DNA of 64,000 nucleotides from contig NC_087083.1 of NCBI RefSeq assembly GCF_026151205.1, positions 12,400,944 to 12,464,943 of the forward strand. Direction: 5' to 3'. This DNA is from Bolinopsis microptera (Eukaryota > Ctenophora > Tentaculata > Lobata > Bolinopsidae). A program made the translations under genes and the position numbers. Shown here one piece after another: positions 1-64,000 of this stretch (positions are counted from its first letter, which is position 1; the number at the start of each line of letters is the position of its first letter). The notes beneath the pieces are model-generated. The model did no database searches. It saw only the letters and a program-made list of their open reading frames with translations, and was not told the origin of the DNA.

Positions 1-560
1 TTGGTCTGCAGTACGTTACTGTATGTACGAACTTTTAAAAGGTGTCGAACTGTACAAATTTTAAAAAGCTGTCGAGGAATTTTTACCGAATTTTTAAAAA
101 AATTTTTGTTGTTTAATCAGTAATCACTTCAGTCCGAAAAATTTGTTATTTTTGTCCGGGAGGTTACATGTCAGATTTAAAATATTAACATGCATCCGGC
201 CATCTAATCCGCACGTCATCGTTTCCCGCCATTTTAACACAAATTTTTGCAATTAGCTTTTTATTATATATTTCGAAAATTTATGAGGCGAATTTTTCCC
301 AAACTAATCCCGAACTGAAAAAACGTGCCGAACTGTACGAATTTTTTACGACTTTTGTACGAACTGACCAACTATGTTACTAAATTGGCGATATGCACCA
401 TGTCGCGCCGCGCATCCAAAAATGCTTCTCGGTATCCAATAATGCTTTTAGTTTTCGGCGAAATGCACCACTGAGCTGTGAAAGATTGGCATCATGAATC
501 AACGATGTTAGTAACTTGTATAAATTTCGTCGAAATAGTACGTGCCGCTTTCTTCCGATC
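1..560. other. Non-coding AT-rich stretch
   Basis: No gene recognised. Short phrases such as TGTACGAA and GAACTGTAC recur between 1 and 370, suggesting old degraded repeat sequence. The stretch runs into a CA microsatellite. Confidence 0.4.
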
Positions 561-562
561 CC

Positions 563-722
<160 letters not shown>

Positions 723-769
723 TATGATTACTGTTACTGTGATAGGATATGATATCTTGTGCTATATGT

Positions 770-1260
770 AGCGACGACATCTGACGCAGCGACATATAGC
801 GCTAGATAGCGACATCTAGCGCTAAATAGCCTGGACTGTCACGACCCAAAATTCTTCGCTATTTAGCACTATCTAACGCTATTTAGCGCTATCTAACGCT
901 ATCTAGCGCTATATGTCGCAACGACATCTGACGCTATATAGCGCTATCTGGCGCTATATAGCGCTAGATAGCGTGAACTGTCGTAAACTGACTTATCCCG
1001 CTATCCAGCGCTTGATGTCGCCTGCGTCAGATGTCGTCGCGACAGATGTCATCAGATGACGTCAGATATCGCTAGATGGCGTCAGATAGCGTCAGATGTC
1101 GCGGCAACATATGACGCTAGATGACGCTAGATGTCGTCCCTAGAATTTTTATGAAAATAGCGCTATCTGTCGCCTGGCGTCAGTGCTGCGTGCTTAGCGT
1201 CATCTAGCGTCATCTAGCGTCATCTAGCGTCATCTATAGCGTCATATAGCGTCATTTTTT
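770..1260. repeat. TAGCGCTA / GCGTCATCTA satellite block (left)
   Basis: Dense array of short, partly palindromic words (TAGCGCTA, GATAGCGC, GACATCTGACGC). It ends in about four head-to-tail copies of GCGTCATCTA (about 1196-1250) followed by a T-run. The same word set, ending in the same four-fold GCGTCATCTA run, occurs at 2609-2757 on the other side of the ORF1-like gene. A shorter trace lies at 63885-63985. Confidence 0.85.
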
Positions 1261-1527
1261 TTTTATCTAAAACTTTTCAAACAATACATAATTATACAGA
1301 ATTGAATGCTTCTAAATAAACCCAGTTATAAAAGGAAAAAACCGATATAGCCCTAATTTTCACTATCCCAGAATATCGAAACCCAAATTATGTATTGAGA
1401 GAGGGGTAACCAAAACACGGTAGTGTGCAGTAAATACCACACCCGCAATAACATTGGGCCCTAGCAACAATTAATTAATCAATGAATCAAAACATATAAT
1501 ATTGTACTTATAGAAAATATAAAACTC

Positions 1528-2505
1528 TCAAGGCTCCTTCTCCGAGCTAATGACTCTAAAGTTCCTGATTACGTGAACTTTGTCCGGCTCTGCTGTCCTT
1601 TTATTGAGTAGCTGGACGACAACTTTCTTGTAGGCTATTCTGTCTGCAGCTGATCTATCAGGAGTTATGTAAACAGAAGTAAACCCGTCTACATGTCTTA
1701 ATAACTTAGTCTTGCTCAAGATGGTACGAGCTTGATCTGAGCTTGACAAAGTGAATTTAACTGGTCTGACTCGTTCACTTGTGTCCTTTCCAACTCTATT
1801 ACATCTCAAAATTTTTGGTTTTTCGTTGAGATGGTCCAACAAAATACCAGATACCTTAGCATCCAGGTTCTCCTCAGTCTCTGGAATCCCAAAGATAATC
1901 AGACTTTTACTTCGATCTTCTTCTAGGGCAACCCTTTTCACTGCAGCTTGGATTTTCTTCGGTGCAAAGGCGTTTTTGCACGTGTTTTTCAACAGAGACG
2001 AAAAGGTCTTAATCTCTTTCTGAGCTGCACTTTTCACAGTTCCAATCTCGTCATCCTTCTTCAAAGCTAACTTCTCCTGCAGATCACTGATTTTTGTCAT
2101 ATCTTCTTCTTGTTTAGAGAGTAACTTCTCTTGCAGTTCTATGATCTTATTCGCATCTTCTATTTTTTCTTTCCTGAACACCCTGTTGTCGGTAGCTGTT
2201 TCTGTGGCAGATTGTAACAATGGACCACAATAATCGTTCAGCAAACAGCACACTGTCTCTAGCCATTCTGATAACCTCTCTCTAGGCACACTTCTCTGGT
2301 TCAGTTTGTCAAATTGCACATCATCGTTGTGTTCGGCACCGATTTTACTTCTAATCTCCTTGAAAATACTGTTAGTTGCCATGTGTATCTGATTCACATA
2401 CTCCGTAAGGAACTGGCCATTCATAACCATAGCATCATCTAGCATATCCAAGTGTTCATTCTGTAGCGGCAAAGGCATCGTACACGTTGTACAGAAAATG
2501 TACAA
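1528..2505 (-). CDS. LINE ORF1-like RNA-binding protein (coiled coil plus RRM-like domain)
   Basis: Uninterrupted 325-codon frame; Met at 2478 is an equally good start. The middle (about residues 110-185) is a charged coiled coil rich in Lys/Glu heptads. The last 120 residues begin with SLIIFGIPETEEN, include CNRVGKDTSERVRPVKFTL and end with FTSVYITPDRSAADR. This pattern is typical of the RRM-type domain of L1-like ORF1 proteins, which trimerise and coat element RNA. No endonuclease or reverse transcriptase follows on the minus strand; below 1500 there are only satellite motifs. It could therefore be an ORF1-only, non-autonomous element (HAL1-like) or a domesticated ORF1. Flanking by two similar satellite blocks favours a mobile origin. 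The intact frame suggests either youth or selection. Confidence 0.7.
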   Translation of the reverse strand: MYIFCTTCTMPLPLQNEHLDMLDDAMVMNGQFLTEYVNQIHMATNSIFKEIRSKIGAEHNDDVQFDKLNQRSVPRERLSEWLETVCCLLNDYCGPLLQSATETATDNRVFRKEKIEDANKIIELQEKLLSKQEEDMTKISDLQEKLALKKDDEIGTVKSAAQKEIKTFSSLLKNTCKNAFAPKKIQAAVKRVALEEDRSKSLIIFGIPETEENLDAKVSGILLDHLNEKPKILRCNRVGKDTSERVRPVKFTLSSSDQARTILSKTKLLRHVDGFTSVYITPDRSAADRIAYKKVVVQLLNKRTAEPDKVHVIRNFRVISSEKEP

Positions 2506-2608
2506 ACAATGTATACAAATCTACAAAGCCAGAGAGATAATTCAACGCGCACACAAAACTGCTGATAAGAGAGCTACAATTTAGCAACGAATGTAAAAGT
2601 GTAATATC

Positions 2609-2757
2609 GGTATATAGCGCTAGATAGCGCTAGATAGCGCTAGATAGCGCTAGATAGCGCTAGATAGCGACATTCGAAAGGTGCCGTGCACTTAGCGACA
2701 ATGTCGCTAATTGGCGTCATCTAGCGTCATCTAGCGTCATCTAGCGTCATCTATCAT
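2609..2757. repeat. GCGCTAGATA / GCGTCATCTA satellite block (right)
   Basis: About six copies of the 10-mer GCGCTAGATA, a short spacer, then four copies of GCGTCATCTA. It has the same vocabulary and left-to-right order as the block at 770-1260. It sits just upstream (for minus-strand transcription) of the ORF1-like gene. Confidence 0.9.
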
Positions 2758-4811
2758 CATCTGGGCCGTGAATTTAATAAATCCACGGCCTAGTTAGACT
2801 TTTCAGGACTTAGGATATGTAACTTATTTGTAAAAACTATCAAGGTTACAAAAACAAGGACTGCCTTGAAAAGTTGCACTCTGGGAACATCATCCTTTTC
2901 AAAATTGAAAATCAATTTAAGATTAAATTATGTAAAGTTTTAGGCCGATTTTCGATCAAAAATTCCCGGCCAAATTCCGCAAAAATTGAAAATCGGCCGG
3001 GCGGGAAAGAAATAGCTCCCCCGGTGGCCGTAATTCACGGCGCCGGGAAACCGGTTGATTTACTGGTCTCCACCTTACACATGGTTTCACAAATATCACC
3101 ACTTTTGTAAATACCAAGTGTATAATATCATACAAAAATAACAAGCTTTCTTTTCTGACAATAAATACCATCTGTCACGTCTAATTTTACTGACATACAA
3201 TTTTTAGACACCCCTAAATCTAACATTTATAGATAAATAGGTAATTTCTTACTTACAAATTGCACTCGTTCCAACTCTAACTCCTGCCAATATGAAACTT
3301 TTCGGTGTCTGTTGGACAATTAAACTCGTTTACCCCAGCTCTTTTGAGTGAATTGAAGATTTGAGCACTTCCTGACACAATCCTACACCCTGTGCCTTGA
3401 CATGCTCCTAGTTGCAAGATACAACGAATATGGTGACTTTGCAATGTAATAGCCGAGTGCTGGCAAAAGGGCATACAAACTTACTGACATGGTCCGGTAT
3501 ATAACTGAATAAACCAAGGGATGTTTATATCGAATTTACATGTAAAATGTCAGGATTTGTATTTTCCATGTGCTAATGTTTTCTTGAACTCTGCTTGAAT
3601 AAGTATACCATTGGTGAAAATCATAACTGTTCAATAACTCACTTTAAATAGATTTGTTCAAAAAAAACCTTTTCCTCACTCTATCTTCCCTGAAATATTT
3701 AAAATGTCTTCATCACGTAAGAGTAAGTCACCCACCATGTTCGTACCATCGCCCTTTATCTGAAGACCAAGCTAAAACTTTAAAACTTTAAAACATTAAT
3801 CAACATTTTTTTTGCGAGCTTGCGCTTTCCAGTTAATAACTTGTCGAAGAAAAATGACACTTTGCATGACAAATACAACACATGATAAGAGAAAATAAAA
3901 TACATGTTTTGTGCTTGACTACTGTTCAGTACAAAAGGATTCCATCTGGTTACAATATTATCTAATTCATCAATTTAGCGTACTAGTCTATCTTTAGTGG
4001 ATCAATCATCAATATAAGTGTTATTTTATGAACAAGCTCAATGAATACCGAATGATCAAATTCAGCAATTCAAAACAAATAAAAATTATGATATCAGCTG
4101 ATAAACCTCACAGCTGATTATTTAATAGTTTACACCGAATACATAGTTGAAAACAGATAGGTACATTACCATTAGTAAAACAAAGTATTATAGTAAAACA
4201 AAAGTATTTATTTATTATAAGTGCAATCAATTCATAAGATATAATTATAAGAATATAATATAATGGACACACCTATTTTAACTGTTACGTTTGATTAGTC
4301 GTCCATTGCAAAAACTAACTAAGGACCAGTGGTTCGATTAACATTTAATAGGTGAGTCTAAGTGACACAAATGGAAAATTTTCAGAGAAGACGGATCACA
4401 ACACAGATCCAATGACAAGTAGAGACCCTCACTGCAGGACCATACATGCTAATAGGGCTTGTTGCATGCCCAAAGGTTCCAGTTGTCCATGAAACTGTAC
4501 GTAGCTGGTCAACTATAGTTTTGAATTAAGACTAGGCTTGATAAGTTCTGGTTTTTAGAGGTTAAGAAGATTTGATGGTGCCAATTGTTCAGAGGCGGAC
4601 AAGGAAATTAATGCGATGAAATAGGTATATAAAAAATCTAATCAAAATAAATAAAATCCATTAATAGAGCCAAAGATTCACACGGCAGTCAGGGGAACTT
4701 CCAAGACAGGATTCTTTGAAACAGGTTATAATTGCCGTTTGTAATTAATTGTAATTAATTGTATGCAGGGATGGATGCTGGTCAGTTAACATTCAATAAC
4801 CAGTAAGAGTG
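2758..4811. other. Intergenic stretch without recognised gene
   Basis: Holds a short hairpin GGCCGTG...CACGGCC near 2764-2790 and an imperfect inverted repeat around GGCCGATTTTC (2942-3000) next to a GC-rich patch. A minus-strand frame at 3277-3474 reads cysteine-rich protein-like sequence but has no recognised family and no convincing splice context. The rest is AT-rich. Confidence 0.4.
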
Positions 4812-4910
4812 CGTTGTATCACGTGGGTGACCCCCACGGTCGCTCACTATCGTAGAGTTTTCGACGATACAGGGGGAGCCGCGCACTCGTGGCGGCGGTC
4901 ATACAACGTA
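4812..4910. repeat. Structured dispersed repeat, copy 1
   Basis: Outer arms GTTGTAT...ATACAAC enclose two further hairpins: GTGGG/CCCAC, and ATCGT/ACGAT around a loop with TTTTCG. The tract GGGAGCCGCGC is shared with a second copy at about 15283-15390, where the internal stem is CTGTAG/CTACAG instead. This could be a MITE or an RNA-derived repeat; no coding capacity was seen. Confidence 0.55.
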
Positions 4911-7900
4911 TACAAAGAGTGCGGCATGCTTTTAAGTATCTTTTTTATCAAATCAAAAAGTTCGATGTCGATGGTGCTGTAGATGTGTTGAGTAAACATC
5001 AAAATTTATTAATTTTAAACTAATAACTTAAGAAGTTTGAGGAAACTTCCGCGACGCGCCGCGCAAACTAGCTTGTTGATTTCGCAGAGCAACGACTGGA
5101 AGGGTTGAAATCGTCAACTATTAGATTTGGAAGACTTTCGCCTCGTCGACTCGCAAATTACATTTTTTGCTTCGCATTCGAAGGGCCATGGGAAGCAATA
5201 TAAATAATAACTTTTTCAACACATAAAAAAGTGTATGTAAATCCAATATATAATATGGACGATTTGCTGTGCCGCGCGCCGATTTACTTGGCATATCTCT
5301 GTTGCATCGTTTTAAATAAATAAATGACATCCAATATATTTATAATTTGTATGTAAAATACATTGTACAAATGTTAAAAATATATAATATAATAAGATGA
5401 TGATGAAAATCTTAAAAATAACTGCTACCATGAGCATTTTATTAACAAAAAATATAAAATCAAAAACTTCAATTTCCAAAAGACTAATAATTTTAATTAC
5501 CTCCTAACAAAATTACACCCCTTAAAACGTATAAAACATCAGTAATTTAGTACAAAATAAAAGATCTTAACAATTCTAACACTTCAAAATACTAAATAAA
5601 TGTTTCATTAATAACAAATATTTGACTTTATACCAGTCACTTGACGTTTTCAAAAGTGAAACAGAGGTTAAAAGATATGCCGTTACCAAAGGCCACTGGT
5701 TCTCAATGGTTTTACTGAAACAAACTTTTTCCAAAATAAAATTTTAAAAGCAGTCCCATATCTGATTTCTCTTTGAAACTAAACAGCTCAAAAATAAAAA
5801 CTCATTCCATTTGTTATTAAAAACAATATTTAATTTAAAGGGTGTTGTGTTATCAAATAAGCAAAGTCCAATTAACACTTTACTACACTTCAATATCACA
5901 TGGTTTCATTCTTTATCATAGTATAGCAAGATTAGCAAAATTGATGCTATAAAAACGCCTTATCTTTTCGAAAGATTAATCTTCTCGCTTAAGAGGTAGG
6001 CCCCTCGCTTCTACAATTTCAACACACACACACTTAATAAACATTTTCGTCCGTGAAAAACAGTTTCAGTATGATGGAGCCCTGCTCAGCTGATAGATCG
6101 AACCATGGACCTACCGCTGTTTACACAGGGTGATTGAAATTCGTTCAGCTGACATTGTAGATTCCGTCCCACAATCTCACAACTTGAATAGTAAGGTGCA
6201 GTGCTGTTTGCTCATCGCGAGCCAAGAATCAATAGCGGAGAGGCACTGCACAGTCAACTCTGGAAGAGGAAACGAGTTCAGTAGATTGTCTGTCCATAGA
6301 CTACATAACTAATACTTCCACTTCGCGCTCACTCCAAGGGGATAGGTAAGGGTTGCAGGAGACTCTTGAATTTCAGACCATCTTCCGCAGTAAGTAGGTT
6401 TGTAAGCACTCTTGCCAAAGAAGCTCTATGAATTGCTGCAACATTCCTTTAGTGTACTTATAAATCTTTTTGGGTATAACAGAACATTTCTAGATTTCTC
6501 TGGTTAAGTGACAGTCTGACCTTCAGATGCAGAATGTTCCTATCTTTCCATATTAAGAATTTCTTTCTGCACGTCCTCGGAGATGAAGAGTACTGTTGGT
6601 TCATTCATCTAGTGAGTTTCTCAACAAGTCATAATGATGTCGTCTAGTCATGGAGAACCTAAGGTAATGTTAGATCGAAATTTACTCTCCCCATGTTTGG
6701 TAAAACAAATTTTTAGTAAAACAAATTTAAATTGTATTTATTATTAATAACCAATCAAAACAAATCAAATCAATAAAAATAAAGCCCGCGTTGTTTGACC
6801 TGCCTCCTATGGTGAATACGTTTAATGCTTGAAGTGCCCCCCTGCCATTTACAGAGCATTATCGGCGATCACATGATCGACGAGACCTGTGAGCGCCAAA
6901 TTTAATTAAACTTTTCTAGAAATCGTACATCACTACCGAGTTACACCATGCTATGAATATAGGAGTGCGGATGTCAGGTATTTCATTCATTCATACTTAT
7001 CGGTTTTAAGCTGTATATTTAGAGACACTAGTGTTTGAACTAGAAAGCAAACTAAATAATGGACAATAACGACGACAATACCAAGGACCGATGCGCTTGA
7101 CTTTTTCCCGGATCCGTTTTTTTACCGATAGGCTTATCCACCAGTACTCATGCTGCATGTAAAATGGCTGATATATTTGTTTTTTATCTCTACAACATTT
7201 CTGTAATTTTGGAGTGTCGTATTTATTTATAGAAGAGCCACCAACCTCCGCATTAACAATCTTTGGATGCCAGGTTCTTTATAAATCTAATCATATAGAT
7301 AAAATTGATCCCATAGTCTAAGATGTACGGTTTAATCTTAGCTCATCGGTTATAAAAATCCTAATGATGAATTAATCCAAGTAATGTTTCCCCTTCCAAC
7401 ACAACAAACAACAAACAGATGCTTTTGCTCACCATTGGTGACGCAATCGGTGAAGGGGCATGCGTTTGGGTTCAGAAACTCTCACCCAGACGACAGCGGT
7501 CGATAAATTAATCAAATTATTCATTTGCGCCATACTGGACACATTTTATATTTAATAATTTGTGGTTGTAGAAATTCGTGCATATCTAAAGTAAGCTTAC
7601 TGGCGACAGGCAATCGTCCCACATCGCGGGGACGAAAATACCGATCCAATCAACAGAAAGTTAACCAAAAGATAAAAACAAGAGCTCTGATATCAACAAA
7701 AATCACACGCTCCAGACGACGGGGGGGAAGAGAGGATAGGAAGTAAAGCTGCTGGCTCAACAAATTTTGATAATATTGAAAACAATTTGTTCTTGTGGCC
7801 CTAAAATAATTTGGTATTGAGGTATGACCCTGTACTGTGCGTGATAAGTGAAAATGCAAGTGAATGTGAACCTGTAATCGAACGAAATGAGTTATGGCCG

Positions 7901-8870
7901 AACTATTTCTTCAATTTCCAAAATAATAAAGTCAAAGATACTGTTTTAAAATACAAGCCTCATTCTTATCAAAGTTTTAATTCTGTCCATTCAATTCTTC
8001 GTACCTGGACTGTATCTTGAGTAGCTCACTTTTCAGTGTTCCTTAAACTAAGTTCGTTGACTTAGTAAAGCTTAATATCGAAACTGTCATTTTCGACAGT
8101 CGTTCCACATTTTTGTTGATTGATAAAATGAAAGAGGAGGATGGGTTCGGGGTGATGAACTGGTCTGAAAGTCTTTGTGATGGTGATCTGTGGAGTAAAG
8201 ATAGGAGTGAGATTGGAGATTCAAATCTGACAATTGGAACATTCTAATAGAATCATTGTAATTTGTACAGGTTGTGGACGGTAAGAGGCCGTTCTTTGGT
8301 AAACAACGGCTTTGTATGCTCTTTTTCAAAAAATTCTCTTCCTCAGGATTTGTACCGTCATACAACGTGTTCTGGCACATGCTCTGAAAAATTTACTAGA
8401 TATGCCTCAAGTCACCAAATAGTATTCTGATACATATTTTTTCTGATGATGAAGATAGTTTTGAAGCATATTATTAACTCTACCCACCCCATACCGAATT
8501 CCAAATCTTAGGAGTGACTCAAATAACGAGTGGTACATTCTTTATGTGTTTTTTTCGGATAACGTGCCCCGTATTCTACTGAGTCTTTTCGATCTCACAC
8601 CCTAAGTCTGAGTTGAGGCTCTTTATTTAACCATCCAATTTTTTAAGCTTTTCTTCCATAATTAACACCTAAAAACTTGCTCTTTAACTTGCTTTATTAC
8701 CGTATTATTTAGAGTTAGTATATATTCTGATCGTTATCTGCCTCATTAACATAGCCTGTACGTGACGGATTGAAAGTGAATGTAGCAGCCATTTCTTATA
8801 TTTATATGTTATATGATTGCATTCATGTACTGGTGTAACAAACGAGAATTCGTTTGCTCCTTCATCAGTT
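4911..8870. other. Long gene-free AT-rich stretch
   Basis: Only short open frames with no recognisable protein families. Poly-A/T-rich tracts are common. No splice-linked exons, TIRs or tandem arrays could be supported. Old degraded repeat DNA is likely but unassigned. Confidence 0.4.
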
Positions 8871-11350
8871 TTTTTTCTACATTCATCTACTACGAATAGT
8901 TTGTGTCATCTGCAAATAGTATGAACTTTCCCAGATCAGTTGTTCTAAATAAGTCGTTAACATATATTATAAATAGCAAGGGTCCTGAGACATAGAGCCT
9001 TTGGGAACACCAAAGATAAACAGGCATCTGTCAGACTCATCGCCCAGTACAGAGACTATTGATATCAATTAGAGAGATAACTAGCGATGAGTCCTATTGC
9101 GTTTCCACGTATTCCATAGTTGTCTATTTATTAAGTAGTTTTTCATGTGAATCTGTCAAACGCTTTTTTTTTTTTTTAAAGGATAGATCAATAAATATTC
9201 CAAGTACATGCAGTTTTTTTGCTAAGAAACAGGTTTTCAAAGTAATTCACTGAGGAGTGAGGGCATGTGCTTGTGGAGTGATTTTTCTAAATCCGTACTG
9301 TTTCTTCGTAAATCATTTTTCCTGGGACTGAAAGAGCTATACAGTCTGTTGTAAATAAGTTTTTTCAAATATCTTACCAATAACAGCTAAAGTTGATACT
9401 GGCCTATTAGTTATTCCAGCAATTCCTCATTATCCTACTATAGATCGGACAGAGTCTCCCAGTCTTTAAATCATCTTCTGGACTACTCCATTCTCATGCA
9501 TTCACTGTAAATAAAGATAGTATATGACAGATCACTTTAGACGATTCTTTAACTACATGTATTGGATGTCGATGACTTTCCCATTTCTTCCAGTTCCAGA
9601 TATAATCAATCTAACCTTCGTCAGCTGTAACAGTCATTAATGAAAATACTGACGTGTTTGCTCTAGGCAGGTAGTCATAAAAACTAGAAGATTGTTATAG
9701 TTAGTTCTCCAATTTCATTATATGCCCGTTTAATTAGAACGCTAGAGAACAAAATACTTATTAAAATTCCATTGCTATTACTCCTACGATTGGTTACTTC
9801 TCATTGTTTTTTATAAGTAAACATGGTTTTATTTGCCGTTTCTGTTGGCCCCTAGTGATTAATCATTCCCCATGTCTTTCTTACAATTACCGTTTGTGTC
9901 TCAAATTTCCATGAAAATACTTAGTTAGAACATCTTTGCGATCTTTTGAACCATCCTTCTATAATCCTTATAAGTTTTGTATCAGAACGTGTGTTCACAA
10001 CATTTCAAGCATTGAACATGTTCCACCTTTATATCATTTTCACCGAGTTTTACATTTTTTCTTTCAAACTTTAGCCCAATTGTCATAGAGTTGGGTGCTG
10101 ATGCTTTGATTTTGGCTCTAAGCCAGGTGTGATCATGGTTATTTTGAGTATTCTTTGGAAAGACTTAGGGGGTTGCCAACTTTACACGTTTTATCGTACT
10201 AATTTGAATACATCATGAAATACCGAGAAGTTGTCAATTACTTTATTCTCTAATTCATGTTCCAAAATTCCTTTACAAAAGAGGTAACATTAGACTTTAC
10301 AAGGTAGACGTAATAAATTGTTTATATTTTAGGTTTTACTCTTAGTGATCCATACTCTTTTCAAATATTTGAAAGACTGGTTAGGTTGGGTGGGAGATAC
10401 GATCAGTAAGTGTGCTGAGGCTAATATACTCCTCTAGCACGTTGTTGTAATATTTCATACAACGATACTTTACAACCTGGCTTCTCATGAGTTTGGCAGA
10501 GATATTAGGGGAAAAAATCCTCATATTGAACAGAATTCCTCATAACGTTTTACAATCGCCATTATCCTTATTATGTAGATCAATGTTGAAATCAACTGCC
10601 AGGTAACAGCATTTCGCAAATTATCGAGAATTGCCGAGATTCTAATAATGCATACATTTTACATCACCACTTGGAGGGCGATACACTACACAACAGTGAC
10701 CGGAGTATTCTTGCTGCTTATCGTAACAAATAAGTTTCTAGGTTTTCAGATATATGGACAAATTGCCATTTACTGTTAGCACTGAGTAATCACATACATA
10801 AGAGCGACTCAGTGCCCTTTTCTTTTATCTTGCAAAGTGTTTTGGTAGGAAACATGTATCCAGTCATTGGTAAAGTCACTTAATTCGGGGCCTTCAATAT
10901 GTTTCTGCTAAAGCAATGATCGAAAATTTTCATAAATCTCTGTAGTTCTATGCCAGAGTATAAAAGTTAGATTATTACCATCGATATTTTGAAATAATAA
11001 TGAGAGTAATCGTTTCATTTTGTTCAAAATGTTTAATTAAATCCTTAACACTATAAGGGTTACAGTTATTTAGTAATCGGTGATGTTTACAAAGTGTTTC
11101 AATCAATGTCAGTACTATTATTTTCAGAGTCAGTATCTCAATAATAAACGGATTGTAACATACGTGCTAAATGTACACAGTTAGGGCAGTAAAATCTCAT
11201 ATATTTGTTTGTACTGGATTTAGTATAGCATTTATGGTGCATAGCACAGTCACACCTACAACATTCAGCAATGAATTGCCATGGAAATGAATTTGTACAG
11301 ACAGGCATACCTCTTTGTCATTTATTCATGGGTAACGTACGTAACCTTCC
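8870..11350 (-). pseudogene. Decayed LINE D, ORF2 (zinc finger, APE endonuclease, reverse transcriptase)
   Basis: Read on the minus strand with many frameshifts. A zinc finger at about 11190-11320 has the pattern C-C...MHHKCY...FYCPNC. The APE-type endonuclease keeps VVYRPPSGDVK (about 10665-10700), DFNIDLHN (about 10565-10600) and a His-containing SDH-like site near 10130. The linker KTWGMINH lies near 9860. RT pieces include RPISTLAVIGKIFEK (about 9365-9410), GVPKGSMSQ (about 8990-9015) and the catalytic FADD at 8905-8916. Domain order matches CR1/L2-type LINEs and the intact LINE A at 44-50 kb. It continues upstream into an ORF1 remnant at 11464-13300. Dead by multiple stops and frameshifts; the exact 3' end is unclear. 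Confidence 0.75.
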
Positions 11351-11463
11351 CCATGTTTGAGTCGCAGCATCAGCAGGAGAGGAACCACCCATCGTCTGGA
11401 GTATAAGCGATTGTCACTTTTATCCGACTCCCTTCTTCCTTCTATCAGTCCCTCCATTCATCC

Positions 11464-12033
11464 TTAAAAGCATTTGTATACGTAATAAAACCCCAGTTTT
11501 TGCTGTACCACTCCCAATTGAGGTGTAAATATCCCGGTCTCTGGTTTCTGTCCAATGTTCCTAGAGAATTGCTGGCTTAGGACCCAGCTCATCATCAGAA
11601 CCATGTCAAAACCAGTATCCAAAGGTACCACACCACTTGTGGAATGGAGCATCTCCTTAAAAATTAATTCATTATAATGTGCAACTTTACGATTTAGCAC
11701 ACGAGTTTGGTTGGCAGCAGCGGACACACCAAATATATTTGCTTTGGGGTTAAGCGCTTTGATCATTTCTATTTCTGAACAAAAGGTTAAAAAACAATTG
11801 TTCTTTAATATCAGCGGTAAATTTTTGATCTCAGGATTCCTGATATCATTTATTCCACACATCAAGATAACATTCCTGTATCCACATGAAACTGTAGGCT
11901 TTATATCCCCCACTACCGATCAAAATACTGTTTTCCGGGAGCACTGCACAAATGGATTTTTTGGGTCCAGCCCGAATTTGAGACCACCAGTATGCGAGTC
12001 TCCGATGATACATGTTAGAGTTTCCTGTTTCTA
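11464..12033 (-). pseudogene. LINE D ORF1, SGNH-hydrolase (esterase) part
   Basis: The frame at 11464-11913 has VILMCGINDIR (block III, Gly and Asn) and a C-terminal TPQLGV segment after LDTG, near where the catalytic Asp/His block should be. The block I motif CIIGDSHTGG is read at 11983-12015 in the same direction after one stop. SGNH/GDSL esterase domains are a known component of CR1/L2-type LINE ORF1 proteins. It lies directly downstream of an AlkB remnant (12050-12700), the same order as in the intact ORF1 at 48297-50105. Confidence 0.75.
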
Positions 12034-12049
12034 AAGGCTAACGAACGAA

Positions 12050-12700
12050 AAGTTAGGCTATCTCACCCCACCCCCACCAGTTTATTGCACCCATCCTCGA
12101 TACAGTGGCTGTAGAACCTCTCGGCTGCGTCGAGTCATGCGATACATGGAATCTAGGCACACATGTATAGGTGCATGAGCCTTATGATCCGCTTCCTTAT
12201 CAAAGAATTTGATGTTGCACTGCCTCCAATAGAAACAGTGAAAATTTCGGATTCAGGGTAGGATGGTAGTTTTCCTCATCCGAGTGTTTCTGGTAGGGAG
12301 CCATCCTCTTTGAAGCGATTGAATCAGCAGGCAAATAGATCTCCGGTTTTCACCACTACAGAATGCACCATTGATTTTGTTCCACTAGTATTGGAGAAGC
12401 TAGTTGAAGCTAGTTGGCCTTTTTTGGCCATTGGATGACTTGGAGCCATTTATACTGATGTCTCCCCAAAGAATACACAGCACGAGCTCCCTCCACAACA
12501 AAAATCCTCGGTCCAAGTGATTGGCTGGCAAGGAGGAGAGTTTCCTGCTCTTCTGTGGTAAATAACTCTTCTATAGCCCTACAACTGGTTCTTCTTTTGA
12601 TTGAAAGCTCATTACTATTAGTGTAACTGGGCCGAGGGGCACAGTGAAGAACTGGTAATTTGACGTTTAAATGGTCAGAAAAGCCAAAAATTTCGCTCAA
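12050..12700 (-). pseudogene. LINE D ORF1, AlkB-type dioxygenase part
   Basis: Recognised across two or three frameshifts on the minus strand. N-terminal part: VVEGARAVYSLGRHQYKW (frame 12410-12700). Then NRFKEDGS followed by KHSDEE, with the HxD iron-binding pair at 12278-12286. Then FTVSIGGSAT and, after a shift, IKFFDKEADHKAH. Next come YRMTRR and ERFYSHCIEDG, which would hold the distal His. SLTFRSL is where the arginines that bind 2-oxoglutarate occur in AlkB proteins. Together these follow the AlkB/ALKBH2-3 motif order (Y...G, N-R/Y-x-D-G-S, HSD, TVSLG, M.RRxQ, H). Function lost by decay. Confidence 0.7.
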
Positions 12701-13300
12701 GAGTGTTTCAAAGACTGTCTAATGCTGTTGAGCTCCTGATTCGTCCTCCAGAGACTGCTTGTATTTAGCTCCTGGGGGGGGAGATTCTTCTCTATTTTTT
12801 CCATGAGATCGTTGGTCTTGGAGGAAGATTGCGCACTTACTTGAGGAGTAGATAAAGTCCTGCAGTTGCTTGTTCAACACTTTAATTCTGTCGGTTAGGC
12901 CACAATCAAGACTCAGAAACCTTTCCGTGTGAAGAGTCAACTGAAGTTTTTCACTGCTTAGATCTCTCCTTCCCAATCGACTTCAACCCATGCTGGAGCA
13001 GTGCCCTTGTCACTTACCAGTAAGTGCATGATATGGAGTCAAGGTTCTGGAATGGCAGCAATGCTGTCGCGTTTAGACTGTCAAAGTCAAAACCCCTTTG
13101 CAAGCTTTTCACCAAAAGCTGTGATGGTATTAACTTCTTTCTCTGTGGCAATAACTTTGTCCTCACACTGTCTGTTAGATTTTTTGAAGTGTCAGATGTT
13201 TCCTACACACACACACACAACTTCAGCAGTTTCGAATGTGGGGATTGGTGAAACCAACCAAAAAGGGCAGAGCCAAATGGTCCATGCTGTTGACATTTTC
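12701..13300 (-). pseudogene. LINE D ORF1, N-terminal part (unrecognised)
   Basis: The minus-strand frame at 12719-12976 is followed upstream by short frames to about 13260. No domain recognised; the sequence is polar with leucines spaced like a weak coiled coil (SLDCGLTDRIKVLNKQLQDF). Assigned to the same element because it is collinear and immediately upstream of the AlkB remnant. The true 5' end is not visible. Confidence 0.45.
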
Positions 13301-13638
13301 TGTTGATCCATTCTTAGTTTAGACATCTATGTGCCAATATTGCTTGCAACTTTACACAGTCTATCATCCATGACGATATTGACTTACTAAACATGACTTT
13401 TCGTCTTGTCCCTGTGTGAACTGACAACTTGGGGTGTTACATCACTAGTCTAACTACAAAGATTCACAAGATACATCCATTCCTTCGCTCTCTGGTCCTG
13501 GAGTGTTGGTCTTGATCGGGACTTTGCCTTTGTGTCCCGCAGGAGTGGTGGTACACCCAGAAAGACTTTCAAGAATGGCCACGTGTACATTGAAAACAAT
13601 AAACTTTATATAATATAACCAAGTCAATAAAGGTGACA

Positions 13639-14350
13639 TACTGATATCTGGATATTATCCGGTTGGAAGAGACAAGGACAAGTGAAACAAGGAAGTTAGG
13701 AGTAAGGGCAAATTTTCCGGCGTCACGCCATCTTCAGGCTAAAATTGTTTAAAATGTAATATATAATAAATGCTTCTAAACAGTTAAAATGCTAAATTAA
13801 AATTACACACACAGAATACAGTTACAATCAAATGGTAATGTACATTACATTGAAAATAGTGATGTACACACGTTTAACACTCGGTCCAAGTACAGAATAT
13901 CACGAACTCAGGTCCGTGTGCTATTTGTTTTAAAATTGTTCTTAATATGTTTGTAAAAGAAATCCCTTAAGCTTCTCGCACTCTTCTTTGTTATTGATAC
14001 TACTAGTTTAAATAAATAATGTAGAAGCGTCTGTCACTTTACGTTTAATGGTGCTATATAAATAATTCTAAAATATCGAATGAACTATCTGGTTCTATGT
14101 TATCGTGAACCTCTGAATAATAGGCAGCCAACTCATTATCAGATAGGTAAAGGCCTGTTTGACTGCTCTTCGATGCTCTGAAAATCTATCGTGTGCTGTT
14201 CTACTCTTTCCCCTATATAAAGCTCTTGACATCATTTACACGTAACTTTGTATATGCACATTTTGATTGCAGTCGTGATTTTGTTGTGATGAGATGGACA
14301 TTATGATACAGTTTGGTATGGCGCAGTGGTGGTTGTAGTGTGGTCCGGAT
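13639..14350 (-). mobile_element. Penelope-like element 3' end, inverted copy 1
   Basis: Reverse complement of the copy at 14450-15189; together they form an imperfect hairpin about 1.55 kb long with a roughly 100-bp centre. Read on the minus strand it encodes remains of a GIY-YIG nuclease (HTIDFQS..EE.SN.P, then ITKKSARSLRDFFY) and a 3' region containing CTGAAGA at 13731-13737. Multiple stops and shifts. Penelope-like retroelements typically occur as tandem or inverted partial copies. Confidence 0.75.
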
Positions 14351-14449
14351 AACATAAATCTCTGGAGAGTTTTCTACCTGGTGTGAATATGAATTTGAAC
14401 CGGTAAGTTGTGTGAGAGTGGCAAATTGAGTGACTTCTTTGGAAAATGG

Positions 14450-15189
14450 CTCGTTGATCAACACCACACGACACCACACTGCACCATACCAAACTGTATC
14501 ATATGTCCCCTCACACAACAAATCAACGACTGCAAACCAAAATGTGTCCATAACAAAGTTTACGTGTAAATATGTCAAGAGCTATATATAGGGGAAACGA
14601 TTAGAACAGCACACGATAGATTTCCAGAGCATCGAAGAGCATTCAACAGGCCTTTAACCTAACCTGTAATGCGTTGGCTGCTCATTATTCAGAGTGTTCA
14701 CGATAACAAGAACCAATATTCCTTCGATAATTTAGAAATGAACTTATATAGCACCCTAAAAAAAATACGTAACGTGACAGAACTTTACTACATTAATTTA
14801 TTTAAACCGAGTAATCAATAACAAAGAAGAGTGGCGAGAAGCTTAAGGGATTCTTTACAACATATTCAAAACAAATTTAAACAATTAGCACACGACCCTG
14901 CTGTTTAAGAAAAACAGGTAGATATTATGTAATTGGACAGAGTGTAGAACGTGTGTACATCACCATTTTCAATGTAAATTTACAATACCATTTGATGTAA
15001 CCTGTATCAGTGGTGTGTAATTTTAATTTTAGCATTTTAACTAGTATAAAGCATTTATTATTATACTAACAGTTATCACAAATTTTAGCCTGAAGATGGC
15101 GTTTGACGCCGAAAATTGCCCTTAGCCTAACTTCTTGGATTCACTTGTCCTTGTCCTCATCCAACCGGATAAATAACCAGATATCAGTA
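14450..15189 (+). mobile_element. Penelope-like element 3' end, inverted copy 2 (GIY-YIG endonuclease)
   Basis: Plus-strand reading gives HNKVYV, a stop, then LYIGETIRTAHDRFPEHRRAF (14570-14645 region). This has the YIG block, the following Thr-x-Arg and the Arg-x-x-EHRRA helix of GIY-YIG nucleases of Penelope-like elements. Shifted frames then continue with NALAAHYSE-like and LYYINLFKPSNQ-like pieces. Its 3' tail has a hammerhead-like core at 15090-15114. Decayed; the reverse transcriptase part is absent, so this is a 5'-truncated copy. Confidence 0.8.
15090..15114 (+). ncRNA. Hammerhead-ribozyme-like core in Penelope-like element tail
   Basis: CTGAAGA (consensus CUGANGA), a GGCG/CGCC stem II with a TTTGA loop, then GAAA. 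This is the order of conserved parts in a hammerhead core. The inverted copy (13714-13737, minus strand) has the same CTGAAGA and a GGCG-TGA-CGCC stem, followed by GGAAA. Penelope-like elements are known to carry hammerhead motifs. Stems I and III and the cleavage site could not be set by eye. Confidence 0.5.
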
Positions 15190-15282
15190 ATTTCAATCAT
15201 GAACTAATAAACAGCGAACTACTCCTTATTAAATAAAGTTGACATATGATACATTGCAATAATTTAAAGGAGGTGACATACT

Positions 15283-15390
15283 AATGTATCACGTGGTGAC
15301 CCCCACTGTCCGTCTTCACTGTAGAGTTTCTATCTAACGCTACAGGGAGCCGCGCCCGCGTAACTCTGCGCTGCGGGTCATACAACCGTA
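15283..15390. repeat. Structured dispersed repeat, copy 2
   Basis: Shares TGTATCACGTGG, TGACCCCCAC, TAGAGTTT, CAGGGAGCCGCGC and GGTCATACAAC with the copy at 4812-4910. The central stem is replaced by CTGTAG/CTACAG. Downstream sequence (about 15440-15570) is repeated at about 16740-16870. Confidence 0.55.
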
Positions 15391-17200
15391 TGACAAACAT
15401 GATATGCGCATTACTTAACACAATAAACCGCCGCCGGCCCAAAATATCAAAGAAACAAGAAATTTTTAATGAAACAAAAAATTTTAATTTCAGCACATTT
15501 ACAAAGATGTAAAACAATTTCATAAAATATAATGACCCCATTTGGTGTAATGACTGTTTTGTCCTAATATGAAATGGCCTACAACCAAACCACAAAAAGA
15601 TGTGACGGCGACACGTCAGATCCTCAGAGTTTTCAAGTTTACACGCCTAATGTAAAAAACACGATCTGGATGGAAATTTAAGTAAAACAAGTACATTGTA
15701 GTATAGGCGAAATCTTGTTGGCTTTCTAGCCAAAAATAATTGAGTTGCCAGCCTTGACTCTTAATGCTTATTCATAAATACCATTTGAAAGCCTTAGAGG
15801 ATGCCCTACAAGATACAAGAAGAATCCATTAGGGTATTTAGGGGCCACACTCAGATGACCACACTCATAGCCTACGAGGGTACAGAGGGAAAAAAATTGA
15901 CAGCAAATAAAAACCACAACAAATTCTTTTTATAACCCTCATCCCTGCCCCTATGATGGAGTAAGTTATAAATTATATCTGATTGTTGATATTTCATATT
16001 ATATATATTGAAGCAGTGGACAGTTTCCGTTTACCTCCTGTATGTGCTTCTGCCCAATTGCAAATTTTATTTAGTTTTCTATTGCATTTAGATGAATCTT
16101 TTTAACTAGGGTAATTGTTAATATTATGTGTATATTGTTTTGAAATTCTTCCTAGTTGCAACACTGAATAACTTTATTGTATATATACTGATGGACATTT
16201 TTATTTGATTTAGGGGCATTTAATTTAAAAAATTTTTTTACCAATCATGGCCATAGAACCTCTGTTTTTGGGGCTTATTGCCCAAATATGGGTAATATAT
16301 ATGTGTTTGATATAGCCTTCACTAAGAGTAAAGCACCTCATACGGTTTTGTGGCTGTATAGGAATTTTTGGAATTTGGGCATTTTGGGCTATTCAAAAAT
16401 CCCCAATTTTCCTCTGTTTAGTGTATGTAGGGTCTTGAAATTGGTTGATCTTGAAACCAGGTAGGGGCCTTGAAACCAGTTTATTCACTCACTCACAAAT
16501 TGCCGTCTCCATATCTACTTGAAGTGGCGAAGATTTCTAGACAAATGACATAACGATATTATTGCTGCAGCAGATAACAAATTCCAATATTATTATATTT
16601 TTCCAATACAAACGTTAGAAACCATTACATAACGAGAAAAATCAATCCTCAACTTAACTTTTTACTGTTTTAACTGATATGATGAAAAAAACTTTTAAAC
16701 GTATTTGTTACAATAATTTTCTTTAGTGTGGTGACTTTGGGGTCCATAAATATAACAATGAAACAAGAAATTTCAATGAATCAAGAAATTTAATGTTAGC
16801 ACATTTTTACAGAATAAAAAGATGTAAACAATTACAAAAATATAATGCCCATTTGGTTTATGAACTTTTTGTCCCTGATGCTAGTTTTGGTTAATGAATG
16901 ACAGGTAACTAACGTGGCAATGGGGGGAATGCGCGTGGCCTGGAAGCTTTTTTGCAAAACACCCGAAACGCTAGTTCCAGTTTAAGTTTTAGAGACAAGC
17001 CTCAGATTAGGACTAGAAACAAATTGTTAGCAGACATAGAGGTTCTGTAATACAAGCTGATAAACCAAAATGAACAACTGAGGTAGGTAGGTAGCCCTGG
17101 TGGGTGTGTAAACTGTACGGTCTCTCTTCTCCAAGATTAGCCTGCTCCTCATTTTACTGCTGTGAAGCCTAATTTCTAGTTTTTTTCAATAAATAGAATA
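15391..17200. other. Gene-free stretch with a dispersed direct repeat
   Basis: About 130 bp at 15440-15570 (AACAAGAAATTT..., CAGCACATTT..., AAAGATGTAAA..., TTTTGTCC) recurs in the same orientation at about 16740-16870. No coding sequence recognised. Confidence 0.5.
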
Positions 17201-19500
17201 GAATCTTGTCTTCTATTTCATCTCACTCTTCGAAACCTCATCCTCTACATTATCAACCTCATCATTCAACTTCATCATCTTCATCAACAACATCATACCC
17301 TGCTTCATCGTGGTGGTGTGTGCAAGATTATCCAATTATATTCAGCTTCATAAGCCTTCTGACATCGACAAATGTGAGAAAGTCTACGCTTTTAAGAAAG
17401 ATCAGGACATAGATCAGGAACAATTTAAAGGTGATTTAATCTGTTGCTCTAGTCTGAGTTTGGTTTTTGAAAGAAAAGAGCTTACTGATGTTTGACACAC
17501 TTAACAATGGGTGTCAACATATACTAAATGTACTGCTCCAAATATCCCAAAAAACCCATCAAAGACATTCCACTGCTCCCTGGTTTGATGGCGAATACAA
17601 TTGCAAGAGCCGAAAGAAGAAAGGATTAGGCTGGGGAAAAAAAAAGCCTGAAAAAGACAAGTCTCGAAATTGATCATGATATTCTTTGTTCATTTGCGAG
17701 AGCACTGTCAGAGCTTGACTCTCCCAAAAAGAAAAAACTGTTCTTCTCTAATACTTTCCAGGAAATACAAACACTCACAAAAGAGCCTTACAAATTTGTA
17801 GACACTTTCCTGATAAAGAAAAGGACCTCACTTTACCATCTTCAGAAAATCTCAGGAAACAGTAATGCCTTTAACCAGTATTTTACTGAAAAAATTAAGA
17901 AAATCCGACATCAATTTCCCAACACGACTGTGACTAATATTTCTCCAATCTTCAATGGGCCAAGGCATTATGCTGAATTTAGAAAAGCTACTATTTTGAA
18001 GTCAGAGATTGATCAAAGAATCTGGCATCAAAACCTCATCGATTGTGCCACTACCTTAAAAGAACTCTGTCAGAGCCAACCTGAGCTAATCCCCCTACCC
18101 TTTGTGATATTATCAACGTTTCTCTTTCAACCGGAAGTATGGAGGGAATCATGTAGCACACATCCTCCACGCCCCTGATCAAGGAGATTCCCTATACACT
18201 GAGAACTAAAAATTATAGACCCATCTCTAATCTTACATTCATCGTAAACTCATTGAGCGCTGTTCGTATTAAAATGCCTCAATGAACATCTAGCCAGAAT
18301 AATCTCAACATGACCACCAGTCTGTTACAAAAAGCATCACAGCACAGAAACACTCCTCATTACCTTAGGTCAATGACCTCCTCATAGCCTCTAATAAAAA
18401 ACACAGCAACAGTTGTCATATGCTTTTAGATCTGAGTACTGCATTCGACACAGTTGACCATATCAAATTGATCAATTTATTGATGTGTGAGATTGGGATT
18501 GCGGGAACACCTTGAAATGGTTCACATCCATTACATCCGTGTCGTAGTCAAAAAGTCAAGATAGGTGAACCCTAGAATCTGAAGAAATTGTAATAAGTTT
18601 TGGTGTCCCACAGGGCCTCTGTCCTTGGCCCTGGTTGTTTCAGATAATCTACATCCGCTCAATTTACTCTTCTGTAAAATCGAAGCAATTTCGATCCATG
18701 GCTTTATGTCTGAGATCACCAGATCTACAAGTCATTTTCATCTGCCACATAAATCAAGTCCTCATCGAAGACTGCCCTCCCTGTTTTAGAGAAATCGAGA
18801 CCGTGGATGACGAACCACTTCCTTCTTCTGAATCCAACTAAACGAAATATAGTTTTTGTTCAAAACGTTTATTGTCATAATTAGAAATTGGTGTTGTCTT
18901 CCTAAATCTTCTGTCTGTATAATACTTGGTTAACGTTACTAAAAACCTTGCTTTACATTGAATCCTCCTCTGACTCTTAATCTCAAATAAATAAGCTTAA
19001 AAGCTGCAAACTGCCACAAGATGCGATATTGCAAAGATGAAACCCATTCCTCTCTGAAGATCAAATGCAAATCCGGGTGAGTGGTGGGGGGGGGGGGGGG
19101 GGGACATCTCTTGTTATTAGTTCCTTGAACTACTGCAATGCACTTTACTATGGTAACTAATCATTCGTTTTGAAACAGCTACAATCTCTGCAAAAACAGA
19201 GCAATGTCGCTTAGTAAAGGTCTAAAGAGTAGAGACGAATTTGAGCCCTACATAAAAGTACTTCATTGGCTCAAGTACAAGAACGAATTTGAATTTAAAA
19301 TACGCCTGCTAACTTTCAAACTGCTCCATGGAACTAGCACCTTCCCATACATGTCAATCCTGTCAAGTAACATGATACAATCCCAGTGGTGGCAGAGATG
19401 TTCTCTTCATTTGCCCTATAAACAGTCCACCAAGACCTTCTCTTCATCGTCTCCAAGAATATGGGAACACCCTACCTCCTAATAATCAGGAAAAGTGTAA
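17200..19500 (+). pseudogene. Decayed LINE E reverse transcriptase (CR1/L2-like)
   Basis: Plus-strand pieces in shifting frames. TAPWFDGEYNCKSRKK (about 17575) lies in the region between endonuclease and RT; EKDLTLPSSENLRKQ at about 17820. RT pieces are KNYRPISNLTFIV (about 18210), a degraded fingers block near 18330, LDLS.AFDTVDH (about 18425-18460) and FGVPQG.LCPWP (about 18597-18630). The C-terminal domain is at 19204-19482, with a tyrosine- and tryptophan-rich YIKVLHWLKYK followed by KTFSSSSPRIWEH, as in many CR1/L2/Rex1 elements. The YADD box is not preserved. More than ten shifts or stops; inactive. No ORF1 recognised upstream. Confidence 0.75.
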
Positions 19501-21541
19501 ACATCAATGACTTTGAAAGGGAAAACTAAAAGCTCTGAATCTGTTAGAAAGCCTTTGATATGACTGAGTAATATGAATACATTATAGAAATTTTAAAATC
19601 TTCATCCTATAGCATGGTCAATTTTTAACGCTTTAAATCAAATTATTCTAGGCTTCTAATTTTTTTAAAGGATTGCGGGCAACATTCAAGATTTTATTCT
19701 TTCCGTGTTCACTGTGTCGGCCAATAAAATTTAGATGTAGGTCAGAAAAGGAGGCTCTATCCCGGGACACCACATTTTTTGGGTTGGCACCCAGGAGAAA
19801 GCGCCTTATTCCTTTGTATTTTGTCTCAGTATTATTAGCATTCTTCTTCCCTCTCTGTTTATTTCACCGTCTCTAGACTTGTATGTTGCCCATATAATTG
19901 ACATGACTGTATTGGGTTTTCTGTAACGTCAGTTTACTGTCTGCATTAACTTCTTTTTTTTTCTTTTTTTTTTTTAATTTTGCATTGTATAATTGAAGTT
20001 TTTTCAGATTGTTTTGTATATTTGGAGTTCTATATATTATTCTTAAGAATTTAAATAATTTATGATTTTTCATCCTATTATCATGTAATATCAATTTGTT
20101 TATCAGATGAGTCTCATACATAGATTTTCTTGTGGTCATCATCTAGTTTTGGATAGAAAACCTGCTAACCTTTTTTTGGATATCTTCTTTTTAGGTGTAT
20201 CGGCCTTACTTATCAGGATTTACTTGCAGCTTTAAACTTCCGTTTTTACACCTGTCCAAGGCGAGATGCACTGATCTCTACTGTCATTTAGGTCATCATT
20301 TACAGCTGAGCAATAAGGTTAAATTTAAATTATTTAACCTTTTGGTGCTGTATAAAAATAACAATAATTTATTATTATTATTAATAAAGGGTCTCAATAA
20401 GAGTTCTCGATTTGTAACCCGAAAGGAAATAAGTAGTGACCCTTAGTTCAGTTCTTATAAGGCTGGCAGTTTTAAGAAGTACCGTTTTTTGGTTGTTACT
20501 CAAAGTCAAAGTGACGCTAAACAGGTTTACTTTGCACGGCTATTATCTCTAAAACCTGTTAAACGAGTCAGCCTCCCCTAAATTAAGTTGAGTTAAGCGT
20601 CACTCATTTCCTAAACTAAAACACCTGGTGCCCCTGATTTCTGTTCTGATGAGAAACTTTGTTGTTCAAGTTGTTGAAGAAAACATTGAGCAAGGTGACA
20701 AATTTAACATAAGTTCGCCCAGCTTTCTTCGAACACCTGTGTTCCTCTTTCCTTTACGTTTACTGCTACCAAGCCGTAATATTTATTTACACAGTTTACA
20801 AAATGATATATGGACATGTTCATTTGAAGTTGAAGTTGAGGATATTGGTACAATATTAGCATTTAGCAGCCCTATTAAAAGGCAAGCGGGTGTAGTCAAA
20901 CTATGTAAACAGGGTGATTAGATATCGCCTAAATTCGGCCGGTACGGAATTGATTATATTTACATTTTCACACTTTAAACTTGTGACGGAGTAAATGTGG
21001 CTCCTGCTGCGAAATTTACGAATTTCCAGTTAATAGAGGGGGGAATTTTGTGTCGCTAGCCCCAACCCTGTGGAGCCACGCCCATATTTCATATCAGACG
21101 CGTATATGGAAAATTCGTATCTCAGCTTCTGAAGGGCTTAGAGGCTTAAACTTGGGCTTAAAATGACCGCAATATGCATATTTATATCATATTATTAGCA
21201 CTATGAAGGTACTGAAGCGTTTAGGGACTTAGTTATTGCCATCTACGCAGTTTGTGTAATAAAATAATATCGTAGAGCTATACGAGCATCAAATTTCAGG
21301 TATTATTGTGTTGATATTGCGGGCACACAAACAGTGGTGTTTGAGAAGGCAAAGTGCTAGGACGGTGACATATCATCGTGTTTCAATCAATGCTTTAGAT
21401 GGTGTAAGTTTGATGGTCGACTCAACTATTTCGAATTTTCTTAAATATTAAGAAGTTCAATATTGCACTATGAATAGCTCTTTCATGAATATGATATTTT
21501 TGTATTAAATTACTTCGTGATGATGGGTCTAATAAATTTAG
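19501..21541. other. Intergenic stretch upstream of the ABC transporter
   Basis: AT-rich. A short region at about 20370-20412 matches the 3' terminus of LINE C (see findings). The frame at 20628-20921 has no recognised family and no splice context. No promoter element could be assigned for the downstream gene. Confidence 0.4.
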
Positions 21542-37415
<15,874 letters not shown>

Positions 37416-37565
37416 CTGTGAATGCAAATTAAAAGCGTATTCTTTAAATTTTGTATTCAAATCTTCATCAATAGTGGTCAGGTGGCAGGATTTTGTTTTT
37501 TGACCCTGATGAAATCTGAAATCTCTAGCAACTTATTTATGAGACATATCGATTTTAAAGCTTTC

Positions 37566-37571
37566 AATAAA
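37566..37571 (+). promoter_or_regulatory. Candidate polyadenylation signal of the ABCC gene
   Basis: AATAAA about 150 bp after the TAA stop of the transporter, in AT-rich sequence. A plausible 3' end; transcript data would be needed to fix it. Confidence 0.55.
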
Positions 37572-37690
37572 AAACAATACACGATTTCAATTTTATTTTT
37601 CAAAGAGTTCTAAATTACATCGTTAAAGTTTGTTTTTAATTCTAACAGTCTCCTTAAATCGTTGTATCCTATATCTAATTCGTTGTATTC

Positions 37691-38779
37691 TACCTTACTC
37701 GGGAATATTATAGCGGGTTAATTTATGACTGGGAAAATTAATAACCGGGAAAAATATGGCGGACTTTCCCAAAACCCGCCAAATTATCCCGGTCATGTAT
37801 TTACCGGTGGCCGACCTTTCAAGTTTTTTTTCAGAGGTCAACAAATTTTCAACCGAAATTTCTGTTTTTGTTGCTTGTTAAAGAAGTTATTTCAATTTAC
37901 AGTTATTGATATTACTCAGAAATAGAAAAAAATACACGTCTATTTAAAGGAAAATAAATCTAAGCAATAATAAGTCAAATCTTCATTAAAGCGTATTCTC
38001 ATTCTCATTATCGCTAATGTCCCCGCCATTCTCATTATTCAAGAAAACAACAAATTTCAAGGATATTGAAATCCCCCTGAGCTGCTAACCGTCAAATTCG
38101 GAGTTGTATTGTTGTCTTAACAAGACTTTCATTTTGTCCGCTAATGGGGCTACTGCTCTGAAGGTCAGCCGGAGCTTAATTTCCTGCCCACCGCTTGGTA
38201 TTGGGGAACGTCTTGGCTTTGCATCTTCAACTGCTCCAGTAATCAATCCACCGTGGACCATGAAATAGTGGCACAGTTTACTCACTTCTAGCGGGATGTG
38301 GCCACAAGTTACTCTAACGGGAAAAACTCCCTCTTTCTTTAGTCTACACACTGCACACGAGAAGCGATCAATCTTTAGAGACATTATTATTATAATATAT
38401 ATATTATTATTATTTTCGTTTTCTTCTATAACATATAAATTGTTTTCTTCTCTACGATTCACTGATTCATGGGCAAGAGAAGTGAGAATCACGGTCCACC
38501 CTGAAATCTGATTTCTATAACCAAATTGTGATTTTTTAAACGAAATTATGGTAGCAACCGCCAATAAATAAATACAGCCCTCCATCCACTGCTTCAAAAG
38601 TCTTCTCTAGCACATATGAGACTTCAGGTAAAATATGATGATCACCACCCCCTTGGAACCCCATAATCTGAGTCGGCGGGTTTTTTTGTGACTGGTAAAA
38701 TTTTTGACCGGGAAAAATATGGCAGAATCTTCCAAAACCCACCACTTTATCCCGGTTATAATATTCCCGAGTAAGGTAT
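37691..38779. mobile_element. 1.09-kb TIR element (MITE or small DNA transposon)
   Basis: Inverted ends CCTTACTCGGGAATATTATA at 37693 and its complement ending at 38777, each bordered by TA, which may be the target duplication. Inside each end, about 70 bp (CCGGGAAAAATATGGC, then CCCAAAACCC and TATCCCGGT) recurs in direct orientation. One short ORF lies inside (38085-38381). No transposase recognised. Confidence 0.7.
38085..38381 (-). CDS. Small cysteine-containing ORF inside the TIR element
   Basis: The open frame extends up to 38597, but upstream of Met at 38381 it is low-complexity Asn/Ile. From that Met about 98 residues follow: SLKIDRFSCAVCRLKK, then VTCGHIPLEVSKLCHYF, a Pro/Gly turn region (PRRSPIPSGGQE) and IKLRLTFRAVAPLADKMK. 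C-x2-C plus C-x-H and a further C could form a small zinc site. No family recognised. Its place inside the TIRs suggests captured or element-encoded sequence; it may not be expressed. Confidence 0.35.
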   Translation of the reverse strand, partial: SLKIDRFSCAVCRLKKEGVFPVRVTCGHIPLEVSKLCHYFMVHGGLITGAVEDAKPRRSPIPSGGQEIKLRLTFRAVAPLADKMKVLLRQQYNSEFDG

Positions 38780-39784
38780 ATTTAATTCAACTATTTTTTT
38801 ACTAAAACATAAGTTTCGCCCTGGTTGCACGATCAATCTCCCCAGAATCGACATTAGGGACACTCTAAGTCTAACATCAGACCTGATATTTAACGTACAG
38901 ACTCGAGAGTGTCTCAAAAAAGGCAACCAAGTGATCAGTGTTAGTACCTCAAGAACGGTTTGAGAAAAGCATTTATTATTTACAGGGGCTGTATACAGGG
39001 TATGACCTCAAAGCTCCAGAGTCCGTGAACATTTTACAAACCTCAAGTTCATTCGAGTGGGGTGTGGTAGCCTCATGGCACTTTTTTTACAAATTGTCTG
39101 ACAACTCGATTATTGTTTACACTTTACGCTATCGGCTTGTTCTTCGTTCTTGGTCTCAAAGTGAAAATCGTGTGACGTTAAGCTTGGACCACCAACTCTT
39201 TTTCTTGCAAATCGTCTCAGGAGTCATGTAAATTGTAAATGCAATAAGCAATTTATTGCAATTCTCATGTGCTTATTGGGTTCTTTATTGACTTTAACAG
39301 ACCTGCTTGTTCGTTAGCATGAAGATATGGAACACAACCATACTCATGATCCCTTGGTGAAAGAGAAGAAGCAACTCATAATTTCGTTAAAGAATAGGCA
39401 TAATTCCGAAGGAGTTCATTGGGGCTAAAAATCTGGGATACGTTGTTCTGGGACAGAACGAATCAGTCTAAGTGATGAATTAAGAGGCACGGTTTAATCG
39501 TAAGCTCAATTATGCAAATCTCATGGTTAATTGCAGACAACAGTTAACAACTCGAAAGCTGCAAGCTCAGATAAGGTAGTTTCAGTGATCTGCACTCTGC
39601 AGATTATTTAGTTTAAGTAAACTCTATAGCCATACTGACCAACAGAGAAAATATCTTGAAGGGGCATACATTTTGATCTAAAAGAGGGGCTTCTTTTGAT
39701 TGGTCGGCGTTGACAGTAAGCCTTCCTTACGGTGGCTTTCGCAACGCGTCCCCATTTCCCCAACTCTTGCTGTAAATGCTGCTG
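38780..39784. other. Intergenic stretch, no gene recognised
   Basis: The frame 38938-39231 has no identifiable domain. No repeats detected apart from the microsatellite that follows. Confidence 0.4.
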
Positions 39785-39914
<130 letters not shown>

Positions 39915-40489
39915 CCTAAGTTATATACCATAAATTTATTAAACATAGATATCGACAACAGACTCCGAGAGTCTTGAAGTTCTGTTTACACCGCCCCTGG
40001 TGTAACCCCTCCGGGTTAACGACGAGGAGACAGGGGCATTCAGAGGGGCGTCTGTCTAGCCCTAAATGAAGCTTCGCCTTCGGCAGGCTTTGCCCCTTCG
40101 GGTCGTAGCATTTACATTTTTAGTATCATGGTATAGTCCTACCCATGATGAGATCTGAACACTGCCATAATTCTGGGAAAACTTAAATTTGAGCTCGACA
40201 TCGAGTTGTTTTCCATAGCTCATAATAAAATGTTTTGAAAAGAATGACATGAGACGTGGAAAGTTCGGGAATGTATCATAAAATATCCATTCTACACAAT
40301 AGCATAATTATAGGATGTTTATTGTTTATAAACAACCGTGTATTTTATAAACAACATGATATCGGGCAAGCCAGAAACACGCCTACACGCCCACATTTCA
40401 AGACGTAGCTATAATCAGGAAGGTCGGTATGAAACCAAACAAACAAGGCTCCATATTTGACGCGCAGCATAAATTGGTTGCGCGAGGAT

Positions 40490-41435
40490 TTAACATATAC
40501 CGGAGACTCGCGGGCGGAAACAAATATTGCACGCGCACGCTGCGTGCAAGATTTCTATGTTCCACGAGGGCGATAGCCGTGGAGGAACATATGTTTCGTA
40601 TAGCACGGAGGGCCATCGTGGCCCGGAGTGCAATATGCTATACGATTTTCCGCCCGCGGGTCGAGGTGATGTGGATTATATCCACCAGCGGGCGTATTAC
40701 AGTTAATATATAATTTTATAAATAAACAATGGAGCTTGTATAAAAGTCAACTATAGAAAAGGTCGCCACTAATTGTTGTAACCATGGTAACACGTCACGT
40801 GTTCAATGTAAGCCAATCATAAAGGGCTGTGTCGTATATATATATAGGGGCTGGAGATGCACTGCATTCCTGGGCCGTGGGAATAATGAATGTAATGTCA
40901 GTGATGATGAATATCAATAATATAGGGGGATTATAGTGCTGATGTGTATTATGTAGTGTGTTATAATAACTTTGATATATATCAAAGTATCATGTCATCT
41001 GCTCACGAGCTGCATGAGCAGCCCTACCGGACACAAAAATAAAATGTATATAATATAGTCAGTGTAATAAGGAATTTCACATGGAGACGATACAGAAACT
41101 GAAAATATTTTAGAGAACTCCGGGCTATATTGCTACTGGTCAAATTAAATGTCACTTGTTAGCGGGCTATATCATGAGCGGGCTGTAGAGATATCGGGCC
41201 CTTTTACAGCGGGCTGGTGAGAGCCCGCTATGCGAAAAAGCGCACGCTGGTGGATATAATCCACATCACCTCGACCCGCGGGCGGAAAATCGTATAGCAC
41301 TCGGGCCCGATGGGCCCTCCGTGCTATACGAAAATATGTCCTCCTCGGGCTAGCGCCCTCGGGGACATATGAAATATTGCACGCGCGTGCGCGTGCAATA
41401 TTTTGTTCCGCCCGCGAGTCTCCGGTGATATGTAT
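40490..41435. mobile_element. GC-rich fold-back element with nested palindromes
   Basis: Two arms of about 190 bp (40495-40690 and 41245-41432) are inverted copies beginning CGGAGACTCGCGGGCGGAA. Each arm itself contains successive hairpins: TTGCACGCGCACGC..GCGTGCAA, TGTTCC..GAGGGCGATAGCC..GGAACAT, and CGTATAGCAC..GGGCC..GTGCTATACG. The arms end in CGCCCGCGGGTCGAGGTGATGTGGATTATATCC-type sequence. The 550-bp centre is AT-rich and non-coding, with more GCGGGCT repeats at 41160-41235. No target duplication confirmed. Confidence 0.7.
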
Positions 41436-42028
41436 ATTTCTACACTGTGTTTAAATTTAAAGTTACTTACAGGGCAGGAGTAACAACTAAATGGGGAGGG
41501 GGATCGTAATAATGTAATTTCTACACTGTGTTTAAATTTAAAGTTACTTACAGGGCAGGAGTAACAACTAAATGGGGAGGGGGATCGTAATACTTTAATT
41601 TCTACACTGTGTTTAAATTTAAAGTTACTTACAGGGCAGGAAAACAACTAAATGAGGAGGGGGAGTGCAATAATGTAATTTCTACACTGTGTTTACATTT
41701 AAAGTTACTTACAGGGTAGGAGTAACAACTAGATGGGGAGGAGGAGCGTACTGTGTTTAAATTTAAAGTGACTTACAGGGCAGAAGTAAAAACTAAATGG
41801 GGAGGGGGAGCTTATAAATAATGTAATTTCTACACTGTGTTTAAATTTAAAGTGACTTACAGGGTAGGAGTAACAACTAGATGGGGAGGGGGATCGTAAT
41901 ACTTTAATTTCTACACTGTGTTTAAATTTAAAGTTACTTACAGGGCAGGAAAACAACTAAATAGGGAGGGAGAGTGTAATAATGTAATTTCTACACTGTG
42001 TTTAAATTTAAAGTGACTTACAGGGCAA
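41436..42028. repeat. 81-bp minisatellite
   Basis: About seven and a half tandem copies of an 80-81-bp unit containing TTTCTACACTGTGTTTAAAT, AGTTACTTACAGGGCAGGAG and ACTAAATGGGGAGGGGGA. One unit is shortened near 41745. It directly abuts the fold-back element. Confidence 0.95.
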
Positions 42029-42775
42029 CAGTATAGGGACTACGGGTGGAAGATGAATAATCAAAATTCCAACAGGATCTTGTTCCCTTCATTATATGGA
42101 ATAATATAGTGTATCGCGTGTAATCGGATCCAATAACCTTATCAGACCTTATTTGGACGGACATTAAATGAACGGACATAATTATAAACGGACATTAATA
42201 TGAACGCTAGAAGGCATTCAAAACCATCAAAAATCCGAGTTTCTTTTTCATTTTTTAAACGTTTTTTATTTCAGCAAATGGTTTTTAATTCAAAAGTAAG
42301 AAAATCAGTCGTTTAGCAGTAAAAATGTTAAAATATGTGTACATATGATCAGTGTCTAATATCAAATATCATCGTCATCAAATGGGTCTTCCTGCCGGAA
42401 ATAGGCCGACAAAGGGGGGCCCCCGATTATTAGGGGTCAGATCATATGACGTATAATTAGTGATGTGACGTATAATTAGTGATGTGATCTATCAGTAGAA
42501 TTTAATTGACCCAGAAATGAGCTAGATATAGGGTAGAGTTCACATGTCAATTCTGTAAATCATAGCTGTACATTAAGAAGTAAACATAATCTGACTGCTC
42601 GACTCGTAGATCACATATGGGACGGGAGCTCTTGCGAAAGGGGGTTCTCGTATCAAGGGATGTGAGACGCGTACGTGCCAAAGGCATGCAAGGGGAGTGA
42701 GCCGATCAAGTGTTCTTAGGTATATATACTGGAAGATGAAAGACAATAGTATCGCATTCTTACATTCTATCAACA

Positions 42776-43320
42776 TGCCTACCTTCTCCAAATTCATCTC
42801 TGGTCGGACAGGATCTCAACATGCAACAGCTACTTGACTCTGATGGATACATCTACTGTCGGAAGAAGAACAAGGATTCAGCCCTCACATCTTCCTGGCG
42901 GTGCTGCAAGCACAAACTTCCTACGAAGTGTCCGTGTCTGTGCTATATATCCCTCTCAGATGATTCTCTCAAATTGAAAGCCCTCTGTTCAAGAGTTTGT
43001 GCGAGCTATCAAAGAGCAGCAAGTCATTACTGACTTTCACATCGACAGCTGGTTGAGTGTTTTTTTTATATTTTTTATTTTTATGTTGGGGCACCCACTT
43101 TACCTCCCTATTGGGAGGCTACGTCCGTCATTATTGACTAACGTCTATTGGGGTCCCTCTGCCCTCTGGTGTAGGTGTCAGTAGGTTGAGTGTTGGCAAG
43201 ACACCCGATAAGAGGCGAAGGAATTACCATACCCAACTCCACGATATCTGTTCATTTTACTCCACATACTCTAGCAAGTTCGAGTATTTGTTTTCTGTAG
43301 CCTCAGTGTTTGGGCACGAT
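42776..43320 (+). pseudogene. FLYWCH-like zinc-finger ORF of the TIR element, broken
   Basis: From an ATG at 42776 (MPTFSKFISGRTGSQH), one frameshift leads into LLDSDGYIYCRKKNKD..TSSWRC and CKHKLPTKCPCLC (42821-43033). The order (aromatic-GY-Y, basic loop, W-R-C, C-P-C) resembles FLYWCH zinc fingers found at the N-terminus of many Mutator-like transposases. A second shift leads to VITDFHIDSWLS. The frame is then split by a 132-bp insertion (43062-43193), resumes as VGKTPDKRRRNYHTQ and ends near 43320. No DDE catalytic domain is present. Confidence 0.5.
43062..43193 (-). mobile_element. Short retroposed insertion (SINE-like), 132 bp
   Basis: Flanked by a perfect 11-bp direct repeat GGTTGAGTGTT (43051-43061 and 43194-43204). 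It starts with a T-rich tract (A-rich tail on the minus strand), as in target-primed reverse transcription. The body has a CCTCCCTATTGGGAGG hairpin. Removing it restores an open frame in the surrounding ORF. The source RNA is not recognised. Confidence 0.65.
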
Positions 43321-43337
43321 ATGTAGTAAATTATAAT

Positions 43338-43794
43338 TTATGTATTCAGTATTCAGTATTCAGTATTCAGTATTCAGTATTCAGTATTCAGTATTCAGTA
43401 TTCAGTATTCAGTATTCAGTATTCAGTATTCAGTATTCAGTATTCAGTATTCAGTATTCAGTATTCAGTATTCAGTATTCAGTATTCAGTATTCAGTATT
43501 CAGTATTCAGTATTCAGTATTCAGTATTCAGTATTCAGTATTCAGTATACAGTATTCAGTATTCAGTATTCAGTATTCAGTATTCAGTATTCAGTATTCA
43601 GTATTCAGTATTCAGTATTCAGTATTCAGTATTCAGTATTCAGTATTCAGTATTCAGTATTCAGTATTCAGTATTCAGTATTCAGTATTCAGTATTCAGT
43701 ATTCAGTATTCAGTATTCAGTATTCAGTATTCAGTATTCAGTATTCAGTATTCAGTATTCAGTATTCAGTATTCAGTATTTAGTATTCAGTAAA
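43338..43794. repeat. (TATTCAG)n 7-bp microsatellite
   Basis: About 65 nearly perfect copies of a 7-bp unit with two or three single-base variants (for example at 43548). All frames read the same short peptide repeat, so it is not coding. Confidence 0.98.
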
Positions 43795-44294
43795 TTTGAT
43801 TAATTATTCTACGAAAAAATGTCTATTGACTTGTTAATTTAAATCAAAAGTACGGAGTTAAACTGGGCTAGAAATCAGGTAGAGTTCACATGTTCTGTAA
43901 ATCATAGCTGGTGGATCACATCACTAATTAAACGTCACATCACTAATTATACGTAAATTTGTTTTTTGTTTTGAAACCCCACGGTGGAGGTTGGCGTGTG
44001 CCGCAATTTATTGATCAATGGTTATTACATAAATGAAATTATAGAAGTCACACTAAAATATAATAATGTAAAATAAATATATTAAAATAAATGCCCTACT
44101 AAAAGTACTATATAACTAACGGTCTGCAAAACTGGTTGAAGTCGCAATTTGTAAACATGCTAATTACTATTTAATAATAATAGATAAAAAGTTTTGCGCG
44201 GCAGATGTAAATTCGGCATTGCATAATGGCAGTGAAATTAAAATGATATGTTGTTGATAAAAGATCATAGTCATTTGTCGCGAGTGATCTTTCT

Positions 44295-47200
44295 TTACTC
44301 GTTGTCGCTTACTAACTCGGTGCTGTAGTCTATTTGCGAGCGCCCTTCTCTTTGAGACTTTCTTAGCCCAGGTATACTATAAAGTAAGAAATTTGGCCAA
44401 TTTTCATCGTCTCCTGAGCTTTGCAGCTTGAGGAGTTCGCGCTTAGCTGAATTTTTAAAGATTTCAATTGAAAAGGTAGAACTTGGAATAGTTATATCCT
44501 TACTTTGTTTTGTAATAGAGAGCATGGGTCCTTTGAAGAAAAGAGTATTTCTAAATGTTGGGCCGTTGTAAGTTGTGAACCAAGAAAGGTTATGTTCGTA
44601 TGTGGAATTATAGGTGGGAATATCGTGAGGGAAAAGTTCTTTGATGGATTTAGGGAGAAGGCTTGGCATGTTCCTTACTTTGTGTAGTAGAATAAGAGCG
44701 TTTTTTACAATGACGCTATGGACTGTTAGGATATTATGCAATCTAAACGCACTTTTTGTGTGCTCCGGGGGATTGCCGTCTTTATATCTATAATTTACAT
44801 ATCCTGACATAACAGCTCTAATTCCCTGCTTTTGCTTGGTGAACAGAGATTCAATGTGACATTTTGAGGCAAATCCCCACACTAAAGAACAGAAATTTAG
44901 ATGGGATTGGATAAGGCTTTGGAAAATGTTTAGGCGGGCTTTGATAGGTAGAAGGTGCTTTAGCTTATACATAACTCCGAGGTAGCGACCCATCTTTATT
45001 CTAACGGCCGTAATGTGTTTTTGCCAAGTGAGCTTTTCGTCTAGGATTACTCCTAAAAATCTTGCTTCAGTCTTACGTTCGATTACAGTGTTGTCAATGG
45101 ACAAATTAAAGCCGCTGAAGTCGATTCTTTTTCTAGTGAAAATCATGTAACACGTCTTTTTTACATTTAAAGATAGCCCATTAACACCTACCCAATCTAC
45201 AAGACGTGAAATTAGCTGATCAGCTTTTAATTGTATTTCTTCTAGGGTGGTTCCACTAATTAATATGTTTGCGTCGTCGGCATAAAGGATGAACTTTGCA
45301 AAATCACTAATTCCAGGTAGGTCGTTTATATAAATTACAAATAAGAGAGGTCCTAAAATGCTACCCTGAGGTACGCCGTAAACTATGGGCATGCTAGAAG
45401 AGCAAGTTCCGTTTAAAGTTACGTATTGAGATCGATTACAAAGGTAAGATCTAAACCATTCGTGCGCGACTCCCCTGATCCCATAATGGTCAAGCTTCTT
45501 AAGCAAGGTCTCATGGTCAAGCACGTCAAAGGCTTTACTGTAATCGAGCAGGAGCAGTAGGGAAATTTGTTTCTTATTCAGAGAGTGTAGTATAGAATTT
45601 TGGGCATTGAGCAGTGCATGTTCGCACGATCTTCCTGGCCGAAATCCGTATTGATTTTCGAAAAGAGAATCGTTCTTATCTAAAAATTCTAAAACACGAG
45701 CATGCATAAGTTTCTCATAAATTTTCGAGAATGATCCCAAAAGAGAGATCGGCCTATAATTAGCTACTTCCAATTTTGAACCACCTTTGTGGATAGGAAC
45801 GACTTTCGCAGTTTTTAGAGCATTTGGGAAGGTACCACTGGAGAACGAACAGTTAATGACATTAGCTAGTGCCCTGGTAAAGTTTTCGCAGCTGTTTGCA
45901 ATTTTCAACGGCTCAATTTTACAATCGAGTGTGGACTTGTTCTTAAGCCCTGATATTATCTTTTGGACTTCACCGTGTGATGTAGGCTTAAGAAACATCG
46001 AGTTACTACACGAAGCCTTAAGAAAATGCTTGAAACCACCTGGGTCAAAGGTTCGACGGGCAGCGATTTGCCTCTTGATACTGGCTGCAATACCGGAGAA
46101 GTAGCCGTTAAATTTCTCAGCGACTGCCAGATCGGAGCTTATAATCGTGCCATCGTCGTCCTTCAGACGGGTGTGTCCGAACTTTTTTCTGTTACGGTTC
46201 AGGAGGCCATTGATAATTTTCCATTGACTTTTAGAGCAGTTTTGGTATTTGTCAAACATTTTTTTATAGTACTTTTCTTTGGCTAGATTCACATGTTTGT
46301 GACAAAACTTTTTCATTTTATCATACGCGTCGCAGTTTTTTTGTGATGGATTTATAGTTTTTTCAAAAAAAAGTAACTTCTTGCGGTTGCATGCCGCCTC
46401 AAGCCAGGGTAAGATCCAAGGCTTTGGGTCAGCTCTTTCGAATTTTCTTCTCGAACTGTCGCGCTTCAGGGGGTATGCAGTATTGTAGTGTTTCATGTAC
46501 GTTTGATAGATGGAATTGTATTGTTCATCAGCGCACGTTGAGGAGGTAGCATCATCCCAGGTCTCACTTACAATAAGCTCTTTGAATTTAGCATGATTAG
46601 CTTCGTTAAATACACGGGCCTCTAATTTCAAGCTAGTGTTGTTGTTCTTTACACGTTGACTACGGAATCGCTCGTTCAAACTAGGTGTGGCTCCTAAACT
46701 AATGGTCGTGCTAACCGCGAGATGATCTGACATATCCAACGTCACGACATTACAACTAATAACGTTGGTCACGTGATTAGTATACACGTGATCAATAAGC
46801 GTTGCACTGTGGTCAGTTACCCTGGTAGGCTTGGAGACAGTCTGGGCAAACCCATATTTTTCTAGTAAGCTTATAAGATCCTGGCTGTAAGCGTCGGTAT
46901 CGTATTTTATAAGATCAATATTTGCATCACCCAGGAAGACTATCTGCTTTCTGGAGTGTCTATCAAGACCCCTGAGCACGTTTTCAAACTTTTCAAGGAA
47001 TTTTTTAGGGCTTGTGGATGGCGAGCGGTAGAAATTTACGATGATTTTTGTCTTATTTCCGTTTTTAAAATTGTTGATTTTAAGCAATTGAAATTCTCCG
47101 CAAGTAACTTCTTCTGGACTCAGATTGAGTTCGAGTTCCTGTATTTTATCGTAATCACAAACGCGTTTGTTAACATAGAGCGCAAGACCACCTCCTTTTC

Positions 47201-47777
47201 CAGATTTACGTGCAGGTTCTTTGATAAAGGGCTCGTAAAACTGTTCTATTTCAATGTCGTTCAGACCATTAGGAAGATTAGAAATTTTACAGTTGGTTTC
47301 ATTGAGGCAGATGAGGTCAAATTTGGAGAATGTTTCTATTTCTTCTCTAAAATTTGAGATATTCTTCACGAGTGATCTAACGTTTAACGAAAGTATCTTA
47401 AATTCGCGATTGCTAGGGGTCTTGATATTATCAGGGTGTTGGTACTTACAGCTAACCAATATCTCCGATATACAATTGTTGAGATCGATTTCGCTGGAAT
47501 CTATTTCATCAGTAAGTTCGCCTATTTGATTCAGTACGTGAGAACGAATATAGGGGTTAAAAGTGGGGGTTATTGTATTGTAATTATCATTAAGTTCGTA
47601 GGAAGTTACTCTATAGCCAGGTATTAGGTTTAGACAGCATGTAATACAACCAAGATAATCTTTGAGGCATTTTTTATGAACTGGTTTGTCACATACAGGA
47701 CAAATGAAAACATTTCTAGGAGCATAAGACCACCCGAAGCAACTTGAGCATTGTGATTTGAAACTAGGTTCAACCAT
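44295..47777 (-). CDS. LINE A ORF2: zinc finger, APE endonuclease, reverse transcriptase
   Basis: 1160 residues, uninterrupted. Residues 10-48 form a RING/PHD-like cysteine finger (CSSC, CPVC, HKKC, CITCC). The APE-type endonuclease has LNVRSL (131-136), LNE (Glu160), GGGLALYV, NFYRSPSTSP, GDANID (283-288) and SDH (350-352), all intact. RT: KVVPIHKGG, NYRPISLLGSFSKIYEKL, QYGFRPGRSCEHAL, LDYSKAFDVLDHE (motif A), VPQGSILGPLLF and YADD at 832-835, then the thumb and a CR1/L2-type C-terminal region (RFLGVILDEKLTWQKHI). It nicks target DNA and copies element RNA there. Start: ATG at 47777, just ahead of the finger. The finger at the ORF2 start is also found in LINE D. Confidence 0.93.
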   Translation of the reverse strand: MVEPSFKSQCSSCFGWSYAPRNVFICPVCDKPVHKKCLKDYLGCITCCLNLIPGYRVTSYELNDNYNTITPTFNPYIRSHVLNQIGELTDEIDSSEIDLNNCISEILVSCKYQHPDNIKTPSNREFKILSLNVRSLVKNISNFREEIETFSKFDLICLNETNCKISNLPNGLNDIEIEQFYEPFIKEPARKSGKGGGLALYVNKRVCDYDKIQELELNLSPEEVTCGEFQLLKINNFKNGNKTKIIVNFYRSPSTSPKKFLEKFENVLRGLDRHSRKQIVFLGDANIDLIKYDTDAYSQDLISLLEKYGFAQTVSKPTRVTDHSATLIDHVYTNHVTNVISCNVVTLDMSDHLAVSTTISLGATPSLNERFRSQRVKNNNTSLKLEARVFNEANHAKFKELIVSETWDDATSSTCADEQYNSIYQTYMKHYNTAYPLKRDSSRRKFERADPKPWILPWLEAACNRKKLLFFEKTINPSQKNCDAYDKMKKFCHKHVNLAKEKYYKKMFDKYQNCSKSQWKIINGLLNRNRKKFGHTRLKDDDGTIISSDLAVAEKFNGYFSGIAASIKRQIAARRTFDPGGFKHFLKASCSNSMFLKPTSHGEVQKIISGLKNKSTLDCKIEPLKIANSCENFTRALANVINCSFSSGTFPNALKTAKVVPIHKGGSKLEVANYRPISLLGSFSKIYEKLMHARVLEFLDKNDSLFENQYGFRPGRSCEHALLNAQNSILHSLNKKQISLLLLLDYSKAFDVLDHETLLKKLDHYGIRGVAHEWFRSYLCNRSQYVTLNGTCSSSMPIVYGVPQGSILGPLLFVIYINDLPGISDFAKFILYADDANILISGTTLEEIQLKADQLISRLVDWVGVNGLSLNVKKTCYMIFTRKRIDFSGFNLSIDNTVIERKTEARFLGVILDEKLTWQKHITAVRIKMGRYLGVMYKLKHLLPIKARLNIFQSLIQSHLNFCSLVWGFASKCHIESLFTKQKQGIRAVMSGYVNYRYKDGNPPEHTKSAFRLHNILTVHSVIVKNALILLHKVRNMPSLLPKSIKELFPHDIPTYNSTYEHNLSWFTTYNGPTFRNTLFFKGPMLSITKQSKDITIPSSTFSIEIFKNSAKRELLKLQSSGDDENWPNFLLYSIPGLRKSQREGRSQIDYSTELVSDNE

Positions 47778-48296
47778 TGTTCAAGATGTGTAAATACCAG
47801 ATATCTGTGAATAATTAAGTAAGATATTAAATAGATAAGAGTGTATAGTATGGTGTATAGAATAGCTTGTACAGTCTAAGAATATGTATAAAATGCTAAT
47901 GTGTGTGCGTGTGAATGAATGAGGAGTAAACTGTGTGCTGAGAAAGCGTAAAGAAGAAAAAGAAAACTTGTTAGACGGTCTACCTATCAAGAACTATACA
48001 GCTCTGTGTGTAGATAGAATCGTAACGTAGTCTACAATATTACAATATTACGATAGCGGTACTGATTTCAGAACTATTCTAAAGTGTTTAAAAAACTCGG
48101 GCAAGAATTCTAGTAACTTACGATAAGCTGATAAGAGCACGGGCATGACTATATATTTTTATGCGAGGGTTTTCATTATAACCATAAGATGTAAGCTATA
48201 ATCCCTTAAAGATTTTGTAAAAATTTTGTGAAAATTTTGGCGCGGCAAGTATAAGTAGTAGGCTGGGGTACGGCTTTGTGAGTTTGTATTTAACCG

Positions 48297-50105
48297 TTAG
48301 TTACCAGGCAAGAGCGAGACAAACTCCCGCCTTAATGGCCAGTGCTTTCGAACTTTCTCGCTTCGCATAGAGAGTTTTTGAACACCGGTCACCAGACAGT
48401 TAGCTATCTCACTCTTGGGCAGCTGAGTAATGTGAATCCCATTTCCAGATCTATCTAAAATCTCAAACCCTTTGTTAAATATCACACTACAAATATGGTG
48501 GGAGTCGAAAAACCAAAAGTTACGATTTTCGATCAGACTAAAGTCAAACATGCAGCGGTTAAACAAATCAACCTCCTTATTTAACCATGCAAATCTCGTT
48601 CTAAGAAGGGAGTTGAAAACAAACACTGTTTTTGGGTATCTAGCAAACAAGAAGTTAAAATTGTCCCTAATTTCACGGGAAAGTGTATAGCTTCTATGGT
48701 CATATCTCGACAAATCATTAATACCGGAAGATATAATCACATAATCGCAGTTTTCAAAAAAATGTTCAAACTTCATTAAGTCCGTGAGTTGGTACATGTC
48801 ACGCTTTATGACACGAAAGTTAGAGGGGAAAGATGATGGGGTGTTACGTATCATAGAGTCAGTAAGGTATAGGACAGTCTGTTTGGAGGGTCTCAGGGGG
48901 TCGGATGGTGCTATTGACGGTTCATGGATTTTAGGAATGTGCGTGCGCATGGGCTTGTCTATGCGTCTAAAGGTCACTGACACACGACACGAGGTGACGC
49001 CAGGTTCGGGGTGTATCGCATGCTCCCAGAAAAACTGAGACTCTGTGGTCATTGCGTACACTGTGCCATTCCTTAGTTCGTGTTCACGTCGCTCATCAGT
49101 GACTATGTTACGGAAAGTTAAGGTGCGAGTGGCCCCAAAGCTGGCAGTGATGATTTCACCCGTTAAGCCTGTTTCATTATCAGAGTGAAACGGGATAGAG
49201 TCTGAGCCTGTCTGGTATCTAGTGACCATGCAAGTAACGTTATCCCTATTGAAGGTGGGATCGTCTAGTTCGTCAGCTATACAGTCTAGTATCTTATTTA
49301 CAGCGTGATCAGATGGTGGGTAGGCCTTAGCGCGATGGGTAATACTGCCGTAACTGTATTTACTGGAGCCGAAGTAAGAGACGTCACGTGATCCTATGCG
49401 TTGAAAGTCCAGTCCATCACAAACATTATGCGTTTCAAACTCAAACTTTGATCGCAAACTTCTTACCGGAGTAGCTTCTAGTACTTCCTCGTGTCCGGCT
49501 GGCGAACCTGTGACGAAGGTTGAGGGATCCGAAGTAGTGTTGGGAGTAGAGTTCCTAGCGACGAGAGAACTAGAGCTCCTTATCACCTCCTTGTATTCGT
49601 CAAGCGTCTGTTCGGCTTTTTCCAGCAGCATGCAAAAATCGGAGGTTAGATTACCGTGTATAGTCTGCTTATCAGTTGGATTTCTGATAAGATGATCATA
49701 GTATCTAGAGTCTAGATTTAGCTTTGCTGTCATGTATGGTTTTCGTAGCGTTTTGTTTGTAGATTTACAGAGTCCGGCACTTAAAGATTCACGATAAAGT
49801 TGGTCCGGTGTAAGTGACGGCAGTAGCTCGAGGCAAGTTTCTGGCGTAAAAGTAGGTACCCAAAAACCAACAAACTCTGTCTGCGTACTGTGATTTTCGA
49901 CGTTTATCTTACCTTCAGCTTGAGGGTTTGCCGAGCAGTGTTTTTGATCTGCGGCAGTGGTGGGGGCACCACTGCCCAGCAACCCCTTTTCAGATGTGTC
50001 GCTCTGCGTCGTGGTACTCGAACTAGAGGTAGGGCTGTGGGACTCCAGAGGACTCGAGGGGATCAAGCTTAGGTTAGTAGGACTCGAACTAGGCTCAGAA
50101 GACAT
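48297..50105 (-). CDS. LINE A ORF1: AlkB-type dioxygenase fused to SGNH hydrolase
   Basis: 602 residues, uninterrupted. Residues 1-75 are Ser/Thr-rich. AlkB-type Fe(II)/2-oxoglutarate domain (about 225-382): YFGSSKYSYGSITH, TRYQTGSDSIPFHSD with His307 and Asp309, ASFGATRTLTFR, His362 in WEHAIHP, and Arg374/Arg380 in CRVSVTFRR. These are the full metal and co-substrate set, as in ALKBH2/3-like repair enzymes. SGNH domain (about 408-580): TDS with Ser417, GIND (461-464), and Asp551/His558 in DRSGNGIHI. SGNH esterases are known in CR1/L2 ORF1; an added AlkB is unusual. The AlkB part might remove methyl lesions from element RNA or cDNA; this is inference. LINE D carries the same order. Confidence 0.9.
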   Translation of the reverse strand: MSSEPSSSPTNLSLIPSSPLESHSPTSSSSTTTQSDTSEKGLLGSGAPTTAADQKHCSANPQAEGKINVENHSTQTEFVGFWVPTFTPETCLELLPSLTPDQLYRESLSAGLCKSTNKTLRKPYMTAKLNLDSRYYDHLIRNPTDKQTIHGNLTSDFCMLLEKAEQTLDEYKEVIRSSSSLVARNSTPNTTSDPSTFVTGSPAGHEEVLEATPVRSLRSKFEFETHNVCDGLDFQRIGSRDVSYFGSSKYSYGSITHRAKAYPPSDHAVNKILDCIADELDDPTFNRDNVTCMVTRYQTGSDSIPFHSDNETGLTGEIITASFGATRTLTFRNIVTDERREHELRNGTVYAMTTESQFFWEHAIHPEPGVTSCRVSVTFRRIDKPMRTHIPKIHEPSIAPSDPLRPSKQTVLYLTDSMIRNTPSSFPSNFRVIKRDMYQLTDLMKFEHFFENCDYVIISSGINDLSRYDHRSYTLSREIRDNFNFLFARYPKTVFVFNSLLRTRFAWLNKEVDLFNRCMFDFSLIENRNFWFFDSHHICSVIFNKGFEILDRSGNGIHITQLPKSEIANCLVTGVQKLSMRSEKVRKHWPLRREFVSLLPGN

Positions 50106-50220
50106 GGTATAGAGGGTGTAAAAGTAGGTGTAGGATGTAAACTGGTTAACAAGACGTGGCTAAAAGGCAGGTCAGGCCGCGCGTTATCAGCTTATCAGAT
50201 TACTATCAGCAGCAACAAAA

Positions 50221-51731
50221 CATTTAGTGAATATTGAAAGTAAAGATGCCAATAAAGAAGAGTCGGTACTTGACCTCTTCGATATAGAGAACTTTTATAA
50301 ATTCTTTAAAGATCTGTACAAGACCAAAACAGTACCTAAAGAATTGGTGAAACTGAATGATGAAAGTGAAATCATCATCGACACTGAAATCCTTAACAGA
50401 GATATCGACCAGGATGAAATGAAGAAAGGCATCAAATGCTTACAAAATGGAAAGGCAGCGGGTATCGACTTAATTCTTAATGAGTTCCTCAAAACATCGA
50501 CGGACGAAGTTGTGAAACTCATCCAAAAACTCTTTAATGAATGTCTTAAGTTTGGCGTATACCCTTGGAATACCACTATCGTTACCCCTCTCCACAAAAA
50601 AGGATGTCCACATGCTCTCAGCTTGTTTTGACGTTAATGCAGGAACGGAACAGGGCCACCCCTTGAGCCCAGAACTCTTCAAATGCTATATCTACGAACT
50701 CTCCCTCCAGATTAACGCCCTACCCGGAGTGGAAAGTCCCCAACTCAACAACCGACAGATTACTCACCTGCTTTGGGCGGACGATCTGGTCCTGCTAGCC
50801 CTTAACAAGGTCAGTCTTCAGCTAATGATTGACCAACTCCAATCATTTTGCACTAACTGGGGATTGACTGTTAACATTAAGAAAACTGCGGTCATCATCT
50901 TCAATCCCTCAGGAAGGCAGTTACTCGAGAGTAAAACATTTACCTACGGCAGAAGTATTGTAATCCCTTCGGTCAAAAGCTACTGCTACCTAGGTACTCA
51001 TTTCACAATATGTGGCAGTATGAAGCTTAACCAAGAGCAGCTCAGGATCAAAGGACTTCGAGCATACTTCTCCCTGAAAAAGACGGTTGATCTCTCCTCA
51101 ATTTCTAAAGAGGCTGTGTTCAAACTCTTCGATGCCCTTATACTTCCTGTCGTCTCATACGGTAGTCAGGTGTGGCTCCCCCATACCAACATTCTCAGCA
51201 ACATCTGCCAGAAGATAACACAGTCCAACAAAGACACACTCAGTCAATTAGCGAATGACAGCATCGAGCGCCTGCATCTCTCGCTGCTAAAATGGACGAC
51301 TGGGGTCAACAAGAGAACTTCAAATATCCCGATATGGGGAGACACAGGAAGATATCCCCTTGGAATACAACTGAGTAAGCTCTTTCTTGACTTCCACAAC
51401 AGGCTCGTCCTCCTTGACAGAAAAAACTCACCACAGATTGTTCGCCATGCTTTTGTAGAGCAAAGAAACCTACAGCTGACCTGGTTCCGAACATCGAGAG
51501 CGCTGACCGCCGACCGACGCATTTGACCCAGGAGCAATTAAACGAACAATTGTCTCGAAGAATGTTCCCATGCCGAACAGCCAACTCGTTCGGAGTAGAA
51601 TGAGAAATTGGTTCCAAGAAAAGTGGGAAAAAGCTCGACTTGAAAACAAAAAGCTTGCATTCTACAACGAAGTCAAAAGCAGCTTTGGATTAGAACCATA
51701 CCTATCTCTACCCAATCACAAGAAAACCCGA
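50221..51731 (+). pseudogene. LINE B (non-LTR) reverse transcriptase, 5' part, truncated and deleted
   Basis: Begins mid-protein next to the LINE A 5' end. The frame 50227-50631 covers the RT N-terminus (GIKCLQNGKAAGIDLILNEFL, WNTTIVTPLHKKGC). An internal deletion at about 50605 then joins directly to DVNAGTEQGHPLSPELFK (motif B) in another frame, so the fingers and motif A (first catalytic Asp) are missing. WADDLVLLALN (catalytic ADD), VNIKKTAVIIFNPSG and the thumb follow to 51526. One more shift leads to NWFQEKWEKARLENKKLAFY and the break at 51731. Endonuclease missing. Inactive. Confidence 0.85.
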
Positions 51732-52544
51732 TGTGGGTTATGAAGAGAGAGGTGGTTGATCGTCTAGGTTTGAGATAGGTTGATTAGTTTCAGGACTTTA
51801 TAGTTCCAACAGACTATCTGTCTGTTCCCACAATGGAACTTGTAGGTTGCGTTGTGTTTTAGTTAGAGTGAGTTGACCAAATAATACGACTTGAAATCGG
51901 GTTGGTTGTAGCTATGTATCAATGTATCAATGTATAAATGTATCAATGTATCAATGTATTAATGTATCAATGTATTAACAATTAGGAACGGTGGTAGGTC
52001 TTTGGGAGGCGTTCAGGAAGTCAAGAAGTGGGGAATTATAGGTGTGCCCAGGGTTTAAAAAGGGTATCACTCGTGTTGGTCATTGGGCCGACACGTGTGA
52101 TCCACGAGATGAGTTTCGAGTTCCTGATTGGGGGGTCGAACGGGCTGGGCTCCAGGAAACGATTATCTTAAATGAGCATGAGCTGAACAAACGAGATCAA
52201 CCAATCAGGGTTTCCCGTTTATCCATTACTCCATTATTGCACCGTTTCCGGTACTTTAATTATCGCATCATAGACCGTTATTGCATTACTTCACAATCTA
52301 TTACAGATACCTGCAATGTTCTCAGCCAAAGCATGTTCACTTCTGGTGTCACAAATCATATAAGTGGGATGCTTTAATTATCGTCATGACCTCTAAGTGG
52401 GTTCACACCATTGCGTTTGGCTGGCAAGTGCCGTTTGTGACCACTTGAGCTGGCAACCTGCCAATACAGGTAGACAGCTGGAAAATAGCCAACAAGGTAT
52501 GGAATTATTGTAAGGCTTATAGCAAGGAGAGAAGTGGACCCACA
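51732..52544 (-). repeat. 3' LTR
   Basis: 813 bp, TGTGGGTT...GACCCACA. It includes a short tandem run of TATCAATG (about 51914-51978). The open frame at 52042-52377 is identical in both LTRs and matches nothing recognised, so it is not called as a gene. Confidence 0.95.
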
Positions 52545-53441
52545 ATCTTCCCCCCTCAGGAAAAAAAATTCCAAATTTTGTCAGGAACCTACCATCGTTT
52601 TACAATCAATATCGGAAATGAAATTAAATTAAATTTACACATGTTGAAAGAAATAATTTAATGTTATGAGACATGAGTAAATATCTTGAATGAAGTCCAT
52701 TACCCTTTTAATTTGTTTATAAAATAAACAAATAGTTAAATCACACGAACAATTAGTTTTGAAAATAACAATATATTTTTTGACTTTATCTTTTTATCTT
52801 AAGACACAAGAATAAATATTTGTATATAGTTTGTTACAATCAATATGTAACTAGAAACATCGGTAACTGAAGATTCTTTCTGCATTGTAATCATAATTAA
52901 TTTTAACAAAGTTTGTTTCTCGTTACAATTGTGTGTGACCACTTATAAATTCACACATAATTCAATTCAAAATATATTTACTTATTTTTCAATTTTGAAT
53001 GACACCTCGAAGGTTTAAAATTGAGCGTTGGTTGATTAATTCAAATTTGTGGTTAATCTTGGTTAAACCATTTTAGTGCTTTGTTCCTATTGAAGATACA
53101 TTTGTAATCAATGTAAGTCATTAGTTCACTTAGCAAATGTTCGTAACTCTTAGTATTATATATAGGCACGATAGTTCAATATAAATTTCCAGGATTATTG
53201 TAAGTTCTTTTAGCAAATGAAATTTTTTCCTTTTAGGAGCCTTTTTTGTATATTACACTGTTTTGTAACAGTCGTTTGAAGAATCTTTTATTATGTTGTT
53301 CTAGGTAAGCTGATATTACACACATTAATGGTTTTTTGACAAGGTATTTCTGATATAACTGCTGGAAAATGAACTTTGATGTTTGGATGATACTTTGTGG
53401 AGATTTTGTTTTGGCTGCAAGGGTCAGTTCATTTTTTAGTT

Positions 53442-53684
53442 TTATGAGGCGAGGAAGGGATGGGGCACTGTACGATTTTCGGGTAACATCGAATTGTGAG
53501 TTGCGATGCTAGATTCGCTTATTTGCACCCATTTGTTGAGGAAATACGGGTCCAGCAGATGTCGTAATTTACGGCTCACAGCTCTTAATTGGAGGATGTC
53601 GTCAAAGTGTAACAATAGCGCTATATTGAACAAGACTTCCTGGGGGAGAAAAGAAAACATGGCGAATTGAAGCAACGAATGCAA
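53442..53684 (-). CDS. F-box-like ORF inside the LTR element
   Basis: 80 residues. FLPQEVLFNIALLLHFDDIL followed by LRAVSRKLRHLLDPYFLNKW fits an F-box (LP.E.l..I...L...dl.....V.r..r.l......W), a motif that binds Skp1 in SCF ubiquitin ligases. It lies about 900 bp from the 3' LTR. The overlapping frame 53602-54120 may be its upstream part if a frameshift has occurred. It could be a captured host exon or a chance similarity in a decayed gene. Confidence 0.45.
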   Translation of the reverse strand: MHSLLQFAMFSFLPQEVLFNIALLLHFDDILQLRAVSRKLRHLLDPYFLNKWVQISESSIATHNSMLPENRTVPHPFLAS

Positions 53685-54569
53685 TAAGTGGTGTGAGAGT
53701 AGGCCGGCCTTCAGGAAAACTGATTCTTGTGCCCGGAGTTGATGGCATTTTTCTATTGTAGTGAGCTAATTTGGATGCTGGTGTTGTGTATACAGAAGCT
53801 TCATAGTTCAAAACTTTTAAAATCTGTCGTGTTGTTTTGGAAATTGTGACACTCCCATTGTGGAGCTGAACTGCCCCCGATGGATTTGTGGATCCCGAGG
53901 GGGTTAGTTCATGGAACGAGAGACAGGGGTCTTGCGTACTGCATGTACCATTACATGAGTACAGCAGGTTCAAGAGACACGAGAGCCTGGTATGTTGGTT
54001 TCGTTCTTTTTCTGATAATCTTGATTTAATTTTTGGATAATTTAGGATGTTAATGACGTGGATATTTAAGTTATGTGTGTTACAGTTTCGATAGATGAAT
54101 TTTTCTTTGTTGAAGGTCATGTTTTATTATTGTTGTGATTATGCGCAATTTCCAATTTTCAGACCCTATGTGGCAAGGCATAAACGCCATAGATCAATAT
54201 ATGATCATGAGCAAGCGTAAAAGATGTTTCCTGATAGGATAAAATGAGGTAATTATCTAGCTGTTTTTATGCTGAAGTTATAGGTAAGAAATTGTAAAAT
54301 AGTACAACTGATTTCGTTAAAAGTCTCAACAAAACAGATATGGGCGTATTTTTATTTTTGTTGATGTCAACCAAAGAATTCAATTTGTTTTTTGTAATGG
54401 TGTCGCTCAAAATTCGCAATTTCACGGTTTTAAAATACTTAGTTGATGCAGCTCCAAGTCTGATATCGAGAGGCTCGGACACTGGGTACTTTTTAAGAGC
54501 TCTTTGAAATTGGTGCCTTAACTTATTCAAAAATCTGTTTTTCTTTGATATTGATAAATAATTTAACAT
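53602..54569 (-). other. Unrecognised reading frames in the LTR-element 3' interior
   Basis: Two minus-strand frames (54569-54267, 100 residues, Lys/Leu-rich; 54120-53602, 172 residues) have no recognised domain. The second overlaps the F-box-like frame in another register at 53602-53684. They may be parts of one gene broken by shifts. Confidence 0.35.
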
Positions 54570-54967
54570 TCAATCGTTTTCGTAATTTTAATGAATACTT
54601 TAACACACAGCGCATCATTTAAAAGTTGCAAAAGTAGCAGTACCGTTGCTGGAGGTACAAAAGTTCTGTATCTGTTTTTGTAAGAACTGAAATAATATCC
54701 AAAGTTTTTATTGATATTTTGGATTCTGAGCTTTGTAATGATTCAGAGAGTTTTACATAGTCTGTATTGTTTTTTAAAGCTTCTAGCGCAGCGGTAACCT
54801 GTTTGATGTGTGTCGCTCGAAAATAAATTGTAGAGCGTGTCTTTTCGGTATCAGATTTAGAACGGTTAGGTAGATGATTATTAGATGCACTGTTTGTGTT
54901 TTGATGTCCAGTTGAGAAAAGTGTCCATTTGTTGAGTCTCTGGTGGCCATTGTAGCCATTATAATAG

Positions 54968-55115
54968 GGACGTTAAAAACGTCGACATTGAAGTCATTTG
55001 AGGGACGTTGTGAAACGTCGACATTGAAGTCATTTTTGGGGGACGTTATGAAACGTCGACATTGAAGTCATTTTTGGGGGACGTTATGAAACGTCGACAT
55101 TAAAGTCATTTTTGC
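54968..55115. repeat. 37-bp hairpin-containing tandem repeat in the LTR interior
   Basis: Four copies, 37-38 bp apart, each with GACGTTATGAAACGTC (a self-pairing GACGTT/AACGTC) followed by GACATTGAAGTCATTTTT. The first copy differs slightly in its loop. Confidence 0.85.
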
Positions 55116-56218
55116 CAACTGCCAATTATACAGCCAATGTTATGCTCGTTTTTGTGAAGTTTGAGTGAATGATTTATTCAATATTGGATTGAGCTTGTAC
55201 TGATCGTGTTGAACGTTTTGGTGTTGATGGAGTATCTGATTGGAATGATTTTGAAACTGTATTTGATGTTTTGTTTTGATGAATTATGATTGACGTCTCT
55301 TCCGGTTTCTCGTCGTTATTTTCAACTATATTCTGTCGTGGAGGTGGAACTGATCGGCTTGTTCCTCTCTAACGCACTCCAGATCTTTTATTAGTCGTGT
55401 GTAACAGAAATTGGTCCTGCTTTCCGATAAGCTGATGGATCCGTGTAAAGTTTAACTGCTGATGTTTTCTTGCATTAGTCGCGAGTTCTTTAAACCACAT
55501 GTTACTGTCCAGTGACGTCGTCCAGTGAATAATTTGGTAATGTCTTCCGGTCGGATAGAATACAAAACTCTACTTTGTAATTGGATTTGAGAGTACTCGT
55601 CACATGAGTAAAGTTTAGTTTCGTTGTCAGGAGTGTCTATCCAATTGATCTTCTAGGAGCTTCCAATATTAATTCCAATGACTGGATTTCCGTTTCCGAA
55701 AGTCAAGGCTCCTACTGAAACTTGTGCGACATAATGTTTACAGTGTACTTCTCCCGTTTTACATTGAGAAGCTTTGCTAAGACAAGTAATCTCAGGTCGT
55801 CTTTGTCTTTTTGGAGATATCGAGACAGACCAGCAGTTTAAGTGGTCGAGTTTCGTTCTGACCGTTCTGTGGAGTAAAACTGATCGTCTTTAAGGTATAT
55901 CCGTTTAGGAAGTTTTACTCGAAGACAAGAGTTTCTTTGCTTTTTACAGGAACTGTAGCTGGCTCAAAGTGAGAAAGACGGCGTTAGGTTCCACGTACAT
56001 TGTTGACAAGACAAAGAAGGAACTTGCGAATATCGGATTGTTGTTGACAGTTGACGAAGTACTCAAGGTCTTCTGCTAATAGTATAGCTGGATCGGTTGT
56101 ATTAACAACCCTCTATATTCACTCCATGAAATTCGTAGTTGAAGTTCACCTTCTCCCTGTACTCCGACTCGTCAAATACCAAGTTTTCGATAGCATACGT
56201 ATACAGTGATGTAATTGC

Positions 56219-58413
56219 TCATTGGAGTTCGTTTAGTCTCTCGTCCACGTTTTCTTGGTAATCCTTGATTAAGTAGAGAACATCTTTGTTGAATTGACGT
56301 TGTTGCACGACTTCATCATGAACTTGTTGGGTGAACTTGGAGAACTGATGATCGAGGTGAGCAATATGAGATTTAAGGTGTTTAATCTCATGTCGATTGA
56401 AGAAATTAAAGGCCATGCTTGCGAGCAATCCAGCACCAGGGATAGCAGCAATTGCTACAGGCACTCCCCGTTTTACCTTTGTGGAAGGGGTGCTGTTAGT
56501 GATTGTTATGTCGTATGCAGATCGCAGGTCTTCAAATCGTCTTATATTGCGTTTCCAAATGTGATCAACAGCTTGGTCTCGAGCTTTATTGAGCGTGGTA
56601 TACAGTGCAACATCATTTTGTCCGCAAAACTCGGCTCTAGTTGCAAATCTTTCTGCACATACAATGTTTGCAGTGTACGTGTGGTGTGTTACTTCGTTAA
56701 TCTGTAAATTATCGAGATCGGGCTCGTCTTTTGCGACAGTTTGAAGTCCGAAGCATTCTGGGTCACAGAAACAAAGAGCGGTGCAAGAATTGAACTGAGT
56801 GTTGTCGTATGATCTTAAGACTTTAAGAGCTGAACGTTGGTGTTTTGTCCTCTGTCTAGACTTTTAACCCAATAAAAGTATTTTTCAAATAAGTTTTGGT
56901 CAAGGTCACACTCGCTATTCATGCAAAATGTTGACCGTGCAGTTGAATTGATGAGTGGTTTGTTTACTCGAACGAAGATACTGGCAAAGATTTTGCCACA
57001 ATCCATGTGGTTGCTAAATCAACCCAATGTTTAGGTTTCAGAGATGTAAGACCAATAAATGATAGTCCTCTTGCAGTGTCATGACTTTCTTCTGTGGAGT
57101 GATTCATTTTTGTTCTATTTCGGCCAGCTGACTTGCGAGAAAATCGACTGATGCTTCACTTTATGAGGTGTGTGAGACTTCTCAATTGGGTGTAGCCCAA
57201 GTGGTCGGAAATGTAATGAGTTCTGATGTATAAGTTGACACAATCAGGGGCAACAGAACTGCAAGATGTTGTTGAAGCCTTTGTGGGCATATGTCCAGGT
57301 TGGTATCTATATAGCACCTGATTATGCATAAAGATGTGCAGCATAGTCGTAACTTCGCAAGATATTCAAGCGGCGTATTGATGCAGTACTTTGTCGTCTG
57401 GAGACATATAACCATTCCTCCAGGAAGTTGTATTTCCTCTGTGACTTACAGGTAACATGTTTGTACAAAACCCTGGTTTAGGTCGGCGAAACTTTATCTC
57501 CACTGGCTTGCAATGACTGACAAGAATGTATTCCGAGTTCGAAGCAACTTCTATTATTGTTGAATCATTGAAATGATGACGGAAGATATCAGTAGGAATG
57601 ATAACTTCCAAGAATTGCATTTTATGCGTTAGCTCTTGCAACAATAGTTTGATATCATCAACAGCCATCATTGGTCCTAAAAGTTGGTGTGCAGTGACTT
57701 GGAATCCGTCACTTTCCGTTTTGTCGGGTAGTTTACTTGGGTTTTCCAAGGCAAACGATTAGGAATTATGAGATGAGACGAGATTATTGTACCATTAAAT
57801 GTTCCAATTTGTACGAACTTGGACTGTACCATTGGGTCTGGCACAATACATGTTACTGCAATCCCTTCAATAACTTGTATCGTAACGGCAGTCTGATATA
57901 TCGGCAAGGTTGGAAATAGGCTGGTGAGTGTGTGTTTTTGTGACGTAACCTTCGCTGTAATTACATGATATTACGTCCGTCTGAACCTTTGTCATCCATT
58001 TCATAGGACAATCAAAATCTTTAATGACGGTGTCAGTTGTCCAGTTTCGTCAATGCATGATTTGGTCCTAATCAAGTCTTGGTATTGGCTTTTCGGTAAA
58101 ATCTTATTGTGTATTGTTTTTTCTGTTTCTTTGCTGCTATGTTGTGCATCTCAGCAGCTTCACTTGGAGAGACAATGCGTTCGTTTTGAATCGTAACTTT
58201 TTTATGGTCCGTAGTATCACAGCTTTGAATTTGTTCAGGCCATCTCATTAATGTAAGGTGATTTTGTGCATCACAAATCATGGCACTTTGGCAATAAGTT
58301 ATCAGCAATGTAAGAAGTAGTATTCTTTCTGTGTCGTATCGTGTCATCTGAAATATTGTTTCCGAGTCGAAGGTACCTATCCATCCTTTGGGAATCAGGG
58401 ATAAGGTGATCAA
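56219..58413 (-). pseudogene. Envelope-like glycoprotein region of the LTR element, broken
   Basis: A series of minus-strand frames (58413-58072, 57907-57677, 57749-57366, 57006-56815, 56464-56219) interrupted by stops and frame changes. The first contains a hydrophobic signal-like stretch. Several frames are cysteine-containing and extracellular in character. The last begins with a small-residue hydrophobic segment followed by a heptad-patterned helix, as seen in membrane-fusion subunits. Similar traces continue to about 55600. Identity as an env-like gene is inference from order (after gag, before the 3' LTR) and these properties. It is broken; no functional form is proposed. Confidence 0.45.
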
Positions 58414-58519
58414 TCTTATATAATTCTCCGGATCATTTTTTATGTTTCACGTGTAGCTACACATTGCACAACTCATGACTCTGAACTGTAGGAAGACTCC
58501 ACCCTACGGCTGTGTACTA

Positions 58520-59020
58520 TTATTTTATTATTTCGGGCGTGAATTTATTTTGAATTGAATGTTGGGACGGTTTAGGAGATGGTAGCTCTCTGACTCTACC
58601 GCTAGCTGTAGAGCTTGACCGGGATACGGCTTGATGGCCGCCCTGGATTTGTTGCGGTGATATAGAGCTTGCTCTATCATTTTGCCGATGGGACAAAGTG
58701 TCAGAACTTCTGGAGAAAGTCTGGTGGCGCGGTGTTGACATCCTCTGTGACGAAAGTCTTCCCTCAGAATGGCCATTTCCGAGAGACAAGGATGAGATAT
58801 ACTCGCCATCAGCTTCTGCATCGGTGTTCTGGACAAGTGTTGACCGTTGGCATGGTAAAATTAGGAGCATTTCATCATCATCCTCGTATCTTTTCAAGGT
58901 AGTAGATGGTTGCGGACCTGTCTCAATTGAGTCTCCAATGACTTGTTGTTCTTCTGATTTTTCTGATTCGAGGTTATGTTGTTCTTCTAATTCTTCTGAC
59001 TTGAGTTTATGTTCTACCAT
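58520..59020 (-). CDS. Acidic and Ser-rich ORF of the LTR element
   Basis: 166 residues, no recognised family. The first third is Glu-rich (possible coiled coil), the rest Ser/Gln-rich and likely disordered (SSQRMSTPRHQTFSRSSDT). It lies downstream of gag in the same direction. It could be an accessory protein or the remnant of a longer gag/pol reading frame. Confidence 0.4.
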   Translation of the reverse strand: MVEHKLKSEELEEQHNLESEKSEEQQVIGDSIETGPQPSTTLKRYEDDDEMLLILPCQRSTLVQNTDAEADGEYISSLSLGNGHSEGRLSSQRMSTPRHQTFSRSSDTLSHRQNDRASSISPQQIQGGHQAVSRSSSTASGRVRELPSPKPSQHSIQNKFTPEIIK

Positions 59021-59462
59021 AATCTTCTTGAGTTCTTGATAGTATCGTGCATATAGTGTTTTTGTAACTGAGATGGGACTTTTCGTGTCCTGTCGTGATA
59101 TACCATAATAATCTTTCCAGTTTTAATGTTCCATACTTGCAAGGTAAATTCGGAGGACTTTGAGTCATGTTGTCAGTTATAGTCAATCAGTTGTCATGTA
59201 GTCAATCAGTTGTCATGTAGTCAATCAGTTGTTATTCTGACAATCGCCTCCGAGAAAAGCGACATGAAGAAGTTTCTCCGTAATAAAAAAGCAACTATAT
59301 TTCATCCGTCAAATTACAATAGGTAGTATTATTTTCCCTTATGCTGACAATTATGATCCATTATAGCAGCCATTAGTAGCTTCAAGTACATACTTGCTGT
59401 CGTTAATGGTATATACACTTCCTGTCCAAGAGATGCGGGCCACTGCTATGGAATGCAGTGTG

Positions 59463-60149
59463 CTATTTCAAGAGGGCGGTTGCGTTGGGAAATCCATCGC
59501 CTCTGATTGATCTGCTTTTCAGTTTCCCGATGATTTTCTCCAGATGTTGGCTATGCTCAACAAGTTTTGTGTAGTGGTCTAGTCCAGGTGTTGTGAGAAG
59601 CGAGTAAGCTACTTGCTCAGATCTTATTCCATTGATGAATGCATCCTGGAGTAACTCTTCTTTGGTGCTATCAGGCATCTTCTTGCATGTAGGAATTACA
59701 TTGATCTTTTTCTCGAGTCGTTCCGCAAAGTCGAGGATGGTTTCTTCTGAGCTCTGTTTGATGTTGAATAGTTCTTCGACAGACATTTTGCTATTGTAGT
59801 TAGGGTCGAGCTTCTTGACTATCATGTCCTTGGCTGCATGCCAATCTGTTGTTTGTCTATCTGTTAGGTTCAGTGACATAACTCTTGACAAGCTTTTGTT
59901 ATCCAGAAATGTGCAGAAAACTTTGAATGAAGCAGACGGAGGAAGACCGATGACTGTGCAGTAGTTGTCGAATGCCAGTAGAAAATCGTGGATGTCATCC
60001 CCATGATGATTGTACTCATGGGGTTTCTTCCCCCCGAAAAGCTTAAAAGACTCTTGAGTCGGAGGTGCTTTATGTCCTAGTCCAGGCATATCTTTGTGGT
60101 CAAACTTGTCGTTGTCAAAATGTTTATTGTTGTGGTGAAGCATTGTCAT
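59463..60149 (-). CDS. Gag-like protein of the LTR element
   Basis: 228 residues. After a His/Asp-rich start comes a capsid-like region (FKLFGGKKPHEYNHHGDDIHD-type start, DFLLAFDNYCTVIG, FCTFLDNKSLSRV, MSVEELFNIKQSSEETILDFAERLEKK, DAFINGIRSEQVAYSLL). This matches the usual retrotransposon-gag helical pattern (W/F..F..., L..G.A..., ..Q...E.v..y...l). No CCHC nucleocapsid knuckle is seen and the frame stops without a pol fusion. It packages element RNA in particles. About 215 bp separate its start from the 5' LTR. Confidence 0.8.
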   Translation of the reverse strand: MTMLHHNNKHFDNDKFDHKDMPGLGHKAPPTQESFKLFGGKKPHEYNHHGDDIHDFLLAFDNYCTVIGLPPSASFKVFCTFLDNKSLSRVMSLNLTDRQTTDWHAAKDMIVKKLDPNYNSKMSVEELFNIKQSSEETILDFAERLEKKINVIPTCKKMPDSTKEELLQDAFINGIRSEQVAYSLLTTPGLDHYTKLVEHSQHLEKIIGKLKSRSIRGDGFPNATALLK

Positions 60150-60364
60150 TGGTGGTTTGTAAGTAAGTGATCCAGGCGGATGGTATGGTGTGTGTTGTGG
60201 AAAAGGTGTTGTGACATTTGTCTAAATCTGCTGAGTGCATTGGCTCATGTTGACAGATGAAACTGACAGCGAAAATTGGCAGGAAAGGCAACAAAAGTGG
60301 TCACCAGTATAGCTTTATTCTCTAACCTGTAGTTCCCAATTTGGTTCGCAGTCGCAGCGCCACT

Positions 60365-61177
60365 TGTGGGTTATGAAGAGAGAGGTGGTTGATCGTCTAG
60401 GTTTGAGATAGGTTGATTAGTTTCAGGACTTTATAGTTCCAACAGACTATCTGTCTGTTCCCACAATGGAACTTGTAGGTTGCGTTGTGTTTTAGTTAGA
60501 GTGAGTTGACCAAATAATACGACTTGAAATCGGGTTGGTTGTAGCTATGTATCAATGTATCAATGTATAAATGTATCAATGTATCAATGTATTAATGTAT
60601 CAATGTATTAACAATTAGGAACGGTGGTAGGTCTTTGGGAGGCGTTCAGGAAGTCAAGAAGTGGGGAATTATAGGTGTGCCCAGGGTTTAAAAAGGGTAT
60701 CACTCGTGTTGGTCATTGGGCCGACACGTGTGATCCACGAGATGAGTTTCGAGTTCCTGATTGGGGGGTCGAACGGGCTGGGCTCCAGGAAACGATTATC
60801 TTAAATGAGCATGAGCTGAACAAACGAGATCAACCAATCAGGGTTTCCCGTTTATCCATTACTCCATTATTGCACCGTTTCCGGTACTTTAATTATCGCA
60901 TCATAGACCGTTATTGCATTACTTCACAATCTATTACAGATACCTGCAATGTTCTCAGCCAAAGCATGTTCACTTCTGGTGTCACAAATCATATAAGTGG
61001 GATGCTTTAATTATCGTCATGACCTCTAAGTGGGTTCACACCATTGCGTTTGGCTGGCAAGTGCCGTTTGTGACCACTTGAGCTGGCAACCTGCCAATAC
61101 AGGTAGACAGCTGGAAAATAGCCAACAAGGTATGGAATTATTGTAAGGCTTATAGCAAGGAGAGAAGTGGACCCACA
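60365..61177 (-). repeat. 5' LTR
   Basis: Same length and, by line-by-line reading, the same sequence as 51732-52544. It lies 5' of the gag-like ORF in the minus-strand orientation and should hold the element's promoter. Confidence 0.95.
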
Positions 61178-61900
61178 CCGATGTACCACATGGCTGAGGA
61201 CAAGCTCCCACAAACTTAATATCGAGACGGGGCGATATGGCTGGAAAAATTTAAGCATCTTCTACAGAGCTTGCCACTTCTGCTGCAGCTCAGACAGAAT
61301 CACCATAGACCTCCTGAACGAGCTCCCGTTTATAAGTGACATCATCAAAGAAGACGAAGTCCATTTGCTTAAAGAATGTCCTGTCTACACGGAGATCAGA
61401 CAAAGAAACAGCACAGACCTTCACAACATGCTCACAAATAGTCAATTCAGTAAATTATTTAATGAGAATTACTTTTTGGAGACCAGAAATTTTGTTTATA
61501 ATCTATTTCGTGAAAGATTTCCTAAAAGTAAGCTATGACTTAGTATCCATATTCCGTGCACACTTTGAAAACATTTAATTATTTATCTTCGATATTATGT
61601 TTTTTTTTGTTTGGTTGTATATAATAACTTTCATTTAACTGATTGGGATCTGACATATGTAATTTTGTAATGATCTTTCTAATTTCTAATTTCTAATTTC
61701 TAATTTCTAATTTCTAATTTCTAATTTCTAATTTCTAATTTCTAATTTCTAATTTCTAATTTCTAATTTCTAATTTCTAATTTCTAATTTCTAATTTCTA
61801 ATTTCTAATTTCTAATTTCTAATTTCTAATTTCTAATTTCTAATTTCTAATTTCTAATTTCTAATTTCTAATTTCTAATTTCTAATTTTTAATTTCTAAT
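61178..61900 (+). pseudogene. LINE B, 3' part after the LTR insertion, with microsatellite tail
   Basis: Continues the frame broken at 51731 after the LTR element (codons CGA/TGT rejoin across the CCGA duplication): TTWLRTSSHKLNIETGRYGW, then a Cys/His cluster (CHFCC, EVHLLKECPVY) like the C-terminal zinc knuckle of many LINEs. It ends at 61538. The 3' UTR runs into (TAATTTC)n at 61677-61900, which likely served as the 3' tail and met the ATACGT target. Confidence 0.8.
61677..61900. repeat. (TAATTTC)n 7-bp microsatellite
   Basis: About 32 copies of TAATTTC, nearly perfect. It lies at the 3' end of LINE B, directly before the ATACGT target sequence, so it is probably a LINE 3' tail expanded by slippage. 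Confidence 0.97.
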
Positions 61901-62570
61901 ACGTCTTATGATCTGACCCCTAATAATCGGGGGCCCCCTTTGTCGTGCAGCCATGCTTAAAGCATCAGTGATTTCTAGCTTTATGGAAACATTTTTTTAT
62001 CAAACTACCCCGGTCCTACATTTCAGTGTTAACGTTTACAAGCCATTCGGCGTGAAGTGGTTTTATCTTAGACAACTTTAGGTTAACCTTAACATCACGT
62101 GTTAGCTTTACTAGCACTGTTTCATTACCTCCCCTGAGTAATATAAACTATTACACGTCGGACAATGTCTTTGGCAACACGATTTACCGTAATATCTAGA
62201 GGCTGGAACAAGTTTGTCATGTTGGGGGGGGGGGGGACTAGCTCATGAACTATGTTGTTGAGTGCCATAATTTCGTTGACTTTTTCCGCCAAGTGACCCT
62301 TGAAAACATCATATACTAGTAAAGTGTTCTGTGCCTCCAGCAGACCAAGGAGAACCTTTCCGTCGTTAACTTACGGCACAATAAAATTCTCATAGTTATC
62401 ATATTCTGGACAAAAAGTTCGAAGTGGAAAAATTTTTGAAAAAAATTCAACGGACTTTAACTTGGACGGACCTTTGATGAACGGACTTTATTTGAACGGA
62501 CATTAAAATGAAAGTTTGAGCCTCCAGCGTTCAATTAATGTCCGTCCAAATAAGGTCCGATAAGGTATAT

Positions 62571-64000
62571 AGAAAACCCAGCAGGCAGCTGGGCCAGAGA
62601 TTTAAAAATAGAAGGATATTTTGTTAATGAATATTGAAGCGAAAATCATGTAACCCTATGTTTTCGAGGACGCTGAACAAGATAAAACTGGTTATAATTA
62701 GCATACTCAAGGGCAAATTGCTTTAAAATGCACTTGAATGTTATAGATATTATTGGACATTCATGGCGGCCATTGGCGGAAAAGTTTGAGCGAGTTTCTA
62801 TGTGCCAAATTTGAGATATCACCTTAAACACAAAAAATATCTCCAATTCGGTGGTTTGTGGTGGTTCCAAGGCATATATATGGAGATCCAACGATACGAT
62901 TTTCTTGAATATTTGTAGATAGTAAGATAGCTTTAAGACCAATAATTTGTGTAAGTTTGGGTGAATTTCTATGTGCCAAATTTGAGATATCACTTTAAAC
63001 ACAAGAAAATAGTGCTGTCGGACAGATGTCGCTGTCGGACAGATGTCGTGTTACCCTTCGAGACAATACCATGGCTGAAATTAAAACAGGCAGGCAAAAA
63101 TTCTTTGATTCTTAGATCCTCATCGAAATTGTTATGGTTTAAAAAGACGAGAGAAAAATGACGGAACACGAGGTCAGAAGAAATAACTTTCACTACTGGG
63201 TAACAATATCAAACCAGACTAAGAAGTCACGGACTTACTGGTCTGTGTGTGGGTATTTATAGACATGCAGCCCTAGAGCGAATCAGAATGCTGGATCGAT
63301 ATCACGTGACCATGGGCAAGCCAATAGGTTTAGTACGAACAATGTTGGCTTTGTTTAGGGTTAGGGTTAGGTACTGCATAGGTTATTTTGAACAAAAGGT
63401 GATAAATTCCCCAAAAGGAATAAAAACGATCATGCCTGTCTGTGAGATTAACGTAACAAAACAGATGCTGAGCTGAATAATAGATACAAAAATTAGTTGA
63501 CCATCGAAATAATTTTGATGAAACATTTTGATAAGAAGTAATGATTGGAACAAATCGTCGAATTGAATTTGATTGTTCTGGAAAGCCAATCAAATTCAAA
63601 AGTCATAATGTGATCAAAGCTATCTCTTTTCGTAAAATTAGGCGACCATCAATAATTTGGACCCTAGACTCCGTGTCTGACTTGTCTGGCCTGTTGATTA
63701 TATTACTGTAACTCTATTGCCATGGTTTTGTTTAGCACAAAATGGTACAGGGCCTTAAAGGCCTTGGAAACTATAAATCAATTGTTGGTAGCTGTGATGG
63801 GCTCCCCGTGCAGAAATGCATGAATGTCTTCCTCCTCGCTTACACTTGTGTGAGCGGTTCTTCACCAACAGTTGAAATTCCAAATTCGACATCTAGCGTC
63901 AAAATCAAATGAGGCCAGCGCTATCTATATTAGTGGAGAATGCGACAGTTCACACTGTTTTGTATTTAGCGCTAGCGTCAAATGAGGCCAAGAAAACAAC
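62571..64000. other. Right flank without recognised gene
   Basis: A 60-bp segment (AATTTGAGATATCAC.TTAAACACAA) is repeated at about 62790 and 62960, 169 bp apart. Three TTAGGG units lie at about 63356. Words of the GCGCTA/TAGCGTCA satellite reappear at 63885-63985. No coding sequence recognised. Confidence 0.45.

Follow-up and report, generated by a model that had tools for sequence, protein, structure and literature searches.

A multi-copy LINE whose ORF1 joins an AlkB-type dioxygenase domain to an SGNH hydrolase-fold domain

Introduction

LINE ORF1 proteins bind element RNA and are among the least understood parts of LINEs. In the type IV (esterase) ORF1 of CR1/L2 LINEs such as zebrafish ZfL2-1, an SGNH domain stands upstream of an ORF2 with an APE-type endonuclease and reverse transcriptase (RT), and membrane targeting has been proposed for the SGNH/esterase domain (PMC3905857). 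AlkB domains have been described in other genetic elements: the orchid Ty3/Gypsy element Gypsy_Pa_2799, an LTR retrotransposon described as recent, bears a separate ALKBH5-like ORF whose protein binds RNA and removes m6A, and plant RNA viruses of the Alphaflexiviridae, Betaflexiviridae and Closteroviridae have AlkB domains (both PMC9289625). An AlkB in a LINE was not named in the titles and abstract openings that our literature search listed; most subscription journals and Repbase lay outside this search and a prior mention is possible. The words 'AlkB' and 'oxygenase' were not found in the text of a survey of CR1/L2/Jockey ORF1 proteins (PMC4120745).

Here we describe an intact, multi-copy LINE in a 64-kb stretch of Bolinopsis microptera DNA (the whole stretch analysed, hereafter the window), the ORF1 of which joins an AlkB domain with a conserved active site and under purifying selection to a domain of the SGNH fold.

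Organization of the element

The whole element spans 43963..50239 (~6.28 kb) on the minus strand, as do all of its features given below, and its ends are where other genomic copies cease matching the window. By blastn, the 5' end was placed at 50216-50239 (loci L002-L007 and L012 against the window) and the 3' end at 43962-43964 (L069-L072 against the window). The 3' terminus at 43963..43990 is an A-rich tail (CAAAACAAAA...) common to the five copies compared, the window's among them. ORF1 (P0001, 602 aa; 48297..50105) is composed, in order, of a disordered N-terminus, a long helix, the AlkB domain and the SGNH-fold domain. The helix, predicted at residues 118-182 (49560..49754) in an AlphaFold model with modest pLDDT, is a possible coiled coil; a heptad test gave this no support, 200 of 2000 shuffles being equally good. 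After a 519-bp spacer (47778..48296) follows ORF2 (P0002, 1160 aa; 44295..47777) in the same direction, with Pfam matches to Exo_endo_phos, Exo_endo_phos_2 and RVT_1, so that the APE-type endonuclease and the RT required for LINE membership are both present. Its closest solved RT relatives are LINE-1 ORF2p chains (top 8c8j_A, E 1.5e-17). The N-terminus of ORF2 carries a Cys/His cluster (C-x2-C-x12-C-x2-C-x4-H-x2-C-x6-C-x2-C; 47637..47750) with PHD-like spacing by eye and a weak Pfam match only (Prok-RING_1, E 0.46). Dispersed copies, common 3' ends and frequent 5' truncation, by which LINEs are recognized, were found as well. A reading of this frame from sequence alone had called it a LINE ORF1, and with the endonuclease-RT ORF2 downstream and multiple genomic copies this is right. 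The ORF1 architecture points to the CR1/L2 (Jockey superfamily) clade.

No clear target-site duplication was seen when both flanks of five copies were read by eye. In the 5' flanks of eight copies (L002-L007, L012 and the window element), also by eye, four (L002, L004, L005 and L007) have two or three tandem units just 5' of the element, each combining copy-specific bases with AATATTCAC(TAAA), and the flanks of L003 and L012 have tandem units without the AATATTCAC(TAAA) motif. The flanking tandem units look as if the 5' junction had been copied repeatedly.

Directly beside the element's 5' end lies, by eye, an RT-like plus-strand fragment of another LINE (50240-51526). Beyond its 3' end, an array of a 7-bp unit, 451 bp long, is flanked by 19-bp tandem units at 42447-42487 and 43916-43954 that form an inverted pair, and 42447-43954 is perhaps a terminal-inverted-repeat element whose end the AlkB LINE abuts. 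Farther off, a 996-aa minus-strand frame (28697-31687) contains an RT domain, matches zf-RVT weakly and belongs to a different kind of LINE, and a satellite-like array at 24940-25669 comprises 33 copies of a 22-bp unit with 93% matches. There was no tRNA or Rfam match within the 64-kb window.

The AlkB domain of ORF1

By profile, sequence and fold, ORF1 residues 213-382 (48960..49469) are an AlkB-type Fe(II)/2-oxoglutarate (2OG) dioxygenase domain of ALKBH2/3-like type. PF13532 matched ORF1 with 62.3 bits, exceeding the curated cut-off of 31.2, which places the region in the family where the sequence-only reading had put it. Two profiles, A1 (the query with 16 of 18 related proteins, P0011 and P0021 being left out) and A2 (30 chosen rows of the sister clade described below), matched ALKBH2 at E 5e-20 and 1e-22. 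ALKBH2 and ALKBH3 are the closest solved relatives, and the region shows the double-stranded beta-helix fold with an equally good fold match to both. The HxDxE motif is retained as HSDNE (residues 307-311; 49173..49187), which corresponds in the alignment to HSDDE in ALKBH3 and HRDDE in ALKBH2; it provides two metal ligands and a Glu common with ALKBH2/3, and its H, D and E are kept in 17/17 rows of the window's clade, as is His362, the third metal ligand (49020..49022). The 2OG-binding motif is RVSVTFR (residues 374-380; 48966..48986), in which Ser replaces the Asn of cellular AlkBs. As a set, the HxD...H triad and the two RxxxxxR 2OG arginines are kept in all 17 rows of the window's clade and in 110 of 115 of the sister clade, so the residues picked out from sequence alone (His307, Asp309, His362, Arg374 and Arg380) were chosen correctly.

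The Asn of RxNxTxR is usually taken to define the AlkB family, and the motif is carried by ALKBH2/3 and by L075-L077, three cellular AlkBs found in this genome. It is absent from the window's clade, where the position is Ser in 17/17 rows; the sister clade has Ser in 112/115, and RxSxTxR was found in all 111 motif-matched mobile AlkBs among 141 proteins, the underlying protein searches having scored only the candidates with the most words in common. Ser in place of Asn may change the AlkB chemistry. A 43-row AlkB tree separates the 40 mobile rows from the three cellular ones with support 100/99; as it includes three cellular rows and drew long-branch warnings, this tree does not prove a single capture.

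The SGNH-fold domain of ORF1

ORF1 residues 408-580 (48366..48884) have the SGNH/GDSL hydrolase fold, with Ser417 (48855-48857), GIN at residues 461-463 (48717-48725) and NGIH at residues 555-558 (48432-48443). In the window's clade the nucleophile Ser and the block-III Asn are kept in 17/17 rows and the catalytic His in 16/17. At the aspartate position of DxxH, however, Asn555 stands in 15/17 rows, Asp551 is Asp in just 8/17, and no conserved block-II Gly was found at residues 432-445 in these 17 rows. The sister clade retains both residues (block-II Gly428 in 113/115, catalytic Asp570 in 107/115). The full SGNH set claimed earlier therefore stands for Ser, block-III Asn and His but not for the catalytic Asp and the block-II Gly, and the term intact SGNH hydrolase does not suit the window's clade. 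With the canonical Asp and the block-II Gly missing, the domain in this clade could work as a Ser-His dyad enzyme or persist as a lipid-binding relic. The sister-clade profile matched an 'ORF1-encoded protein' chain, 4c1b_A, which we take to be the ZfL2-1 esterase, at E 0.004. The ZfL2-1 esterase was not among the best 50 Foldseek and VIA matches, which is no evidence of absence.

Copies in the genome, sister clade and relatives

Copies were searched in the 264.65-Mb assembly (232 contigs, window included) with only the best candidates scored, and all genome copy counts are accordingly lower bounds. The ORF1 search scored 73 matches from 888 candidates; 18 of them, at scattered places, are at least 94% identical, and seven (L001-L007, the window's included) are full-length and stop-free at 98-100% identity, which suggests recent movement of the window family. 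Further intact ORF1 frames occur at about 46, 39, 36, 34 and 31% identity. With ORF2, 42 matches were obtained. Sixteen are full-length at 99-100%; of these, 14 are stop-free and two have one stop. ORF1 sequence lies upstream in 12 of these 16; among the 12, L023 and L026 keep the SGNH end only, and in L014 AlkB is incomplete, the loss being at the 5' side in all three. In the remaining four (L061-L064) the matching to the window stops at 48389, 48283, 47871 and 48291, respectively, that is, by 5' truncation within the same element, and no alternative ORF1 was found at any of the 16. Copies lacking the AlkB domain, which according to the sequence-only reading would speak against the fusion, thus did not turn up in the window family other than by 5' truncation. 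Of 11 copies in ORF2 families at 63-64%, four were opened and contained AlkB and SGNH (L067 and L068), an SGNH scrap (L065) or nothing (L066); for three more copies an ORF1 match lies at most 2 kb upstream.

A sister clade, typified by P0021, has the ORF1 order PHD-AlkB-SGNH with an N-terminal PHD-like finger. The order is the same by homology, as hhalign of A2 against A1 gave probability 100 and E 2.3e-44 over 317 columns spanning AlkB and SGNH. The protein search with P0021 listed 120 of 161 matches (P0021 counted within the 120), of which the 115 of at least 400 aa were aligned. In the genome, P0021 gave at least 80 matches, many of them lying in open frames 640-711 aa long, and PF13532 gave at least 151, cellular genes included; those listed were all above the cut-off and nearly all without stops. 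The AlkB-SGNH architecture was also found in database relatives, for example a Mnemiopsis gene model to which an endonuclease domain is attached. The best match to this Mnemiopsis protein among 48 ORF1s extracted from the genome studied here is 57% identical. No confirmed relative was found in viral contigs or prokaryote genome contigs. The AlkB-SGNH fusion is not a one-off and belongs to a large ORF1 family.

The window itself holds a decayed second LINE of the sister type (8671..13351, minus strand), with an SGNH remnant at 11632-12015 and an RT remnant at 8671-9405. With tblastn, P0021 matched the SGNH at E 2e-10 and, co-linear with it, an AlkB scrap (E 0.045) and PHD scraps (E 0.46), these weak scraps lying between and upstream of the SGNH and RT remnants, and P0002 matched the RT at E 5e-13. 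The A1 profile by itself found no AlkB in 8671-13351.

Mobile AlkBs in this genome appear to extend beyond LINEs. One AlkB lies in a 3388-aa open frame. A 1.8-kb piece (L073, G000:C10:16875200-16877000) has an AlkB with the Ser-type motif (PF13532, E 1.2e-22), and ~4.2 kb beyond it on the same strand L074 (G000:C10:16879800-16880900) matches Helitron_like_N (PF14214, E 1e-23). The two are in register, their starts (16875201 and 16879800) differing by a multiple of three, with the sequence read at both ends only; they would represent a Helitron-type protein with a Ser-type AlkB upstream in the same frame, reported as one open frame. Five further AlkB matches are in frames of 2225-3366 aa. The 43-row tree places the Helitron AlkB together with LINE rows of the sister clade (support 86/94), and its origin is unsure because its branch is very long.

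Selection on ORF1

The AlkB part was proposed for a dN/dS test from the outset, and the test indicated purifying selection. In sister-clade pairs, AlkB dN/dS was 0.09-0.20 in eight of nine (AlkB dS 0.20-2.01), the ninth being without a computable dS, and SGNH dN/dS in the same pairs was 0.09-0.14; eight of the nine pairs were hand-chosen from 81 at 50-90% identity and one was more distant, and as members overlap the pairs are not independent. Within the window family (10 copies, three partial), pN/pS was 0.23 for AlkB (9 synonymous and 7 non-synonymous changes), 0.29 for SGNH (7 and 8), 1.14 for the N-terminal part (11 and 42) and 0.62 for the whole ORF1 frame. In three other families, pN/pS was 0.15 (12 and 6), 0.52 (1 and 2) and 0.42 (4 and 6) for AlkB; for SGNH it was 0.50 (18 and 35) in the first of these families and 0.17 (6 and 4) in the third, the second giving no computable value (0 and 2). 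On these values AlkB is clearly constrained between subfamilies and within two of the families; the two others (0.42 and 0.52) have few changes and are not decidable. In one ORF1 pair, L035 and L055, AlkB dS is 1.29 and SGNH dS is 0.32, a strong contrast and a sign of domain exchange between subfamilies.

Proposed role of the AlkB domain

m1A hinders the R2 RT on which OTTR relies, and AlkB treatment removes m1A and m3C and improves the capture of most 3' tRNA halves; in that work (PMC12140624) the templates were tRNAs in vitro and the effect on intact tRNAs was modest. The simplest model is therefore that the AlkB domain keeps a single-stranded template or cDNA clear of methyl groups on the Watson-Crick face. 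We propose that the ORF1 protein would coat element RNA, and that its AlkB domain would oxidatively strip Watson-Crick-face methyl groups (m1A and m3C) from single-stranded element RNA or nascent cDNA. A methyl-free template would then spare the RT from stalling during target-primed reverse transcription, and the SGNH domain would tether or release the particle at membranes or lipids, in line with the ZfL2-1 esterase proposal. Alkylation damage and modification by the host are both conceivable sources of these methyl groups. This reading, in which AlkB clears m1A/m3C from element RNA or cDNA and SGNH acts at membranes or lipids, is the one we favour, tentatively and at somewhat under an even chance. 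The element-borne demethylase suggested from sequence alone accordingly stands in kind as the best reading, with an activity that is predicted only, and its wording of an intact SGNH hydrolase does not.

The substrate is not singled out, since a dsDNA enzyme (ALKBH2) and an ssDNA/RNA enzyme (ALKBH3) are equal fold matches. A DNA role at integration, by which AlkB would repair or unmask single-stranded cDNA or the target site or remove a host mark such as N6-methyladenine, is plausible if on the unlikely side: the dsDNA-repair enzyme ALKBH2 is among the best sequence and fold matches, and a DNA role gains in plausibility from the Helitron-type ORF of this genome, which bears an AlkB of like kind and belongs to an element moving via DNA. 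Against it, the chains of 6mA demethylases match weakly (E 0.026 with A1, 4.7e-5 with A2). That AlkB is kept as a nucleic-acid-binding or structural module with catalysis lost seems improbable to us. Such a loss could be read from the Asn-to-Ser change throughout the mobile group and from the SGNH domain of the window's clade, already without its canonical catalytic residues, but the five metal and 2OG ligands kept in 110/115 and 17/17 rows go beyond the need of binding alone.

We have more doubt still about an m6A eraser that would counter epitranscriptomic control of transposon RNA by the host. Such a role has been proposed for the ALKBH5-like protein of the orchid Gypsy element, which demethylates m6A RNA in vitro (PMC9289625). 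The match to ALKBH5 is marginal with A2 (E 0.024) and absent up to E 1 with A1, against E 5e-20 and 1e-22 for ALKBH2, and human L1 is helped by m6A while its retrotransposition is suppressed by ALKBH5 (PMC7873242); on both counts m6A erasure is less likely. A host AlkB gene adjoining a LINE, or a chance or assembly fusion, for which no evidence turned up, is rejected with near certainty by the 18 scattered matches of at least 94% identity, seven of them full-length and stop-free, by the ends that the compared copies have in common, and by the same architecture in database relatives.

Beyond the clearing of m1A/m3C from element RNA or cDNA that we favour, a broader view would see an arms race in this animal lineage, in which a distinct Ser-type mobile AlkB subfamily, long kept by LINEs and shared with Helitrons, might serve as counter-defence against Watson-Crick-face methyl groups with which the host marks or damages transposon RNA and ssDNA; we consider it a rather unlikely extension. 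An AlkB eraser in intact, selected ORF1 copies makes it testable whether transposons must clean or unmask their own nucleic acid, and the family is a source of ALKBH2/3-like enzymes with an unusual cofactor motif.

Comparison with described systems

The arrangement resembles the type IV ORF1 of CR1/L2 LINEs such as ZfL2-1 in having SGNH in ORF1 upstream of an APE-type endonuclease-RT ORF2, but here AlkB precedes SGNH, and in the window's clade Asn replaces the catalytic Asp and the block-II Gly is missing. It also recalls the CR1 and L2 elements that bear PHD fingers in ORF1 or ORF2, by the PHD-like finger of the sister-clade ORF1 and the PHD-like Cys/His cluster (by eye) at the start of the window's ORF2, although none of the surveyed ORF1 types in the portion of PMC4120745 covered joins PHD, AlkB and esterase. 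With Gypsy_Pa_2799 it has a retrotransposon-encoded AlkB in common, which in the orchid is a separate ALKBH5-like ORF of a plant LTR element and here an ALKBH2/3-like part of a LINE ORF1 in animals. Plant viral AlkBs likewise sit on RNA-based genetic elements, and polyproteins of this kind are among our Foldseek matches in the viral library; the viral domains belong, unlike ours, to the replicase polyprotein of non-retroelements. Compared with the repair dioxygenases ALKBH2 and ALKBH3, the fold, the metal and 2OG ligands and HxDxE are alike, and the Ser for Asn in RxNxTxR, the encoding by a mobile element and the fusion to SGNH are different. With this element, a group of animal retrotransposons would join the few elements that carry nucleic-acid-modifying enzymes. 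Symbiodinium and Klebsormidium have LINE, DIRS and Gypsy elements that bear a DNMT, which similarly reflect recurrent capture of such an enzyme by retrotransposons, under purifying selection (PMC5890265), with the difference that DNMT elements write methyl marks and AlkB is an eraser.
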